Of a DNA stretch of 64,000 bases, positions 1 to 64,000 are shown in pieces (the first letter of the stretch is position 1; each line of letters begins with the position of its first letter). The notes under the pieces are model-generated. The model saw nothing but the letters and a program-made list of their open reading frames with translations, did no database searches and had not been told where the DNA came from. Source of the DNA: Actinocorallia populi (lineage in GTDB: Bacteria; Actinomycetota; Actinomycetes; Streptosporangiales; Streptosporangiaceae); contig NZ_PVZV01000002.1 of assembly GCF_002995495.1 (NCBI RefSeq), positions 682,001 through 746,000 of the forward strand. Reading direction: 5' to 3'. The translations under genes were made by a program, and so were the position numbers.

Positions 1-139
1 CGGCCAGCGCGCGGACGCGGAAGCGCCGCGGGTTGCGGGCGACCATGTCCAGGGCCTGGGTACCGATCGAGCCCGTAGAACCGAGCACGACGATCTCTGT
101 TGCGTCTGTCACCACCGCGGCTTCTGTCACGGCGCCCAT
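1..139 (-). CDS. dxr: 1-deoxy-D-xylulose 5-phosphate reductoisomerase, N-terminal part only
   Basis: Only the first 46 codons lie in the window; the gene continues leftwards. The protein begins with a short variable tail, then a beta strand leading into GSTGSIG (residues 20-26) and TQALDMVARNP, the NADPH-binding start of DXR in the non-mevalonate isoprenoid pathway. The family forms 2-C-methyl-D-erythritol 4-phosphate in the cytoplasm. I chose the ATG at 139; a GTG three codons further in is also possible. The gene diverges from the secreted protease at 221. In many actinobacteria dxr is followed by an M50 protease gene and ispG, which would lie outside the window. Confidence 0.9.
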   Translation of the reverse strand, partial: MGAVTEAAVVTDATEIVVLGSTGSIGTQALDMVARNPRRFRVRALA

Positions 140-189
140 TGTGTCCGGGGCACGCCGGGGAGATGCAAGTTCACCAAAAGTAGCCACGA

Positions 190-218
190 CATCACTTCGT
201 GTGATGCAGACTTCTGCA
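190..218. promoter_or_regulatory. Two adjacent inverted repeats before the protease start
   Basis: CATCAC and GTGATG (190-195 and 201-206) pair across 5 bases. TGCAGA and TCTGCA (205-210 and 213-218) pair across 2 bases and end 2 bases before the ATG at 221. They sit between the divergent starts of dxr and the protease, where an operator or a start-blocking hairpin could act. No regulator is assigned. Confidence 0.35.
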
Positions 219-220
219 CC

Positions 221-1129
221 ATGGTCACGGACAGCTGGATCGCACGCCTTCTGGCGGGCCTGGTCGGACTCTCCCCGGTGGCGCTCACCGGGGCGAGCGT
301 CCAGCCTCCCGCGGACATGGTCGTCTTCCGGGACCTGCCCGCCGGGCAGATCCAGCAGCAGCGGGTGCTGCGCTACTGGACGGCCGACCGCAGGGCCTCC
401 GCGCGGCAGGTGCCCGCGCGCGGCCGGGTCGCGCGTGCCCTCCCGGACGCCGCCAGCGCCGGCGCGCTGTGGCCCGGCTCGGCGCTGGGCACCGTCGGGC
501 GGGTGTTCTTCAGCATGGACGGGCAGGACTTCCTGTGCTCGGCGGCCACCGTCCGCAGCAGCAACCGCGACCTCGTCGTCACCTCCGGGCACTGCGCCAA
601 GAACGGCAGCGGCGCGTGGGCCGAGAACTGGGTGTTCGTCCCGGCCTACCAGGACGGCGGAGGCCCGCACGGCGGCTTCACCGCCCGCCGCATGTTCGTC
701 CCCGACCAGTGGTCGACCGGCGCGGACGACGGCTACGACGTCGCGATGGTCGTGCTCGCCCCCTCCGGCGGCAGGCATGTGGCCGACGTCGTGGGGTTCA
801 ACGAGATCGCCTTCGGGCGGCCGCGCGGCGAGCAGGTGTTCACCTTCGGCTACCCGTCGTACGACAAGTACGACGGGCGGCGGCTGGCGTACTGCAGCGG
901 CCGCCCGTCCGACGACCCGTACGGCGAGACCAAGGCGCAGGGCCTGCGGTGCGACCTCACCCAGGGCTCCAGCGGAGGCCCCTGGATGAACGGCTTCGAC
1001 CCCCGCACGGGAACCGGCACGATCGTCTCGGTCAGCAGCTTCAAGTACGCCGACGAGGAACGCGTCATGTACGGCCCCTACTTCGGCGACGCCGTCCGCC
1101 GCCTCTACACCCGCGCCGAGAAGGGCTAG
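221..1129 (+). CDS. Secreted trypsin-like serine protease
   Basis: A 302-residue S1-fold (chymotrypsin/V8-like) serine endopeptidase. A hydrophobic N-terminal segment (about residues 7-24) looks like a signal peptide or anchor, followed by a pro-region to about residue 85. The triad is visible: His124 in TSGHC, Asp173 in GYDVAMV and Ser251 in QGSSGGPW. Cys106 and Cys125 flank the histidine and Cys225 and Cys244 precede the serine, consistent with two disulfides in an exported enzyme. The substrate cannot be told. No clear Shine-Dalgarno sequence precedes the ATG. The stop codon shares the palindrome CTAG with the stop of the convergent aldehyde dehydrogenase. Confidence 0.85.
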   Translation: MVTDSWIARLLAGLVGLSPVALTGASVQPPADMVVFRDLPAGQIQQQRVLRYWTADRRASARQVPARGRVARALPDAASAGALWPGSALGTVGRVFFSMDGQDFLCSAATVRSSNRDLVVTSGHCAKNGSGAWAENWVFVPAYQDGGGPHGGFTARRMFVPDQWSTGADDGYDVAMVVLAPSGGRHVADVVGFNEIAFGRPRGEQVFTFGYPSYDKYDGRRLAYCSGRPSDDPYGETKAQGLRCDLTQGSSGGPWMNGFDPRTGTGTIVSVSSFKYADEERVMYGPYFGDAVRRLYTRAEKG

Positions 1130-2544
1130 AGCGGCAGGCCGGTCAGGACCATCGCCTTCTCGTAGGTGAAGTCGGCCATGGTGCTGGCGACGCCCTCGCG
1201 GCCGACGCCGGAGTCCTTCACGCCGCCGTAGGGCATCTGGTCGGCGCGGTAGGAGGGGACGTCCCCGATGATCACGCCGCCGACCTCGAGGTCGCGCTGG
1301 GCCTGGAACGCGGTGTCGAGGCTGCGGGTGAAAACGCCCGCCTGCAGGCCGTACCGGGAGCCGTTGACCTTCGCGAAGGCCTCGTCGACGTCGGCGACCC
1401 GCTCGACGAACAGGACCGGCCCGAACACCTCCTCGCAGGCGATCTCGGAGTCCGGCGCGACCCCGGTCAGCACCGTGGGCGCGTACGCGGCGCCGTCCCG
1501 CGTCCCGCCGGCCAGCACCCTGCCGCCGGACGCAGCGACCCAGCTCTCGACGCGCCGGGCGGCCTCCTCGCTGATCATCGGGCCGACCTGCGTCTCGTCC
1601 TTCCACGGGTCGCCCGTGACGAGGCCCTCGACCGCCGCGACCACCTTGGGCAGCAGCGCGTCGTAGGCGTCGCCCACGGCGTAGACGCGCTGCACCGCGA
1701 TGCAGGACTGCCCCGCCTGGTAGTTGGAGAACAGCGCGATCCGCTGCGCCGCCCAGTCGAGGTCGGCGTCCGGGCAGACGACGGCGGCCGCGTTCCCGCC
1801 GAGCTCCAGCACCACGTGCTTGCGCGGCGCGGAGTCCTTGATCGACCACCCGACGGGCCCCGACCCGGTGAAGGAGACGATCGGCAGCCGCTCGTCCCGC
1901 ACGAGCGCCGACGCCCGCTCGTTCGGCACGGGAAGGACGGAGAACATGCCCTCGGGGAGGCCGGTCTCGGCCAGCAGCTCCCCGAGCACCAGCGCCGACA
2001 GCGGCGTGGCGGGCGCCGGCTTCACGACGACCGGCGCCCCCACCGCGATCGCCGGGGCCACCTTGTGCGCCGTCAGGTTCAGCGGGAAGTTGAACGGCGT
2101 GATCGCCAGTACCGCCCCGTAGGGCGCCCGGGCGGTGTAGGCCATCCGCCCGGCCCCGCCCGGATCGGTGTCGAGCCGCTGCACCTGCCCGCTCCACCGC
2201 CGCGTCTCCTCGGCCGCGAACCGGAACACCGAGACGGCCCGCCCCACCTCGGCCCGAGCCCACAGCAGCGGCTTCCCGTTCTCCCCGGTGATCAGCCGCG
2301 CCAGCTCCTCCTTGCGCTCCTCGAGCCGCCGGGACACGTGCGCCAACGCCTCCGCCCGCACGTGCAGAGGCAGCCGGGCCGCCTCCTTCCGCACCGCGTA
2401 CGCCGCGGCGATCGCCTCTTCGACCTGCTCCTCGGACGGCACGGAGACGACCCCCACCTCCCGCCCGTCATAGGGATGGGTCACGCTCATCTGCTCGCCA
2501 CCGGTGGTGGCCTTCCCGGCCACCCAGAAAGGAGTCACGTCCAT
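1126..2544 (-). CDS. NAD(P)-dependent aldehyde dehydrogenase
   Basis: A 472-residue aldehyde dehydrogenase superfamily enzyme oxidising an unidentified aldehyde to its acid. The cofactor motif FTGSGPVG (about residues 225-232), the general-base glutamate in LELGG (Glu247) and the catalytic cysteine in GQSC (Cys281) are all present, as is the closing motif PYGGVKDSG. An ATG ten codons upstream (2574) is open, but I prefer 2544: a TAGCGT hexamer ends 7 bases before it, which fits a leaderless start, and neither ATG has a good Shine-Dalgarno sequence. It resembles the succinate-semialdehyde/lactaldehyde branch, but substrate is not assignable. Confidence 0.88.
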   Translation of the reverse strand: MDVTPFWVAGKATTGGEQMSVTHPYDGREVGVVSVPSEEQVEEAIAAAYAVRKEAARLPLHVRAEALAHVSRRLEERKEELARLITGENGKPLLWARAEVGRAVSVFRFAAEETRRWSGQVQRLDTDPGGAGRMAYTARAPYGAVLAITPFNFPLNLTAHKVAPAIAVGAPVVVKPAPATPLSALVLGELLAETGLPEGMFSVLPVPNERASALVRDERLPIVSFTGSGPVGWSIKDSAPRKHVVLELGGNAAAVVCPDADLDWAAQRIALFSNYQAGQSCIAVQRVYAVGDAYDALLPKVVAAVEGLVTGDPWKDETQVGPMISEEAARRVESWVAASGGRVLAGGTRDGAAYAPTVLTGVAPDSEIACEEVFGPVLFVERVADVDEAFAKVNGSRYGLQAGVFTRSLDTAFQAQRDLEVGGVIIGDVPSYRADQMPYGGVKDSGVGREGVASTMADFTYEKAMVLTGLPL

Positions 2545-2644
2545 ACCCACCACGCTAACCCCGCGGCCCCTCATCGCCCCCTGGACAGTGTGGAAAACCC
2601 TCCCGCCACTGTGTCCAGTCCGTTCGCCGAACGTGAAGCGCCGT

Positions 2645-3166
2645 TCATCGAGACTCCATGGCCGGGTCGCGCCGGCCCAGCCGCCACCCGGTCACCGTCC
2701 AGCAGACGCCCCAGACCAGGAAGAACGGCGACCACAGCAGAAGGTCCCAGCGCGCCAGCATGAACGCGAGTCCGGCGTGCCCGGCCGGAGCGTCGCGGGC
2801 TCCGGCCAGCAGCAGCGAGTCGCCGATCAGGCCGGTCTCCGGGGTCCCGACCGCCCGGACGATCATGAAGACGCCCAGCGTCCAGGCGATCACGCGCAGC
2901 GGCCTGCGGGGCAGGCGCGCGCCCCAGGGACGCACGGCGGCCAGCGCGACGAGGACGCCCGCGGCCGCGGCCCCGGCCAGCAGCCAGTGGCTCGCCACGA
3001 ACAGGGGATGGCGGTCGAGCAGCATCTCGCGCAGGTGCGGGGGCAGCGGGTCCTTGTCGGCCAGCGCGCCGGCCCCCAGCGCCTGGGCGAGCTTCATCGA
3101 CCCGTACGCCGCGGCGCACACCGCGGCCCCGTAGGCGCCCGCCCGCGCCCGGTCAGCCCGCGGCAC
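2645..3166 (-). CDS. Membrane protein, second of a tandem paralogous pair
   Basis: A 173-residue integral membrane protein with about four hydrophobic helices and a long polar loop after the first. It starts at a GTG 14 bases inside the 3' end of the upstream gene, so the two are translationally linked. It resembles that neighbour: both open with a helix ending in a lysine-alanine pattern, then a Leu/Pro-rich loop, then a paired-helix core ending with an Arg-Pro-rich loop. DUF3995-like proteins have a comparable layout, but I do not claim membership. Function unknown. Confidence 0.7.
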   Translation of the reverse strand: MPRADRARAGAYGAAVCAAAYGSMKLAQALGAGALADKDPLPPHLREMLLDRHPLFVASHWLLAGAAAAGVLVALAAVRPWGARLPRRPLRVIAWTLGVFMIVRAVGTPETGLIGDSLLLAGARDAPAGHAGLAFMLARWDLLLWSPFFLVWGVCWTVTGWRLGRRDPAMESR

Positions 3167-3605
3167 GTCTCGTCGCCACCGCGTAGGACCGGACCGTCTC
3201 CAGGAGCAGCCCGATCACCAGGAGGCCGAGGATCCCGTGGTACCACCGCCAGCCCACGCCGATGCCGACGAACCCGTCCACGACCATGATCCCCGCACCG
3301 CCTCCGACGGCCGCCAGCATCCCGGCCAGCACGAGCAGCATCAACGTCCTCGGCACCCTGCGCCCCGCCGCCGTGACCGCGGCCAGGACGACGCACGCGC
3401 CCAGCACGCCGGACGCGCACGCGAGCCACTGCGCGGCGGCCGCGTCCAGGAAGTAGTTCTCGCTCTCGGCCGCCGACACCGGCGGCCCGCCCGGAAACCC
3501 GAGCCGGGCCTGCAGCGCGAAAGCGGCCTTCCCCACGGCATAACCGAGGAACAGAACCGCCAACGCGTATGCGGGCCACCTTCGTTCGCGAACGGAATCG
3601 ACCAT
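3153..3605 (-). CDS. Membrane protein, first of a tandem paralogous pair
   Basis: A 150-residue predicted four-helix membrane protein; the family is not recognised. The hydrophobic blocks are at about residues 10-28, 57-78, 85-108 and 117-138. The ATG at 3605 lies 7 bases after a TACGAT hexamer (3618-3613), so the transcript is probably leaderless. A 22-base near-perfect inverted repeat abuts the hexamer upstream. The gene overlaps its downstream paralog by 14 bases. Two similar small membrane proteins in one operon may form a heteromer (inference). Confidence 0.7.
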   Translation of the reverse strand: MVDSVRERRWPAYALAVLFLGYAVGKAAFALQARLGFPGGPPVSAAESENYFLDAAAAQWLACASGVLGACVVLAAVTAAGRRVPRTLMLLVLAGMLAAVGGGAGIMVVDGFVGIGVGWRWYHGILGLLVIGLLLETVRSYAVATRRAAG

Positions 3606-3612
3606 GATGGCG

Positions 3613-3640
3613 ATCGTAGGAATTGTGGGGCACAATTTCC
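3613..3640 (-). promoter_or_regulatory. Leaderless promoter with adjoining operator palindrome
   Basis: On the minus strand a TACGAT -10 hexamer (3618-3613) stands 7 bases before the ATG at 3605. Immediately upstream, 3619-3640 is an inverted repeat with arms AATTGTG and CACAATT plus extended ends, one mismatch in all. It would cover the region between -10 and -35, a classic repressor position. Confidence 0.55.
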
Positions 3641-3942
3641 TCCCCACCGGGAGGGAAACGTCTCCGCTGCGGGGAGGAGGCGCCGCTCACCTGCTCAGGT
3701 GAGGAGGAGCGCGGCTTACAGAACGAATCCGCTTGTCCAGGAGGCGGAAATTCCGTTTTCCCCCTCCCCGGCGGCCTCCTGGTCACCGGCCAGGACAAGA
3801 ACGGCAACATCCGCGCCTTCACCACCTCGACTGACCCGCCCGCGCAGAAGCCGGCCCGTTCACCCGGGAACCGCGGGAAAAAAAGAAACCCTCCCTGCGA
3901 CGGGCAGGGCGTCCTGCGCCTGCCGGGGCGGACGCGGGCGCC
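3641..3942. other. Intergenic stretch without a convincing gene
   Basis: Together with the promoter above, this separates the membrane pair from the TetR gene. It contains a short palindrome (TCACCTG, CT, CAGGTGA at 3687-3702) and the TetR terminator. A long open frame crosses it on the plus strand, but it has no start with a ribosome binding site and runs antisense through the TetR gene. Confidence 0.5.
3878..3909 (-). terminator. Intrinsic terminator of the TetR gene
   Basis: On the minus strand CCCTGC and GCAGGG (3909-3904 and 3898-3893) pair across a 5-base loop and are followed within a few bases by a run of seven T (3884-3878). It lies 34 bases past the TetR stop. This is one of the few terminators in the window with a proper T tract. 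Confidence 0.75.
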
Positions 3943-4557
3943 TCAGGGCGGGGGTTCCGCCGACGGCTCCCGGTCGGGGCGGGTGCGTACGGCGTCCAGG
4001 ACGAGGGCGAGCAGCCGGTCGGGCTGGGTGGGATCGGTGTGGTGCTCTCCGGTGGACAGGGCGATGCCGACTGCGAGCCGGATCAGGTCGTCCGCTGAGA
4101 CGTCCGGGCGTGCCGTGCCCGCCTGCTGGGCACGGGAGAGGACGTTCTCGGCGGCCTCCTGGATGGCTTTGTGGCAGTCGAAGCCCGGGTCGAGGGACGT
4201 GGTGAGGAGGGATCCGGTCAGGCCGTGGTCGCCGCGCGCGTGTGCCAGGAACGCGCGGAGCCAGGTGGCGAGTGCTTCGTCGGGGGAAGAGGTGGTGGAG
4301 AGGCCGTCGGCCTGGGCGCGCAGTCGGTCGATGCGGTCGGCGAGTACTGCGGCCTGGAGGGCCTGGCGGGTGGGGAAGTGGCGGTAGAGGGTGCCGGGGC
4401 CCACGCCGGCGCGGCGGGCGATCTCGTTGAGGGAGGCGTCGGGGCCCTCTTCGGCGAAGGTCTCGCGGGCGGCTGCGAGGAGGCGTTCACGGTTGCGGCG
4501 TGCGTCGGCGCGTCGCTGGGGCCCTGGTACCGGGGGTGTCCGGCCGTCGGCTGTCAC
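3943..4557 (-). CDS. TetR-family transcriptional regulator
   Basis: A 204-residue TetR-type repressor. The N-terminal helix-turn-helix includes TFAEEGPDASLNEIARRAGV and then GPGTLYRHFPTR, the standard recognition-helix region; the rest is the ligand and dimerisation domain. The GTG at 4557 is chosen because GGAGG lies 8 bases upstream; a TTG 12 codons earlier is open but lacks this. It is divergent from an F420-type oxidoreductase, and the 100 bases between them hold two copies of a 15-base palindrome. It therefore probably represses itself and the oxidoreductase. The inducer is unknown. Confidence 0.88.
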   Translation of the reverse strand: MTADGRTPPVPGPQRRADARRNRERLLAAARETFAEEGPDASLNEIARRAGVGPGTLYRHFPTRQALQAAVLADRIDRLRAQADGLSTTSSPDEALATWLRAFLAHARGDHGLTGSLLTTSLDPGFDCHKAIQEAAENVLSRAQQAGTARPDVSADDLIRLAVGIALSTGEHHTDPTQPDRLLALVLDAVRTRPDREPSAEPPP

Positions 4558-4594
4558 CTTTCCATCCTCCGGCCAAGGGGGCCGGGTAGCCAAA

Positions 4595-4642
4595 CGGAGA
4601 GGTTCTCCGTATTATTCCGGCGGTAAGCGGAGAGGTTCTCCG
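4595..4642. promoter_or_regulatory. Tandem TetR operators
   Basis: CGGAGA, GGT, TCTCCG occurs at 4595-4609 and again, identically, at 4628-4642. Each copy is a perfect inverted repeat with 6-base arms, and the centres are 33 bases apart (about three helical turns). They lie between the divergent TetR and oxidoreductase starts; the second ends 20 bases before the oxidoreductase ATG. Confidence 0.8.
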
Positions 4643-4662
4643 GAAGTGACGGGAGGCTTGTG

Positions 4663-5607
4663 ATGGCGCGGGAGAAGTCAGGGAAGCCGGGGCGCGTGGG
4701 GATCTGGACCTTCGCGTTCGACGGGTGGCCGGCGGCGCGTGTCCGTGAGGCGGCCGCCGAGCTCGAGGAACTGGGCTACGGGGCGATCTGGTTCGGGGAG
4801 GCGTTCGGCCGCGACACCGTCGGCCAGGCCTGGCTGCTGCTGGGCGCGACGCGGCGGATCACCGTCGCGGCGGGCATCGCCAACATCGCCTTCCGGAATC
4901 CGATCGCGATGGCGACCGCCGAACGGGCGCTGGGCGAGGCGTTCCCCGGCCGCTACCTGCTCGGCCTCGGCGGGCACCGGGTCGACGACCGGCCCATGCA
5001 GGTCGACGGCTACGCCGTGCCGGTCATGGGCCGTCCGGTGGCGACCATGCGCGCCTACCTGGACGCCATGGACGCGGTGCCCGCCCACGGGCCCGTTCCC
5101 GACCCCGCGCCCCGCCGGGTGCTGGCGGCGCTCGGGCCGAGGATGCTGGAGCTGGCGGCGGAGCGGACGTGGGGCGCCCATCCCTACTTTGTCCCGGTCG
5201 AGCACACCGCGCGGGCCAGGCGGATCATGGGTCCCGGGGCCTTCCTCGGCGTGGAGCAGGCGGTCGTCCTGGACGGCGACCCCGACCGGGCGCGCCGGAC
5301 CGCGCGCGCCCACGTCGCGGGCTACACGGACCTGGCTCCGCACCAGCGCGCCAATCTGGAACGGCTCGGCTTCGGCGAGGACGACTTCTTCGGCGGTCCC
5401 GGTGGCGGGCCGAGCGACCGGCTCGTGGACGCCATCGTCGTCCGCGGAGACCTCGAGGCGATCGACGAGCGAGTCCGGGAGCACTTCGATGCGGGCGCCG
5501 ACCACGTCTGCCTCCAGGCCCTGACCGCAGATCCGGCCGCCTCACCGCTAGCGCAGTGGCGCGAACTGGCTCCGCTGGCCGCCGACCACTCCGGGAAGTC
5601 CCGGTGA
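4663..5607 (+). CDS. LLM-class, probably F420-dependent, oxidoreductase
   Basis: A 314-residue bacterial-luciferase-like TIM barrel. The opening GIWTFAFDGWP, the segment GYGAIWFGEAFGRDT and the GRYLLGLGGH motif are typical of the actinobacterial F420-dependent branch (resembling TIGR03620). The reaction is probably F420H2-linked reduction or oxidation of a small substrate that cannot be named. The ATG at 4663 has GGGAGG 6 bases upstream; a GTG directly before it is less well spaced. The two palindromes upstream put it under the divergent TetR protein, which suggests a detoxification or catabolic role (inference). Confidence 0.85.
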   Translation: MAREKSGKPGRVGIWTFAFDGWPAARVREAAAELEELGYGAIWFGEAFGRDTVGQAWLLLGATRRITVAAGIANIAFRNPIAMATAERALGEAFPGRYLLGLGGHRVDDRPMQVDGYAVPVMGRPVATMRAYLDAMDAVPAHGPVPDPAPRRVLAALGPRMLELAAERTWGAHPYFVPVEHTARARRIMGPGAFLGVEQAVVLDGDPDRARRTARAHVAGYTDLAPHQRANLERLGFGEDDFFGGPGGGPSDRLVDAIVVRGDLEAIDERVREHFDAGADHVCLQALTADPAASPLAQWRELAPLAADHSGKSR

Positions 5608-5667
5608 CGGCTCGGGGCGGGTCAGGGCTGTCGATGCCGAACGTTCGCGGCGGCTCCCCGGGCCCGT

Positions 5668-6336
5668 TCACCGGGTGTTGAGGGCGGTGTCCAGGCGGGC
5701 CAGGAGGTCGGCGGGGCCGTCGTAGACGGCGATGGCACCGGCGTCCTTCAGCTCGTCGCGGCCGATGCCGCCGCTGAGGACCGCCAGGCAGGGGACACCG
5801 GCCCTCGCGGCGGCCTGGACGTCCCAGACGGTGTCGCCGACGAACAGGGCCTGCTCCGGGGGCACCTCGGCCTTCTCCAGGGCCACCTGGACGAGGTCGG
5901 GGGCGGGCTTGGCGTGCTCGACGTCGCCGCTGAAGGTCGAGGCGTCGATGGCGTCGTCGGCGTCCAGGGCCCGCAGGAGGTGGGTGAACTCGGCCTCGTC
6001 GGCGGAACTGGCCAGCACCACGCGCAGGCCGCGGCTCTTGCAGGCCCGCAGCAGGTCGGCGGCGCCCTCCAACGGCTGGAGGCGCGACCAGTACGTCGCG
6101 TAGAGCGCGGTGTGGGAGGCCTTGATGACGGCGTCCCGGTCCCTGTCGCGGTCACCGGGGAGCAGGGAGTTCACCAGAAGCGACGAGCCCATGCCGATCG
6201 AGCGGTGGATCGCCGCCGTCGGCACGTCGTGCCCGGCCTGCCGGAAGGCCTGCCACCACGTCACCGCGTGCAGGTAGTTGCTGTCGACCAGGGTCCCGTC
6301 GACATCGAACAGCAGGGCGCGCGGCGTCTCTCTCAT
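5668..6336 (-). CDS. HAD-superfamily phosphatase
   Basis: A 222-residue haloacid-dehalogenase-fold hydrolase of the phosphoglycolate phosphatase/beta-phosphoglucomutase type. Motif I is FDVDGTLVDS with nucleophile Asp11 and acid/base Asp13. Motif II is the serine in VVLASS, motif III the lysine in EHAKPAPD, and motif IV is GDTVWD. A helical cap follows motif I. It probably dephosphorylates a small sugar or organic phosphate. It lies downstream of the giant carboxylase on the same strand but is separated from it by a strong hairpin, so joint transcription is uncertain. Confidence 0.85.
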   Translation of the reverse strand: MRETPRALLFDVDGTLVDSNYLHAVTWWQAFRQAGHDVPTAAIHRSIGMGSSLLVNSLLPGDRDRDRDAVIKASHTALYATYWSRLQPLEGAADLLRACKSRGLRVVLASSADEAEFTHLLRALDADDAIDASTFSGDVEHAKPAPDLVQVALEKAEVPPEQALFVGDTVWDVQAAARAGVPCLAVLSGGIGRDELKDAGAIAVYDGPADLLARLDTALNTR

Positions 6337-6417
6337 TGTGTCGCCCTGCCCCCTGGCCGGTCACCGGACCCACCGGAGAAGGTGAAGAACACGTCGGCCG
6401 GGCGGAGCCCGGGAACG

Positions 6418-6462
6418 GACGAGGCCCGGCGGCACCCCGTAGGGATGCCGCCGGGCCTCGTC
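6418..6462. terminator. Strong hairpin between carboxylase and HAD gene
   Basis: A perfect 17-base stem: arm 6418-6434 beginning GACGAGGCC, an 11-base loop, then arm 6446-6462 ending GGCCTCGTC. It starts 6 bases past the carboxylase stop. There is no T tract, as is usual for actinobacterial hairpin terminators. Confidence 0.75.
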
Positions 6463-6468
6463 GCGGGA

Positions 6469-11925
<5,457 letters not shown>

Positions 11926-12269
11926 GCGAACGAGCCCTTCTGCAGACCAACGAGGTACGCCGGGGCACGATCTCCCCGGCAGTGTTCACCTTCCCGCCTC
12001 AGGCCCGGCGGCGCCATGTCGGAGACAGCGCACGCTACGCGGCTCCAGTTGTAGAAAACGTCCAAAGCGTCTTTCAGTCGCGTCCGGCCGAGGGCCCGCG
12101 GGAACGGGTCGGGGGAGCGCTTCGCGGCGGTGCGTTTGTGGGATTGAGCAGGTCGTTCTCGCCGCCGGGCTCCGGCGCGGGACGCATGCGCGCCCCGGAA
12201 GGCGCACGGCGGGCCCGCCTGGTCCGGCCACGGGGCTTTCCCGGTGGAGCAAAGGGATATGTAGGGGAT
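11926..12269. other. Divergent intergenic region between carboxylase and small membrane gene
   Basis: This 344-base stretch must hold the carboxylase promoter. No convincing -35/-10 pair, operator palindrome or RNA gene is visible. An open frame on the plus strand starting at 11982 runs through it into the small membrane gene, but it has no ribosome binding site and an untypical composition, so the downstream ATG at 12270 is taken as the start. Confidence 0.45.
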
Positions 12270-12452
12270 ATGAGTGACGGGATGGTCAGAGGGGTGGTGG
12301 CGGCGCTCTTCTGGGCGTCGATGGTCTCGCTGTTCGTGGGGATCTTCCGGTGGGAGGAACCGGATGTCCTTGCCTGGTTCATCGGATTCGGCGTGCTGCT
12401 CGGGGCGGCCTACGCGGTGCGGTACTGGGGGCGGAGGCAGGGCGGGGGGTAG
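12270..12452 (+). CDS. Small two-helix membrane protein
   Basis: A 60-residue protein beginning MSDGMVRG, with two predicted membrane helices (about residues 6-24 and 31-51), the motif RWEEPD between them and a basic C terminus. AGGGG lies 2-7 bases before the ATG. It may form a helical hairpin with both ends in the cytoplasm. Family and function are not recognised. It stands alone, about 180 bases upstream of the sigma factor gene. Confidence 0.6.
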   Translation: MSDGMVRGVVAALFWASMVSLFVGIFRWEEPDVLAWFIGFGVLLGAAYAVRYWGRRQGGG

Positions 12453-12482
12453 GGGCCCCGGCCGGAGCGTTCCGGCGGCGGT

Positions 12483-12489
12483 TGTCACA
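12483..12489 (+). promoter_or_regulatory. Possible ECF-type -35 element
   Basis: TGTCACA lies about 145 bases upstream of the ECF sigma gene. It resembles the -35 element of some actinobacterial ECF promoters. The expected CGTC-type -10 is not clear 16 bases further on, so self-activation of the sigma operon is only a suggestion. Confidence 0.25.
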
Positions 12490-12634
12490 TCCGGGGCTCC
12501 GGCGGTGCTCTGAAGGTGTGGAAGATGTGGAGCTCGTAGGACGCGGCGGGACCGCGCCGACAGCCGTCGCGCCGGCGGGGCCGCTCCCCGGCGGCCGCCG
12601 CCGTCCGGGCGGGCGAGCCGAACGGAAGGACGCC

Positions 12635-13159
12635 GTGGCCGTGCCGACTCCTTCAGGCCGAAGGGCCGTCCGGCCCGACCTCGAACAGGTGTTCCGGGCC
12701 GCCTACCCGCGGGTCGTCGCGGTCGCGGCCCGGGTGCTCGGGTCCCGGGACGAGGCCGAGGACGTGGCACAGGAGGTGTTCCTGGCGTTCGGGCGCTCCT
12801 CGGTGCCGGCGGGGGAGGCGGCGGGATGGTTGTCCGTCGCCGCGGCGCACACCGCGCTGAACCACCTCCGCTCCGGCCGCCGCCGCGCCTTCCGGGAGGA
12901 GGCCGCCGACGGCGGCGACCCCGTCTCCCCGGACGTCGCCGACGCGGTCGTCACCCGCGACGAGCGCCGCCTCGTGCGGGCGGCGCTGGCGCGGCTGCCC
13001 CGCAGGCAGGCCGTCGCCCTGGTCCTGCGGCACAGCGGCCTGAGCTACGCCGAGGTGGCGGCCGCCCTCGGCCTGTCCCCCGGCAGCGTGGGCACCACCG
13101 TGCGACGCGCCGAGTCCGCCCTACGCAAGGAGTTGAACCGTCATGCGTCATCCGACTGA
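12635..13159 (+). CDS. ECF-family RNA polymerase sigma factor
   Basis: A 174-residue extracytoplasmic-function sigma factor. Region 2 includes LEQVFRAAYPRVVAVAARVL and DEAEDVAQEVFLAF. Region 4 includes RLPRRQAVALVLRHSGLSY and AEVAAALGLSPGSV. There is no region 1 or 3. The GTG at 12635 follows GGAAGGA by 4 bases; a second GTG two codons on is an alternative. The next gene, a membrane anti-sigma factor, overlaps by 17 bases and would hold it inactive until a signal arrives. The operon continues into an ABC exporter, the likely regulated output. Confidence 0.88.
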   Translation: MAVPTPSGRRAVRPDLEQVFRAAYPRVVAVAARVLGSRDEAEDVAQEVFLAFGRSSVPAGEAAGWLSVAAAHTALNHLRSGRRRAFREEAADGGDPVSPDVADAVVTRDERRLVRAALARLPRRQAVALVLRHSGLSYAEVAAALGLSPGSVGTTVRRAESALRKELNRHASSD

Positions 13160-14231
13160 CGGCACGCTGCGCCGGCTCCTGGACGAGCCGTCCGGCGTCG
13201 CCGACGCCGATCGTGAGCACATCGCGGGGTGCCGGGCGTGCTCGTCCGGGCTGGCGGCGGTCCGGGAGGACGCGGAGGCCGCCGGGGCGGCGCTGCGCTT
13301 CGAGGTCGCCGCCGACGTCGAGGAAGGGTGGCGCCGCCTGTCCCGCGAGGTCGGCGCCGGCGAGCCGCTCCGTCCGGCCGCGACCGGACGCGGTCCCCGG
13401 TGGCGCGCGGTGCTGCGCCGCCCGGTGGTCGCCGTCGCCGGTGCCGTCGCGCTCCTGACCGGAGTCGGCGCCGCGGCCGCCGCGGACTGGCTGCAGGTCT
13501 TCCGCGCCGAGAAGGTCGCCCCGGTCGTGATCAGCCAGGCCGACCTGCTGCGGCTGCCCGACCTGTCCGCCTACGGCGAGGCCGAGGTGAGGAAGGAGGC
13601 GAACCGGCGCAGGGTCGCCGGCGCCGACGCCGCGCGGGAGATCACCGGACTGCCCGTCCCCCGGGTGGGCGAACTGCCCCGCGGCGTGACGGGGGAACCG
13701 GAGTTCCAGGTCGGCGACCAGGTGAGCGCGACGTTCACCTTCTCGGTGCGCAAGGCGGCGAAGACCGCCGCGGCGGCCGGGCTGCCGCTGCCGCCACCGC
13801 CCCCGGGCCTCGACGGCAGCCGGTTCCGGTTGACCGCCGGTCCCGGCCTCGCCGCGGTCTGGACGGAGGCGCGCGGCGTGCCGGCCCTGATGGTGGCCCG
13901 CGTGGTCGCGCCCCGCGCCTACTCCTCGGGCGTCCCGTTCGGGACCGCCCGCGACTACCTGCTCTCCCTGCCCGGCCTGCCGGAGTCCGTCGCGTCGCAA
14001 CTGCGCGGCTTCTCCGGCGACGGGACGACGCTGCCCCTGGTCGTGAAGGCCTGGAAGCAGAAGAGCTCCGCCACCGACGTCAACGGGGTGCCCGCCACGG
14101 TGCTCACCACGCGGGACGGCGTGATGGCGGGGGTGCTCTGGGTGGACGGCGGCGTCGTCACCGGGGTGGTCGGCTCGCTGAGCGCCGACGAGGTGCTGTC
14201 GGTGGCCCGCGGACTGAGGTGGGAGCGGTGA
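13143..14231 (+). CDS. Membrane zinc-finger anti-sigma factor
   Basis: A 362-residue single-pass membrane protein. The cytoplasmic part contains a HxxxCxxC cluster (HIAGCRAC, about residues 26-33), the hallmark of zinc-associated anti-sigma factors. A hydrophobic helix spans about residues 97-118 (VAVAGAVALLTGVGAAAAA). The remaining 240 residues should lie outside the membrane and may act as sensor; they contain a proline run after LPLPPPPPG. It overlaps the ECF sigma gene upstream and the ABC ATPase gene downstream (GTGA), so all are translated together. The signal is unknown. Confidence 0.82.
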   Translation: MRHPTDGTLRRLLDEPSGVADADREHIAGCRACSSGLAAVREDAEAAGAALRFEVAADVEEGWRRLSREVGAGEPLRPAATGRGPRWRAVLRRPVVAVAGAVALLTGVGAAAAADWLQVFRAEKVAPVVISQADLLRLPDLSAYGEAEVRKEANRRRVAGADAAREITGLPVPRVGELPRGVTGEPEFQVGDQVSATFTFSVRKAAKTAAAAGLPLPPPPPGLDGSRFRLTAGPGLAAVWTEARGVPALMVARVVAPRAYSSGVPFGTARDYLLSLPGLPESVASQLRGFSGDGTTLPLVVKAWKQKSSATDVNGVPATVLTTRDGVMAGVLWVDGGVVTGVVGSLSADEVLSVARGLRWER

Positions 14232-15220
14232 CCGGCCCCGCCTCCCGGCACGTCACCGGCGACGCGGAGCACCACACCGCCGGGCTTGCCCCCTCCCCGG
14301 CGGTGTGGTGCTCGGGCCTGCGCAAGAGCTACCGGCGGCGGACCGCGGTCGACGGCGTCTCCCTCACCGTCGGGCGCGGCGAGGTGATGGGCCTGCTCGG
14401 CCCCAACGGAGCCGGCAAGACCAGCGTCATCAAGATGCTGCTCGGCCTCGTCCGGCCCGACGCCGGGGAGGTGCTGCTGCTCGGGCGGCCCGCACGCGAT
14501 CCGCGGTCCCGGGCCCGCGTCGGCTACCTGCCCGAGCTCTTCCGGTACCAGCCGTGGCTCACCGCCGCCGAGGTGCTGGCCCTGCACGTCCGGCTCTCGG
14601 GCGCCGAGGTGCCGGAGGGGGAGCGGCGCGAGTGCCTGGCGTCCGTCAGCCTCGCCGACCGCGCAGGCGACCGGGTGGGCGGCTTCTCCAAGGGCATGCA
14701 GCAGCGCCTCGGGCTGGCCGTCGCGCTGGTGGCGCGCCCAGAACTGGTCGTCCTCGACGAGCCGACGAGCGCCCTGGACCCGATCGGCCGGGCCGACGTC
14801 CGCGACCTGCTGCTGTCCCTCAGGGCCCGCGGGGTCGCCGTCCTGCTCAACTCGCACCTCATCGGCGAGGTCGAGCGGGTCTGCGACCGGGTCGTCATCC
14901 TCGACAAGGGCAGGGTCGCGGCGTCCGGCACCCTCCCGGAACTGCTCGGCCGGCGCGAACTGCGGCTGCGGCTCGACGGGGTGGGCGAACGGGCGGAGGC
15001 CCGGCTGGCCGCCGCCGGCCGGCTCACCCGCAGCGGCGACACGTTCACCGTCACGCTCCCCCCGGACCATGACACCGGCGACGTTCCGGGCCTCGTGGCG
15101 GACCTGGTCGGCCTCGGGGTGCGCGTCCACGCCGTCGAACCCGTGCGGATCAGCCTCGAGGAACGGCTGCTGGACATCCTCCGCACCGGTCCCGCCAGCC
15201 CCGTCGAGGAGCGCCCATGA
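14228..15220 (+). CDS. ABC transporter ATP-binding protein
   Basis: A 330-residue ABC ATPase of the drug/lipid exporter (CcmA/NatA-like) type. It shows Walker A GPNGAGKT (58-65), the signature FSKGMQQ, Walker B LVVLDEPTSALDP and the H-loop histidine in LLNSHL. A C-terminal domain of about 90 residues follows, as in two-component exporters. The GTG at 14228 overlaps the anti-sigma stop as GTGA; GGGAG upstream supports it. The permease follows with an ATGA overlap, so ATPase and permease form one transporter, and the exporter is co-expressed with the sigma/anti-sigma pair. Confidence 0.88.
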   Translation: MTGPASRHVTGDAEHHTAGLAPSPAVWCSGLRKSYRRRTAVDGVSLTVGRGEVMGLLGPNGAGKTSVIKMLLGLVRPDAGEVLLLGRPARDPRSRARVGYLPELFRYQPWLTAAEVLALHVRLSGAEVPEGERRECLASVSLADRAGDRVGGFSKGMQQRLGLAVALVARPELVVLDEPTSALDPIGRADVRDLLLSLRARGVAVLLNSHLIGEVERVCDRVVILDKGRVAASGTLPELLGRRELRLRLDGVGERAEARLAAAGRLTRSGDTFTVTLPPDHDTGDVPGLVADLVGLGVRVHAVEPVRISLEERLLDILRTGPASPVEERP

Positions 15221-16065
15221 CCGTCCGCACCGTCCTCACCGTCGCCGTCCTGACCCTCCAGGAGGCCGCGCGCCGCCGGGTGCTGCGCTCGCTCGCCGTG
15301 CTGACGGTCCTGCTGCTCGCGCTCAGCGCCTGGGGGTTCTCCCGGATCGACTCGGAGTTCGGCGGGCTCACCAGCGGGGAGGCGAGGCTGGCGGCCGCCA
15401 TGGTCCTCAACCTGGTGATGTTCGGCATGAGCCTCATCGCCGCGCTCGGCACGGCGTTCCTCGCCGGACCCACCCTGGCGGGCGAGGCCGAGTCGGGGAT
15501 CGTGCTGGCGGTCCTGGCCCGCCCGGTCCGCCGCTCGGCGGTGCTGCTGGGCAAGTGGCTGGGCCTGGTGGCCTTCGGCGGCGGCTTCGTGACCGCGGCC
15601 GGGCTCGCCCAGTTCCTCATCGTCCGGACCACGTCGGGCTACTGGCCGCCGGAACCGGTGACCGGCCTGGCGCTGCTCGCCGCGCAGACCACGGTGCTGC
15701 TCACCCTGGGACTCCTGCTGTCCACCGCCATCTCCCCGATGGCGTCGGGCGTCGTCGCGGTCGGCCTCTTCGGCGCCACCTGGATCGCGGGCGTGGTCGG
15801 CGTGGTCGGCGAGGCGCTCGGCAACGGCGGCGTGGCGCGGGTCGGCACCGTCTCCAGGGTGCTGCTGCCGAGCGACGGCCTGTGGCGCGGAGCCATGAAC
15901 GCCTTCCAGGACCCGACACTGCCCGCGCAGTTCGGCGCCGCGTTCGAGGGCCACCCGTTCCTGAGCGAGTCGATGCCCACCACCGCCTACCTGGCCTGGA
16001 CCGCCCTGTGGGTCGCCCTCGTCCTCGGCCTGGCGGCGGTCTCCTTCCAGCACCGCGACCTGTGA
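15217..16065 (+). CDS. ABC transporter permease (ABC-2 type)
   Basis: A 282-residue membrane protein with about six helices: residues 20-40, 60-85, 107-130, 148-172, 178-200 and 257-276. The cytoplasmic segment EAESGIVLAVLARPVRRSAV is the typical ABC-2 permease coupling region. It ends with FQHRDL, as many such permeases do. The start overlaps the ATPase stop (ATGA). A bidirectional hairpin follows the stop. The exported substrate is unknown; cell-envelope material or an antibiotic would be in line with ECF control (inference). Confidence 0.82.
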   Translation: MTVRTVLTVAVLTLQEAARRRVLRSLAVLTVLLLALSAWGFSRIDSEFGGLTSGEARLAAAMVLNLVMFGMSLIAALGTAFLAGPTLAGEAESGIVLAVLARPVRRSAVLLGKWLGLVAFGGGFVTAAGLAQFLIVRTTSGYWPPEPVTGLALLAAQTTVLLTLGLLLSTAISPMASGVVAVGLFGATWIAGVVGVVGEALGNGGVARVGTVSRVLLPSDGLWRGAMNAFQDPTLPAQFGAAFEGHPFLSESMPTTAYLAWTALWVALVLGLAAVSFQHRDL

Positions 16066-16066
16066 G

Positions 16067-16099
16067 CCGGGCGGCGGGCCGGTCCGGCCCGCCGCCCGG
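16067..16099. terminator. Bidirectional hairpin terminator
   Basis: A perfect 14-base stem (16067-16080 with 16086-16099; arms start CCGGGCGGCG) across a 5-base loop. It lies between the convergent ends of the ABC permease gene and the NmrA-like gene, 1 base past the permease stop and 9 bases from the other stop. Confidence 0.75.
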
Positions 16100-16108
16100 A
16101 CGGTCCGC

Positions 16109-16936
16109 TCATCCGAGCGAGTTGAGGAACTGCTGGAGGCTGGTGGCGGGGTAGCCGGTGGCGCGCTGGACGGTGGGGCTGACGATGTCCATCTCGCCGG
16201 TGGCGATGGCCTCGTAGGACGTGACCCAGCCGGCCACCTCCCAGTCGGGGGCGCCGTAGCGGGCCCGGGAGGCGTAGGCCTCCTCCACCGTCTCGGGGAC
16301 GTACCCGACGCCCATCATCTCGGCCGTCTGCGCCATGGTGAGGGGCTGCGGGCCCGTCACGTCGTACCGGCGGCCCCGGTGCAGCGCCGCGTGCGGCAGG
16401 ATCGCGGCGGCGACGGCCGCGACGTCGGTGCGCGCGACCCAGGCGCAGCGGCCGTTCCCGGCCGGGCCGCGGATCGCGCCGTCCTGCACGAGATGGGGCA
16501 GCACGTCCTGGTAGAGGCTGGGCCGCAGGAAGGTGAAGTCCAGCCCGGAGGCCTTGACGTACTCCTCGGTGGCCCAGTGGTCGCGCGCGAACGTGAACGT
16601 GGCGTGCTCGGCCGCCGACAGGAACGACAGGTACACCAGGTGGCGCACGCCCGCCGCCACCGCGGCGTCCACGGCGGAGCGGTGCTCGGCCACCCGGTCC
16701 GCGGACTCCCTGGCCGACACCAGGAGGACGGCGTCCAGCCCGTCGAACGCCTCGCGCATGCCCTCGGTGTCGGCGTATCCCCCGGTGACGGGGGCCACCC
16801 GGGCGTCGGGCAGTTCGGGCGCGCGGGAGGCGTCGCGGACGATCAGGCGGGGGGCGTGGCCCTCCTTGACCAGGAGGCGGACCGTCTCCGCGCCCACCGA
16901 ACCGGTCGCACCGGTGACGCCGATGTTCTTGGTCAT
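16109..16936 (-). CDS. NmrA-like NAD(P)-binding protein
   Basis: A 275-residue atypical short-chain dehydrogenase of the NmrA/HSCARG group. The Rossmann motif GVTGATGSVG is at residues 6-15, followed by VRLLVKEGHAPRLIVRD. YLSFLSAAEH takes the place of the usual catalytic tyrosine region, and the segment FTFLRPSLYQDVLP is typical of the group. It may be an NADPH-binding sensor or a quinone/azo-type reductase. The ATG at 16936 has GAGGAGG close upstream. It is the last gene of a minus-strand run after the HipA-like/DUF3037 pair, 25 bases behind it. Confidence 0.8.
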   Translation of the reverse strand: MTKNIGVTGATGSVGAETVRLLVKEGHAPRLIVRDASRAPELPDARVAPVTGGYADTEGMREAFDGLDAVLLVSARESADRVAEHRSAVDAAVAAGVRHLVYLSFLSAAEHATFTFARDHWATEEYVKASGLDFTFLRPSLYQDVLPHLVQDGAIRGPAGNGRCAWVARTDVAAVAAAILPHAALHRGRRYDVTGPQPLTMAQTAEMMGVGYVPETVEEAYASRARYGAPDWEVAGWVTSYEAIATGEMDIVSPTVQRATGYPATSLQQFLNSLG

Positions 16937-16961
16937 GTCTCCTCCTCGTGGGGGGCGGACC

Positions 16962-17384
16962 TCACGTCCGGACCAGCCTCTCGAAGAGGCGCGTGAGGGT
17001 CTCGTCGGGATCGCCGGTGAGGCCGGGATGCACGGGGCCGGCCTGGACGATCGTGCTGCGCGGCGCGGTGAGCCAGCGGAACCGCCGCCCGAGCGATTCT
17101 CCACCGGCGTGGTCGTCGCCCGCGCAGTGGGCGGCGATTCCGTTCAGCGCCCGGCGCAGCTGCTCCAGGTTCATTCCCGGTGAGAACGAGCGCAACCTGC
17201 TTTCGTCCGCCGAGATGCGAACCCGCAGGTAGTCACGCTTGCGGCAGAAGACGACCACGCCGACATTGAGTGATTCGCCGCGTTCGAGATCGGGGATGAG
17301 GCGCAGCAGCGCGTACTCGTAGAGGTCCAGTTCAGGGTGTTCCACAGGTTCTGCCATATAGGGGGAGGGTTCGACCTGGTTCAC
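16962..17384 (-). CDS. DUF3037 protein
   Basis: A 140-residue cytoplasmic protein with the DUF3037 pattern: YEYALLRLIPDLERGESLNVG near the start and RFRWLTAPRSTIVQ followed by PGLTGDP near the end. The molecular function is unknown. The GTG at 17384 overlaps the stop of the HipA-like gene by 4 bases, with AGGAG about 9 bases upstream, so the two are translationally coupled. DUF3037 genes recur beside HipA-like kinase genes in bacteria, which suggests a functional pair. Confidence 0.8.
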   Translation of the reverse strand: MNQVEPSPYMAEPVEHPELDLYEYALLRLIPDLERGESLNVGVVVFCRKRDYLRVRISADESRLRSFSPGMNLEQLRRALNGIAAHCAGDDHAGGESLGRRFRWLTAPRSTIVQAGPVHPGLTGDPDETLTRLFERLVRT

Positions 17385-18127
17385 TGCAGCCAGCTCCTCG
17401 GGGCGGCGGCGCGGGCGAGCAGCTGGGTCACGTACGCCTCGCGGACGTCCCGCGCCGAGGCGAAACCCGGCTCGCCCTCGAGCCAGCGCTCGGGCACCAG
17501 CGCGGTGATCCCGCGCAGCAGCTCCTCGGTGATGCGGGGCAGCAGCTCGGCCTCGGCGCCCCGGAGGTCCTTGGCGTAGGGCTTGAAGACGTGGTCGTCC
17601 ACGTCGTAGGGCCGGTGCACCAGCTTGGCGGCGCTGGCCCAGGCGTGGTGGAAGTACAGGCTCGCCCCGTGGTCGATGAGCCAGACGTCCCCGTGCCAGA
17701 CCAGCATGTTGGGGTTGCGCCAGCTGCGGTCGACGTTGCCGATGAAGGCGTCGAACCACAACACGCGGCTGGCGAAGCCGGCGTCCGGCGTCCAGCCGAG
17801 CGGGTCGTAGCCGAGCGAGCCGGGCAGGAAGTCCACGCCCAGGTTCCAGCCGGGGCTGGCGTCGAGGAGGTCCTGCACCTCCTCGTCCGGTTCGTGCCTG
17901 GCCATCACCGGATCGAAGTCCAGGACGACCTGGTCGGGGGTGCGGAAGCCGAGCTCCCGCGCCAGGGCGCCGGCGAGGATCTCGGCGACCAGGGCCTTGC
18001 GCCCCTGACCGGCTCCGGTGAACTTGGCGACGTAGGTGCCCAGGTCGGCGGCCTCCACCAGGCCGGGCAGGGAGCCGCCTTCACGCAGTGGCAGGACGTA
18101 CCGGGTGGCTTTGACTACAGGCAACAC
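17381..18127 (-). CDS. HipA-like kinase
   Basis: A 248-residue protein resembling the C-terminal kinase domain of HipA but lacking its N-terminal part. Lys35 in TYVAKF fits the ATP-binding lysine, NVDRSWRNPN (131-140) the catalytic loop, and Asp152 in LIDHGASLYF the metal-binding aspartate. There is no HipB-like DNA-binding antitoxin beside it; the partner is DUF3037, coupled downstream. The GTG at 18127 lies 6 bases after TAGCCT (18139-18134), suggesting a leaderless transcript. Whether it is a toxin or a housekeeping kinase cannot be told. Confidence 0.75.
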   Translation of the reverse strand: MLPVVKATRYVLPLREGGSLPGLVEAADLGTYVAKFTGAGQGRKALVAEILAGALARELGFRTPDQVVLDFDPVMARHEPDEEVQDLLDASPGWNLGVDFLPGSLGYDPLGWTPDAGFASRVLWFDAFIGNVDRSWRNPNMLVWHGDVWLIDHGASLYFHHAWASAAKLVHRPYDVDDHVFKPYAKDLRGAEAELLPRITEELLRGITALVPERWLEGEPGFASARDVREAYVTQLLARAAAPRSWLQ

Positions 18128-18143
18128 GCGCCCAGGCTATCCG

Positions 18144-18596
18144 TCAGGGGTGGTAGACCTGGTAAGCGAGGGTGATCTTTCCCCGCCCGTCGAAGCGCAG
18201 CCCCCACTGCGGGTTCATCTTCGGCTTGTCCACGGCCTTGCGCAGTCCCTTCAGACCGGTCTTACGCATGGCGATCCGACCCTGGGAGTCGGTGTGGAAG
18301 ACGCAGATCGTCGCCTTCTTGGCGAAGGCACGCGTCCGCTTCTTCCCATAGGGCTTGTAGTAGCCGTCGTTGTACTCGGCCTTCTTGTACTTGGCCCAGC
18401 GCCCCGCGAGCGCGCCGTACGGCCGCTTCGCCGACACGGGACGCACGCCGCCGGGCTGGACGTCGATGACCTTCTGGAACTTCGGGGCCTTGACCTTCAC
18501 GGAGCAGATCGTGCCCGCGGCCTCCGCGGGGGCGGACACGACCAGGGGGGCGAGCAGAACGGCCGAGGCGGCCAGAGGGATATGCATCTTCTTCAT
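18144..18596 (-). CDS. Small secreted basic protein
   Basis: A 150-residue exported protein. The signal peptide MKKMHIPLAASAVLLAPLVV is followed by a likely signal peptidase site after APAEA (about residue 26). The mature part is lysine-rich with two cysteines (ICSVKV and TICVFH) that could form a disulfide. The family is not recognised. GGAAAGGA lies about 13 bases upstream of the ATG. The last 20 codons recur, degraded, just upstream of the gene at 18627-18689, so it arose by or survived from a tandem duplication. Confidence 0.75.
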   Translation of the reverse strand: MKKMHIPLAASAVLLAPLVVSAPAEAAGTICSVKVKAPKFQKVIDVQPGGVRPVSAKRPYGALAGRWAKYKKAEYNDGYYKPYGKKRTRAFAKKATICVFHTDSQGRIAMRKTGLKGLRKAVDKPKMNPQWGLRFDGRGKITLAYQVYHP

Positions 18597-18626
18597 GGTT
18601 ATCTACATCCTTTCCGGACCAAACTG

Positions 18627-18689
18627 TCAGGTCGTTCTCAACTGGTAAGCGAGGATGATCTTCCCCTTTTTGCTGGAGCGCAGACCCCG
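18627..18689 (-). pseudogene. Decayed 3' tail of a paralog of the adjacent secreted-protein gene
   Basis: Reading the minus strand in frame to the TGA at 18629-18627 gives RGLRSSKKGKIILAYQLRTT. The intact neighbour ends with WGLRFDGRGKITLAYQVYHP. GLR, GKI and LAYQ match at identical spacing and the DNA is nearly the same around the LAYQ codons. Upstream of this the frame shows no further similarity and there is no start or signal peptide. It is therefore a remnant of a second tandem copy whose 5' part has been lost or scrambled. Confidence 0.6.
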
Positions 18690-18827
18690 TTCGCGGCTCG
18701 GACGTCCGCGTCCTCGCCGAGCGCAGGGACCGCCGGGGTGCGGACGGGCACCCCGTCCGACGCACGGCCGGACGGGGTGGTTCGGTAAAGATCGTTTTCC
18801 CGGTGGCGGGTTCCGCCGGGCGCCCCC

Positions 18828-19859
18828 TCAGCCCCCGGGGGCGAGGTTGCGCACGATGGACTGCACCGTCACGCCGTTGTGGGTGGTGGTGAACCGGAAC
18901 GGGGTGACCACGGCCACCTGCTTGAAGCCGATGTAGAACGGCGCCGCCGTCTGGCCTTCGGGGACGGTGACCCGGCCGCCGCCGGCGAGTTCGAGCAGGC
19001 CCGGCTGGTCGGACGTCACCTGCAGGGTGAGGCCGCCCTTGGGCGCGGGCAGGTTGATGTCGATGTGCGCCTCCAGCGTCCGGGCCTTGGAGGAGTCGAC
19101 GAACTCGTCGAAGTGCAGGGTGAACTTCGTCGGCACGTGGACGACCTCGGCCTGGCCGGGGGTGAGGACGATGCCCCGGGCGAGGGTCTGCCCGTACCTG
19201 GCGGCGATCTTGATCTCCGTGTCGGCGGCGACGCCCTGGGTCAGGATCGCGAAGTGGGCGGCCTTGCGGCCCGCCGGGATCTTCACCTGGCCCTTGACCT
19301 GGGCCTTGGCGTTGCCGCTGGCCAGTGTGACGCGCACGCCCCCGGCGGGGGCCGCCTTGTTCAGCGCGACGGTGCCCCCGGTGGCGGTGCCGCCCTGGAC
19401 GGCGTAGTCGTCGAGGGCGAGCCGGGTGAGGTAGTGGCGAGGGGTGAGCGTCAGCCTGCGCTTGACGACCTCGCCGCCCAGCCCGGCGGCGACCACGCCG
19501 GTGCCGACCCGGGCGATGCGGGCGGTCCTGATGGGGAAGCGCACGAGCTTCTTGCCCGCCGGGACCTTCACCGACTTCGGGACCTTGATGTATCGGGGGC
19601 TCTTGGCGGCGAGCCGCACCTTCACGCCGCCCATGGGCGCGGCGGAGGTGAGGGTGACGGTGCCGTGGGCCTTCTTTCCGCCGATCATCTTGCGCTTGGT
19701 GAGTTTCAGCCCGGCGAGCTCGGGCGCGGCCCTGAGATGGGCGATGTTCTGGATGGTGGCGGGGGCTCCGTCGATGCGGGTGATCGCGTGACCACCGGCG
19801 AGGGCGAGGGAGAGGGCGGCTGCGCCGCCGATGAGGGCTCGTTTGAGCTGGGGGGCCAA
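18828..19859 (-). CDS. Secreted protein of tandem Ig-like repeats
   Basis: A 343-residue exported protein. A signal peptide (LKRALIGGAAALSLALAGGHA) is followed by about three modules of 90 residues (about 50-145, 146-235 and 236-343). The consensus is GTVxLxxxAPxGGVxVxLxS, then a VPAG/IPAGxxxxxF strand and a LTP linker: an Ig-like beta-sandwich array seen in bacterial surface proteins. The TTG at 19859 is chosen because GGAAGG lies 8 bases upstream and no ATG or GTG fits. That ribosome binding site is one arm of a GGAAGG/CCTTCC hairpin that could limit translation. The role (wall or matrix protein) is inferred. Confidence 0.7.
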   Translation of the reverse strand: MAPQLKRALIGGAAALSLALAGGHAITRIDGAPATIQNIAHLRAAPELAGLKLTKRKMIGGKKAHGTVTLTSAAPMGGVKVRLAAKSPRYIKVPKSVKVPAGKKLVRFPIRTARIARVGTGVVAAGLGGEVVKRRLTLTPRHYLTRLALDDYAVQGGTATGGTVALNKAAPAGGVRVTLASGNAKAQVKGQVKIPAGRKAAHFAILTQGVAADTEIKIAARYGQTLARGIVLTPGQAEVVHVPTKFTLHFDEFVDSSKARTLEAHIDINLPAPKGGLTLQVTSDQPGLLELAGGGRVTVPEGQTAAPFYIGFKQVAVVTPFRFTTTHNGVTVQSIVRNLAPGG

Positions 19860-19949
19860 CGGAAGGGCCTTCCGGACAAAGGGGGGTCGATGGTGCGGCC
19901 GTATGATTTCGGCTCGCCGGAACGGCGTCAAGATCGTTGGGAGGGCCTC

Positions 19950-20828
19950 ATGCGGCTGGGGATCACGATGTTCGCCACCGACAGGACGGTGGCGGTGCAC
20001 GAGCTGGCGGTCGCGGCGGAGGAGCGGGGCTTCTCCTCGCTCTACCTGCCCGAGCACACGCACATCCCGGTGTCGCGCCGGACGCCCGGACCGGCGACCA
20101 AGGAGGCGTCGGGGACGGGGGACGGGCGCCTGACGGGGACGTCGGGGGACACGACGCTGCCGGAGGAGTACGCGCGGACGCTGGACCCCCTGGTGGTGCT
20201 GGCGGCCGCGGCGGCGGTGACGAGCACGATCACGCTGGGGACGGGCGTCCTTCTGCCGGCCCAGCGCGAGCCGCTGGTGACGGCCAAGGCCGTGGCGTCG
20301 CTCCAGCATGTGGCGCGGGGCCGGTTCGCGCTGGGCGTGGGGTTCGGCTGGAACGTGGAGGAGGGCGCCGACCACGGGGTCGTGTGGCCGGAGCGGCGCG
20401 AGCGGGCGCGCGAGCACATCCTGGCCATGCGCGCGTTGTGGCGGGACGAGGTGGCCTCGTTCGACGGGGAGCACGTGGCGTTCGAGCCGAGCTGGGCGTG
20501 GCCCAAGGCGGAGGTGCCGGTGCTGCTCGGCGGGGCGGGCGGACCGAGGCTCTTCGAGGCGATCGCCGAGTACGGAGACGGCTGGCTGCCGATCGGCGGG
20601 GCGGGCATCCGCGAGGCGCGGCCCCGGCTGGAGGCGGCCTGCGAAAAGGCGGGACGGGACCCCTCGACGCTGTCCGTCATCCCGTTCGGCACCCTGCCCA
20701 CCCACGCCAAACTGGAGTACTACCAAGCCCTGGGCATCGAAGAGGTCGTCCTGCGGGTGCGGGGCGGCACCCGGGACGAGGTGCTGCCCGTCCTGGACTC
20801 CTACCGGGAGTTCCTCACAGGGGCATGA
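19950..20828 (+). CDS. LLM-class F420-dependent oxidoreductase
   Basis: A 292-residue luciferase-like TIM-barrel enzyme. It opens MRLGITMFATDRT, then has LYLPEHTHIPVSRR, the core segment ITLGTGVLLPAQREPL and GRFALGVGFGWN. This is the pattern of the Rv2161c-like F420-dependent group (TIGR03619). Substrate unknown. GGGAGGG lies just upstream of the ATG. It is divergent from the Ig-repeat gene and its last 14 bases overlap the 3' end of the convergent thioesterase gene. Confidence 0.83.
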   Translation: MRLGITMFATDRTVAVHELAVAAEERGFSSLYLPEHTHIPVSRRTPGPATKEASGTGDGRLTGTSGDTTLPEEYARTLDPLVVLAAAAAVTSTITLGTGVLLPAQREPLVTAKAVASLQHVARGRFALGVGFGWNVEEGADHGVVWPERRERAREHILAMRALWRDEVASFDGEHVAFEPSWAWPKAEVPVLLGGAGGPRLFEAIAEYGDGWLPIGGAGIREARPRLEAACEKAGRDPSTLSVIPFGTLPTHAKLEYYQALGIEEVVLRVRGGTRDEVLPVLDSYREFLTGA

Positions 20829-21447
20829 CGAACATCGCGGTGGCCTCGATCGTGGGCTTGCCGGCGGAGTTGAGGATCCGGCCGGCGGCGTGGGCCCTGC
20901 GGCCCTCCACGCGGTCGATCCGCGCCTCGGCGACGAGCGGCTCGCCGAGCATGGTGGGTCGGCGGTAGAGCAGTTCCAGGGAGGCGGTCAGGCCGGGGGT
21001 GCCGTTGCTGTCGGCGGCCATGCCGAGCAGCTGGTCCAGGATCATGGCGCTGACGCCGCCGTGGACCATGCCGGGAGGTCCCTCGTAGACGGAGTTGAGG
21101 GTGAACTCCGAGCGCACCGAGCCGTCCGGGAGGAACCGCACGTCGCAGGGCGGGGCGATGGGGTTGAGCGCGCCGTTGACGGGTCCGGCCAGCTGCCGCA
21201 TGATGCCGCCGCCCTCGACGTCGACGACGGGCGGCGCGGTGCGGCGGACCGCGCCGAGCCGGGCGGTCAGCGCCTCCACCTGCGCGGTGACCTCGGCGAG
21301 CTCCTCCTCGGGCAGGTCGGTCAGGACGGCCGCCTCGTTCAGCTCCCGCACCCGGGCCGCGAGCCGCGACAGGTACTCGATCCGCCGCTCGCTCACCGGC
21401 TCGCGCGGCTGGACGGTGAAGATCGGGTGGGTACGGGTACCCGACAT
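20815..21447 (-). CDS. PaaI/hotdog-fold thioesterase
   Basis: A 210-residue acyl-CoA thioesterase-like protein. The last 140 residues form a hotdog domain with GPPGMVHGGVSAMILDQLLG, the conserved active-site region (His/Gly-Gly and Asp on the long helix). The first 70 residues are helical (ELAEVTAQVEALTARLG) and may mediate oligomerisation. It probably hydrolyses a small or aromatic acyl-CoA. The ATG has AGGAG 5 bases upstream. A perfect 10-base inverted repeat at 21470-21494 covers the presumed promoter. Confidence 0.82.
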   Translation of the reverse strand: MSGTRTHPIFTVQPREPVSERRIEYLSRLAARVRELNEAAVLTDLPEEELAEVTAQVEALTARLGAVRRTAPPVVDVEGGGIMRQLAGPVNGALNPIAPPCDVRFLPDGSVRSEFTLNSVYEGPPGMVHGGVSAMILDQLLGMAADSNGTPGLTASLELLYRRPTMLGEPLVAEARIDRVEGRRAHAAGRILNSAGKPTIEATAMFVMPL

Positions 21448-21469
21448 CGGCGCTCCTGGGATCTCCGGT

Positions 21470-21494
21470 GGTTTTAGAACATCATTCTAAAACC
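21470..21494 (-). promoter_or_regulatory. Operator palindrome over the thioesterase promoter
   Basis: GGTTTTAGAA and TTCTAAAACC pair perfectly across 5 bases. On the minus strand the repeat contains TAGAAT, a good -10 hexamer, so a bound regulator would block it. The TAGAA/TTCTA half-sites recall TetR-type lipid regulators such as KstR, but the spacing differs by one base from the KstR consensus. Confidence 0.6.
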
Positions 21495-21541
21495 ATGCGC
21501 CGCTACTTTTCGGACAAGGGTGGGGTTTGGGTGATTTGTGT

Positions 21542-21566
21542 GTTTTTGTAAAGATTCTCGGGGGTA
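21542..21566 (+). promoter_or_regulatory. Possible stress sigma (SigB-type) promoter
   Basis: GTTT (21542-21545), a 16-base spacer and GGGTA (21562-21566) match the GTTT-N14-16-GGGTA pattern of SigB/SigH-type promoters in actinobacteria. It lies 42 bases upstream of the CBS gene start. Confidence 0.4.
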
Positions 21567-21607
21567 GTGCTCTCCCTGCGTGTCACGACTGTTCTCGGGG
21601 GGAGACC

Positions 21608-22075
21608 ATGACGACGAAGATGCAGGACCACGTCCGCGACCTGATGAGCACGGAGAGCTGCTGCACCATCCCGGCGCACGAGACGCTGGACCGGGCGGCC
21701 CAGCTCATGCGCGAGGAGGGGGTCGGCGCACTGCCGATCATCGGCTCGGACCAGCGGTTCGAGGGCATCATCACCGACCGCGACATCGTCGTGAAGTGCA
21801 TCGCGGCAGGGCACGACCCGTCCCGGGTGACCGCGGGGGACCTCTCCTCCGGGCTGTACTCGGTCTCGCCGGACACCACCGTCCAGGAGGCGCTGGACGT
21901 GATGGAGAAGCACCAGGTCAAGCGCCTGCCGGTCATCAAGGACAACCGCATGGTCGGCATGATCAGCGAGGCAGACCTGGCGCGGAACCTGCCCGACGCC
22001 CAGCTCGCCGAGTTCGTCCATCGCGTCTACGCGCGGGCGGGCGGCAAGCGCGGGGCCGGCGGCGGGCCCGAATAG
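21608..22075 (+). CDS. CBS-domain protein
   Basis: A 155-residue protein made almost entirely of two CBS motifs (about residues 8-64 and 73-130): RDLMSTESCCTIPAHETLDR to GIITDRDIVVKCI, and SVSPDTTVQEALDVMEKH to MVGMISEADLARNL. Paired CBS motifs bind adenine nucleotides and usually act as energy or redox sensors. The ATG follows GGGGAG by a few bases. The possible stress-type promoter upstream would fit a general stress protein. It is not linked to an enzyme gene, so its partner is unknown. Confidence 0.85.
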   Translation: MTTKMQDHVRDLMSTESCCTIPAHETLDRAAQLMREEGVGALPIIGSDQRFEGIITDRDIVVKCIAAGHDPSRVTAGDLSSGLYSVSPDTTVQEALDVMEKHQVKRLPVIKDNRMVGMISEADLARNLPDAQLAEFVHRVYARAGGKRGAGGGPE

Positions 22076-22133
22076 GAGCGGCGGCGAGGGCCGCGGGCCG
22101 GGTGCCCGCGGCCTTCCGCCTGTCCGGAAGGCC

Positions 22134-22709
22134 TCAGGCGGGCCGCGCGGCCTCGGCGAGGACGCCGGCGAGGACGGTGCGCAGGGCCTCGGCCGTGCCG
22201 GTGGCCGCGGAGTCGCCGGTGGCGAGACGGCGCACGGCCAGGCCGTACAGGAGGGTGACGACCGTGGGGGCGTGGCGTTCGGGCTCGGGGACGCCCAGTG
22301 CGGTGAGGATCGACGTCGCCAGGCGGTCGTAGGCGGCCAGGGAGCGCTCGGCCGCGGGCCGCAGCGCGGGGTCGCGGGCCGCCTGCAGGTGGAGTTCGAG
22401 GTTGGCTATCTGCTCGGGCTCGTTGGTGAAGGCGACGATGGCGCGCTCGGCCTCGTCGGCGGCCTGCCCGGGGGAGCGGACGTCGTCGGCCAGGGCGAGC
22501 GCGGTCCGGGTGATGCGGTCGAGCTCGCGGTCGACGAAGCGGTCGAGGCACTCGCGCAGCAGGTCCGTCTGCGAGCCGAAGTGGTAGGTCAGGGTGCCCA
22601 GGGAGACCCCGGCCGCGGCGGCGACGGCGCGGTTGCTGAGACCGCCGACGCCGCGCTCGCCGATGAGCCGCAGGGCGGCGTCGAGGATGCGCTCGCGTGC
22701 TTCGTTCAT
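22134..22709 (-). CDS. TetR-family transcriptional regulator
   Basis: A 191-residue TetR repressor: RERILDAALRLIGERGVGGL, then RAVAAAAGVSLGTLTYHFGS, an unmistakable N-terminal DNA-binding domain. It is divergent from an amidase gene. The 70 bases between the two starts contain a perfect 20-base palindrome (22747-22766), its likely operator, so autorepression and control of the amidase are probable. The ATG at 22709 is the only start near the first helix; its ribosome binding site is weak (GGGAAGA). A very long open frame continues upstream but is antisense to the amidase gene. Confidence 0.87.
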   Translation of the reverse strand: MNEARERILDAALRLIGERGVGGLSNRAVAAAAGVSLGTLTYHFGSQTDLLRECLDRFVDRELDRITRTALALADDVRSPGQAADEAERAIVAFTNEPEQIANLELHLQAARDPALRPAAERSLAAYDRLATSILTALGVPEPERHAPTVVTLLYGLAVRRLATGDSAATGTAEALRTVLAGVLAEAARPA

Positions 22710-22746
22710 GAGGACCCGTCTTCCCAAGGAGGAGGTCTCCAGCCTA

Positions 22747-22766
22747 TCGTTCGTTCGAACGAACGA
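22747..22766. promoter_or_regulatory. TetR operator, perfect 20-base palindrome
   Basis: TCGTTCGTTC followed directly by its reverse complement GAACGAACGA. It lies 12 bases before the amidase GTG and 37 bases from the TetR start, so it can control both divergent genes. Confidence 0.8.
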
Positions 22767-22778
22767 GAGAGGGAGACG

Positions 22779-24176
22779 GTGGGCGGACTCGCGTACAAGG
22801 GACTGGCGGAGCAGGCGGAGCTGGCGGCGGCGGGGAAGGTGAGCGCCAAGGAGCTGGTCGAGGCCTCGCTCGCCCGGATCGACGAGGTGGACGGGAGGGT
22901 GGGCGCCTTCCGGGTCGTGCGGTACGAGGCGGCCCGCGCCGAGGCGGCCGAGGCCGACCGGCGGCTGGCGGCGGGGGAGCGGCTGCCGCTGCTGGGCGTG
23001 CCCGTCGCGGTCAAGGACGACACCGACGTGCGCGGCGAGACGACGCCGTTCGCGGTGCGGGGCGACCACGCGCCGGCGGCGCGGGACGCCGAGCAGGTGC
23101 GCAGGCTGCGCGAGGCCGGCGCGATCATCGTCGGCAAGACGCGCACGTGCGAGATCGGCCTGTGGCCGTTCAGCGAGTCGCCCGGCTACGGCGCCGCGCG
23201 CAACCCCTGGAAGCTCGGCTTCACCCCCGGCGGCTCGTCCGGCGGCTCGTCCGCGGCGGTCGCGGCGGGCATGGTCCCGGCGGCCGTCGGCTCCGACGGC
23301 GCCGGCTCCATCCGCATCCCCGCCGCCTGGACCAACCTCGTCGGCATCAAGCCCCAGCGCGGCCGCGTCTCGGGATACCCGCACACCGACCCGTTCAACG
23401 GACTGACGGTCTGGGGCCCGCTGGCCCGCACGGTCGAGGACGCCGCGCTGCTGCTGGACGTCCTCACCGGCAGCCACCCGCAGGACGTCCACCGGCTCGA
23501 CCCGCCGCGCACCCCGTTCGCCGAGGCGGCCCGGCGGGACCCCGGAAGGCTGCGCGTCGCCGTCTCGTTCAAGACCGCCCTCGGCGTCCCCGGCAGGATC
23601 GATCCCGAGATCCGCCGGGCGGTCGAGCGCATGGCGCGGCTGCTCACCGACCTCGGCCACAAGGTGTTCCCCGCCGACCCCGACTACGGGCCCGTCGCGC
23701 TCGGCCTCGTCCCGCGCGGCACGTCGGGCGTCGCCGACTGGCTCGATTCCATCCCGGGCGCGCGGCCCGAGGCGCGCACCGAGGTGGAGGCGCGGATCGG
23801 CCGGACCGTGGGACGGCGGCTGCTGCCCCTGGCGCGGCGCATGGACCCCTACCTGCGCCGCCGCGCCGGATCCGTCTTCCGGTACGCCGACGTGGTGCTC
23901 ACCCCGACCACCGCGCAGCATCCGTCGAAGGTCGGCGCGTTCGACGGCGCGGGCTACCAGCGGACGCAGTCGGGCGTCGCCGCGCTGTGCCCGCTGGCCT
24001 GGCCGTGGAACGTCCTGGGCTGGCCGGGCATGAGCGTGCCCGCGGGGTTCGGCCGCGACGGCCTGCCGATCGGCGCGCAGCTCCTGGGCCACGACGGCGA
24101 GGAGGCCGGGCTCATCTCCCTGGCGGCGCAGCTGCAGGAGGCGGAGCGCTGGCAGGACCGCTTCCCGGCGCTCTGA
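22779..24176 (+). CDS. Amidase (amidase-signature family)
   Basis: A 465-residue amidase-signature hydrolase cleaving an unidentified amide. The Ser-cisSer-Lys triad is visible: Lys79 in PVAVKDDTD, Ser153 in PGGSSGGSS and Ser177 in GSDGAGSIRIP. The length fits the family. The GTG at 22779 has AGAGGGAG just upstream. It is under the divergent TetR protein and the palindrome between them. It is not beside gatC/gatB, so it is not the tRNA amidotransferase subunit. Its last 65 bases overlap the convergent endonuclease V gene. Confidence 0.88.
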   Translation: MGGLAYKGLAEQAELAAAGKVSAKELVEASLARIDEVDGRVGAFRVVRYEAARAEAAEADRRLAAGERLPLLGVPVAVKDDTDVRGETTPFAVRGDHAPAARDAEQVRRLREAGAIIVGKTRTCEIGLWPFSESPGYGAARNPWKLGFTPGGSSGGSSAAVAAGMVPAAVGSDGAGSIRIPAAWTNLVGIKPQRGRVSGYPHTDPFNGLTVWGPLARTVEDAALLLDVLTGSHPQDVHRLDPPRTPFAEAARRDPGRLRVAVSFKTALGVPGRIDPEIRRAVERMARLLTDLGHKVFPADPDYGPVALGLVPRGTSGVADWLDSIPGARPEARTEVEARIGRTVGRRLLPLARRMDPYLRRRAGSVFRYADVVLTPTTAQHPSKVGAFDGAGYQRTQSGVAALCPLAWPWNVLGWPGMSVPAGFGRDGLPIGAQLLGHDGEEAGLISLAAQLQEAERWQDRFPAL

Positions 24177-24831
24177 GCGCCTCGCGCGACAGGCGGTCGG
24201 CCTGCCGCGTCGTCTCGGGCAGCCGGTAGGACGGGCTGAGCGCCAGGACGTGGCGGGTCGCCGCCTCGAGGTCGGTGCGGTGGCCCACCGAGACGTAGAC
24301 GGGCTTGACGCCCGTCTGCGTCCGCACGGTGCGCCCGACGACCTCGCCCTCGTGGACGAGGTCGGTGAAGGCGCCGCGCTCTCGTCCCGGCTCCACGTGC
24401 TCACCGACGAGGAACGTCTTGCCGACGCCCATCGCGGGCAGCCCGGTGAGCAGCCCCAGGTGGCAGGCGAGCCCGAACCTGCGGAAGTGGGCGCGCCCGT
24501 GGCCGTCGCAGACGAGCAGGTCCGGCACGGTGTCCAGCCTCCGCAGCGCCGACAGCAGGGCCGGCAGCTCCCGGAAGGCGAACAGCCCGGGGACGTAGGG
24601 GAAGGACGGCCGCTCGACGGCGACGGCGGTCTCGACGGGCCGCAGCGTCGCGGCGTCCAGGACGACGACCGCCGCGGCCACCCGGTCGTCGGCGTAGGCG
24701 ACGTCGAGGCCCGCGACGGTGCGGACCGCGGCGGGCCCCGGCTCCTGCCGGACCAGCCCGCGCAGCCGCTCCTGCAGGGCCTGGGCCTCCTGCTCGGAGG
24801 AGGGCCAGGGGTGCAGGTCCTTGATGTCCAT
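24112..24831 (-). CDS. nfi: Endonuclease V (deoxyinosine 3' endonuclease)
   Basis: A 239-residue EndoV, which nicks DNA one base 3' of deoxyinosine during repair of deaminated adenine. The metal ligands are present: Asp43 in AGLDVAY, Glu88 in FRELPAL and Asp109 in LVCDGHG. The lesion-binding motif YVPGLFAFRE (80-89) and the segment GLLTGLPAMGVGKTFLVG are also typical. The C-terminal 20 residues are a Pro/Ala-rich tail, encoded in the overlap with the amidase gene, that other EndoV proteins usually lack. Confidence 0.92.
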   Translation of the reverse strand: MDIKDLHPWPSSEQEAQALQERLRGLVRQEPGPAAVRTVAGLDVAYADDRVAAAVVVLDAATLRPVETAVAVERPSFPYVPGLFAFRELPALLSALRRLDTVPDLLVCDGHGRAHFRRFGLACHLGLLTGLPAMGVGKTFLVGEHVEPGRERGAFTDLVHEGEVVGRTVRTQTGVKPVYVSVGHRTDLEAATRHVLALSPSYRLPETTRQADRLSREALRAPGSGPASAPPPAAAPPGR

Positions 24832-24845
24832 GGGAGGGAGGGTAA

Positions 24846-24876
24846 CCGAGTACTCGGATCACGAAATCTGAGTACT
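24846..24876. promoter_or_regulatory. Repeated GAGTACT motif between divergent genes
   Basis: CCGAGTACTCGG (24846-24857) is a perfect 12-base palindrome, and GAGTACT recurs 22 bases downstream (24870-24876), so both lie on one face of the helix. The pair sits between nfi and the small membrane gene and overlaps a possible TTGACG -35 element (24877-24882). Confidence 0.4.
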
Positions 24877-24918
24877 TTGACGGATGCCGCAGGGGCGCCC
24901 GGCTGGTTGCCTCGGACC

Positions 24919-25242
24919 ATGGTCAAGCTCGCCACACCCGCCGCGCTCCTGTACGCGGCGCTGATCCTCGGCCTGGCCCACCGGCTGCACCAGGCGCCCG
25001 GCGCGGACCCCGGCCTGGAGGGCATCTGGCTGCTGCTCGCGAGCCTCCCGGCCGGGCTCCTGCCATTGATGCTCCCGCTTCCGGAGAGCCGCGACGTCTT
25101 CCTGCTCGCCATGACCTCGGCCGGCCTGTTCCAGGCGCTGCTGGTCTGGCTGGCAGGGAGGGTCTTCGACAGCCCGCTGCTTCAGAAGCCAGGCCCGGTG
25201 ATCATGCCGCCGTCGACCAGGATCTCGCTGCCCGAGCAGTAG
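24919..25242 (+). CDS. Small membrane protein
   Basis: A 107-residue protein with three likely membrane helices (residues 4-20, 34-54 and 61-81) and the motif PLPESRDVFLL between the last two. The family is not recognised. The ATG at 24919 has no clear ribosome binding site. The last 61 bases overlap the 3' end of the convergent SDR gene, so the C-terminal 20 residues may be dispensable. Confidence 0.5.
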   Translation: MVKLATPAALLYAALILGLAHRLHQAPGADPGLEGIWLLLASLPAGLLPLMLPLPESRDVFLLAMTSAGLFQALLVWLAGRVFDSPLLQKPGPVIMPPSTRISLPEQ

Positions 25243-25943
25243 GACGAGTCGTCGCTCGCCAGGAAGACCATCAGACCCGACACCTCGTGCGTCTTGCCCA
25301 GCCGCCCCAGCGGCAGCGCCTTCATGAAGGCGTCGGCGCTGTCCGCGCTGCGCTCGACGACCTCGGGGTCCAGGGACATCGCGGTGAAGATCCCGCCCGG
25401 GTGGACGCTGTTGACGCGGATGCCGTACGGGCCGAGTTCGCGCGCCGCGGACTTGGTGACGCCGCGGATGCCGAACTTCCCGGCGCTGTAGGCGGAGAAC
25501 CCGGCGGCCGAGACGAAGCCCTCGGTCGAGCTGACGTTGATGATGGAGCCGCCGCCCGCCGCCTTCATGGCCGGGATGACCGACTTGATGCCCAGCCACT
25601 GGCCGGTCAGGTTGACGTTGACGGTGGCCTGGAACTCGGCCACCTCCATGTCCTCGATGTTCTTCACGCGGATGACGCCCGCGTTGTTGACCAGCACGTC
25701 CAGCCTGCCGAAGGAGTCCACGGCCAGCCGCACCGCGGCCTGCCAGTCCTCGGGCCGCGTCACGTCCATCCGGACGAACAACGCCTCGCCGTCGAACTCG
25801 CCGGCCAGCTTCGCGCCCTCCTCCTCCAGCAGGTCGCCGAAGACGACCCGCGCCCCCTCGGCGACGAACCGCCGGACGTGGGCCTTGCCCATGCCGCGTG
25901 CGCCGCCGGTGATGAGGGCGACCTTCCCGTCAAGCTGACCCAT
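25182..25943 (-). CDS. Short-chain dehydrogenase/reductase
   Basis: A 253-residue classical SDR. It has the cofactor motif TGGARGMG (13-20), DVTRPEDW, the NNAG motif, INVSS with the active-site serine, and YSAGK with the catalytic Tyr and Lys. The acidic residue in VVFGDLLEEEG favours NAD over NADP. Members of this type include 3-alpha/20-beta-hydroxysteroid and related alcohol dehydrogenases; the substrate here is not assignable. The ATG follows GGGAGCAGCTC. A promoter-like element lies about 270 bases upstream. Confidence 0.88.
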   Translation of the reverse strand: MGQLDGKVALITGGARGMGKAHVRRFVAEGARVVFGDLLEEEGAKLAGEFDGEALFVRMDVTRPEDWQAAVRLAVDSFGRLDVLVNNAGVIRVKNIEDMEVAEFQATVNVNLTGQWLGIKSVIPAMKAAGGGSIINVSSTEGFVSAAGFSAYSAGKFGIRGVTKSAARELGPYGIRVNSVHPGGIFTAMSLDPEVVERSADSADAFMKALPLGRLGKTHEVSGLMVFLASDDSSYCSGSEILVDGGMITGPGF

Positions 25944-26202
25944 GAGCTGCTCCCAGTGACCGTTGGTGGCCGTCGGCCGACCGCCCCTCGGGGGAGGGGC
26001 GCGCGAGAGGTGCGCCGGATGTCACCTTCCGGACAGGCATCCGGAGGGCGCGGGCGCGCGTCCTCTCCACTGAACGGGAGGCGTGACCGGCGCGGTTCGC
26101 CTCCCCCTCCACGAGGGCCGCGCGGCCGTCGTCCCGCTGGTTTTCGAAGCCGTCCAGCGGGGAGCGGCCGCGCGGCTCGCGTCTTCGGCTCCCGGCGTCC
26201 AT
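25930..26202 (-). CDS. Possible leaderless small protein upstream of the SDR gene
   Basis: A 90-codon frame starting at an ATG 8 bases after a TAGTTT hexamer and ending inside the first codons of the SDR gene (14-base overlap). Third positions are mostly G/C over the first 38 codons. The product would be Arg-rich, polar and without recognisable domains. It may be a translated leader or chance in high-GC DNA. It fills most of the 308-base gap between the SDR gene and the serine hydrolase gene, in which I see no other gene. Confidence 0.2.
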   Translation of the reverse strand: MDAGSRRREPRGRSPLDGFENQRDDGRAALVEGEANRAGHASRSVERTRARALRMPVRKVTSGAPLARPSPEGRSADGHQRSLGAAHGSA

Positions 26203-26210
26203 CGCCGCCC

Positions 26211-26240
26211 AAACTAACGTGCGCTTGGTTGGTGGGACAA
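26211..26240 (-). promoter_or_regulatory. Promoter reading towards the SDR gene
   Basis: On the minus strand TTGTCC (26240-26235) and TAGTTT (26216-26211) are 18 bases apart. The spacer and -10 carry an imperfect inverted repeat (AACTAACG against CTTGGTTG), suggesting a TetR-type operator. Confidence 0.5.
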
Positions 26241-26251
26241 GGGCGCGGGGG

Positions 26252-27421
26252 TCAGGCCGCGGCCGCGTAGGCCGCCTTGACCAGTTCGTAGGAGCGCCGG
26301 TCCCCGGCCATGCCGCCGCCCATCTGGTTGGGGATGAAAGCCACGGCCAGCCCCTTCTCCGGGTCGCCGAGCCCGATGCCGCCGCCCGCCCCCGTGTGGC
26401 CGAACGCGGTGCTCCTGCCCGCGGAGGGCGTCATGAACGTCATGGCGGGACGCATGAAGCCGAGCCCGAAGGCGCTCTCCACGAGCAGGACCTTGTCCGC
26501 GCCGCGCACCCGTTCCCGGACGCCCTCCGCCAGCGTCTCCTTCCGCAGGATCCGCCCGCCGATCAGCGCGTCGTAGAAGGCGGCCAGGTCGCGGGCGGTG
26601 GCGACCATGCCCGCCGCGGGCCAGCCGCCCCGCAGCACGACCGGCTTGTTGTAGGAGGCGGACGGGTTGTGCAGGGCGCGGTTGAGCAGGGACTCCGGAT
26701 CGAGGTAGGCCTCGGCCAGGCGGGTCAGGAGGTCGGCCCCCGAGTGCTCGCCGGCCTGCGGGTCGGCGGCCCCGGCCGGGGGGCGGCCCGTCGCGGAGAG
26801 CCTCGCGGCCCTGGCCATGACCTCCGGCGGGGTGCCGATCCACAGCCCGGGGGTGAACTCGCGCCGGACGAACTCCCCGACCGGCATCCCCGCCGTGCGC
26901 CGCACGATCTCCCCGGCCAGCCAGCCGTAGGTGAGCGCGTGGTAGCCGTGCCCGTCGTCCGGCGCCCACTCCGGCGCCTGGCCCGCCAGCAGGCCGGCCA
27001 TCGCGGCGGGGTCGGCCGCCTCCTCGGCGCTGACCGGCCGGTCGAAGGCGGGCAGCCCCGCCCGGTGGGTGAGCAGGTGCTCGCCGGTGACGCCCTCCTT
27101 GCCGTGCGCGCCGAACTCCGGCCACCAGTCGGTCACCGGGCGGTCCAGCGCCACCTCGCCGCGTTCGGCCAGCAGCAGCGCGGCGGCGGCGGTCACGGCC
27201 TTGGTGCACGAGAAGGCCAGGCAGGGGGTGTCGTGCTCCCAGGCGCGGCCGGTCCGCGCGTCGGCGATCCCGCCCCACAGGTCGACGACCGGCCGCCCGC
27301 CGGCGAACACCGCGACGCTCGCGCCGAGGTTGCGGCCCTGGGCGAACTGCGCCTCGAAGGCCTCGCGGACGCCGCGGAACGCCGGATCGCAGTGCCCCTG
27401 CACTACCTGGTCAGATCCCAT
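26252..27421 (-). CDS. Serine hydrolase of the beta-lactamase/esterase family
   Basis: A 389-residue class C beta-lactamase-fold hydrolase (EstB-like). The nucleophile motif SxxK is SCTK (Ser71 and Lys74), a tyrosine-containing motif lies in HGYHALTYGWLAGEI, and FGHTGAGG supplies the KTG-like strand (HTG). There is no signal peptide, so it is probably a cytoplasmic esterase rather than a secreted beta-lactamase. Two adjacent ATG codons are possible; 27421 has GGAGG at 4 bases, whereas 27424 is only 1 base from it. A longer upstream frame is not needed. Confidence 0.83.
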   Translation of the reverse strand: MGSDQVVQGHCDPAFRGVREAFEAQFAQGRNLGASVAVFAGGRPVVDLWGGIADARTGRAWEHDTPCLAFSCTKAVTAAAALLLAERGEVALDRPVTDWWPEFGAHGKEGVTGEHLLTHRAGLPAFDRPVSAEEAADPAAMAGLLAGQAPEWAPDDGHGYHALTYGWLAGEIVRRTAGMPVGEFVRREFTPGLWIGTPPEVMARAARLSATGRPPAGAADPQAGEHSGADLLTRLAEAYLDPESLLNRALHNPSASYNKPVVLRGGWPAAGMVATARDLAAFYDALIGGRILRKETLAEGVRERVRGADKVLLVESAFGLGFMRPAMTFMTPSAGRSTAFGHTGAGGGIGLGDPEKGLAVAFIPNQMGGGMAGDRRSYELVKAAYAAAA

Positions 27422-27661
27422 CATTCCTCCACAAAGCACCAGAAACCCATAGGAAAGATCGGTCACATCATGGCAGCCGCCGGACTCCCGGAGGGCTCCG
27501 GGGAGGGGATGGTCCATCAATGATGTGCATGGATGGTAATGGTGGTGCTATTTCCCTTGCATCCGCAATTTTCGTTATTAATGGGAATAGATCCGGGCGG
27601 TGACGGCGGGGATACCTTAAAAACAACTGGAGATTCCACCCGGCTCTGCAGCCTTTCCTTG

Positions 27662-27696
27662 TAATTTGGTCGACCAATCAACCCAGGAGGTCGACA
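27662..27696 (+). promoter_or_regulatory. Shared leader element, copy 1
   Basis: TAATTT, then GGTCGACCAATC, a short variable part, then AGGAGGTCGACA directly before the GTG. The hexamer and the start codon are 29 bases apart, exactly as in copies 2 and 3. TTGGTCGACCAA here is also a 12-base palindrome. Confidence 0.6.
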
Positions 27697-28287
27697 GTGT
27701 TCGTCAATTACGCCCGTTTCACGGTGGCCGCGGTCCTGACCGCGGGAGCGGTCGCCGCCCTTCCCGGTTCCGCCGCCGCCGCACCCGGCAGAGGCTCCTG
27801 CCTGATGGGGAACTGGACGCTGACCAAGTACGTGATGACCATGAAGGGCAAGGACGTCTCACTCCACACCACCGGCGGCCAGGGCACCCGGCTGCGCGTG
27901 GGCAAGAACGGCGCCGTCTACGACTTCAACCGCTCCAAGCCGGCCATCACCAAGGGCACCCGCTCCGGCGAGGAGGTCGGGCTGTGGTCCAGCTACCGGG
28001 GCAGGCTGTCGCTGAAGTCGAAGTTCCGGGGCGCGCGCTCGGGCGTGCTGACCACCAGGCCCGGCAGCGCGCGCGGCGACGCCAACGGACTGCTCGGCCA
28101 GCTCAAGCCGGAGAAGAAGCTGCTCGCCAAGTACAGCATCGTGGAGACCTACCGCCGCGGGGAATGGGTGGCGCTCATCCCGCACCGCGCGGACTTCCGC
28201 TGCAACGGGCGCACCCTGCTGCTGCAGGCCAAGAAGCGCGACTTCTTCGGCACCAGCACGGTGAAGATCGAGTACCGGCGCGCCTGA
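27697..28287 (+). CDS. Secreted protein, tandem family member 1
   Basis: First of four tandem paralogs. 196 residues with a signal peptide (FTVAAVLTAGAVAALPGSAAA, cleavage near residue 29). The mature part shows the family pattern: CxxxxWxLxxY at its start (CLMGNWTLTKY), GGQGTRLRVGK, VYDFNRSKP, LKSKFRGARSGVL, YSIVETYRRG, a second cysteine in DFRCNGRTLLL, and YRR at the end. Two cysteines near the two ends would pin first and last strands together. A GxW motif after the first Cys recalls lipocalin-like barrels (inference only). GTG start with GGAGG 7 bases before it. Function unknown. Confidence 0.75.
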   Translation: MFVNYARFTVAAVLTAGAVAALPGSAAAAPGRGSCLMGNWTLTKYVMTMKGKDVSLHTTGGQGTRLRVGKNGAVYDFNRSKPAITKGTRSGEEVGLWSSYRGRLSLKSKFRGARSGVLTTRPGSARGDANGLLGQLKPEKKLLAKYSIVETYRRGEWVALIPHRADFRCNGRTLLLQAKKRDFFGTSTVKIEYRRA

Positions 28288-28294
28288 CCGGTCC

Positions 28295-28323
28295 GGGGCG
28301 GCGGCGGCACCCGCCGCCGCCCC
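28295..28323. terminator. Hairpin after family member 1
   Basis: GGGGCGGCGGCGG and CCGCCGCCGCCCC pair perfectly (13 bases) across a 3-base loop. It starts 7 bases past the stop and has no T tract. It suggests that each paralog has its own transcript. Confidence 0.65.
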
Positions 28324-28332
28324 GCCCTCTTG

Positions 28333-28367
28333 TACTTTTGTCGATCATCCCTGCACGGAGGTCGACC
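28333..28367 (+). promoter_or_regulatory. Shared leader element, copy 2
   Basis: TACTTT, then TGTCGATCATCC, a variable part, then GGAGGTCGACC before the TTG start. There are 29 bases between hexamer and start codon. Nearly identical to copy 3. Confidence 0.65.
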
Positions 28368-28967
28368 TTGTTCGCTGCATCCCCCCGCACGTCGTCCGCC
28401 GCTCTGGCACCCGTCGCCCTCGCGGCCGCGCTGGCCGCCGCGGTCCTCGCGCTCCCCGCCTCCGCCTCCGCCGCGGCCAAGCCCTGCCTGCTCGGCAAGT
28501 GGAAGCTCACCAAGTACACCCTCGACGCCAAGGGGCCCGGGTTGAGCACCAAGGCCCGGGGCGGCCAGGGCATCGGCCTGACGGTCGCGAAGAAGTCCGT
28601 GACCTACGACTTCAACGGTTCCAGGCCGCTCGCCGTCAAGGGCATCTCGGACGGTGAGAAGTACGACATGAAGACGACCTACAGCAAGCGCCTGATGCTG
28701 GAGTCCACCCTGAAGGGAGCCAGGAAGGGCTCCCTCGCGCTCAAGCCCAAGAGCGCCAAGGGCGGCGCCAGGGCCGCCATCTCCAGGAACGGCGCCTTCG
28801 TCATGAGCTACAGCCTCGTGCAGAACGTGTACCGAGAGGGAAGCTGGGAGCCCGTCGCCCCGCTCCGCAGCTCCTACACGTGCAATGCCAAGACCGTCAC
28901 GTTCCGGACCACGAGCACGGACGACAGCGGCACCGGCACGATCGTGACGACCTACCGGCGCCGCTGA
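28368..28967 (+). CDS. Secreted protein, tandem family member 2
   Basis: 199 residues, starting at TTG with GGAGG 7 bases upstream; the same arrangement in copies 3 and 4 fixes this start. An Ala/Leu-rich signal peptide ends near ASASA (about residue 37). Family motifs follow: CLLGKWKLTKY, GGQGIGLTVAKKSVTYDFNGS, LKGARKGSLALKPKSAKG, YSLVQNVYREG, YTCNAKTVTF and a final YRRR. It is most similar to members 3 and 4 in the KKSVxYDFNGS block. Exported, disulfide-containing, small and basic; no function is recognised. Confidence 0.75.
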   Translation: MFAASPRTSSAALAPVALAAALAAAVLALPASASAAAKPCLLGKWKLTKYTLDAKGPGLSTKARGGQGIGLTVAKKSVTYDFNGSRPLAVKGISDGEKYDMKTTYSKRLMLESTLKGARKGSLALKPKSAKGGARAAISRNGAFVMSYSLVQNVYREGSWEPVAPLRSSYTCNAKTVTFRTTSTDDSGTGTIVTTYRRR

Positions 28968-28970
28968 GAT

Positions 28971-28989
28971 CGGGCGCTCCGCGCGCCCG
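28971..28989. terminator. Hairpin after family member 2
   Basis: CGGGCGC and GCGCCCG pair across 5 bases, 3 bases past the stop. Shorter than the hairpins after members 1 and 3. Confidence 0.45.
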
Positions 28990-29034
28990 GCGGGGACAGG
29001 ACAACGGTCCCGTCCCTGTTCGTTCCGCTTCCTG

Positions 29035-29069
29035 TACTTTTGTCGATCATTCCGGTATGGAGGTCGACT
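29035..29069 (+). promoter_or_regulatory. Shared leader element, copy 3
   Basis: TACTTT, then TGTCGATCATTCC, a variable part, then GGAGGTCGACT before the TTG start; again 29 bases between hexamer and start codon. Confidence 0.65.
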
Positions 29070-29645
29070 TTGTTCGCAGTATCCACCCGGGCGGCGCTGG
29101 CCGCCGCCCTGGCGGCCGGCGCCGCCCTCGCCCTTCCCGCGGCGGCCTCGGCGGCGCCCGCGAAGCCCTGCGCCGTGGGCAAGTGGAAGCTCGCCCAGTA
29201 CAAGATGGGCCAGCGGGACGAGGGGTACACGGCCAGCGCCAAGGGCGGTGAGGGCATCCGGCTGACGGTCGCCAAGAAGTCCGTCCGCTACGACTTCAAC
29301 GGCTCCAAGAGGGTCGTCACCAAGGGCAGCGTCGCGGGCGACGCCTACGACCTGGTGAGCGTCTACCGCGGGACCCTCAAGGCGAAGTCCGTCCTGACGG
29401 GCGGCAGGAAGGGCTCCCTGTCCCTCAAGGCGCGGAGCGCCACCGGCGACGCCAAGGTGAGCGACACCAACATGGGGGTTCCGCTGGGCTCCTACAGCCT
29501 CGTCAAGAACTACCGCAAGGCCGAGACGGATCCGCTCGTCCCGGTCTACGCCGACTTCACCTGCACCGCCAAGACCCTCAAGCTCACGATGGAGGCCGAC
29601 GGCGCCGGCACCATCGACGTGGCGCTGGTCTACCGGCGCGTCTGA
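29070..29645 (+). CDS. Secreted protein, tandem family member 3
   Basis: 191 residues from the TTG at 29070. The signal peptide ends near ASAAPA (about residue 28). Family motifs: CAVGKWKLAQY, KGGEGIRLTVAKKSVRYDFNGS, VTKGSVAGDAYDL, LTGGRKGSLSLKARSATGDA, YSLVKNYRK, FTCTAKTLKL, and VYRRV at the end. The adjacent fourth copy shares KGGEG, GGRKG and ATGDA with it, suggesting a recent duplication of members 3 and 4. A further upstream ATG (29058) lies in another frame and is not used. Confidence 0.75.
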   Translation: MFAVSTRAALAAALAAGAALALPAAASAAPAKPCAVGKWKLAQYKMGQRDEGYTASAKGGEGIRLTVAKKSVRYDFNGSKRVVTKGSVAGDAYDLVSVYRGTLKAKSVLTGGRKGSLSLKARSATGDAKVSDTNMGVPLGSYSLVKNYRKAETDPLVPVYADFTCTAKTLKLTMEADGAGTIDVALVYRRV

Positions 29646-29663
29646 TCCTCCCGGCGGGGGTCG

Positions 29664-29699
29664 GGCGGGGGCGCGGACGCCGCCACCCGCGCCCCCGCC
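29664..29699. terminator. Hairpin after family member 3
   Basis: GGCGGGGGCGCGG and CCGCGCCCCCGCC form a perfect 13-base stem with a 10-base loop, 18 bases past the stop, without a T tract. Confidence 0.65.
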
Positions 29700-29752
29700 G
29701 GGCGGCACGCTGGAATTCTCCTGAAATCCGATGTTCCTTCACGGATGGCGGA

Positions 29753-29793
29753 TACGTTTGACGATCATCCGCCGCTCCACGGAGGAGGTCGAC
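29753..29793 (+). promoter_or_regulatory. Shared leader element, copy 4 (diverged)
   Basis: TACGTT, then TGACGATCATCC, a longer variable part, and GGAGGAGGTCGAC before the TTG start. The core GATCATCC and GGAGGTCGAC are kept, but the spacing is 6 bases longer than in the other three. Confidence 0.55.
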
Positions 29794-30363
29794 TTGCCCG
29801 CCACCCCGGCCCGCCTGCTGCCGGCCGCCGCGCTGGCCGCGGGAGCCGTTCTGGCCCTGTCCGCCCCGGCCTCGGCCAAGGCCTGCGTCACCGACGACTG
29901 GAAACTCACCCGGTACCGGATGGCGGCCGCCGGCCAGGACGTCCGGATCAGCGCCAAGGGGGGCGAGGGCACCCGCCTCTCTATCACGAAGAAGACGCTC
30001 TCCTACGATTTCACCAAGGCCCGGGAGGTCGTCGCCGAGGGAAATGACAACGGCGACGAATACACCCTGACCAGCGTCTACAAGAAGAAGCTCCACTTCA
30101 AGTCGTCCCTGAAGGGCGGTAGGAAGGGAACCTTGTCGATCAAACGCGGGTCGGCGACCGGCGACGCCACCGTGAAATCCCTTTTCAACACGATCTCGTT
30201 GCGCACGGTCAAGCTCGCCAGGCACTACCGCAACGGCAACGTGGACCCGCTCGTCCCCGCCCGCCCCGCCTTCGCCTGCTCGGGCAGGACCCTGAAGCTC
30301 ACCGCCGTCCTGTCCGACCCCGCGGCCCCCGCCACCGTCACCGCGACCTACCGCCGCATCTGA
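29794..30363 (+). CDS. Secreted protein, tandem family member 4
   Basis: 189 residues from the TTG at 29794. The signal peptide ends at APASA (about residue 27). Family motifs: CVTDDWKLTRY (the Gly of the other copies is Asp here), KGGEGTRLSITKKTLSYDF, LKGGRKGTLSIKRGSATGDA, PLVPARPAFACSGRTLKL and a final YRRI. It keeps both cysteines. No hairpin separates it from the Dabb gene, which has its own promoter. Function unknown. Confidence 0.73.
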   Translation: MPATPARLLPAAALAAGAVLALSAPASAKACVTDDWKLTRYRMAAAGQDVRISAKGGEGTRLSITKKTLSYDFTKAREVVAEGNDNGDEYTLTSVYKKKLHFKSSLKGGRKGTLSIKRGSATGDATVKSLFNTISLRTVKLARHYRNGNVDPLVPARPAFACSGRTLKLTAVLSDPAAPATVTATYRRI

Positions 30364-30372
30364 CCCGCGTCC

Positions 30373-30378
30373 TAGGCT
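30373..30378 (+). promoter_or_regulatory. -10 hexamer of a leaderless transcript
   Basis: TAGGCT ends 6 bases before the ATG of the Dabb gene, and there is no Shine-Dalgarno sequence between. Transcription would start at or next to the ATG. Confidence 0.55.
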
Positions 30379-30384
30379 GGATGC

Positions 30385-30678
30385 ATGATCAGACACGTGG
30401 TGATGTTCACCTGGAAGCCCGAGGCCACCCAGGAGCAGAAGGCGGCGGTGCCGGCGGGCCTGGCGGAGCTGCCGGACCGGATTCCGCAGATCAGGCGCTA
30501 CGAGTACGGGGCGGGCATCAATCCGGGGAACCAGGACTTCGTGCTGGTGGCGGACTTCGCCGACCATGACGACTTCGTCACATACCGCGACCACCCCGCG
30601 CACCGGGAGTTCATCGACAGGTGCGTCACGCCGATCGCCGCGAGCCTGGCCAGAGTGCAGTACCGGCTGCCCGGTTAA
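30385..30678 (+). CDS. Dabb-family (stress-responsive alpha/beta barrel) protein
   Basis: A 97-residue ferredoxin-like protein. It opens IRHVVMFTWKPEATQEQK, has YGAGINPGNQDFVLVADF in the middle and HPAHREFIDRCVTPIAA near the end, a full Dabb domain. Such proteins form dimeric barrels; members are stress proteins or polyketide cyclase-like enzymes, and no reaction can be assigned here. The start is probably leaderless. The stop is followed by the operator region of the TetR gene. Confidence 0.85.
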   Translation: MIRHVVMFTWKPEATQEQKAAVPAGLAELPDRIPQIRRYEYGAGINPGNQDFVLVADFADHDDFVTYRDHPAHREFIDRCVTPIAASLARVQYRLPG

Positions 30679-30687
30679 TCGTTTGTA

Positions 30688-30747
30688 ACAAGCGCTTGCT
30701 CATAATTTGACGAGATGACAACCTGGGTGACTGAGCAAGCGGTTGGG
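30688..30747 (+). promoter_or_regulatory. KstR2-like operator sites before a TetR gene
   Basis: ACAAGCGCTTGCT (30688-30700) matches the published KstR2 pattern AnCAAGnnCTTGnT. A weaker half-matching copy, AGCAAGCGGTTGGG, is at 30734-30747. Both lie in the 89 bases upstream of the TetR gene. The 12-mer CAAGCGCTTGCT recurs at 31689-31700, exactly 1000 bases on. Confidence 0.6.
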
Positions 30748-30767
30748 CGGGGGCGCATAATAAAGGG

Positions 30768-31421
30768 GTGACTACCACGACGAACAGCGGACGGGCCAGG
30801 GCCCGCGAGGGCGGCCGACGCCGCGCCAGGGGCGCCTCGGGCCCGGCTTCCGAACGCCGCGACCATCTGGTCAGGCTGGCGGCGGAACTGTTCGCCAAGA
30901 AGGGGTTCCAGGCCACCACCGTCCGCGAGATCGCCGACGAGGCCGGAATCCTGTCCGGCAGCCTCTACCACCACTTCGACTCCAAGGAGTCGATCGTGGA
31001 CGAGATCCTGTCGAACTTCTTCACCGAACTGATGGCCGCCAACCGCGCGGCGATCGAGGAGGACGGCGGCCCCGAGAAGGTGCTCGCCGCCCTGGTGCGC
31101 ATCGCCTTCGGCACCCTGGAGCCGCACCGCGCGGCCATCACGGTGCTGCAGAACGACTGGAACTACCTCAAGGGCCTCGAGCGCTTCGACTACCTCTTCA
31201 AGGCCGAGGAGGACGTCGAGGAGATGTGGGTCACGGCCATCCGGAACGGCCAGACCGCCGGCCTCTTCCGGGCCGACCTGCATCCCCGGCTCACCTACCG
31301 GATGATCCGCGACACGATCTGGGTCGCCGTCCGCTGGTTCCACACCGACGGCGGCTTCGACGCCGAGACGCTGACCGACCACTACGTCGGCGTCCTGCTC
31401 GACGGCATCCACATCCACTAG
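30768..31421 (+). CDS. TetR-family regulator, KstR2-like
   Basis: A 217-residue TetR protein with a basic N-terminal tail, the helix-turn-helix GFQATTVREIADEAGILSGS, then LYHHFDSKESIVDEIL, and the C-terminal segment YRMIRDTIWVAVRWFHTDGG. These segments are close to mycobacterial KstR2, which controls cholesterol-ring catabolism. No steroid genes are nearby, so the regulon is uncertain. The sites upstream suggest autorepression. I use the GTG at 30768; no strong ribosome binding site is seen apart from AAAGGG just before it. Confidence 0.82.
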   Translation: MTTTTNSGRARAREGGRRRARGASGPASERRDHLVRLAAELFAKKGFQATTVREIADEAGILSGSLYHHFDSKESIVDEILSNFFTELMAANRAAIEEDGGPEKVLAALVRIAFGTLEPHRAAITVLQNDWNYLKGLERFDYLFKAEEDVEEMWVTAIRNGQTAGLFRADLHPRLTYRMIRDTIWVAVRWFHTDGGFDAETLTDHYVGVLLDGIHIH

Positions 31422-31456
31422 GGGCCCGCGCACGCCGACGCGTGCCGGAGCACCCT

Positions 31457-31495
31457 CCTCGCCGACCGGCCCGGGTACCGTGCCGGTCGGCGAGG
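31457..31495 (+). terminator. Terminator of the KstR2-like gene
   Basis: A perfect 14-base stem: arm 31457-31470 beginning CCTCGCCG and arm 31482-31495 ending CGGCGAGG, with an 11-base loop. A short T run follows at about 31508-31513. It lies 36 bases past the stop. Confidence 0.7.
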
Positions 31496-31687
31496 CATGC
31501 CCGCCGTTCTTTTTCGTCCGGGGTGTCGTGCCCCGGTTTGCCGCGTTCCAACTCCGGCGTTCCGACGCTGCCGGACGGGAGGGGGCGCGATCCCTCCCGC
31601 CCGGCAGCGGGTCCGGAGCCGGGAGCCCGGATGGGGGGAGTGCTCCCGGCGGCATGTCAGGAAAGCTAACCCGAAAAACTTTCACAC

Positions 31688-31699
31688 GCAAGCGCTTGC
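31688..31699. promoter_or_regulatory. Palindrome GCAAGCGCTTGC in the cellobiose control region
   Basis: A perfect 12-base palindrome. Together with the following T it shares the 12-mer CAAGCGCTTGCT with the site in front of the KstR2-like gene. It may be a second target of that TetR protein or a LacI-type site. Confidence 0.55.
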
Positions 31700-31792
31700 T
31701 TGGTCTCTTTTCCGTAGAGCTTTCCGCAGAAGTTCATGTAACGGTTGTGTTTCGGGGGCTTGACGGGCCGGTACGCCCGGGGCTGTGATGCG

Positions 31793-31806
31793 TGGGAGCG
31801 CTCCCA
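31793..31806. promoter_or_regulatory. CebR/CelR box
   Basis: TGGGAGCGCTCCCA, identical to the 14-base operator bound by CebR in Streptomyces and CelR in Thermobifida. It lies 61 bases before the binding-protein ATG. Cellobiose or cellotriose releases the repressor in those organisms. Confidence 0.9.
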
Positions 31807-31867
31807 CACCCCCCGAGGACTCGACGAAGAGTCCGCTTCTCCCCACCCCGTCCTGGGAGGAACGACC

Positions 31868-33163
31868 ATGAAGTTCACCCGCCGATCCACTGCGATCGCG
31901 GCCGTCCTGGCCGGCGTGCTCGCCGCCGGTTCCGCCTGCTCGTCCGACGACTCCGCCGACTCCGGGAAGATCACCCTGACCGTCGACACCTTCGGCAGCT
32001 TCGGCTACGAGGAGCTCTTCGAGCAGTACGAGAAGGACAACCCCGGCATCACGATCGAGCACCGCAACGAGAAGGAGCACGAGAAGGTCTACGTGCCCAA
32101 CCTCCTGAAGTACCTGGAGACCGGCAGCGGCGCCGGCGACGTCGTCGCGCTCGAGGAGGGCGTGCTGACCAACCTGCGCGGCCAGTCCGACAAGTTCGCC
32201 GACCTCAACCAGTACGGCGGCGCCGAGCTCAAGGACGACTTCCTGCCGTGGAAGTGGAGCCTCGGCCAGAGCCTGGACGGCAAGTCGCTGATGGCGCTGG
32301 GCACCGACGTCGGCGGCCTGGCCATGTGCTACCGCACCGACCTGTTCGAGAAGGCGGGCCTGCCCACCGACCGCGAGGAGGTCGGGCAGCTGTGGCCGAC
32401 GTGGCAGGCCTACGTCGACACCGGCAAGAAGTTCCAGGAGAAGGTCCCGGACACCAAGTTCGTGGACGGCCTGACCACGCTCTTCAACGCCGTCCTGTCC
32501 CAGGAGGCCCCGAAGAACGGCAACGTCACCTACTTCGACGCCTCCGAGAAGTACATCGCGGACACCAACCCGGCGGTGAAGTCGGCGTTCGACTTCGTCG
32601 CGGGCCTGGACCAGGACCAGCTGTCGGCGGGCCTGAAGAGCTTCACCCCGCAGTGGCAGACCGGCTTCAAGAAGGACTCCTTCGCCACCATGGCCTGCCC
32701 GGCCTGGATGCTCGGCGTGATCAAGGAGAACTCCGGTGACACCTACGACGACAAGTGGGACGTCGCGGCGGTGCCCGGCGGCGGCGGCAACTGGGGCGGC
32801 TCGTTCCTGGCCGTGCCCAAGCAGTCCGAGCACCCGAAGGAAGCGGCCGACCTGGCCAAGTTCCTGACCAGCGCCAAGTCGCAGATCACCGCGTTCAAGG
32901 CGGTCAACGCGCTGCCGACCTCCCCCGAGGCGCTGGCCGACCCGCAGGTCAAGGACGCCAAGAACGACTACTTCAACGACGCCCCGGTCGGCGAGATCTT
33001 CGCCACCACCGCGACGTCGCTGCAGCCGGTCCAGCTCGGCGTGAAGAACGTCGACGTGCGCACCGTGTTCGAGGACATCCTGGTCGCGCTCGGCCAGGAC
33101 AAGCTCGACGCCGGTGAGGCGTGGCAGAAGGCCATCGAGGACGGCCGGGACAAGGCCGAATAG
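31868..33163 (+). CDS. cebE: Cellobiose/cello-oligosaccharide ABC transporter binding lipoprotein
   Basis: A 431-residue family-1 solute-binding protein. The signal peptide ends in a lipobox (AAGSAC, Cys24), so the mature protein is anchored outside the membrane. The segments SFGYEELFEQYEKDNPGI, WKWSLGQSLDGKSLMALGTD and GGGGNWGGSFLAVP are typical. The assignment to cellobiose rests on the operon: two permeases, a GH1 beta-glucosidase and a LacI regulator follow, and a perfect CebR box precedes it. As in Streptomyces, no ATPase is encoded here; a shared MsiK-type ATPase elsewhere would energise uptake. The ATG follows GGGAGG. Confidence 0.85.
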   Translation: MKFTRRSTAIAAVLAGVLAAGSACSSDDSADSGKITLTVDTFGSFGYEELFEQYEKDNPGITIEHRNEKEHEKVYVPNLLKYLETGSGAGDVVALEEGVLTNLRGQSDKFADLNQYGGAELKDDFLPWKWSLGQSLDGKSLMALGTDVGGLAMCYRTDLFEKAGLPTDREEVGQLWPTWQAYVDTGKKFQEKVPDTKFVDGLTTLFNAVLSQEAPKNGNVTYFDASEKYIADTNPAVKSAFDFVAGLDQDQLSAGLKSFTPQWQTGFKKDSFATMACPAWMLGVIKENSGDTYDDKWDVAAVPGGGGNWGGSFLAVPKQSEHPKEAADLAKFLTSAKSQITAFKAVNALPTSPEALADPQVKDAKNDYFNDAPVGEIFATTATSLQPVQLGVKNVDVRTVFEDILVALGQDKLDAGEAWQKAIEDGRDKAE

Positions 33164-33226
33164 ACGACTCCGCGAGGCGGCGCCGCAGCGGCGGCGCCGC
33201 CCCCGCCCTCGAAAGGCTCAAGTCCC

Positions 33227-34174
33227 ATGCTCGACGTGCGCAAGCGCTCCGCCGCTTCTCCCGCGCCGCCGGCCGAGAAGGCGCCCAGGTCCCGGTGGTC
33301 GACCTGGTTCGACCTCAAGGCCGTCCCCTACCTGCTGGTCTCCCCGTATTTCATCCTCTTCTCCATCTTCGGCCTGTTCCCGCTGGGCTTCACCGTCTGG
33401 GTGTCCCTGCACGACTGGGAGCTGGCCGGCGACCGCAAGTGGATCGGCCTGGAGAACTACACCGAGCTCCTCCAGGACGGCGAGTTCTGGAACTCGGTCC
33501 TCAACACGGTCGGCATGTTCGTCCTGGCGACCATCCCGCAGCTCATCCTCGCGCTGATGCTGGCCAACGCCCTCAACAAGCGCATGCGCCTCCGCCTGCT
33601 CTACCGGCTGGGCGTCCTCGTCCCGATGGTCACCTCGGTCGTCGCGGTGGCCGTCGTCTTCGGCCAGCTGTTCGCCCGCGACTACGGCTTCGTCAACTGG
33701 CTGCTGCGCACCGACGGCCTGGACTGGACGGCCGACAAGTGGAGCTCCTGGACGGCCATCTCCGTCATGGTCGACTGGCGCTGGACCGGCTACAACGCCC
33801 TCATCTACCTGGCCGCCATGCAGGCCATCCCGCGCGACCTCTACGAGGCCGCCTCGATCGACGGCGCCTCCGCGCGCCGCCAGTTCTGGCAGATCACCAT
33901 CCCCATGCTCAAGCCCGCGATCGTCTTCACCACGATCACCTCCACCATCGGCGGCCTGTCGCTGTTCACCGAGCCGGTGATGTTCGCCCAGGGCGACGTC
34001 GGAGGCGGCTCGCTCGGCCAGTTCCAGACCGTCGCCATGTACATGTACGAGAGCGCGTTCCGGCACTTCGAGTACGGATACGCCTCGGCGGTCGCCTGGA
34101 TGCTGTTCATGATGATCCTGCTGGTGTGCTTCTTCAGCTTCGTGTTCACCCGGCGGATCGGGGGCGACAAGTGA
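33227..34174 (+). CDS. cebF: Cellobiose ABC transporter permease, first subunit
   Basis: A 315-residue MalF-type permease with six predicted helices after a 30-residue cytoplasmic N terminus. The EAA loop contacting the ATPase is YEAASIDGASARRQFWQ. It lies 63 bases after the binding-protein gene and overlaps the next permease by 4 bases (GTGA). It forms the membrane channel together with the second permease. Confidence 0.85.
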   Translation: MLDVRKRSAASPAPPAEKAPRSRWSTWFDLKAVPYLLVSPYFILFSIFGLFPLGFTVWVSLHDWELAGDRKWIGLENYTELLQDGEFWNSVLNTVGMFVLATIPQLILALMLANALNKRMRLRLLYRLGVLVPMVTSVVAVAVVFGQLFARDYGFVNWLLRTDGLDWTADKWSSWTAISVMVDWRWTGYNALIYLAAMQAIPRDLYEAASIDGASARRQFWQITIPMLKPAIVFTTITSTIGGLSLFTEPVMFAQGDVGGGSLGQFQTVAMYMYESAFRHFEYGYASAVAWMLFMMILLVCFFSFVFTRRIGGDK

Positions 34175-34992
34175 AGGCCAACGTGCTCACCCGCGCGACG
34201 CTCGTCGTGACGCTGATCCTGTCGGCGTTCCCGATCTACTGGATGTTCGTCGTCGCGACGCGGTCCAACGACGTCGTCGGCATGATCCCGCCGCCGATGC
34301 TGCCGGGCGGCAACCTCGGCGCCAACCTGGAGCGGCTGTTCGCCACCGAGGACGCCAACTTCGTCCAGGGCATGATCAACTCCGCGATCGTCGCCACGAC
34401 CGTGACGCTGTCGGTCGTCATCCTCAGCAGCCTCGCCGGCTTCGCCTTCGCCAAGCTGCGGTTCCGCGGCCGCGACGGGCTGCTGCTGACCGTCCTGATC
34501 ACCATGATGGTGCCGCTCCAGCAGATGGGCATCATCCCGCTCTACATGATGATGGTGAAGTTCGGCTGGGTCGGCGAGCTCAAGGCCGTCATCATGCCGT
34601 TCCTGGTGAACGCCTTCGGGGTGTTCCTGATGCGCCAGTACGCCATCCAGGCGGTGCCCGACGAGCTCATCGAGGCCGCGCGCGTCGACGGATGCTCCAC
34701 GCTGCGCATCTACTGGAGCGTCGTGCTGCCGGCGATGCGCCCGGCCGTCGCGGTGCTGGCGCTGTTCACCTTCATGCAGACCTGGAACGAGTTCATCTGG
34801 CCGATGGCCGTGCTGACGCAGTCCAACCCGACCGTCCAGCTGTCCATCTCCGCGCTGAACAGCGCGTACTTCCAGGACTACACGCTCGTGTTCACCGGAA
34901 CGGCGCTGGCGACGGTCCCGCTGATCGCCATCTTCGTTCTCTTCGGCCGCCAGATCATCGGCGGCATCATGGAAGGAGCCGTGAAGGCATGA
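34171..34992 (+). CDS. cebG: Cellobiose ABC transporter permease, second subunit
   Basis: A 273-residue MalG-type permease with six helices. The EAA loop is IEAARVDGCSTLRIYWSVVL. The GTG at 34171 overlaps the stop of the first permease and the stop overlaps the beta-glucosidase start (ATGA), so the three genes are translationally coupled. It completes the membrane part of the importer. Confidence 0.85.
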   Translation: MKANVLTRATLVVTLILSAFPIYWMFVVATRSNDVVGMIPPPMLPGGNLGANLERLFATEDANFVQGMINSAIVATTVTLSVVILSSLAGFAFAKLRFRGRDGLLLTVLITMMVPLQQMGIIPLYMMMVKFGWVGELKAVIMPFLVNAFGVFLMRQYAIQAVPDELIEAARVDGCSTLRIYWSVVLPAMRPAVAVLALFTFMQTWNEFIWPMAVLTQSNPTVQLSISALNSAYFQDYTLVFTGTALATVPLIAIFVLFGRQIIGGIMEGAVKA

Positions 34993-36368
34993 CCACTCGG
35001 GGGTTTCCGGAGGACTTCACCTGGGGGACCGCCACGTCGGGCTACCAGATCGAGGGCTCCGTCACGGCCGACGGGCGCGGCACGTCCATCTGGGACACCT
35101 TCGCCCACACGCCGGGCAGGGTGATGAACGGCGAGCACGGCGACGTCGCCAACGACCACTACAACCGCTACGCCGAGGACGTGGCGCTCATGTCCTCGCT
35201 GGGCTACGGCGCCTACCGCTTCTCGATCTCCTGGCCGCGGGTCATGCCCGACGGCGGCGGCGAGGTCAACCAGCGCGGACTGGACTTCTACCGCAGGCTG
35301 GCAGACAGCCTCCTCGAGGCGGGCATCACCCCGTACGCCACCCTCTACCACTGGGACCTGCCGCAGAAGCTGCAGGACGCCGGAGGCTGGCCCGCCCGCG
35401 ACACCGCCTACCGGTTCGCCGACTACGCGGCGGCCGTCCACGAGGCGCTCGGCGACCGCGTCAAGCACTGGTTCACCGTGAACGAGCCGTGGTGCGCGGC
35501 CTTCCTCGGCTACGCCTCCGGCGACCACGCGCCGGGCCTGCGCTCGCCGGAGCTGTCGGTCCGCGCCGCCCACCACCTGCTGCTCGCGCACGGCCTGGCC
35601 GCGCCCGTCCTGCGCGGCGGCGGCGGGATGGCCGGAGCCGCGCCGAACCTGTACGCGGTCTCGCCGGCGAGCGACGACGAGCTCGACCTGGACGCCGCAC
35701 GCCGCATCGACGGGCTGCAGAACCGCTTCTTCCTGGACGCGCTGCTGCGCGGCACCTACCCGGCCGACGTCCTGCAGGACCTCGCGCCGTTCGGGTTCGA
35801 GGAGGTGATCCAGGCCGGGGACATGGAGCTGATCGGAGGCCCGCTCGACTTCCTCGGCGTCAACTACTACTCCCGCCACACCGTCAGCGCGAACAGCGAC
35901 GGCGGCATGGTCGCCACGTCCCCGTTCGCCTCGGACTCGCCCTGGCCCGGCGCCTCGCACGTGTCGTTCGTGCACGGCGGGCGCCCCGTGACGGACATGG
36001 GCTGGGAGGTCGACCCCGGCGGCCTGCACGAGATCCTCACCTGGGTCGCCAAGGAGTACCCGCCCGTGCCGCTCTACATCACCGAGAACGGCGCGGCGTA
36101 CGTCGACACCATGGTGGACGGCGAGGTCGACGACCCCGAGCGCATCGCCTACATCGAGGCACACCTGGCCGCCTGCCGCGACGCGATCGCCGACGGCGTG
36201 CCGCTGAAGGGCTATTTCGCCTGGTCCCTGATGGACAACTTCGAGTGGGGCTGGGGCTACGGCAAGCGCTTCGGCCTCGTCCACGTCGACTACGAGACCC
36301 AGAGGCGCACGCCCAAGAGCAGCGCCCGCTGGTACGGCCGGGTGGCACGGCAAAATGGTCTGCCGTGA
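34989..36368 (+). CDS. bglC: Beta-glucosidase, glycoside hydrolase family 1
   Basis: A 459-residue cytoplasmic GH1 enzyme cleaving imported cellobiose to glucose. The acid/base is Glu166 in FTVNEPW and the nucleophile Glu366 in YITENGAAY. The N-terminal GH1 signature FTWGTATSGYQIEG and the closing SLMDNFEWGWGYGKRFG are present. There is no signal peptide, as expected for an enzyme acting on imported sugar. It overlaps the second permease gene (ATGA) and the regulator gene (GTGA). Confidence 0.92.
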   Translation: MTTRGFPEDFTWGTATSGYQIEGSVTADGRGTSIWDTFAHTPGRVMNGEHGDVANDHYNRYAEDVALMSSLGYGAYRFSISWPRVMPDGGGEVNQRGLDFYRRLADSLLEAGITPYATLYHWDLPQKLQDAGGWPARDTAYRFADYAAAVHEALGDRVKHWFTVNEPWCAAFLGYASGDHAPGLRSPELSVRAAHHLLLAHGLAAPVLRGGGGMAGAAPNLYAVSPASDDELDLDAARRIDGLQNRFFLDALLRGTYPADVLQDLAPFGFEEVIQAGDMELIGGPLDFLGVNYYSRHTVSANSDGGMVATSPFASDSPWPGASHVSFVHGGRPVTDMGWEVDPGGLHEILTWVAKEYPPVPLYITENGAAYVDTMVDGEVDDPERIAYIEAHLAACRDAIADGVPLKGYFAWSLMDNFEWGWGYGKRFGLVHVDYETQRRTPKSSARWYGRVARQNGLP

Positions 36369-37360
36369 CTGAACAGCGTCCGACCCTCGAGGCGGTGGCC
36401 GCGCGCGCAGGAGTGGGGCGCGGCACCGTCTCCCGGGTCATCAACGGCTCACCCAAGGTCAGCGAGCACTCCCGCGAGGCGGTGCTCAGGGCGATCGAGG
36501 AACTGGGGTACGTCCCCAACCCCGCGGCCAGGACGCTGGTGACCAGGCGGACCGACACCGTCGCGCTGGTCGTCTCCGAGTCGGAGGAACGGGTCTGGGG
36601 CGAGCCGTTCTTCGCCGGGATCATCCGCGGCATCAGCGCGGGCCTGTCGGAGACCGGCCTGCAGCTGCTGCTGGCGATGGCCCAGACCCCGGCCGAGCAC
36701 GAGCGGCTGGAGCACTACCTGACCGGCCACCACGTGGACGGGGCGCTGCTGCTGTCGCTGCACGGCGACGACCCGCTGCCCCGGCGGCTGGAGGAGCGCG
36801 GCCTGCCGACGGTGACGGCCGGCTCGCCGCTCGGCCGCACCCCGGTGGCCTGCGTGGACGCCGACAACAGGGGCGGCGCGCGGCAGGCCGTCCAGCACCT
36901 GGTCGACCGGGGGCGGCGGCGGATCGCGGCGATCGCCGGACCGCAGGACATGCAGGTGGGCGTGGACCGCCTGCGCGGCTACCGCGAGCTCAACCCGGGC
37001 CCCGACCTGGTCGCCCCCGGCGACTTCTCCGAGGAGAGCGGCGCGGCCGCCATGCGCGACCTGCTGGAGCGCGACCCGGAGCTCGACGCGGTGTACGCCG
37101 CCTCGGACCCGATGGCGATCGGCGCGATGCGCGTCCTGCGCGCGTCGGGCCGCACCGTCCCCGGCGACGTGGCGGTGGTCGGCTTCGACGACTCGCAGAT
37201 GGCCCGCCACACCGAACCGCCGCTCACCACGGTGCACCAGCCGGTGGAGGAGATGGGCAGGGCGATGGCCGAGCTGCTGGTCGCCCGCATCCAGGGCCGG
37301 GAACCGGAGTCCCCGGTGATCATCCTGGACACCCGGCTGGTGGTCCGCGAGTCCAGCTGA
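36365..37360 (+). CDS. cebR: LacI-family repressor of the cellobiose operon
   Basis: A 331-residue LacI/GalR regulator. The helix-turn-helix (TLEAVAARAGVGRGTVSRVI, residues 7-26) and hinge (NPAARTLVTRRTDTVALVV) precede a periplasmic-binding-like sugar domain ending VAVVGFDDSQMARHTEPPLT. It should bind the CebR box at 31793. Unlike in Streptomyces, where cebR precedes cebE, this gene is last in the operon and starts with a GTGA overlap to the beta-glucosidase gene. Repressor and transporter levels are therefore tied in a negative feedback loop. Confidence 0.88.
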   Translation: MTEQRPTLEAVAARAGVGRGTVSRVINGSPKVSEHSREAVLRAIEELGYVPNPAARTLVTRRTDTVALVVSESEERVWGEPFFAGIIRGISAGLSETGLQLLLAMAQTPAEHERLEHYLTGHHVDGALLLSLHGDDPLPRRLEERGLPTVTAGSPLGRTPVACVDADNRGGARQAVQHLVDRGRRRIAAIAGPQDMQVGVDRLRGYRELNPGPDLVAPGDFSEESGAAAMRDLLERDPELDAVYAASDPMAIGAMRVLRASGRTVPGDVAVVGFDDSQMARHTEPPLTTVHQPVEEMGRAMAELLVARIQGREPESPVIILDTRLVVRESS

Positions 37361-37437
37361 CCGCGACGGCCGCAGGGGCGCGTTCGGACGGGTGGCCGGT
37401 GGTCCGCGAGCCCGGCTGACCGGGGCAGACTGCAGAG

Positions 37438-38121
37438 GTGTACACCGAACGTGCGGCGCCGGAGGCCCGCGGAACGCTCTGGCGCAACCGGCTGCCGTCG
37501 GGCCCCTACCGGGTGCTGCCCGACGGCTGCCTCGACCTGATCTGGACGGGCGGCGAGGTGATCGTCGCCGGACCGGACACCGGCCCCCGGCAGGGAAGCG
37601 GGGCGGGGCAGATCTACATCGGGCTGCGGCTGGCCTCCGGTACGGGCCCGAGCGTCCTGGGCGTTCCGGCGCGGGAGTTCACCGACCGGCAGGTCCCCCT
37701 GTCGGACGTGTGGGGCGGGGCGCGGGCCCGCGAGCTGGCCGAGCGGCTCGCCGGAGCGAACGCCCCCGGCCGCGTGCTGGCGGACGCGGCCGCCGCGCGG
37801 CTGGCCGAAGCGGGACCGGCGGATCCGGTGGTCGGCGCGGCGCTGGCCGGGCTCGACGCGGGGGAGCCGGTGAGTCTGACCGCCGTGCGGGCGGGACTGA
37901 GCGAGCGGCAGCTGCACCGGCGCTGCCTGGACGCCTTCGGCTACGGGCTGAAGACCCTGGCCCGCATCCGGCGCATGACCCGGGCGGTCTCCCTGATCGA
38001 GGCGGGGACGCCGCAGGCCGAGGCGGCCTTCCGGGCGGGGTACGCCGACCAGGCCCATCTCGCCCGCGAGGTGAAGGCGCTGACCGGCGTCCCGCCCTCG
38101 GCGTTCAGGCCGACGGGCTGA
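37438..38121 (+). CDS. AraC-family transcriptional regulator
   Basis: A 227-residue AraC-type activator. The N-terminal half is a short cupin-like domain with RVLPDGCLDLIWTGGEV, characteristic of the DUF6597/AraC group. The C-terminal half carries two helix-turn-helices: SLTAVRAGLSERQLHRR and AEAAFRAGYADQAHLAREVK, ending TGVPPSAFR. The GTG start has CAGACT 6 bases upstream and no ribosome binding site, so it may be leaderless. Its 3' end overlaps the convergent VOC gene by 17 bases. Target unknown. Confidence 0.83.
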   Translation: MYTERAAPEARGTLWRNRLPSGPYRVLPDGCLDLIWTGGEVIVAGPDTGPRQGSGAGQIYIGLRLASGTGPSVLGVPAREFTDRQVPLSDVWGGARARELAERLAGANAPGRVLADAAAARLAEAGPADPVVGAALAGLDAGEPVSLTAVRAGLSERQLHRRCLDAFGYGLKTLARIRRMTRAVSLIEAGTPQAEAAFRAGYADQAHLAREVKALTGVPPSAFRPTG

Positions 38122-38494
38122 ACAGGTCGACGGCGTTGCCGTCGGGGTCGTGGAGCACGGCGTAGCGCTGCCCCCAGGGGGCGTCCCACGGCTCCAGGCC
38201 CCCGTGTCCGGCGGCGGCCATACGCGCGTACACCGCGTCCACCTCGGCCGGGCCGTCGCACAGGAACGCGAGAGAGACACGGGCCGACCCGCTCGGGGCG
38301 GTCCAGTCCGGGTGGAAGCTCCTGATCACGTCCACCCGGTCCCAGGCGAGGCGGAGCCCGCCGGGCAGGGCCGTCTCCACGTGCGGGGCGGCGTCGGCCT
38401 CCGCCGGTATGTCCAGGCCCAGGGCACGGTAGAAGGCCAGCGAGGCGGCCATGTCGGCGACCACGAGGCCGATGAGATCGAGTTGCGGCTTCAT
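38105..38494 (-). CDS. VOC-superfamily (glyoxalase-like) protein
   Basis: A 129-residue protein with two beta-alpha-beta-beta-beta modules: LDLIGLVVADMAASLAFYRALG at the start and QRYAVLHDPDGNAVDLFSP at the end, the hallmark of the glyoxalase/bleomycin-resistance fold. No specific reaction can be assigned; members bind antibiotics or act as metal-dependent isomerases. TAACGT lies 6 bases before the ATG, so the transcript is probably leaderless. It is convergent with the AraC gene. Confidence 0.83.
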   Translation of the reverse strand: MKPQLDLIGLVVADMAASLAFYRALGLDIPAEADAAPHVETALPGGLRLAWDRVDVIRSFHPDWTAPSGSARVSLAFLCDGPAEVDAVYARMAAAGHGGLEPWDAPWGQRYAVLHDPDGNAVDLFSPSA

Positions 38495-38670
38495 GCCGCA
38501 ACGTTAGACCGCCGCAGCCCCGGGGGTCTTGAACGAAACAGACACCGGGAGCCGCGGTTCCGGGCGGGTCACTCCGTCTCGCGACTCAGCGGGGCCTTGC
38601 GGCGCGTCAGAGATGATCCGCACCGGCCGGTGAGCGTTCAGGGCGCTGGGCTCAAAGGCCCATCCGGTCC

Positions 38671-39717
38671 TCACCCGCGCGGCGGGAGCGTGTCACGGGC
38701 GGCCTCGGCCGCCTCGTCGAGCCGGTGCCGCAGGCTCGCCAGCAGCTCGTCGCTCTGCGCGGCGAGGCGCTCGATGGCCGGGATCGCCAGCTCGTCCCGC
38801 ACGGTGTCGGCGAGCAGCTCGTCGTACTCCCGGTCGCGGCCGGCCAGCTCCTCCAGGACGCGGCAGGCGCGGTGGGCGGCGTCGGCCTCCAGCGTGCTGC
38901 GGGCGTAGCGCTCCAGCGCCTCGACCCTGCGGGTGACGGCTTCGACCGATATCCGCAGCTTCTCGCGCTGCGTCTCCTGCAGTTCGAGAAGCTCGGACGC
39001 GGCGGCCAGGCGCAGCGCTTCGGCGTCGCGGCGCAACCGGGAGTGGCGGGCCAGCACCTGGGCGATCTCCCACTCCTGGCGGGGCAGCTCCACCTCCGCG
39101 TCGATGCCCTCCAGCACGCCGTCGCGCACCACCTGGGCGCCGCGCACCTGCTCGACGGCGCGCTGGACGCGCACCAGCAGCGCCGCGGCCTCGGCGTCGA
39201 AGTCCTCGGGCACCAGGTAGCGGTCGGCGCGGTCGTCCAGCGCGCGGGCGCGGCGCACGTCGTCCAGCAGCCGCCGCGAACCGAAGGCCGCCACCGCCAG
39301 AGGCAGGGCCAGCCAGGGCCAGAAGCCGCCCAGCGGCAGGATCGCCGCGGTGCCCGCGCAGACCGCCGCGGCCGGTGCGATCCGCAGCAGCGGGCCGCGC
39401 CGGGCCACCACCGAGTCCAGCTCGGTGCGCAGCGTCGGGTCCGCCACCGGGCGCGGCGTGCCGGGCGCCTCGCCCGTGGCCGCCACCAGCGTCCAGGAGG
39501 ACGGCACGTGCGTCTCGAACGCGAAGTCACCGGGGGCGATGTCCACCTCCGCCGGGCCCGGGTCCAGCGGCCAGGCGCCCACCGGACGGGCGCCCGCCTC
39601 GCCCTGGAACAGCACCCACCAGCCGCCCCGCCCGTCGTCGCAGCGGTACCTGCCGGGAGGCATGTCGATGCCGACGAAGTACGTCCCCGTGCCGGGGATC
39701 GTTCGCGTGAGAGTCAC
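38671..39717 (-). CDS. Membrane protein with beta domain and long coiled coil, unrecognised
   Basis: A 348-residue protein of unknown family. Residues 1-95 look like a small beta domain (GTYFVGIDMPPGRYRCDDGR, then GGWWVLFQGE). Two close hydrophobic segments at about 108-126 and 130-146 form a hairpin anchor. The remaining 200 residues are charged and strongly helical (REKLRISVEAVTRRVEALER), probably a coiled coil in the cytoplasm. The beta part resembles domains found beside putative host-interaction or envelope proteins, but nothing specific can be claimed. Neighbours give no context. Confidence 0.65.
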   Translation of the reverse strand: MTLTRTIPGTGTYFVGIDMPPGRYRCDDGRGGWWVLFQGEAGARPVGAWPLDPGPAEVDIAPGDFAFETHVPSSWTLVAATGEAPGTPRPVADPTLRTELDSVVARRGPLLRIAPAAAVCAGTAAILPLGGFWPWLALPLAVAAFGSRRLLDDVRRARALDDRADRYLVPEDFDAEAAALLVRVQRAVEQVRGAQVVRDGVLEGIDAEVELPRQEWEIAQVLARHSRLRRDAEALRLAAASELLELQETQREKLRISVEAVTRRVEALERYARSTLEADAAHRACRVLEELAGRDREYDELLADTVRDELAIPAIERLAAQSDELLASLRHRLDEAAEAARDTLPPRG

Positions 39718-39794
39718 AGCCCGCTCCGCTCCGGTCGCGCCACCGGTTCCGACCGTTGGCCTACCCGGTGGGCACGGGGAATATCACGGACGAT

Positions 39795-40325
39795 TCAGAG
39801 CTTCTCGCCGGAGAGCAGGAACATGCCGTACGCGGCGATCGTGACGGAGTCGAAGACCCTTCCCGCACGGACCAGCTTCTCGAACTCCCCGCGCGAGAAC
39901 CAGCGCTGCTCCATCCCCTGCTCGGTGTGCTCGCGGGCCAGCGGACCCCGGGACAGGCCGGTGGCCAGGAAGACGTCGCACTCCTGGCTGGTCAGTCCCG
40001 GGGCGATGGCCACCCGCCCCAGCGGCACGAGCGAGGCGGCGCGCAGCCCCGTCTCCTCGGCCAGCTCCGCGCGGGCCAGCTCCTCGCCGGGCGGGCCGTC
40101 GCCGGGCCAGGTGCCCTGCACGAACTCCCACGACCGGCGGCGCAGCGGGTACCGGTACTGCTCGATGAGGTGGAAGCCGCCGTCCTCGTACGGGATGACG
40201 CAGGCGGCCGTGGGCTTGTCCACCACCGAGTACAGCCCCGGTGAGCCGTCCGGGTGCGTGATCTCGTCCTCCCGCAGGCTCATCCACTGGTTGCGGTAGA
40301 CCTCCCGCGACGAAACCGGCTGCAC
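39795..40325 (-). CDS. Nudix hydrolase, ADP-ribose pyrophosphatase-like
   Basis: A 176-residue Nudix enzyme. The Nudix box is GPPGEELARAELAEETGL, preceded by EQYRYPLRRRSWEFVQGT, as in ADP-ribose/nucleoside-diphosphate-sugar pyrophosphatases. I chose the GTG at 40325 because GGGGAGG lies 5 bases upstream. An ATG at 40358 is open but would leave only 2 bases to the divergent Pth2-like gene and lacks a ribosome binding site. Confidence 0.83.
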   Translation of the reverse strand: MQPVSSREVYRNQWMSLREDEITHPDGSPGLYSVVDKPTAACVIPYEDGGFHLIEQYRYPLRRRSWEFVQGTWPGDGPPGEELARAELAEETGLRAASLVPLGRVAIAPGLTSQECDVFLATGLSRGPLAREHTEQGMEQRWFSRGEFEKLVRAGRVFDSVTIAAYGMFLLSGEKL

Positions 40326-40360
40326 CGCGTCCTCCCCGTTCTGGCCTAGCCTTTTCATCC

Positions 40361-41041
40361 ATGATCGAGCATCCGCCCATCGTGCACGACGACCCTGTGG
40401 ACGAGGCGCCCTGGGCGCTGCAGCTGGCCGTCCGGGTCGAGAAGTCCGAGCCGCCCGCGCACGAGGCGGCCTGCGCGGCCGCGGCCTGCGCCGTCGTGCG
40501 GCTGCTGGCCGATCCGCGCTTCGCCGAGGAGGTGCGGCGCTGGGAGGACGGGCGGATCCGCAAGGTCGTGCGGCGGGCCAGGGGAGCGCGCTGGAAGGAC
40601 GCCCAGGGGCTGCCCGGCGTCACCGTCTCCTGGCGGGGGGCCGAGGCCCGCGCGTTCGCGCCGGGACCGGTGACCGAGGTGCCCGCGGCCGTCGCCAGGC
40701 TCCAGGTGGCGGGCACCGATCTGGAGCACGGCGAGATGGCCGCGCCCGAGGGGACGTACGCGGCGGTCGTGCTCAACCCCGAGGCGGGGATGAGCACCGG
40801 CAAGGCCGCCGCCCAGTCCGGGCACGCCGCGCACCTGCTCTACCGTTCGCTCGGAGCGGCCGAACGCGAGGCCTGGCTGGAGAACGGCGCGCCGGTGCAC
40901 CTGGCGGACGTGCCGTGGCGCGAGGCCGTCGCGCGCGCGGCGGTGCGCATCCGCGACGCGGGGTACACCGAGGTCGCGCCCGGCACGATGACCGCGGTGG
41001 CCTGGCTGGTCACCGGCCGCCCGGACGCTGCCAGCGGTTGA
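40361..41041 (+). CDS. Pth2-like peptidyl-tRNA hydrolase family protein
   Basis: A 226-residue protein whose C-terminal 100 residues match the Pth2 fold: YAAVVLNPEAGMSTGKAAAQ, then SGHAAHLLYRSLG. Pth2 enzymes recycle peptidyl-tRNA; the N-terminal 120 residues are an extra domain of unknown role. TAGCCT (40347-40352) lies 8 bases before the ATG and no ribosome binding site is present, so it is probably leaderless. It diverges from the Nudix gene within 35 bases and overlaps the convergent gene at 41010. Confidence 0.7.
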   Translation: MIEHPPIVHDDPVDEAPWALQLAVRVEKSEPPAHEAACAAAACAVVRLLADPRFAEEVRRWEDGRIRKVVRRARGARWKDAQGLPGVTVSWRGAEARAFAPGPVTEVPAAVARLQVAGTDLEHGEMAAPEGTYAAVVLNPEAGMSTGKAAAQSGHAAHLLYRSLGAAEREAWLENGAPVHLADVPWREAVARAAVRIRDAGYTEVAPGTMTAVAWLVTGRPDAASG

Positions 41042-41996
41042 GCGTGTTGAGCGCGATCTCCTGGGTGCGCGACAGGCCCGCGGGCGGCGGGCCGCCCTGC
41101 TGCGGCGCTCCCGCGGGGGCGGGGGCGCCGGGCGCCGCCGGGGGAGCCTGCTGCCCCGGCGCTCCGGGGGCCTGCGCCCGGGTGGCGCGCACCTTGGTGC
41201 TGAGCGCGTAGGACAGGAACAGCAGGAAGCCGAAGACCAGCGTGTAGACGGCGTGCTCGGCCAGCGTGAGGAACTCGCCCTTGACGATGTCGAGAACGCA
41301 CAGCACGGCGAAACCGGCCACCCAGGCCAGCAGGGCGGGCAGGAACCACAGGTCCCGCCTGCGCACGAGCCCCGCCGCGGTGACGGCCAGCAGCAGCGCC
41401 TCCGCGCACTTGACGGCGATGAGGACCGGCGTGGCGAGCCCGTCGCCGAAGTAGACGGCGGCCTCCAGCTTGCGGTTGCCGAAGCCCAGCAGGCCGGTGG
41501 CGAGGTTGGTCAGCCCGTACAGCACCAGGAAGACGCCGATGGCGTAGTGCTGCCGGTGCCAGGCGCCGCCCGCCGGCGCGGAGGGCGCGGGCGGCGGAGC
41601 GTACCCCTGGGGCGGGAAACCCTGCTGCGGGTGGGCCTGCGGCTGCGGGTGGCCCTGCGGGGCCTGGAACGGCTGCTGAGGGGGCTGGGGCGGCTGCTGC
41701 GGCGCGGCGGGGACCGGGGCGACGGGGACGTCGCGCTGCTCGCTCCCTGCGGGCGGGTCCTCGCGCTGCGGCATCGGCACGGGCCGTGTGCGGTCCAGCA
41801 TCGTCTCCTCGCCCCCGGAGGGCGCGGGGTCGCGCACGGTCTGCGCGAAGTCGATGGCGGGCGGACGCTGCTCGGGATAGGCGGCGCCCAGGGGCGGCGT
41901 CACGTCGGACCCGTCCTGCCCGCCCTCCGCTCCCTCGGGCGAAGGCTGACCCGGCAGGGCGAAGTCCCGCCGGGTGGTGTACGGGTCCTGCGACAT
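41010..41996 (-). CDS. Proline-rich membrane protein, unrecognised
   Basis: A 328-residue protein. The first 145 residues are Pro/Gln-rich and disordered (runs such as PQQPPQPPQQPFQ). They are followed by four predicted membrane helices between about 150 and 265 and another Pro/Ala/Gln-rich tail. The cytoplasmic part contains EETMLDRT and AQTVRDP, threonines in acidic context that could be targets of a Ser/Thr kinase and FHA proteins (inference). It resembles no enzyme family I know. Its 3' end overlaps the Pth2-like gene by 32 bases. Confidence 0.7.
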   Translation of the reverse strand: MSQDPYTTRRDFALPGQPSPEGAEGGQDGSDVTPPLGAAYPEQRPPAIDFAQTVRDPAPSGGEETMLDRTRPVPMPQREDPPAGSEQRDVPVAPVPAAPQQPPQPPQQPFQAPQGHPQPQAHPQQGFPPQGYAPPPAPSAPAGGAWHRQHYAIGVFLVLYGLTNLATGLLGFGNRKLEAAVYFGDGLATPVLIAVKCAEALLLAVTAAGLVRRRDLWFLPALLAWVAGFAVLCVLDIVKGEFLTLAEHAVYTLVFGFLLFLSYALSTKVRATRAQAPGAPGQQAPPAAPGAPAPAGAPQQGGPPPAGLSRTQEIALNTLNRWQRPGGR

Positions 41997-42059
41997 CGTC
42001 CATACCTCTCATCGTCGGCTAGCGGAAAATCTATCCCGATTGCCAAGGGACGGCATTGC

Positions 42060-42094
42060 GATCTAGTCCATAAGGGCAGTCGTCGAACTAGATC
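42060..42094. promoter_or_regulatory. Inverted repeat upstream of a small gene
   Basis: GATCTAGT (42060-42067) and ACTAGATC (42087-42094) pair across 19 bases. It lies between the divergent genes at 41996 and 42181, in a locally AT-richer stretch. A regulator is not assigned. Confidence 0.4.
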
Positions 42095-42180
42095 CGGTGC
42101 TGCCCCTTGCGGGGGCCGGGACGGGCGGGAAGTGTGAATCCCGTCGGGCCACGCGAACCCTGCGAAAGTGAGCAACGGGA

Positions 42181-42492
42181 ATGCCTGACGACACGGGGAC
42201 GACCGCGCCCCTGCAGTCCATGCAGACGCGGATCGATTATCTGGAACGGCTCGGCGACGAACTCGTCGGGCGCGGTCTGAGGGTGAGGCTGACCATGCCG
42301 CTCGGCACGGCGCCCTGCCTGCACGTGATGAATCCGGAAGCGTCGGCTCTGACGGAGAACATCCTCGCGGAGCGCGGTGTGGACGGCTGGTGGTTCTGGT
42401 GGTCGTGGGCCGAGCGCATCTCGGCGGCCGACGACGTCTCCACCGCCGCGGACAGGGTCGCGCAAGTACTCGCGGCGAGTCCCGTCACGTGA
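42181..42492 (+). CDS. Small hypothetical protein
   Basis: A 103-residue cytoplasmic protein. The N-terminal part is helical (MQTRIDYLERLGDELVGRGL); the middle has VRLTMPLGTAPCLHVMNPEA and then a tryptophan-rich GWWFWWSWAERI. The last helix is ADRVAQVLAA. No family is recognised. The pattern of a short strand-rich unit with a Trp cluster is common among actinomycete orphan proteins. Followed by a hairpin terminator. Confidence 0.6.
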   Translation: MPDDTGTTAPLQSMQTRIDYLERLGDELVGRGLRVRLTMPLGTAPCLHVMNPEASALTENILAERGVDGWWFWWSWAERISAADDVSTAADRVAQVLAASPVT

Positions 42493-42500
42493 AGTGAGAG

Positions 42501-42545
42501 GCGGTGTTCCACGAGCGCGGAACGCGCGGAGTGGTGGAACACCGC
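42501..42545 (+). terminator. Terminator of the small gene
   Basis: GCGGTGTTCCAC (42501-42512) and GTGGAACACCGC (42534-42545) pair perfectly over 12 bases with a 21-base loop, followed by GTTTC. It lies 8 bases past the stop. Confidence 0.65.
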
Positions 42546-42583
42546 GTTTCAACGGCCCTTCTCGGCCCCTCCCCGCCGACCCC

Positions 42584-42611
42584 TTGCAACCAAGCGATCG
42601 CTTGTTAGATT
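42584..42611 (+). promoter_or_regulatory. Promoter with operator in its spacer
   Basis: TTGCAA (42584-42589) and TAGATT (42606-42611) are 16 bases apart. The spacer is filled by the perfect 14-base palindrome CAAGCGATCGCTTG (42591-42604), an ideal TetR-type repressor site. It is related to the CAAGCGCTTG sites at 30.7 and 31.7 kb. It drives the secreted propeller gene. Confidence 0.75.
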
Positions 42612-42679
42612 GGCAGCACCGTGCGCGCCCCGTGGGGCGGACGGTGCAGCCGATCGTGTTCGGGGGGAGGGAGGACGGG

Positions 42680-44245
42680 ATGATGAGACCGACCCGGAGG
42701 AAGATCTGGACGGGGGGCGTCGCCGCCGTGCTGGCGCTGTGCTCGCCGACCGCCGCGGCGCAGGCCGCGGGACCGGTGCCCGGCGGGCCGGGCGGGGACA
42801 AGGTGCCCGCCTACGTGGGCGCTCCGGCGGTGCCCCGCCCCATCGCGGGCGACCCGGTCCCGGCCAACCCCCACATGGCCGCGCCCGGCCACGCGGCCAT
42901 GCACGCGGACAGCTACGCCTCCGACACCTACCCCTTCCTCGGCCCCCTGGGCCGGGACCCGCAGGTGCTCTCCGACGCCAAGGCCTACGGCCTGCCGGGC
43001 CTGTGCTCCACGGTCAACCACGCGAGGAGCACCGGGCTGCTCGTGGCCCAGTGCACCAGGGCGAGCACGTTCACGCTGCGCCTGATCGACCCCGTGACCC
43101 TCGAGGACCTGGCCGTCCACGAACTGCCGCCCCGGCCCTCCACCGTCACGGCGGTGACCGGACTGGACTTCGACAAGATCATGTCGGACACCTCCGGAGG
43201 CGCGTACTTCTACCTCGACTCCCAGGACCGCGCGGTCCTCGCCGACTCCGCCTTCCACGTCCGCCGCTTCGCGCACGTGAAGAAGAACGGCAGGTGGAGC
43301 TTCCAGGTCACCGACGACTGGGACCTCGGCGCGCACGTCCCGCACTCCTGCCCGACCTGGCGCAAGCCCAAGCCGCAGGGGGAGTGCGACCCGATCACCT
43401 CGGTGCAGCCCGACTGGAAGGGCCTCATCTGGTGGGTCACCCGCCAGGGCCGCATCGGCACCCTCGACCCGGACACCGGACGGGTCGAGGTGATCAGGCT
43501 CGACGGCGAGGAGATCCAGAACTCCTTCGCGGCCAGCCGGGACGGCGTCTCCATCGTCAGCAACCACGCCCTCTACCAGCTCAAGGCCGACGCGCGGGGC
43601 CGGCCGGAGATCCTCTGGCGCAGGACCTACGACCGCGGGACCGGCCGCAAGTCCGGCCAGCTCGACCAGGGATCCGGCACCACCCCGACCTTCCTGGACG
43701 GCGAGTACGTGGCCATCACCGACAACGCCGAGCCCCGCATGAACGTGCAGGTCCACCGGGCGGACGACGGCGGGCTCGTCTGCAGGGTCCCGGTGTTCGA
43801 GGACGGCGCCTCGGCCACCGACAACTCGCTGATCGGCTTCGGGCGCAGCCTCGTGGTGGAGAACAACTCCGGCTACGCCAACTTCCTCAAGCTGCCCGCC
43901 GGCGGCTCCTCCGTGGGCGGGATGAGCCGGGTGGACGTCACGGAGGACGGCTGCCGGACGGTCTGGACGAGCAAGGAGCGCAGCCCCTCCACCGTCGCCA
44001 AGGCCAGCGTCGCGGCCGGCCTCGTCTACGCCTACACCAAGGAGCCGCGCGAGGACCGCGTCGACGCGTGGTACCTGACGGCGATCGACTTCCACACGGG
44101 GCGGACCGTCTACAAGGTCCTGACCGGTACCGGCAAGTACTTCGACAACAACTGGGCGCCGATCAACCTCGGCCCCGACGGGACCGCCTACATCGGCGTG
44201 GTCGGCGGGCTCGTGGCCGTCCGGGACGGGAGCCGGACTCCTTAG
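42680..44245 (+). CDS. Secreted beta-propeller-like protein
   Basis: A 521-residue exported protein. The signal peptide runs to about residue 30 (WTGGVAAVLALCSPTAAAQAA). The mature part has repeated blade-like units with ITSVQPDWKGLIWWVTRQGR, GTLDPDTGRVEVIRLDG and INLGPDGTAYIGVVGGLVAV, typical of PQQ/YVTN-like propellers, and several cysteines that suggest disulfides. No catalytic motif is seen. Of two adjacent ATG codons (42680 and 42683), either is served by GAGGAC. The promoter carries a strong palindrome, so expression is tightly regulated. Confidence 0.72.
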   Translation: MMRPTRRKIWTGGVAAVLALCSPTAAAQAAGPVPGGPGGDKVPAYVGAPAVPRPIAGDPVPANPHMAAPGHAAMHADSYASDTYPFLGPLGRDPQVLSDAKAYGLPGLCSTVNHARSTGLLVAQCTRASTFTLRLIDPVTLEDLAVHELPPRPSTVTAVTGLDFDKIMSDTSGGAYFYLDSQDRAVLADSAFHVRRFAHVKKNGRWSFQVTDDWDLGAHVPHSCPTWRKPKPQGECDPITSVQPDWKGLIWWVTRQGRIGTLDPDTGRVEVIRLDGEEIQNSFAASRDGVSIVSNHALYQLKADARGRPEILWRRTYDRGTGRKSGQLDQGSGTTPTFLDGEYVAITDNAEPRMNVQVHRADDGGLVCRVPVFEDGASATDNSLIGFGRSLVVENNSGYANFLKLPAGGSSVGGMSRVDVTEDGCRTVWTSKERSPSTVAKASVAAGLVYAYTKEPREDRVDAWYLTAIDFHTGRTVYKVLTGTGKYFDNNWAPINLGPDGTAYIGVVGGLVAVRDGSRTP

Positions 44246-44248
44246 AAT
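44243..44248 (+). promoter_or_regulatory. -10 hexamer overlapping a stop codon
   Basis: TAGAAT begins with the TAG stop of the propeller gene and ends 6 bases before the GTG of the methyltransferase gene. It serves a leaderless transcript. Confidence 0.6.
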
Positions 44249-44254
44249 TCTCCG

Positions 44255-45295
44255 GTGAACACGCAGCGTTTCGGGATCCTCATCCGGCCGTCCGCCAACC
44301 GGGTGTACGCCGAGTCGTCGGTCGCCCTCATGGAGGCGGAGCTGGAGGTCCTCGACCGGGCCGTCCTGGGCGGCAGGGTGAGGGACGTGGCGAGCCGGAC
44401 CATCGGCGGCGTCCCCTACCTGACGTTCTCCGCCGACGACCTGTCCGCGCGCGACGTCGCCTTCCTCTCGAACCTGTCCTCCCTCTACGCGCTGTTCCGC
44501 CTGGGGGAGGGCACGGCCCTGCACCCGGTGGAGCTGAGCCCGCTGGACAGGCTCGACGACGACCTGCTCACCATCCAGAAGTACGCGGGGAAGACCAACG
44601 AGTACTTCACCAAGCTGCTGCTGAACGTCACCCTGTGGTCCTCGGACTCCGGGCCGCACATGACCGACCGCAGGCTGCGGGTCCTGGACCCCATGTGCGG
44701 CCGGGGCACGACCCTCAACCAGGCGATGATGTACGGCTACGACGCCGACGGCGTGGACATCGACGGCAAGGACTTCGATGCCTACGCGGGCTTCCTGCGC
44801 ACCTGGCTGAAGCGCAAGCGGCTCAAGCACACCGCGGAGACCTCGCCCGTCCGGCGGGACCGCAGGCTCGTGGGCCGCAGGTTCGACGTCTCCTACGGCC
44901 TGTCGAAGGAGGAGTACAAGGCCGGCGACAGGCGCAGGCTCGCCGTCATCAACGCCGACACCCTCCGGGCCGCGGACTTCTTCGCCGCGGAGTCCTTCGA
45001 CGTGATCGTCACCGACGCCCCCTACGGCGTCCAGCACGGCGCCCGCACCCGCGAGGCGCTGACCCGCAGCCCGCTGGAGCTGCTCACCGGCGCCCTGCCG
45101 GGCTGGGTGCGGCTGCTGCGGCAGGGAGGGGCCGTCGGCATCTCCTGGAACACCTTCGTCACCGGCAGGGAGGAGGCGGTGAAGGCACTGGCCTCGGCCG
45201 GCCTCGAACCCCTCGACGAGGGGCCGTACCTGAAGTTCCGGCACCGCGTCGACCAGGCGATCGTCCGCGACGTGATCGTCGCGCGCAAGCCCTGA
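44255..45295 (+). CDS. Trm11-like RNA methyltransferase
   Basis: A 346-residue SAM-dependent methyltransferase. The AdoMet motif is VLDPMCGRGTTLNQAMMYGY (about residues 143-162), the acidic motif is GVDIDGKDF, and the catalytic motif is VTDAPYG, the (D/N)PPY equivalent of the N2-guanine tRNA methyltransferases (UPF0020/Trm11). The N-terminal 110 residues may be a THUMP-like RNA-binding part. The start is at a GTG without ribosome binding site, 6 bases after TAGAAT, so it is probably leaderless. The exact RNA target is unknown. Confidence 0.8.
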   Translation: MNTQRFGILIRPSANRVYAESSVALMEAELEVLDRAVLGGRVRDVASRTIGGVPYLTFSADDLSARDVAFLSNLSSLYALFRLGEGTALHPVELSPLDRLDDDLLTIQKYAGKTNEYFTKLLLNVTLWSSDSGPHMTDRRLRVLDPMCGRGTTLNQAMMYGYDADGVDIDGKDFDAYAGFLRTWLKRKRLKHTAETSPVRRDRRLVGRRFDVSYGLSKEEYKAGDRRRLAVINADTLRAADFFAAESFDVIVTDAPYGVQHGARTREALTRSPLELLTGALPGWVRLLRQGGAVGISWNTFVTGREEAVKALASAGLEPLDEGPYLKFRHRVDQAIVRDVIVARKP

Positions 45296-45301
45296 GCCGG
45301 C

Positions 45302-45736
45302 TCAGGGGCCCGCGCCGGGGCCGGGGGTGCGCCGCCCCTCCGGCAGGCCGGGGAAGGGGCTGGGCGGGCTGGTGCGCGCCCAGCGCACCCGGCGTGTCAT
45401 CGCCTCCTGCATGGCGCGGGCGGCGAACTCGCGCAGCGCCGGGTCCGCGGCCCCGGCCAGGCCCAGGTAGGCCTCGAGCAGCGCCTCCTCCAGACCGACC
45501 GCGAGCTGGGCGGGAGCGCCGTCGGGCAGCCGGTAGGAGGCCTCGGCGGCCACCGGTTCGCCGTCCCGCCCGCGGATGAGCGAGACGACCCGGTCGCGGC
45601 GGGTGCGGTGGGCCTGCCACAGGGCCGTGCTCTGCTGCCGCGCCGTGCCGCTCTGGCGGGCCCCGGCCAGCCCGTAGCCGTAGACCGCCCGGTGCTCGGC
45701 GGCCAGGACCGTCTGCAGGAGATCCAGATCGCTCAT
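45302..45736 (-). CDS. Ferritin-like DUF4439 protein
   Basis: A 144-residue helical protein with the DUF4439 pattern: LLQTVLAAEHRAVYGYGLAG near the start and ALLEAYLGLAGAADPALREF later. AEHRAVYGYG has the Glu and His of a ferritin-like metal site. The ATG overlaps the stop of the lipoprotein gene as ATGA. The C terminus is a Pro/Gly tail. The two may form one complex near the membrane; such a pair is often found just upstream of rimP in actinobacteria (from memory, not checked). Confidence 0.78.
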   Translation of the reverse strand: MSDLDLLQTVLAAEHRAVYGYGLAGARQSGTARQQSTALWQAHRTRRDRVVSLIRGRDGEPVAAEASYRLPDGAPAQLAVGLEEALLEAYLGLAGAADPALREFAARAMQEAMTRRVRWARTSPPSPFPGLPEGRRTPGPGAGP

Positions 45737-46215
45737 GCCATCCCCAGCGCGGTGGCGTGGCCCGCCTCGCAGGCGCCGATGCTGGCCAGCAGCTGCGCCA
45801 GCCCGGCGGGCGCGGCGGCCATGTCCGCGATCCGGGCGGCGGCCGCGGCCTTCTCGGCGGCGCGCACCGCCGGCACCGCCTCCGCGGCGCTCGACGGCGG
45901 GGTGAAGGCGGTGCCCGAGACCGCCGGGGTGGCGGTGGCGCCGCCGGTGCCCGGGACGTAGTGGCGGCGCAGGACCGCCAGATGCTCCCGATGGTCGCGC
46001 AAAGCGTCGGTGAACGCGCTGGACAGACCGGAGTAGGCGGTGGTGACCTGCTCGTAGAGGGAGATCAGGCGCTCCTCGTCCGCGATCGCGCCGAGCAGGA
46101 CGGCCACCTCGGGTCCGGGCGTGAGGTCCCGCGGGGCGGGCTCCGCACAGCCCGCCAGGCAGACGAGCCCGGCCGCACCGCCCAGCACGGCGCGGCGGGA
46201 GACGGGGACGGGCAA
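45733..46215 (-). CDS. Tat-type lipoprotein, ferritin-like
   Basis: A 160-residue exported protein. The TTG at 46215 is chosen because GAAGGAG lies 5 bases upstream. The resulting N terminus, SRRAVLGGAAGLVCLAGC, has twin arginines and a lipobox (LAGC), so it is probably exported folded and lipid-anchored. The mature part is helical: ADEERLISLYEQV and DHREHLAVLRRHYVP fit a ferritin-like bundle related to its neighbour. The gene is coupled to DUF4439 and diverges from rimP. Confidence 0.72.
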   Translation of the reverse strand: MPVPVSRRAVLGGAAGLVCLAGCAEPAPRDLTPGPEVAVLLGAIADEERLISLYEQVTTAYSGLSSAFTDALRDHREHLAVLRRHYVPGTGGATATPAVSGTAFTPPSSAAEAVPAVRAAEKAAAAARIADMAAAPAGLAQLLASIGACEAGHATALGMA

Positions 46216-46369
46216 GCGGACTCCTTCGAAAGATCGCTCTGAAGGCGGCGAACAGCATCCCACACAGGGGGTCGGAGTGCGCGAATACACACCCTGGGGT
46301 CGGGCTGTCGATAGTCTTGTCTGGTCAGAGCGTAGGTATAGCGCCCGAAAGAGCCAATAGGGAGGTCCC

Positions 46370-46918
46370 GTGAGTGCGGCAGCGCGAGATGGAAGCGTGC
46401 GGGGGGACCGCCAGAGGGCCTCGCTGGTCGAGCTGCTGACGCCGGTGATCGAGGCGTCCGGCTACGATCTGGAGGACATCGCCGTCTCACAGGCGGGCAG
46501 GCGTCGGGTGGTCCGAGTGGTCGTCGACGCCGACGGCGGCGTCGATCTGGACGCCATCGCGGTGATCAGCCGCGCGGTCTCGGCGGCGCTCGACGAGACG
46601 GACGTCCTGGGCGGCAGCCCGTATGTGCTCGAGGTCACCTCACCGGGCGTGGACCGCCCGCTCACCCAGCCGCGCCACTGGCGCAGGGCGGTGGGGCGGC
46701 TGGTGAAGTTCACCACCGCGGAGGGCGTCGAGGTGCAGGGGCGGGTGCTCGGCGCGGACGAGGAAGAGATCCGGCTGGACGTGGCGGGCGGGGAGCGGGC
46801 CTATCCGCTGCCGGCCGCGGGTCCGGGCCGGGTGCAGGTGGAGTTCCGCCGGATCGAGGCAGAGGACCTGCTCCACGACGAAGAGGAAGGTGGGGACGGG
46901 GAGCCTCATGGACATTGA
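46370..46918 (+). CDS. rimP: Ribosome maturation factor RimP
   Basis: A 182-residue RimP, needed for 30S subunit assembly. The N-terminal domain contains [21 protein letters not shown] and [22 protein letters not shown]; the [20 protein letters not shown] motif leads into the C-terminal SH3-like domain. GTG start with GGGAGG close upstream. First gene of the nusA-infB run; it overlaps nusA by 11 bases. Confidence 0.93.
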
Positions 46919-47936
46919 CATCAACGTTTTGCGTAGCCTCGAACGGGAGAAGGACATCTCCTTCGAGGTCGTGGTCAGGGCGATCGAGGACGCCCTGCTG
47001 ATCGCCTACCACCGCACCGAGGGCGCCGCGCCGAAGGCCCGGGTGGAGCTGGACAGGGCGAACGGCCATGTGACGGTGTGGGCCACCGAGACCGCCGAGG
47101 AGGGCGAGGAGGGCGAGGGCGCCGTCGCCCGCGAGTACGACGACACACCGGAGGACTTCAGCCGGATCGCGGCGACCACCGCCAAGCAGGTCATCCTGCA
47201 GAAGCTGCGGGACGCCGAGGACGAGCTGACCTTCGGCGAGTACGCCGGGCGCGAGGGCGACATCGTCGCCGGCGTGATCCAGCAGGGCAAGGACCCGCGC
47301 AACGTCCAGGTCGACCTGGGCAGGCTCGAGGCGGTGCTGCCGCCGCAGGAGCAGGTCCCGACCGAGTCCTACGACCACGGCGAGCGGATCAAGGCCTACG
47401 TGGTCCAGGTCCGCAAGGGCCACCGCGGCCCGTCGGTGATGCTCAGCCGCACCCACCCGAACCTGGTGCGCAAGCTGTTCGCGCTGGAGGTCCCGGAGAT
47501 CGCCGACGGCACCGTCGAGATCGCCGCGGTCGCCCGCGAGGCCGGCCACCGCACCAAGATCGCGGTGCGGTCGCGCAAGCCCGGGGTGAACGCCAAGGGC
47601 GCCTGCATCGGCCCGCTGGGCAGCCGGGTGCGCAACGTCATGACCGAGTTGCACGGCGAGAAGATCGACATCGTCGACTGGTCGGAGGACCCGGCGGCGT
47701 TCGTCGGGAATGCCCTGTCGCCGGCGCGGGTTAACAGTGTCGAGGTCGTCGACGCGGAGCAGCGGGTGGCGCGGGTGATCGTCCCGGACTACCAGCTCTC
47801 GCTGGCGATCGGCAAAGAAGGGCAGAACGCCCGCCTCGCCGCTCGCCTCACCGGTTGGCGGATCGACATCCGTCCGGACACCCCCTCGGGGCCGGGGGAC
47901 GGGACCGCCGACCCCGCCGAGGCTTCGGCGGGGTAG
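46908..47936 (+). CDS. nusA: Transcription termination/antitermination factor NusA
   Basis: A 342-residue NusA. The N-terminal RNA polymerase-binding domain ([20 protein letters not shown]) is followed by an S1 domain (about 110-180) and two KH domains ([16 protein letters not shown]-like segment, and [19 protein letters not shown]). It lacks the extra acidic repeats of proteobacterial NusA, as is normal for actinobacteria. The ATG at 46908 has GGGGAG 4 bases upstream. It overlaps rimP; ylxR follows after 4 bases. Confidence 0.95.
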
Positions 47937-47940
47937 ACTG

Positions 47941-48210
47941 GTGGGTGGTGGCCACTCGGCCCCGCAGCGCATGTGCGTGGGCTGCCGGGTCCGTGCGGCC
48001 CGAGCTGACTTGTTGCGCGTCGTGGCGGTGGAGGGCGCGCTCCTCCCCGATCCCGACAAGCGGCTTCCGGGGCGTGGTGCCTGGTTGCACCACGATCTCG
48101 GATGTCTGGAGCAGGCGATTCGCCGTCGGGCCTTCTCCCGGGCCTTGCGCTTGGGAGCTATGCCCGATACTTCTGGTCTGCTGCGGTATCTGCGAGGCAG
48201 CATCGAATGA
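47941..48210 (+). CDS. ylxR: YlxR (DUF448) RNA-binding protein
   Basis: An 89-residue YlxR with the RMCVGCR motif near the start and GRGAWLHHDLGCLEQAIRR in the middle. The family binds RNA and has been linked to RNase P and nucleoid functions. It sits between nusA and infB, as in most Gram-positive bacteria. The start is a GTG 4 bases after the nusA stop. Its stop overlaps the first of three micro-ORFs that lead towards infB. Confidence 0.9.
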   Translation: MGGGHSAPQRMCVGCRVRAARADLLRVVAVEGALLPDPDKRLPGRGAWLHHDLGCLEQAIRRRAFSRALRLGAMPDTSGLLRYLRGSIE

Positions 48211-48282
48211 GTAAGAGATCTAGTCGGAAGCAGGTCGAGATTGCTATGAGCGCTCGATGAGCAGTACGCGATGACTGGTTAG
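48207..48282 (+). other. Chain of three overlapping micro-ORFs between ylxR and infB
   Basis: Each joins the one before by an ATGA overlap. The first (48207-48260) encodes 17 residues, MSKRSSRKQVEIAMSAR; the second (48257-48274) encodes MSSTR; the third (48271-48282) encodes MTG. The last ends 41 bases before the infB GTG. No separate ribosome binding sites are present, so they could only be read by ribosomes leaving ylxR. A short GC-rich hairpin (GGCCCGG with CCGGGCC, about 48287-48309) follows. Confidence 0.3.
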
Positions 48283-48323
48283 CGACGGCCCGGAGACACG
48301 CCCCGGGCCAGATTGGGAGTGCA

Positions 48324-51300
48324 GTGGCCAAGGTCCGGGTGTACGAACTCGCCAAGGAGTTCGGTGTCGAGAGCAAGGTCGTCATGGCCAAGCTCCAGGA
48401 GATGGGCGAGTTCGTCCGGTCGGCGTCCTCGACCATCGAGGCGCCCGTAGTACGTCGACTCACCGAAGCGTTCGGTAAGTCTCCCGCAGGGGGCCCCAAG
48501 GGCGGCCCCCGTCCCGCAGCGCCGCGTCCCGGCCCCCGGCCGGGCCCCGCGGCCCCGAAGCCGGGCCCCGCTCAGGCGGCGGCCCCCAGGCCGGGCCCGC
48601 GGCCCGGTCCCGCGGCGCCCAAGCCGGGCCCGCGTCCGCCGGTGCCCGAGGTCCCCGCCGCGGCGGCTCCGCAGGCGCCCCAGGCGCCGCGGCCCCCGCA
48701 GGCCCCGCCGGCCCCGCCGGCCGCCCCGCGCCCGCCGGTTCCCCCGGCGCCGCAGCAGGCTCCGCCGACTCCCGGCGCCGGCTCCGGCCCCCGGCCGGGT
48801 CCGCGGCCGACCCCGGGTCCCAAGCCCGGTCCGCGTCCGGCCCAGGGCCAGGGCCAGGGCCAGCGTTCCGGTGGCGGCGGTCGTCCGGGCGGTCCGCGTC
48901 CGGGCAACAACCCCTTCAGCTCCACCAACACCGGCATGGGCGCGCCCAAGCCCGGCCCGCGTCCCGGCCCTCGTCCGGGACCCGGCGCGCAGGGCGGCGG
49001 CGGCGAGCGTCCGGGCGGTCCGCGCCCCTCGGCGCCGCGTCCGGCCGGAGCCCGTCCGGGCCCCGGCGGCGGTGACCGTCCCGGCGGTCCGCGTCCGGCC
49101 TCGCCCGGCGGCATGCCGCCGCGTCCCGGCGGCCCGCGTCCCAGCCCGATGAACATGCCCTCCCGTCCCCCGCAGGGCACCGGCCGTCCCGGCGGTCCCG
49201 GCGGCGGTGGCGGCGGCCCGCGTCCCGGTGGCGGTGGCGGCGGCGGCCGTCCCGGCGGCGGCGGCGGTGGCGGCGGCTTCGCCCGTCCCGGCGGCGGCGG
49301 TGGCCGTCCCGGCGGCGGTGGCGGCTTCGCCCGTCCCGGCGGCGGTGGCCCCGGTGGCGGCGGTGGCGGTCGTCCCGGCGGCTTCGCCGGCCGTCCGGGT
49401 CCCGGCGGCCGTGGCCGCGGTGGCACGGCGGGCGCCTTCGGGCGTCCCGGCGGGCGTCCGGCCCGCGGCCGCAAGTCCAAGAAGCAGCGGCGTCAAGAGT
49501 TCGACAACATGCAGGCGCCGGCGATCGGCGGCGTCAACGCCCCGCGCGGCAACGGCAAGGTCATCCGGCTCGCCCAGGGCGCGTCGCTGACCGACTTCGC
49601 CGAGAAGATCGGCGCCAACCCGGCGTCGCTCGTGGCGATCATGATGCACCTCGGCGAGATGGTGACCGCCACCCAGTCGGTCACCGAGGAGTCGCTGCAG
49701 CTGCTCGGCGCGGAGCTGGACTTCAACGTCCAGGTCGTCAGCCCCGAGGACGAGGACCGCGAGCTGCTGGAGTCCTTCGACCTGGAGTTCGGCGAGGACG
49801 AGGGCGGCGAGGACCTGCTGGTCGCGCGGCCCCCGGTCGTCACCGTCATGGGTCACGTCGACCACGGTAAGACCAAGCTGCTGGACGCCATCCGCAACGC
49901 CAACGTGGTCGCGGGCGAGGCCGGCGGCATCACCCAGCACATCGGCGCCTACCAGGTGACGACGGAGGTCGACGGCGCGGAGCGCAAGATCACCTTCATC
50001 GACACCCCCGGTCACGAGGCCTTCTCGGCCATGCGTGCCCGCGGTGCCGACACCACCGACCTGGTGGTGCTGGTCGTGGCCGCCGACGACGGCGTCAAGC
50101 CGCAGACCACCGAGGCGATCGACCACGCGACGGCGGCCGGCGTGCCGATCGTCGTGGCGGTCAACAAGATCGACAAGGAGGGTGCGGACCCGACCAAGGT
50201 GCGCGCCCAGCTCACCGAGTACGGGCTGGTGGCCGAGGAGTTCGGCGGCCAGACCATGTTCGTCGACGTCTCGGCCAAGCAGGGCCTGAACATCGACGGG
50301 CTGCTCGAGGCGATCGTGCTGTCCGCCGACGCCGAGCTCGACCTGCGGGCCAACCCCGACCAGGACGCCCAGGGCGTCGCGATCGAGGCGCACCTGGACA
50401 AGGGCCGCGGTCCCGTGGCCACGGTCCTGGTGCAGCGCGGCACGCTGCGGGTCGGCGACTCCATCGTCGCCGGCGGCGCGCACGGCCGCGTGCGGGCCAT
50501 GCTCGACGAGAACGGCGAGAACGTGCAGGAGGCCGCGCCCTCCCGCCCGGTCCTCGTGCTCGGCCTGACCGCGGTGCCCGGCGCCGGCGACAGCTTCCTG
50601 GTCGTCGAGGACGACCGGATGGCGCGCCAGATCGCCGACAAGCGGGCGGCGCGCAAGCGCAACGCCGAGCTGCTCAAGAGCCGTCCCAAGCACTCCCTGG
50701 AGGACCTCTTCAAGGAGCTGGAGAAGGGCGAGCGCCAGGAGCTGCTGCTCATCCTCAAGGGCGACGTCTCCGGTTCGGTGGAGGCCCTGGAGGACTCGCT
50801 GCTCAAGATCGACGTGGGCGACGAGGTCAACCTGCGGATCATCCGCCGCGGCGTCGGCGCGATCACGCAGAACGACGTCAACCTCGCGGTGGCGTCCGAG
50901 GGCGCGGTCATCATCGGCTTCAACGTCCGTCCCGAGCGCAACGCGCAGGAGATGGCGGACCGCGAGGGCGTGGACATCCGCTACTACTCGGTCATCTACC
51001 AGGCGATCGAAGAGGTCGAGGCGGCCCTCAAGGGCATGCTCAAGCCCGAGTTCGAAGAGGCGCAGCTGGGCACCGCCCAGGTCCGCGCGGTCTTCAAGGT
51101 GCCGAAGATCGGCAACATCGCCGGTTGCATGGTCCAGTCCGGCACGGTCAACCGCAACAGCAAGGCGCGGCTGGTCCGGCAGGGCGTGGTGGTCGCCGAC
51201 AACCTCACCGTCTCCTCGCTCCGCCGGGAGAAGGACGACGTCACCGAGGTCCGCGAGGGCTTCGAGTGCGGTATCGGCATCGGTTACCAGGACGTGAAGC

Positions 51301-51350
51301 TGGACGACATCATCGAGACCTTCGAGATGCGCGAGAAGCCGCGCGCCTAG
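48324..51350 (+). CDS. infB: Translation initiation factor IF-2
   Basis: A 1008-residue IF-2, the GTPase that places initiator tRNA on the 30S subunit. The N-terminal domain begins [20 protein letters not shown]. It is followed by an unusually long Gly/Pro/Arg-rich linker (about 52-385). After a second IF2-N domain come the GTPase motifs: GHVDHGKT (510-517), DTPGHEAF and NKID. Domains II to IV end with [18 protein letters not shown] start. A perfect intrinsic terminator follows the stop. Confidence 0.95.
48480..49480 (+). repeat. Low-complexity Gly/Pro/Arg-coding tract within infB
   Basis: About 1 kb of imperfectly repeated CGTCCCGGCGG-type units encodes the IF-2 linker: first Pro/Ala/Lys-rich ([14 protein letters not shown]), then Gly-rich ([16 protein letters not shown]). 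Such a tract is prone to length change by slippage. Confidence 0.75.
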
Positions 51351-51361
51351 AAGGCAGGCCA

Positions 51362-51396
51362 AGGGGCGCTCCGGAATGCGATTCCGGGGCGCCCCT
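51362..51396 (+). terminator. Intrinsic terminator after infB
   Basis: AGGGGCGC, T, CCGGAA pairs with TTCCGG, G, GCGCCCCT across a 5-base loop: 14 base pairs with a single mismatch, followed by GTTTTG. It lies 11 bases past the infB stop and separates the rimP-infB operon from ylxP-rbfA-truB. Confidence 0.8.
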
Positions 51397-51420
51397 GTTT
51401 TGAGTACAGGGAGGTGGCCC

Positions 51421-51717
51421 TTGTTCGTGGGAGCGTTGACCCTTGACCTGATGCTGGGTGACGTGCATTCCCTGAAGGAGAAGCGGGGGGTCGTGCGGCC
51501 CATCATCGCGGAGGTGCTCAGACGCTTCCCCGCGGTCGCGGTCGCCGAGACGGGCGGCCACGACCTCTACCGCAGGGCGGAGATCGGCGTCGCCGTGGTC
51601 TCCGCGTCCGCGGGAAACTGCCAGGAGGTCCTGGAGAAGTGCGAGCGGCTGGTGGCCGGTCGCCCGGAGATCGAACTGCTGTCGGCACGGCAGCGGATCT
51701 ATGACGACGAGGAGTAG
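51421..51717 (+). CDS. ylxP: YlxP (DUF503) protein
   Basis: A 98-residue DUF503 protein: [20 protein letters not shown] at the start and [19 protein letters not shown] in the middle. The family lies between infB and rbfA in many Gram-positives and has been implicated in ribosome assembly. The TTG at 51421 is chosen since AGGGAGG lies 6 bases upstream and the family begins at this point. It follows a terminator, so its own promoter must lie in the 24 bases between or upstream transcripts must read through. Confidence 0.88.
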
Positions 51718-51719
51718 CC

Positions 51720-52181
51720 ATGGTGGATGCGGCGCGGGCGCGCAAGCTCGCCGACCGGATTCAGCAGATCGTGGCGGAGATGCTGGAGCGGCGGATCAAG
51801 GATCCCCGGCTGGGGTTCGTGACGATCACGGACGCCAAGATCACCAACGATCTTCGGGACGCCACCGTGTTCTACACGGTGTACGGCACGGACGAGGAGA
51901 GGGCGGGGACCGCCGCGGCGCTGGAGAGCGCCAAGGGCGTCATCCGCTCGGAGGTCGGCCGCAAGACCGGCGTCCGGCACACCCCGTCCCTGGTCTTCGA
52001 GCTGGACGGCGTCATGGAGAACGCCCACCACATCGAGGAGCTGCTGGCCAAGGCCAAGGAGCAGGACGCCGAGGTGGCGGCCAAGGCGGTGGGCGCCCGG
52101 CACGCCGGTGACGCCAATCCCTACAAGGCCGAGAGCGACGAGGACGAAGAGGACGAAGAGAGCGACGAGGACGAGTCGTGA
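51720..52181 (+). CDS. rbfA: 30S ribosome-binding factor RbfA
   Basis: A 153-residue RbfA acting late in 16S rRNA/30S maturation. The KH-like core shows [40 protein letters not shown] and [20 protein letters not shown]. The last 20 residues are almost all Asp, Glu and Ser, an acidic tail longer than in most family members. It starts 2 bases after ylxP and overlaps truB by 4 bases (GTGA). Confidence 0.93.
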
Positions 52182-53053
52182 GTCCGGTGTCCGGTCTGGT
52201 GATCGTCGACAAGCCCGCCGGGTGGACGTCCCACGACGTCGTGGCCCGGATGCGCCGCCTGGCGGGCACCCGCAGGGTCGGCCACGCCGGCACCCTCGAC
52301 CCGATGGCCACCGGGGTGCTGGTGGTCGGGGTGGAGAAGGCGACGCGGCTGCTGGGGCATCTGGCGCTGACCACCAAGGTCTACGACGGCGTGATCCGGC
52401 TGGGCGAGACCACCAGCACCGACGACGCCGAGGGGGAGCCCACCGGGGCGACCCCGGCCGGGCACCTGGCGGACGAGCGGGTCGCCGCGGCGGTCGAGGC
52501 GTTCACCGGTGAGATCATGCAGGTCCCGCCCCAGGTCAGCGCGATCAAGGTGAACGGGGAGCGTGCCTACAAGCGGGCGCGCCAGGGCGAGGAGGTCGCC
52601 CTGAAGGCCAGGCCGGTGACCGTCCACGGCTTCGACGTGCGGGGGGTGCGCCGGTCCGGTGGGGTCGTCGACGTGGACGTCTCGGTGACGTGCTCGTCGG
52701 GCACCTACATCCGCTCGCTCGCCCGCGACCTGGGCGAGGCGCTGGGCGTGGGCGGCCACCTGACCGCGCTGCGCCGCACCGCGGTGGGCCCCTACGGGCT
52801 GGCGCAGGCGCGCACCCTGGAGCAGCTGGCCGAGGAGTGCACGATCCTGCCCATGGCCGAGGCGGTGTCCGCGGCCTTCCCGCGCCGCGACGTCACCGAG
52901 GAGGAGGCGCGTCTGGTGGCCCACGGCGGCCGGTTGCGCGCCCTGGGCATCGGCGGCGGCCCGATCGGGGTGTTCGGCCCGGACGGCACGCTGCTCTCGC
53001 TGGTGGAGGAGCAGAAGGGGCAGGCGAGGCCGCTCGCGGTGTTCGTCCCCTGA
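52178..53053 (+). CDS. truB: tRNA pseudouridine-55 synthase TruB
   Basis: A 291-residue TruB, which makes pseudouridine 55 in the T loop of tRNAs. The catalytic aspartate is Asp41 in [26 protein letters not shown] and [11 protein letters not shown] are further family motifs. A C-terminal PUA-like part ends [11 protein letters not shown]. The GTG start overlaps the rbfA stop. It closes the ylxP-rbfA-truB group; an operator-rich gap follows. Confidence 0.94.
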
Positions 53054-53095
53054 AGGGGGATCGGGGGTGAATATCATCACGTTCCGGCAGCAACC

Positions 53096-53125
53096 TACGA
53101 TACCGTAACCTACGGATACGTAGGT
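53096..53125. promoter_or_regulatory. Tandem TACG-N4-CGTA operators
   Basis: TACGATACCGTA (53096-53107) and TACGGATACGTA (53111-53122) are two TACG/CGTA inverted repeats spaced 15 bases apart. The second extends to 7-base arms (ACCTACG with CGTAGGT, 53108-53125). They lie 18 bases before the hlyIII start and probably bind a TetR-type repressor encoded elsewhere. Confidence 0.65.
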
Positions 53126-53142
53126 CTTGGTGTGGAGGAAGT

Positions 53143-53808
53143 ATGGTCTCGACGCTGGAACGTGTCATCGAAACGCCCCTGAAGCCGCGCCTGCGCGGTT
53201 GGCTGCACCTGGGTGCCTTCCCCGCCGCGCTGATCGGCGGGCTGGTCCTGGTGACCTTCGGGCCGACCCTGCAGGCGCGGGCCGGCGCGGCGGTGTACGC
53301 CGTCACCTCGGGGCTGCTGTTCGGGATCTCGGCGACCTACCACCGCAACCAGTTCGGGCCCAAGGGCACCGCGGCGATGCGGCGGTTCGACCACGCGAAC
53401 ATCTTCCTGATCATCGCCGGCACGTACACGCCGTTCGCGCTGCTGGCGCTGGAGGGCGCCGCCCGGACCGTCATCCTCACCGCAGTCTGGGCGGGCGCCC
53501 TGGCCGGCGTGGTCTTCAAGACCTGCTGGCTGTCCTCGCCCCGCTGGCTGTCGACCGCCTGCTACATCGGCCTGGGCTGGATGGCGGTGCTGGCGCTGCC
53601 CCAGTTCTTCACCGGGGCCGGAGTGCTCGCCACCTCCCTGATCATCGCGGGCGGGGCGCTCTACAGCGCGGGCGGCGTGGTCTACGCCATGAAGCGGCCC
53701 GACCCCTCGCCCCGGTGGTTCGGTTTCCACGAGGTGTTCCACGCGTTCACGCTGGCGGCCTACGTGTGCCAGTACATCGCGGTCTCGCTGGTGGTCTACC
53801 GCGCCTGA
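53143..53808 (+). CDS. Hemolysin III/PAQR-family membrane protein
   Basis: A 221-residue membrane protein with seven predicted helices. The family metal ligands are visible: SATYHRN after helix 2, DHANIFLIIAGTYTPFAL, and FHEVFHAFTLAAY near the end. Despite the name, most members are not hemolysins; they are related to PAQR receptors and may act on membrane lipids. The ATG follows GGAGGAAGT. Two tandem operators immediately upstream indicate regulated expression, and the gene interrupts the usual truB-ribF adjacency. Confidence 0.87.
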   Translation: MVSTLERVIETPLKPRLRGWLHLGAFPAALIGGLVLVTFGPTLQARAGAAVYAVTSGLLFGISATYHRNQFGPKGTAAMRRFDHANIFLIIAGTYTPFALLALEGAARTVILTAVWAGALAGVVFKTCWLSSPRWLSTACYIGLGWMAVLALPQFFTGAGVLATSLIIAGGALYSAGGVVYAMKRPDPSPRWFGFHEVFHAFTLAAYVCQYIAVSLVVYRA

Positions 53809-53954
53809 GGGGCGCGGCCCGCTGTGCCTCCTGCTGTTACCGACCAGTAGAGTCAGTGCAACGGGGGGTGCGGCGTGCGCGCTCCCTTCCCGGGCATGGC
53901 AGTCTTGTGCAGAACGGGACGATGGACGGGCCCACGGAGTTAGGGAGCGGGCAG

Positions 53955-54896
53955 GTGCGGCGTTGGTACGGCCTTGATGAGGTGCCCCGGGACTGGGGCA
54001 GGTCGGTCGTCACCATCGGGGTGTTCGACGGGGTGCACCGCGGCCACCAGAGGGTCATCGGCCGGGCCGCCGAGCTCGCCGCCGAACTGGGACTCCCCTG
54101 CGTGGTGATCACTTTCGACCCGCACCCGGACGAGGTGGTGCGGCCGGGCAGCCACCCGCCGCTGCTGTCGTCGGGCGCGCGCCGGCCCGAACTGCTGGCC
54201 GAGGTGGGCGCGGACGCCATCATGGTGCTGCCCTTCACCCTGGAGCTGTCCCGGATGGGCCCGGACGAGTTCGTCCAGTCCGTCCTGGTGGACCGGCTGC
54301 ACGCCGCCCGGGTGATCGTGGGGGAGGACTTCCGCTTCGGCCACCGCGCCAAGGGCGACGTCGCCCTCCTGCGCGAGCTGGGCGAGAAGTACGACTTCAC
54401 CGCCGAGGGCGTGCCGCTGGTGGCCGACGGCGACACGATCTCCTCCACCGCGATCCGGGCCAGGCTGGCCGAGGGCGCGGTCGAGGAGGCCGCGCGCCTG
54501 CTGGGCCGCCCGCACCGGGTCGAGGGCGTCGTGGTGCGCGGGCACCAGCGCGGCAGGGCGCTGGGCTTCCCCACCGCCAACGTGGAGTCGCTGCCGGGCA
54601 CGGCCATCCCCGCCGACGGCGTCTACGCGGGCCACCTGGTCTGCGACTCCGAGCGCTACCCCGGCTCCCGCTGGCCCGCCGCGATCTCCGTGGGCACCAA
54701 CCCCACCTTCGAGGGCGTCACCCGCACGGTCGAGGCCTACGCGCTGGGCCGGGACGACCTCGACCTGTACGGCGAGCACGTCGCCGTCGACTTCGTCGGC
54801 AGGATCCGGGGCATGGTCAAGTTCGACTCCATCGACGACCTCATCGCCGAGATGCGGCGCGATGTGGAGCGCGCGCACGAGATGACGCGGGTCTAG
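53955..54896 (+). CDS. ribF: Bifunctional riboflavin kinase/FAD synthetase
   Basis: A 313-residue RibF making FMN and FAD from riboflavin. The N-terminal FAD synthetase domain has VVTIGVFDGVHRGHQ and VGEDFRFGHRAKGD; the C-terminal kinase domain has RALGFPTANV and SVGTNPTFEG. I chose the GTG at 53955: AGGGAG is 7 bases upstream, and actinobacterial RibF proteins typically begin at this RRWxGLxxVP segment. An ATG 11 codons earlier lacks support. The TAG stop is the first part of a TAGAAT hexamer before rpsO. Confidence 0.93.
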   Translation: MRRWYGLDEVPRDWGRSVVTIGVFDGVHRGHQRVIGRAAELAAELGLPCVVITFDPHPDEVVRPGSHPPLLSSGARRPELLAEVGADAIMVLPFTLELSRMGPDEFVQSVLVDRLHAARVIVGEDFRFGHRAKGDVALLRELGEKYDFTAEGVPLVADGDTISSTAIRARLAEGAVEEAARLLGRPHRVEGVVVRGHQRGRALGFPTANVESLPGTAIPADGVYAGHLVCDSERYPGSRWPAAISVGTNPTFEGVTRTVEAYALGRDDLDLYGEHVAVDFVGRIRGMVKFDSIDDLIAEMRRDVERAHEMTRV

Positions 54897-55064
54897 AATC
54901 GCCGTGATACGGTAAGTAGTCATCGGGATTTTCGTCCCGGTGCGCTGCCCGCTGCTCCCTCATGGTGGCGGGCATGTGCCGGGGTCCGCAGGGATCCGGC
55001 ACGTTTCACAGAACGCACTCTGCGGCTGCGGCTGCGGGTGTCGAGCATAAATCGAAGGAGTCAC
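54897..55064 (+). promoter_or_regulatory. Structured leader of rpsO
   Basis: TAGAAT (54894-54899, overlapping the ribF stop) is a possible -10. TGCCCGC pairs with GCGGGCA, and GTGCCGG with CCGGCAC, giving two successive hairpins before the ribosome binding site AAGGAG. S15 represses its own mRNA in several bacteria by binding such leaders, so an autoregulatory role is plausible. The second hairpin, followed by GTTTC, could also end ribF transcripts. Confidence 0.4.
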
Positions 55065-55334
55065 GTGTCCCTGGACACCGCCGTCAAGAACCAGATCATC
55101 GCCGAGTATGCGACCACTGAGGGTGACACCGGATCCCCGGAAGTCCAGGTCGCGCTGCTGACCCGGCGGATCAACGATCTGACCGAGCACCTCAAGTCGC
55201 ACAAGCACGACCACCACAGCCGCCGCGGCCTGCTCCTGCTGGTCGGCCGCCGCCGCCGGCTGCTGAAGTACCTGCAGAACAAGGACATCAGCCGCTACCG
55301 CCGGCTGATCGAGCGCCTCGGTCTGCGCCGCTAG
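55065..55334 (+). CDS. rpsO: 30S ribosomal protein S15
   Basis: 89 residues, the standard S15 length. It contains [20 protein letters not shown], the conserved [16 protein letters not shown] and [11 protein letters not shown], which contact 16S rRNA helix 22. The GTG at 55065 has AAGGAG 5 bases upstream. It precedes pnp, as in most bacteria, but a terminator hairpin lies between. Confidence 0.96.
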
Positions 55335-55344
55335 CCGATGCACG

Positions 55345-55375
55345 GGGGAGTGATCCATGCCGAGGATCACTCCCC
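55345..55375 (+). terminator. Hairpin between rpsO and pnp
   Basis: GGGGAGTGATC and GATCACTCCCC pair perfectly over 11 bases with a 9-base loop, 10 bases past the rpsO stop. No T tract. It may partly end rpsO transcripts or act as an RNase III-type processing site in the rpsO-pnp leader. Confidence 0.65.
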
Positions 55376-55546
55376 TCGCCGCATCACGGAAAAAATCAAG
55401 CCCGCGAACGCCTCCTCAGGCCTTCGAGGGCCGGTCCTCGGTAGTGGCCACCGGATCACGGCGATCCGCGGGCTTCGATCGAAGACCGGCAGGGATCTCG
55501 AGCGAGAGATGCGGGAGCGGGGAACTACGGAACCTGGAGGTTTCCC

Positions 55547-57886
55547 GTGTCCGATGCCATTCGCATCGACGGAGCGCACAGCTCCGAAGCCGTCATCGAC
55601 AACGGCCCGTTCGGCGTCCGCAAGGTCCGGTTCGAGACCGGCCGCCTCGCCCGCCAGGCCGCCGGATCGGCCGTGGTCTACCTGGACGACGACACCATGA
55701 TCCTGTCGGCGACCACCGCGTCCAAGCGGCCCAAGGAGAACCTGGACTTCTTCCCGCTGACGGTCGACGTCGAGGAGCGGATGTACGCCGCGGGCCGCAT
55801 CCCCGGCTCGTTCTTCCGCCGCGAGGGCCGCCCGTCCGAGGACGCGGTCCTGACCTGCCGGCTCATCGACCGTCCGCTGCGCCCGTCCTTCGTCAAGGGC
55901 CTGCGCAACGAGATCCAGGTCGTGGTGACGGTCATGTCGCTGAACCCCGACCACCTGTACGACGTGGCGGCCATCAACGCCGCCTCCATGTCCACCCAGC
56001 TCGCGGGCCTGCCGTTCTCCGGCCCGATCGGCGGCGTGCGCGTCGCCCTGATCGACGGCCAGTGGGTGGCCTTCCCCACCCACACCGAGCTGGAGCGCGC
56101 GACCTTCGACATGGTCGTGGCGGGTCGCACGCTGCCCGACGGCGATGTCGCGATCATGATGGTGGAGGCCGAGTCCACCACCGGCACGCTCGGCCTGGTG
56201 GCCGAGGGCGCCGTCGGCCCGACCGAGGAGAGCGTCGCCCAGGGCCTGGACGCCGCCAAGCCGTTCATCAAGGAGCTGTGCCGCGCCCAGTCCGAGCTGG
56301 CCCGCGTCGCGGCCAAGGAGACGGCCGACTACCCGGTCTTCCTGGACTACGAGGACGACGCGCTGGAGGCCGTGACCGCCGCGGCCGCCGAGGAGCTGGC
56401 CCAGGCGCTGACCATCGCCGGCAAGCAGGAGCGCGAGGAGCGCCTCTCCCAGATCCAGACCGAGACCGCCGACAAGCTCGCCGAGCGGTTCGAGGGCCGG
56501 GAGAAGGAGATCCCCGCGGCCCTGCGCGCGCTCACCAAGAAGCTCATCCGCGAGCGGATCACCCGCGACGGGGTGCGCATCGACGGCCGCGGCGTCAAGG
56601 ACATCCGCCAGCTGTCGGCCGAGGCCCACGTGGTCCCGCGCGTGCACGGCTCGGCGCTGTTCGAGCGCGGCGAGACCCAGATCCTGGGCATCACCACGCT
56701 GAACATGCTCCGCATGGAGCAGACGATCGACACGCTCAACCCCGAGCGCACCAAGCGCTACATGCACAACTACAACTTCCCGCCCTACTCGGTCGGTGAG
56801 ACCGGCCGGGTCGGCTCGCCCAAGCGCCGCGAGATCGGCCACGGCGCGCTGGCCGAGCGGGCGCTGCTGCCGGTGCTGCCCACCCGCGAGGAGTTCCCCT
56901 ACGCCATCCGCCAGGTGTCGGAGGCGCTGGGCTCCAACGGCTCGACCTCGATGGGCTCGGTCTGCGCGTCCACGATGTCGCTGCTGGACGCGGGCGTGCC
57001 GCTGAAGGCGCCGGTCGCGGGCATCGCGATGGGCCTCATCCACGAGGGCGGCGAGTACGTCACCCTCACCGACATCCTCGGCGCCGAGGACGCGTTCGGC
57101 GACATGGACTTCAAGGTCGCCGGCACCAAGGAGCTCATCACCGCGCTCCAGCTCGACACCAAGCTCGACGGCATCCCCGCCGAGGTGCTGGCCGCCGCGC
57201 TGCGCCAGGCCCGCGGGGCCCGGCTGGCGATCCTGGACGTCATGCAGGACGCCATCGAGGGCGCCGGCGAGATGAGCGAGTACGCGCCGCGGATCATCAC
57301 CATCAAGGTCCCGGTCGACAAGATCGGCGAGGTCATCGGCCCGAAGGGCAAGATGATCAACTCGATCCAGGCGGACACCGGTGCCGAGATCACGATCGAG
57401 GACGACGGCACGATCTACGTCGGCGCCACCAACGGCCCCTCCGCCGAGGCCGCGCGCCAGGCGATCAACTCGATCGCCAACCCGCACATGCCGGAGATCG
57501 GCGAGCGCTACCTGGGCACCGTGGTCAAGACCACGACCTTCGGCGCGTTCGTCTCCCTCATGCCGGGCAAGGACGGCCTGCTGCACGTCTCGCAGCTGCG
57601 CAAGCTCCACGGCGGGGTGCGGATCGAGAACGTCGAGGACTTCATCAAGGTCGGCGAGAAGATCCAGGTCGAGGTGACCGAGATCGACCAGCGCGGCAAG
57701 CTCTCGCTGGTGCCGGTCGAGGTCATCGAGAAGGAGGCCGCCGCCGGCGCCGAGGGCGGCGACGGCGAGGCCCCCGCGGGCGAGGGCGCGCAGGGCGACG
57801 ACTCGCGCGCCGACCGGCCGCGCCGCACCCGGACCCGGCGCCCGGCCGCCGACCGCGGGGACCGCGGCGGGGACCGCAACTCCTGA
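55547..57886 (+). CDS. pnp: Polyribonucleotide nucleotidyltransferase (PNPase)
   Basis: A 779-residue phosphorolytic 3'-5' exoribonuclease. Two RNase PH domains (about 20-240 and 340-560, the second with [20 protein letters not shown]-like [14 protein letters not shown]), a KH domain ([19 protein letters not shown]) and an S1 domain ([20 protein letters not shown]) are in the usual order. The C-terminal 45 residues are an acidic/Gly stretch followed by an Arg-rich tail. The GTG at 55547 has GGAGG 6 bases before it. In actinobacteria this enzyme (GpsI) also polyadenylates RNA. Confidence 0.96.
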
Positions 57887-57892
57887 GCGTCC

Positions 57893-57933
57893 GGCCGGCC
57901 GGACGCGCCCCGCGAGGGCGCGTCCGGCCGGCC
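57893..57933 (+). terminator. Hairpin terminator after pnp
   Basis: A perfect 18-base stem: arm 57893-57910 beginning GGCCGGCCGG and arm 57916-57933 ending CCGGCCGGCC, with a 5-base loop, starting 6 bases past the stop. No T tract. Confidence 0.75.
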
Positions 57934-57980
57934 GTCACCTCAGCACGCCGACCGCGACGAGACGTGAAGAGAGAGATCCA

Positions 57981-59327
57981 GTGACCATGTCGGGAGCGCC
58001 CGCGATCGCCGCGGCGGAGCAGGAACCGGGGAGCACCGTGGTGCTCCATCCGGGGATCGACGGAGCGGGGACCGTACGGCGCACCGTGCTGCCGGGCGGG
58101 TTGCGGGTGGTCACCGAGACCATGCCGACGGTGCGCTCGGTCGCCTTCGGGATCTGGGCCGGGATCGGCTCGCGGGACGAGGACCTGGCCGACGCGGGCG
58201 CCACCCACTACCTGGAGCACCTGCTGTTCAAGGGCACGCCCCGGCGCAGCGCCCTGGACATCTCGGCGGCGATGGACGCCGTGGGCGGCGACCTCAACGC
58301 CTTCACGGCCAAGGAGTACACCTGCTACTACGCGCGGGTGCTCGACGCCGACCTGCCGCTGGCGGTGGACGTCGTCTCCGACATGGTCACCTCCTCGCTG
58401 ATCGAGGAGGCCGACGTGGAGGCCGAGCGCGGGGTCATCCTGGAGGAGATCTCGATGCGGGACGACGACCCGTCCGATCTCATCCACGACGAGTTCGCGA
58501 TCGCGATGTACGGGGACGCGCCGCTGGGCCGCCCGATCCTGGGCACCGTCGACACCATCAACGCGCTGCGCCGCGACGGCATCGCCCGCTACTACCACGC
58601 GCACTACCGCCCGCCGAACCTGGTGGTGGCGGTGGCGGGCAACGTCGACCACCACCGGGTCGTGGAGCTGGTGGGCCGGGCGTTCGAGGGGCATCTGAGC
58701 GGTGCGGAGCGCCCCGCCCGGCCGCGGGTCGGCGGGGAACCCACGCCCGCGCTGGGCGGCGGCGCCCGGGTGATCGCCGACGACACCGAGCAGGCCCACC
58801 TGGTGCTGGGCGTGCCGGCGCTGGCCCGCCACGACGACCGCCGGTTCGCGCTGGGCGTGTTCAACGCGGCGTTCGGCGGCGGCATGTCCTCCCGGCTGTT
58901 CCAGGAGATCCGGGAGAAGCGCGGCCTGGCCTACTCGGTGTACAGCTACACCTCCCAGCACTGCGACACCGGCTCGTTCGGCCTGTACGCGGGCTGCCAG
59001 CCCGCCAAGGTCGACGAGGTGCTCGAGATCTGCCGCCAGGAGTTCGCCAAGGCCGCCGCGCGGGGGCTGAGCGCCGAGGAGCTCGAGCGGGGCAAGGGCC
59101 AGCTGCGCGGCTCGACCGTGCTGGGCCTGGAGGACACCGGTTCGCGGATGAGCCGGATCGGCAAGAGCGAGCTGGTGTACGACTCGCTGCTGTCGGTGGA
59201 CGAGGTGCTGGCCAGGATCGACGCGGTGGGCCTGGACGAGGTCAACGCCCTGGCGCGGGAGCTGCTGGAGCAGCGGCCGACGCTGACGGTCATCGGCCCG
59301 TTCGAGGGCCGGGAGTTCACCGTCTGA
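57981..59327 (+). CDS. pepR: M16-family zinc peptidase
   Basis: A 448-residue pitrilysin/mitochondrial-processing-peptidase-like enzyme. The inverted zinc motif HxxEH is HYLEH (76-80), and the distal glutamate lies in VEAERGVILEEI. The C-terminal half has the family motif FQEIREKRGLAYSVYSY. It corresponds in position and type to PepR of mycobacteria, next to the PNPase gene. GTG start with GAGAGA upstream; an ATG two codons on is possible. No signal peptide. Confidence 0.9.
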   Translation: MTMSGAPAIAAAEQEPGSTVVLHPGIDGAGTVRRTVLPGGLRVVTETMPTVRSVAFGIWAGIGSRDEDLADAGATHYLEHLLFKGTPRRSALDISAAMDAVGGDLNAFTAKEYTCYYARVLDADLPLAVDVVSDMVTSSLIEEADVEAERGVILEEISMRDDDPSDLIHDEFAIAMYGDAPLGRPILGTVDTINALRRDGIARYYHAHYRPPNLVVAVAGNVDHHRVVELVGRAFEGHLSGAERPARPRVGGEPTPALGGGARVIADDTEQAHLVLGVPALARHDDRRFALGVFNAAFGGGMSSRLFQEIREKRGLAYSVYSYTSQHCDTGSFGLYAGCQPAKVDEVLEICRQEFAKAAARGLSAEELERGKGQLRGSTVLGLEDTGSRMSRIGKSELVYDSLLSVDEVLARIDAVGLDEVNALARELLEQRPTLTVIGPFEGREFTV

Positions 59328-59354
59328 GCGCGCCGCGGGCGCGCGGGGGAACGT

Positions 59355-60802
<1,448 letters not shown>

Positions 60803-60822
60803 GGGCCGTCCGGGCCGCGGGC

Positions 60823-61548
60823 TCAGGGCGACTGGAAGCCGTACTTGTTGAACAGGCTGGTGGCCTCGGCGGAGGCCAGCCAGTCCACGAACGCCGTGGC
60901 GTCCTCCAGGCGGGGCGACTCGCTGACGGCGGCGGCCGGGTACACGACGCCGACGTTCTGCGCGGCGGGGATGGCCACGCTGCTGGCGGCCGCCCCCGCC
61001 GACTTCATGTCGGTGATGTAGACCAGCCCGGCGTCGGCCTGGCCGCTGCGCACCAGGCCCAGCACGGCGCGGGCGCTGCCCTCCTCCGACCGGGGCTTGA
61101 CGCTCACCCCCGCCCGGCTCAGCACCTCCTGGGAGTAGCGGCCCAGCGGTCCGGTGGAGGGGCCGAAGACCACCTTCATCCGCCGGTCGGCCAGCCGGGC
61201 CAGGCCCCGCACGCGCAGCGGGTTGCCGGGGGCGACGGCGATGGTCAGGGAGTTGCGCGCCACGGTCCTGGCGGGCTCCAGGTCCTCGTCGGGGGACCGC
61301 AGCGAGGCGGTGTCCGCGGTGATGACCACGTCGCCCTCGTCGAGCTCGCCGGTGAGGATCTGGGAGCCGTCCAGCCGCAACCGGAACCGCAGGTGCGGGT
61401 GGGACTGCCGGTAGACGGCGGTGAGGTCGGACATGACCTCGGTGAGCGAGGAGTCCGCCAGGACCCGCAGGGTGACCGGCCCGTCGCCGCCGTTCGCGCA
61501 GCCGGCCGCGAGGGGGACGATCAGGAGGGCGGCAGCCAGAACACGCAT
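60823..61548 (-). CDS. ModA-like molybdate-binding lipoprotein
   Basis: A 241-residue substrate-binding lipoprotein. The signal peptide ends at LAAGC. The mature part begins VTLRVLADSSLTEVMSDLTA and has GDVVITADT, ARNSLTIAVAPGNPL and AGLVYITDM, the ModA pattern. The ATG at 61548 is preferred over one four codons earlier because TATGGT lies 7 bases before it (leaderless). No permease or ATPase gene is adjacent, so it is an orphan or works with a distant transporter. It diverges from ung. Confidence 0.83.
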   Translation of the reverse strand: MRVLAAALLIVPLAAGCANGGDGPVTLRVLADSSLTEVMSDLTAVYRQSHPHLRFRLRLDGSQILTGELDEGDVVITADTASLRSPDEDLEPARTVARNSLTIAVAPGNPLRVRGLARLADRRMKVVFGPSTGPLGRYSQEVLSRAGVSVKPRSEEGSARAVLGLVRSGQADAGLVYITDMKSAGAAASSVAIPAAQNVGVVYPAAAVSESPRLEDATAFVDWLASAEATSLFNKYGFQSP

Positions 61549-61612
61549 GATCGACACCATAGCCGGGTCAAGCGGCGTCCATGATTCCGCCGGAAGTGTC
61601 GGCGCCGGTCGT

Positions 61613-61618
61613 TAGGGT
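61613..61618 (+). promoter_or_regulatory. -10 hexamer of leaderless ung transcript
   Basis: TAGGGT ends exactly 6 bases before the ung ATG, with no ribosome binding site between. Confidence 0.6.
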
Positions 61619-61624
61619 GGGCGC

Positions 61625-62284
61625 ATGGATTTGACCGAGCAGCTTCCCCCCGACTGGCGCGCCGCCCTGGACCTCGACCCCCTGGCGACGGCGGCGCTCG
61701 GCTCCTTCGTGGCCGAGGAGTACGAGAACCAGACGGTCTACCCGCCCCGGGAGGACCTCTTCGCCGCCTTCCACCGCACGCCGTACGCCGACGCGCGGGT
61801 GCTCATCCTCGGGCAGGACCCCTACCACGGTCCGGGGCAGGCGCACGGGATGAGCTTCAGCGTCCGGGAGGGCGTCAAGATCCCGCCGTCGCTGCGCAAC
61901 ATCTACAAGGAGCTCGCCGCGGACCTGGGCGTGACGCCCCCCGCGAGCGGCGATCTGAGCCGCTGGGCCGATCAGGGCGTGCTGCTGCTCAACGCGGTGC
62001 TGACGGTGCGGGCGGGCGAGGCGGGCTCGCACGCCAAGAAGGGCTGGGAGCAGTTCACCGACGCGGCGATCCGGGCGCTGAACGCCAAGGAGGAGCGCGT
62101 CGTCTTCGTGCTGTGGGGCGCCTACGCCCGCAAGAAGGCGGCGCTGGTCACCGCGCCGCAGCACGTGGTCCACGAGTCGGCGCACCCCAGCCCGCTGAGC
62201 GCGCGCTCGTTCTTCGGGACCAGGCCGTTCGGCGCCGTCAACAAGGCGCTGGCCGACGCGGGCCTGCCCGAGATCGACTGGTAG
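61625..62284 (+). CDS. ung: Uracil-DNA glycosylase
   Basis: A 219-residue family-1 uracil-DNA glycosylase that removes uracil from DNA. The catalytic water-activating loop is GQDPYHGPGQAHG (Asp65), and the minor-groove loop HPSPLSARSFFG supplies the catalytic His. VLLLNAVLTVRAG is the uracil-binding segment. The start is leaderless. With nfi at 24 kb, the window encodes two enzymes against base deamination. Confidence 0.95.
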   Translation: MDLTEQLPPDWRAALDLDPLATAALGSFVAEEYENQTVYPPREDLFAAFHRTPYADARVLILGQDPYHGPGQAHGMSFSVREGVKIPPSLRNIYKELAADLGVTPPASGDLSRWADQGVLLLNAVLTVRAGEAGSHAKKGWEQFTDAAIRALNAKEERVVFVLWGAYARKKAALVTAPQHVVHESAHPSPLSARSFFGTRPFGAVNKALADAGLPEIDW

Positions 62285-62326
62285 AGGCGTCCGCGCGGCG
62301 CCCGGCGGGGCCGGGCGCCGCGGGGT

Positions 62327-64000
62327 TCAGGCCTCGATGACCACCGGGATGATCATCGGCCGTCGGCGGTAGCTGTCGGCCACCCACTTGCCCAGGGTGC
62401 GGCGCATGCGCTGGCGCAGCTGGTGCGGGTCGGCGATGCCGTCGGCGGCGGCCTCGGTGAGCGTGGCGTTGATCCGGCCGATGACCTCGTTGAAGTCCTC
62501 GTCGCCGATGCCCGCGCCGCGGGCGTGGATCTCCGGCCCGGCCAGGACCTTGCCCGTGGTGGAGTCGACGACCACGACGACCGAGACGAAGCCCTCCTCG
62601 CCCAGGATGCGCCGGTCCTTCAGGGAGGCCTCGGTGATCTCCCCGACGCTGGAGCCGTCCACGTAGACGTACCCGGCGGGGACCGAGCCGGCGATCTGGG
62701 CGTGCCCGTCGATGAGGTCGACCACCACGCCGTCCTCGGCGATGACGATGTTCTCGTCGGGGACCCCGGTCAGCGACGCCAGCTTGGCGTGCGCCCTCAG
62801 ATGCCGCCACTCGCCGTGCACCGGCATGAAGTTCGACGGCTTGGTGAGGTTGAGCAGCATGAGCAGCTCACCGGCCGAGGAGTGGCCCGACACGTGCACC
62901 AGGGCGTTGCCCTTGTGCACCACCCGGGCGCCCCAGCGGGTCAGCCCGTTGATCACCCGGTACACCGAGTTCTCGTTGCCGGGGATCAGCGAGGAGGCCA
63001 GCATCACCGTGTCCCGCTCGGTGATGCGGATCTGGTGGTGGTCGCGGTTGGCCATCCGCGACAGCGCCGACATCGGCTCGCCCTGGGAGCCGGTGCAGAC
63101 CAGCACCACCCGCTCCGGCGGCAGCTCGTCCAGGGACCTGGGATCGACCAGCAGGCCGTCCGGCACGTCGAGGTAGCCGAGCTCCTTGGCCACGCCCATG
63201 TTGCGCACCATCGAGCGGCCCACGAAGGCGACCTTGCGGCCCGCCTTGACGGCGGCGTCCAGCACCTGCTGCACCCGGTGGATGTGCGAGGCGAAGCACG
63301 CCACGATGATCCGCTCCTGGGCGTTGCGGAAGACGTCGTCCACCGCGGCGGAGATGTTGCGCTCGCTGGTGACGAACCCCGGCACCTCGGCGTTGGTGGA
63401 GTCCGACATCAGCAGGTCGATGCCCTCGGCGCCCAGCCGGGCGAAGCCCGGCAGGTCGGTCAGCCGGCCGTCCAGCGGGAGCTGGTCCATCTTGAAGTCG
63501 CCGGTGTGCACCACCAGCCCCGCGGGCGTGCGGATCGCCACGGCCATCGCGTCCGGGATGGAGTGGTTGACCGCGAGGAACTCGCAGTCGAACGGCCCGA
63601 ACGAGCGCCGCTCGCCGTCGGAGACCATCTGCAGCACCGGTTTGATCCGGTGCTCCGACAGCTTGGCCTCGATCAGCGCCAGCGTCAGCCGGGAACCGGC
63701 CAGCGGGATGTCCCCGCGCTCGCGCAGCAGGTACGGGACCGCGCCGATGTGGTCCTCGTGCCCGTGGGTGAGGATGATCGCCTCGACGTCGTCGAGGCGG
63801 TCACGGATGTACTCGAAGTCCGGCAGGATGAGGTCGACGCCGGGTTGCTCCTCCTCGGGGAAGAGCACTCCGCAGTCGACGATCAGCAGCCGTCCCTCGT
63901 ACTCGAACACGGCCATGTTGCGGCCGATCTCGCCGAGCCCGCCCAGCGCGACGATGCGCAGGCCGCCCGAAGGCAGCGCCGGAGGCGGGCCCAGCTCGGG
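62327..64000 (-). CDS. rnj: Ribonuclease J, N terminus outside the window
   Basis: 558 codons of an RNase J with both 5'-3' exo- and endoribonuclease type. LRIVALGGLGEIGRNMAVFE opens the metallo-beta-lactamase part, and HGHEDH is the zinc-binding motif. The beta-CASP region includes MSDSTNAEVPG and ACFASHIHRVQQ; VHVSGHSSAGEL and FMPVHGEWRHL are further conserved motifs. A C-terminal domain follows. Only a few N-terminal residues are missing beyond 64000. It degrades and processes mRNA and rRNA, partnering PNPase encoded nearby. Confidence 0.94.
   Translation of the reverse strand, partial: PELGPPPALPSGGLRIVALGGLGEIGRNMAVFEYEGRLLIVDCGVLFPEEEQPGVDLILPDFEYIRDRLDDVEAIILTHGHEDHIGAVPYLLRERGDIPLAGSRLTLALIEAKLSEHRIKPVLQMVSDGERRSFGPFDCEFLAVNHSIPDAMAVAIRTPAGLVVHTGDFKMDQLPLDGRLTDLPGFARLGAEGIDLLMSDSTNAEVPGFVTSERNISAAVDDVFRNAQERIIVACFASHIHRVQQVLDAAVKAGRKVAFVGRSMVRNMGVAKELGYLDVPDGLLVDPRSLDELPPERVVLVCTGSQGEPMSALSRMANRDHHQIRITERDTVMLASSLIPGNENSVYRVINGLTRWGARVVHKGNALVHVSGHSSAGELLMLLNLTKPSNFMPVHGEWRHLRAHAKLASLTGVPDENIVIAEDGVVVDLIDGHAQIAGSVPAGYVYVDGSSVGEITEASLKDRRILGEEGFVSVVVVVDSTTGKVLAGPEIHARGAGIGDEDFNEVIGRINATLTEAAADGIADPHQLRQRMRRTLGKWVADSYRRRPMIIPVVIEA

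What the first reader, a model, noticed from the sequence alone, without database searches (positions are those of the whole stretch)
27662..30363. Four tandem paralogs of an unrecognised secreted protein family
Four consecutive genes (196, 199, 191 and 189 residues) encode signal-peptide proteins with the same mature pattern: CxxxxWxLxxY at the start, GG(Q/E)G, YDFxxS, LKGxRxG, a second Cys near the end, and a closing YRR. Three of the four are followed by hairpins, so each seems separately transcribed. Repeated duplication with retention suggests selection for variety or dose. This is the best candidate in the window for an undescribed system. A lipocalin-like barrel (GxW after the first Cys) is a guess.
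Basis: partly seen in the sequence, partly recalled or inferred. Interest (0 to 1): 0.72.

Follow-up and report, generated by a model that had tools for sequence, protein, structure and literature searches.

The report
Secreted cationic barrel-protein family, tandem array
Four neighbouring genes make related, strongly positively charged secreted proteins that are predicted to fold into a lipocalin-like barrel and belong to an unnamed family found many times over in one soil-actinomycete genus; what they bind is not known.

The parts
27697..28287 (+). gene 1, 196 aa, GTG start; mature net charge about +23
28368..28967 (+). gene 2, 199 aa, TTG start; mature net charge about +20
29070..29645 (+). 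gene 3, 191 aa, TTG start; modelled with mean pLDDT 92.2; mature net charge about +14
29794..30363 (+). gene 4, 189 aa, TTG start (my simple gene caller preferred an upstream start at 29758; the GGAGGAGG before 29794 favours 29794); mature net charge about +17
27697..27783 (+). signal peptide of gene 1 (approximate)
   Evidence: sequence, by eye
28368..28472 (+). signal peptide of gene 2 (approximate)
   Evidence: sequence, by eye
29070..29153 (+). signal peptide of gene 3 (approximate)
   Evidence: sequence, by eye
29794..29877 (+). signal peptide of gene 4 (approximate)
   Evidence: sequence, by eye
27657..27696 (+). leader of gene 1, divergent copy of the leader shared with genes 2 and 3
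   Evidence: D4, 63% to the gene 2 copy over 75 nt that run into the gene; 3 mismatches
28328..28367 (+). leader of gene 2
29030..29069 (+). leader of gene 3, near copy of the gene 2 leader
   Evidence: 80% over 75 nt that run into the gene
28288..28335 (+). stretch with GC-rich hairpin after gene 1
   Evidence: z -4.8
28968..29040 (+). stretch with two hairpins after gene 2
   Evidence: z -2.6
29646..29710 (+). stretch with long GC-rich hairpin after gene 3
   Evidence: z -3.6

Best explanation
The four genes are copies of a lineage-restricted family of secreted binding proteins with a calycin (lipocalin-like) barrel. Each is exported by a Sec-type signal peptide, probably closed by one disulphide between a Cys just before the first strand and a Cys in the third-last strand, and latched by the calycin Trp-Arg pair. 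The very basic, lysine-rich surface would hold the protein at anionic envelope polymers, while the barrel, which differs strongly from paralogue to paralogue, would bind small or polymeric ligands outside the cell. Each gene appears to act without a fixed partner gene. Shown: homology, copy number, charge, conserved Cys/Trp/Arg, lineage restriction, fast protein evolution. Predicted: fold. Inferred: export, disulphide, place in the envelope, ligand binding.
Confidence: 0.42

Rival explanations
1. Charge is the function: the proteins coat or cross-bridge anionic polymers (acidic exopolysaccharide, wall polymers, extracellular DNA), and the barrel is only a stable scaffold without a ligand.
For: Net positive charge is kept in every full-length member while identity to gene 3 falls to 19%. 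Charge is spread out: on average about 28.5 Lys/Arg against 10.8 Asp/Glu per protein, but only 5 columns are Lys/Arg in 70% or more of rows, which fits bulk electrostatics rather than one site. One orthologue group (L045, L052, L059; 3 of 3 genomes of the genus) follows a run of same-strand genes that includes a polysaccharide deacetylase, a GT2 glycosyltransferase and large proteins that look like membrane proteins by eye (Pfam run on the L052 copies).
Against: Only that group has such neighbours; others sit by an amidohydrolase, a roadblock/DUF742/GTPase set or DNA-repair and NUDIX genes. The conserved Trp/Arg pair and the fast change suggest more than a charged brick.
Confidence: 0.27
2. 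Secreted inhibitors of proteases or other enzymes, like the calycin-type metalloprotease inhibitors, with paralogues tuned to different targets.
For: A class of metalloprotease inhibitors is counted among the calycins in PMC3367933 (passage read); small, two conserved Cys, multi-copy and fast-evolving.
Against: No family match to an inhibitor. A protease next to the copies was not seen among the neighbours scanned with Pfam, but only about 20 neighbours were scanned.
Confidence: 0.09
3. Surface decoys or antagonists shaped by conflict with phages or competitors; the array is a repertoire under diversifying selection.
For: Copy number varies (13, 11, 7), the array is present at that site only in this one of three genomes, and orthologues change fast.
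Against: No PADLOC match for the four; no match of gene 3 in the plasmid and phage collections. dN/dS of 1.05-1.28 between array members (3 of 6 pairs) cannot be trusted because synonymous sites are at 0.71-1.08 of saturation (6 of 6 pairs).
Confidence: 0.1
4. Mostly neutral or dosage-driven expansion of a dispensable secreted protein with relaxed constraint.
For: Elevated dN/dS of orthologues also fits relaxed constraint; no fixed partner gene.
Against: No stop inside any of the 33 matches listed; four orthologue groups are kept in all three genomes of the genus; Cys, Trp, Arg and charge stay nearly fixed.
Confidence: 0.12

Closest known systems
Bacteroides lipocalin-like protein 4qrl (BACUNI_01346), and the uncharacterized Bacteroides protein 5byp (BACEGG_01585)
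   Different: No sequence match in the PDB sequence searches; the present proteins are longer, have a conserved Cys pair and are very basic.
Calycin superfamily (lipocalins, FABP, avidins), e.g. YxeF of Bacillus subtilis and Blc of Escherichia coli
   Same: Gly-X-Trp on the first strand and Arg on the last strand, the published calycin signature.
   Different: YxeF and Blc are lipoproteins, these show no lipobox by eye; a lineage-restricted expanded family; no Pfam lipocalin hit above cut-off (1 of 33 members touches Lipocalin_4 at E 0.44).
AimA/AimB of Aeromonas (secreted calycin-domain proteins with sequence relatives only within the genus; PMC6219842)
   Same: Secreted, lineage-restricted, calycin fold recognised only from structure (passages read).
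   Different: AimA has two domains and acts on an animal host; nothing here points to a host.
NCBIfam TIGR03066, Gemmata obscuriglobus paralogous family
   Same: 3 of 33 members touch it below cut-off (best E 9.5e-6, 25.7 bits against 93.25); in the window's genome its only match, 16.9 bits, is a family member (G000:C5:41843).
   Different: For the two strongest members the match vanishes when the signal peptide is left off, so it is not taken as kinship.

Membership tests
Calycin superfamily | Gly-X-Trp on the first strand | tested here: met
   GxW 37 of 38, Trp 38 of 38; lies in predicted strand 9-22 of the model
Calycin superfamily | Arg (or Lys) on the last strand that packs on that Trp | tested here: inconclusive
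   Residue present: Arg 35 of 38 in the aligned column, in predicted strand 153-162; the contact itself was not examined, no coordinates
Calycin superfamily | Eight- (or ten-) stranded antiparallel +1 up-and-down barrel | tested here: inconclusive
Calycin superfamily | 3-10 helix capping one barrel end | not tested
   The DSSP summary does not show 3-10 helices
Lipocalins proper (sequence families in Pfam) | Profile match above the curated cut-off | tested here: not met
   0 Pfam families at E <= 10 for the four; 1 of 33 members at E 0.44 to Lipocalin_4
Lipocalins / FABP | Hydrophobic ligand bound in the cavity | not testable with these tools
   needs a structure or binding assay
TIGR03066 (Gemmata paralogous domain) | Score above 93.25 bits | tested here: not met
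   best 25.7 bits, lost without the signal peptide for L049 and L058
Secreted (Sec) proteins | Signal peptide with cleavage before the conserved Cys | tested here: inconclusive
   33 of 40 members pass a simple script; no trained predictor at hand

The most novel reading that the evidence does not exclude
A genus of soil actinomycetes keeps a repertoire of 7-13 secreted, cationic calycin barrels that diversify under selection after duplication, each binding a different extracellular ligand or opponent: a bacterial counterpart of expanded animal lipocalin arrays.
Probability: 0.15. Interest if true: 0.7.

Novelty: new member of a known kind. Interest (0 to 1): 0.42.

Why it matters
It adds a sequence family of secreted, probably calycin-type proteins that the curated libraries searched here do not hold, with a clear, testable trait (high positive charge kept on a fast-changing barrel) and a natural set of paralogues for asking what bacterial lipocalin-like proteins bind. 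The gene 3 model gives a direct route to a structure and to ligand screens.

Tried and rejected
Family libraries: Pfam, NCBIfam, PADLOC, PHROGs. Sub-threshold hits were judged chance or signal-peptide driven: Asp_f_4 allergen in 1 of 33 (E 0.00085), TMEM151 in 2 of 33, Lipocalin_4 in 1 of 33 (E 0.44); a phage Shiga-B profile at E 0.078 over residues 22-53 of gene 2 and two unnamed PHROGs for gene 4; TIGR03066 (its third member was not singled out by name in a protein scan, and the model also rang below cut-off in 5 of 14 control genomes).

Solved-structure sequence searches gave nothing useful (best E 0.34-0.52). Plasmids and phages: no match to gene 3 (the other three genes were not run).

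Weak genome hits were not counted as relatives: 8 of 10 matching genomes (20-26 bits), 8 of 20 (21-24 bits, within the first 70 of 193 profile positions), 7 of 9 (17-21 bits), 1 of 2 (17.7 bits). Most are partial; G094 recurs in two searches over most of the profile, but its frame looks like an antisense reading by eye.

Positive selection in the array: NG86 dN/dS 1.05-1.28 in the 3 pairs computed of 6 was not accepted, because 15 control pairs of 35-50% identity reach 0.64-1.16 and array synonymous sites are near saturation.

A single local origin of the four: the tree test rejects them as one clade (p-AU 0.028), yet genes 1-3 share a leader. Unresolved; conversion or fast evolution may mislead the tree.

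A common neighbour: clusters of homologous neighbours recur in some of the 33 stretches: c1 in 10, c2 in 6 (an SDR oxidoreductase by eye; 4 of the 9 places in this genome, at differing distances), c7 in 5. They look like common families and were not tested against a random expectation.

Transglutaminase cross-linking of the Lys-rich proteins: PF09017 not found in 3 genomes, but the control rang nowhere, so nothing is shown.

The first leader pattern had one N too many and missed its own sites; redone. Literature listings showed nothing on this family by title and abstract start; this does not show that it is absent from print.

Full report
What is there. Four genes on the + strand, 27697-28287, 28368-28967, 29070-29645 and 29794-30363, encode proteins of 196, 199, 191 and 189 aa. 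GGAGGTCGAC stands before every start, and three of the four start with TTG. Pairwise scores of the mature parts are 43-53 sd above shuffles for all six pairs, so they are true paralogues. The leader upstream of genes 2 and 3 is nearly the same, and gene 1 has a divergent copy. In the whole genome the leader pattern occurs without mismatch only before genes 2 and 3; gene 1 and six unrelated places fit with 3 mismatches, and gene 4 does not. Hairpins follow genes 1-3, without U-tracts.

How far the family reaches. No curated family matches the four. The genome holds 13 copies at 9 places: the array, a pair 1.7 kb apart, and 7 single loci. Of the 59 other genomes, the two of the same genus have 11 and 7 copies, two more have one each, and 55 have none at E <= 0.001. 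One of the same-genus genomes is Actinocorallia sp. API 0066 (its contig has the length of G002:C5). In 297 genomes of the GTDB family, 20 match at E <= 0.001; I count 12 as real (88 bits or more): three of the genus, then G003, G415, G474 and six genomes of one further genus (g33), each with one clear copy. The other 8 score 21-24 bits in the first third of the profile, where the signal peptide lies. With a profile of the mature part, 394 genomes of the class give two strong genomes, both in that family, and 396 of the phylum give only the window's own. Searches scored only 9-11 candidates per genome, so copy numbers there are lower bounds.

Charge. Every full-length member is basic (pI 9.3-11.7; net charge about +6 to +25). 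Against 18 other secreted-like proteins of the same loci (median -1.1 per 100 residues, 2 above +5) the family has a median of +11.3 (33 of 40 members passed the script). Lysine is 9.2% (median of 40, lowest 3.2%) against 1.7% in 401 other predicted proteins, 2 of which reach 9%, although third-position GC is the same, 0.944. Charge is spread over many columns.

Evolution. Four orthologue groups are kept in all three genomes of the genus, three more in two, and the rest stand alone. The site of the array is syntenic in both relatives (serine hydrolase on one side, Dabb and TetR genes on the other), but there the interval holds other genes (an oxidoreductase-like and an acyl-CoA-synthetase-like frame, named by eye) and no family member. 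Orthologues have higher dN/dS than the median of their syntenic neighbours in 12 of 12 pairs at 11 locus pairs; single neighbours exceed them in 4 of these 11, and two further locus pairs had no neighbour to compare. The neighbour set is all homologous neighbours above 50% identity, so a few may be paralogues. These pairs share three genomes and are not independent, and secreted proteins often change fast (general knowledge), so this shows speed, not its cause. In the array dN/dS of 1.05-1.28 (3 of 6 pairs) cannot be read because synonymous sites approach saturation.

Surroundings. Within about 6 kb, no neighbour recurs in a fixed place beside the paralogous loci; the widest clusters (c1 in 10 of 33 stretches, c2 in 6) look like common families by eye. 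Orthologue groups keep their own contexts: after a polysaccharide-type gene run (L045, L052, L059), beside an amidohydrolase (L048, L057), before a roadblock/DUF742/GTPase set (L047, L056), after two small membrane-like frames (L044, L051, L060), and near DNA-repair and NUDIX genes in the further genus (Pfam was run on one genome's copy of each).

Reading. The parts fit stand-alone secreted binding proteins on a calycin barrel, held by charge near the envelope. I give this 0.42 as a whole: the fold is likely, export is likely, ligand binding is an inference from the superfamily. The main rival is that charge itself is the function. As a known fold with a new sequence family and an unusual expansion, it is a new member of a known kind; its interest would rise if the paralogues prove to bind different ligands.

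Noticed in passing
window 18144-18596 (-): A 150-aa secreted-like protein outside the family with mature net charge about +22 and no Pfam match.
   Followed up: partly
L127 and L128 (syntenic intervals in the two relatives): Where this genome has the array, both relatives have an oxidoreductase-like and an acyl-CoA-synthetase-like frame on the other strand (named by eye); gene content differs between conserved flanks.
   Followed up: partly
L051:5514-6473, L060:5595-6556, L044:6219-7268: A family member follows two small membrane-like proteins (70-71 and 57-60 aa) in all three genomes, tightly in L051 and L060, with a wider gap in L044. The first small protein (L051 copy) has no Pfam match; the second was not scanned.
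   Followed up: partly
L045, L052, L059: Conserved same-strand gene run with polysaccharide deacetylase, GT2 glycosyltransferase and two large proteins without Pfam match, followed by a family member (Pfam run on the L052 copies).
   Followed up: partly
L110:5974-6435, L114:5975-6436: Family members in two genomes were called short, starting within the first strand without the signal peptide; probably a wrong start in my simple gene caller.
   Followed up: no
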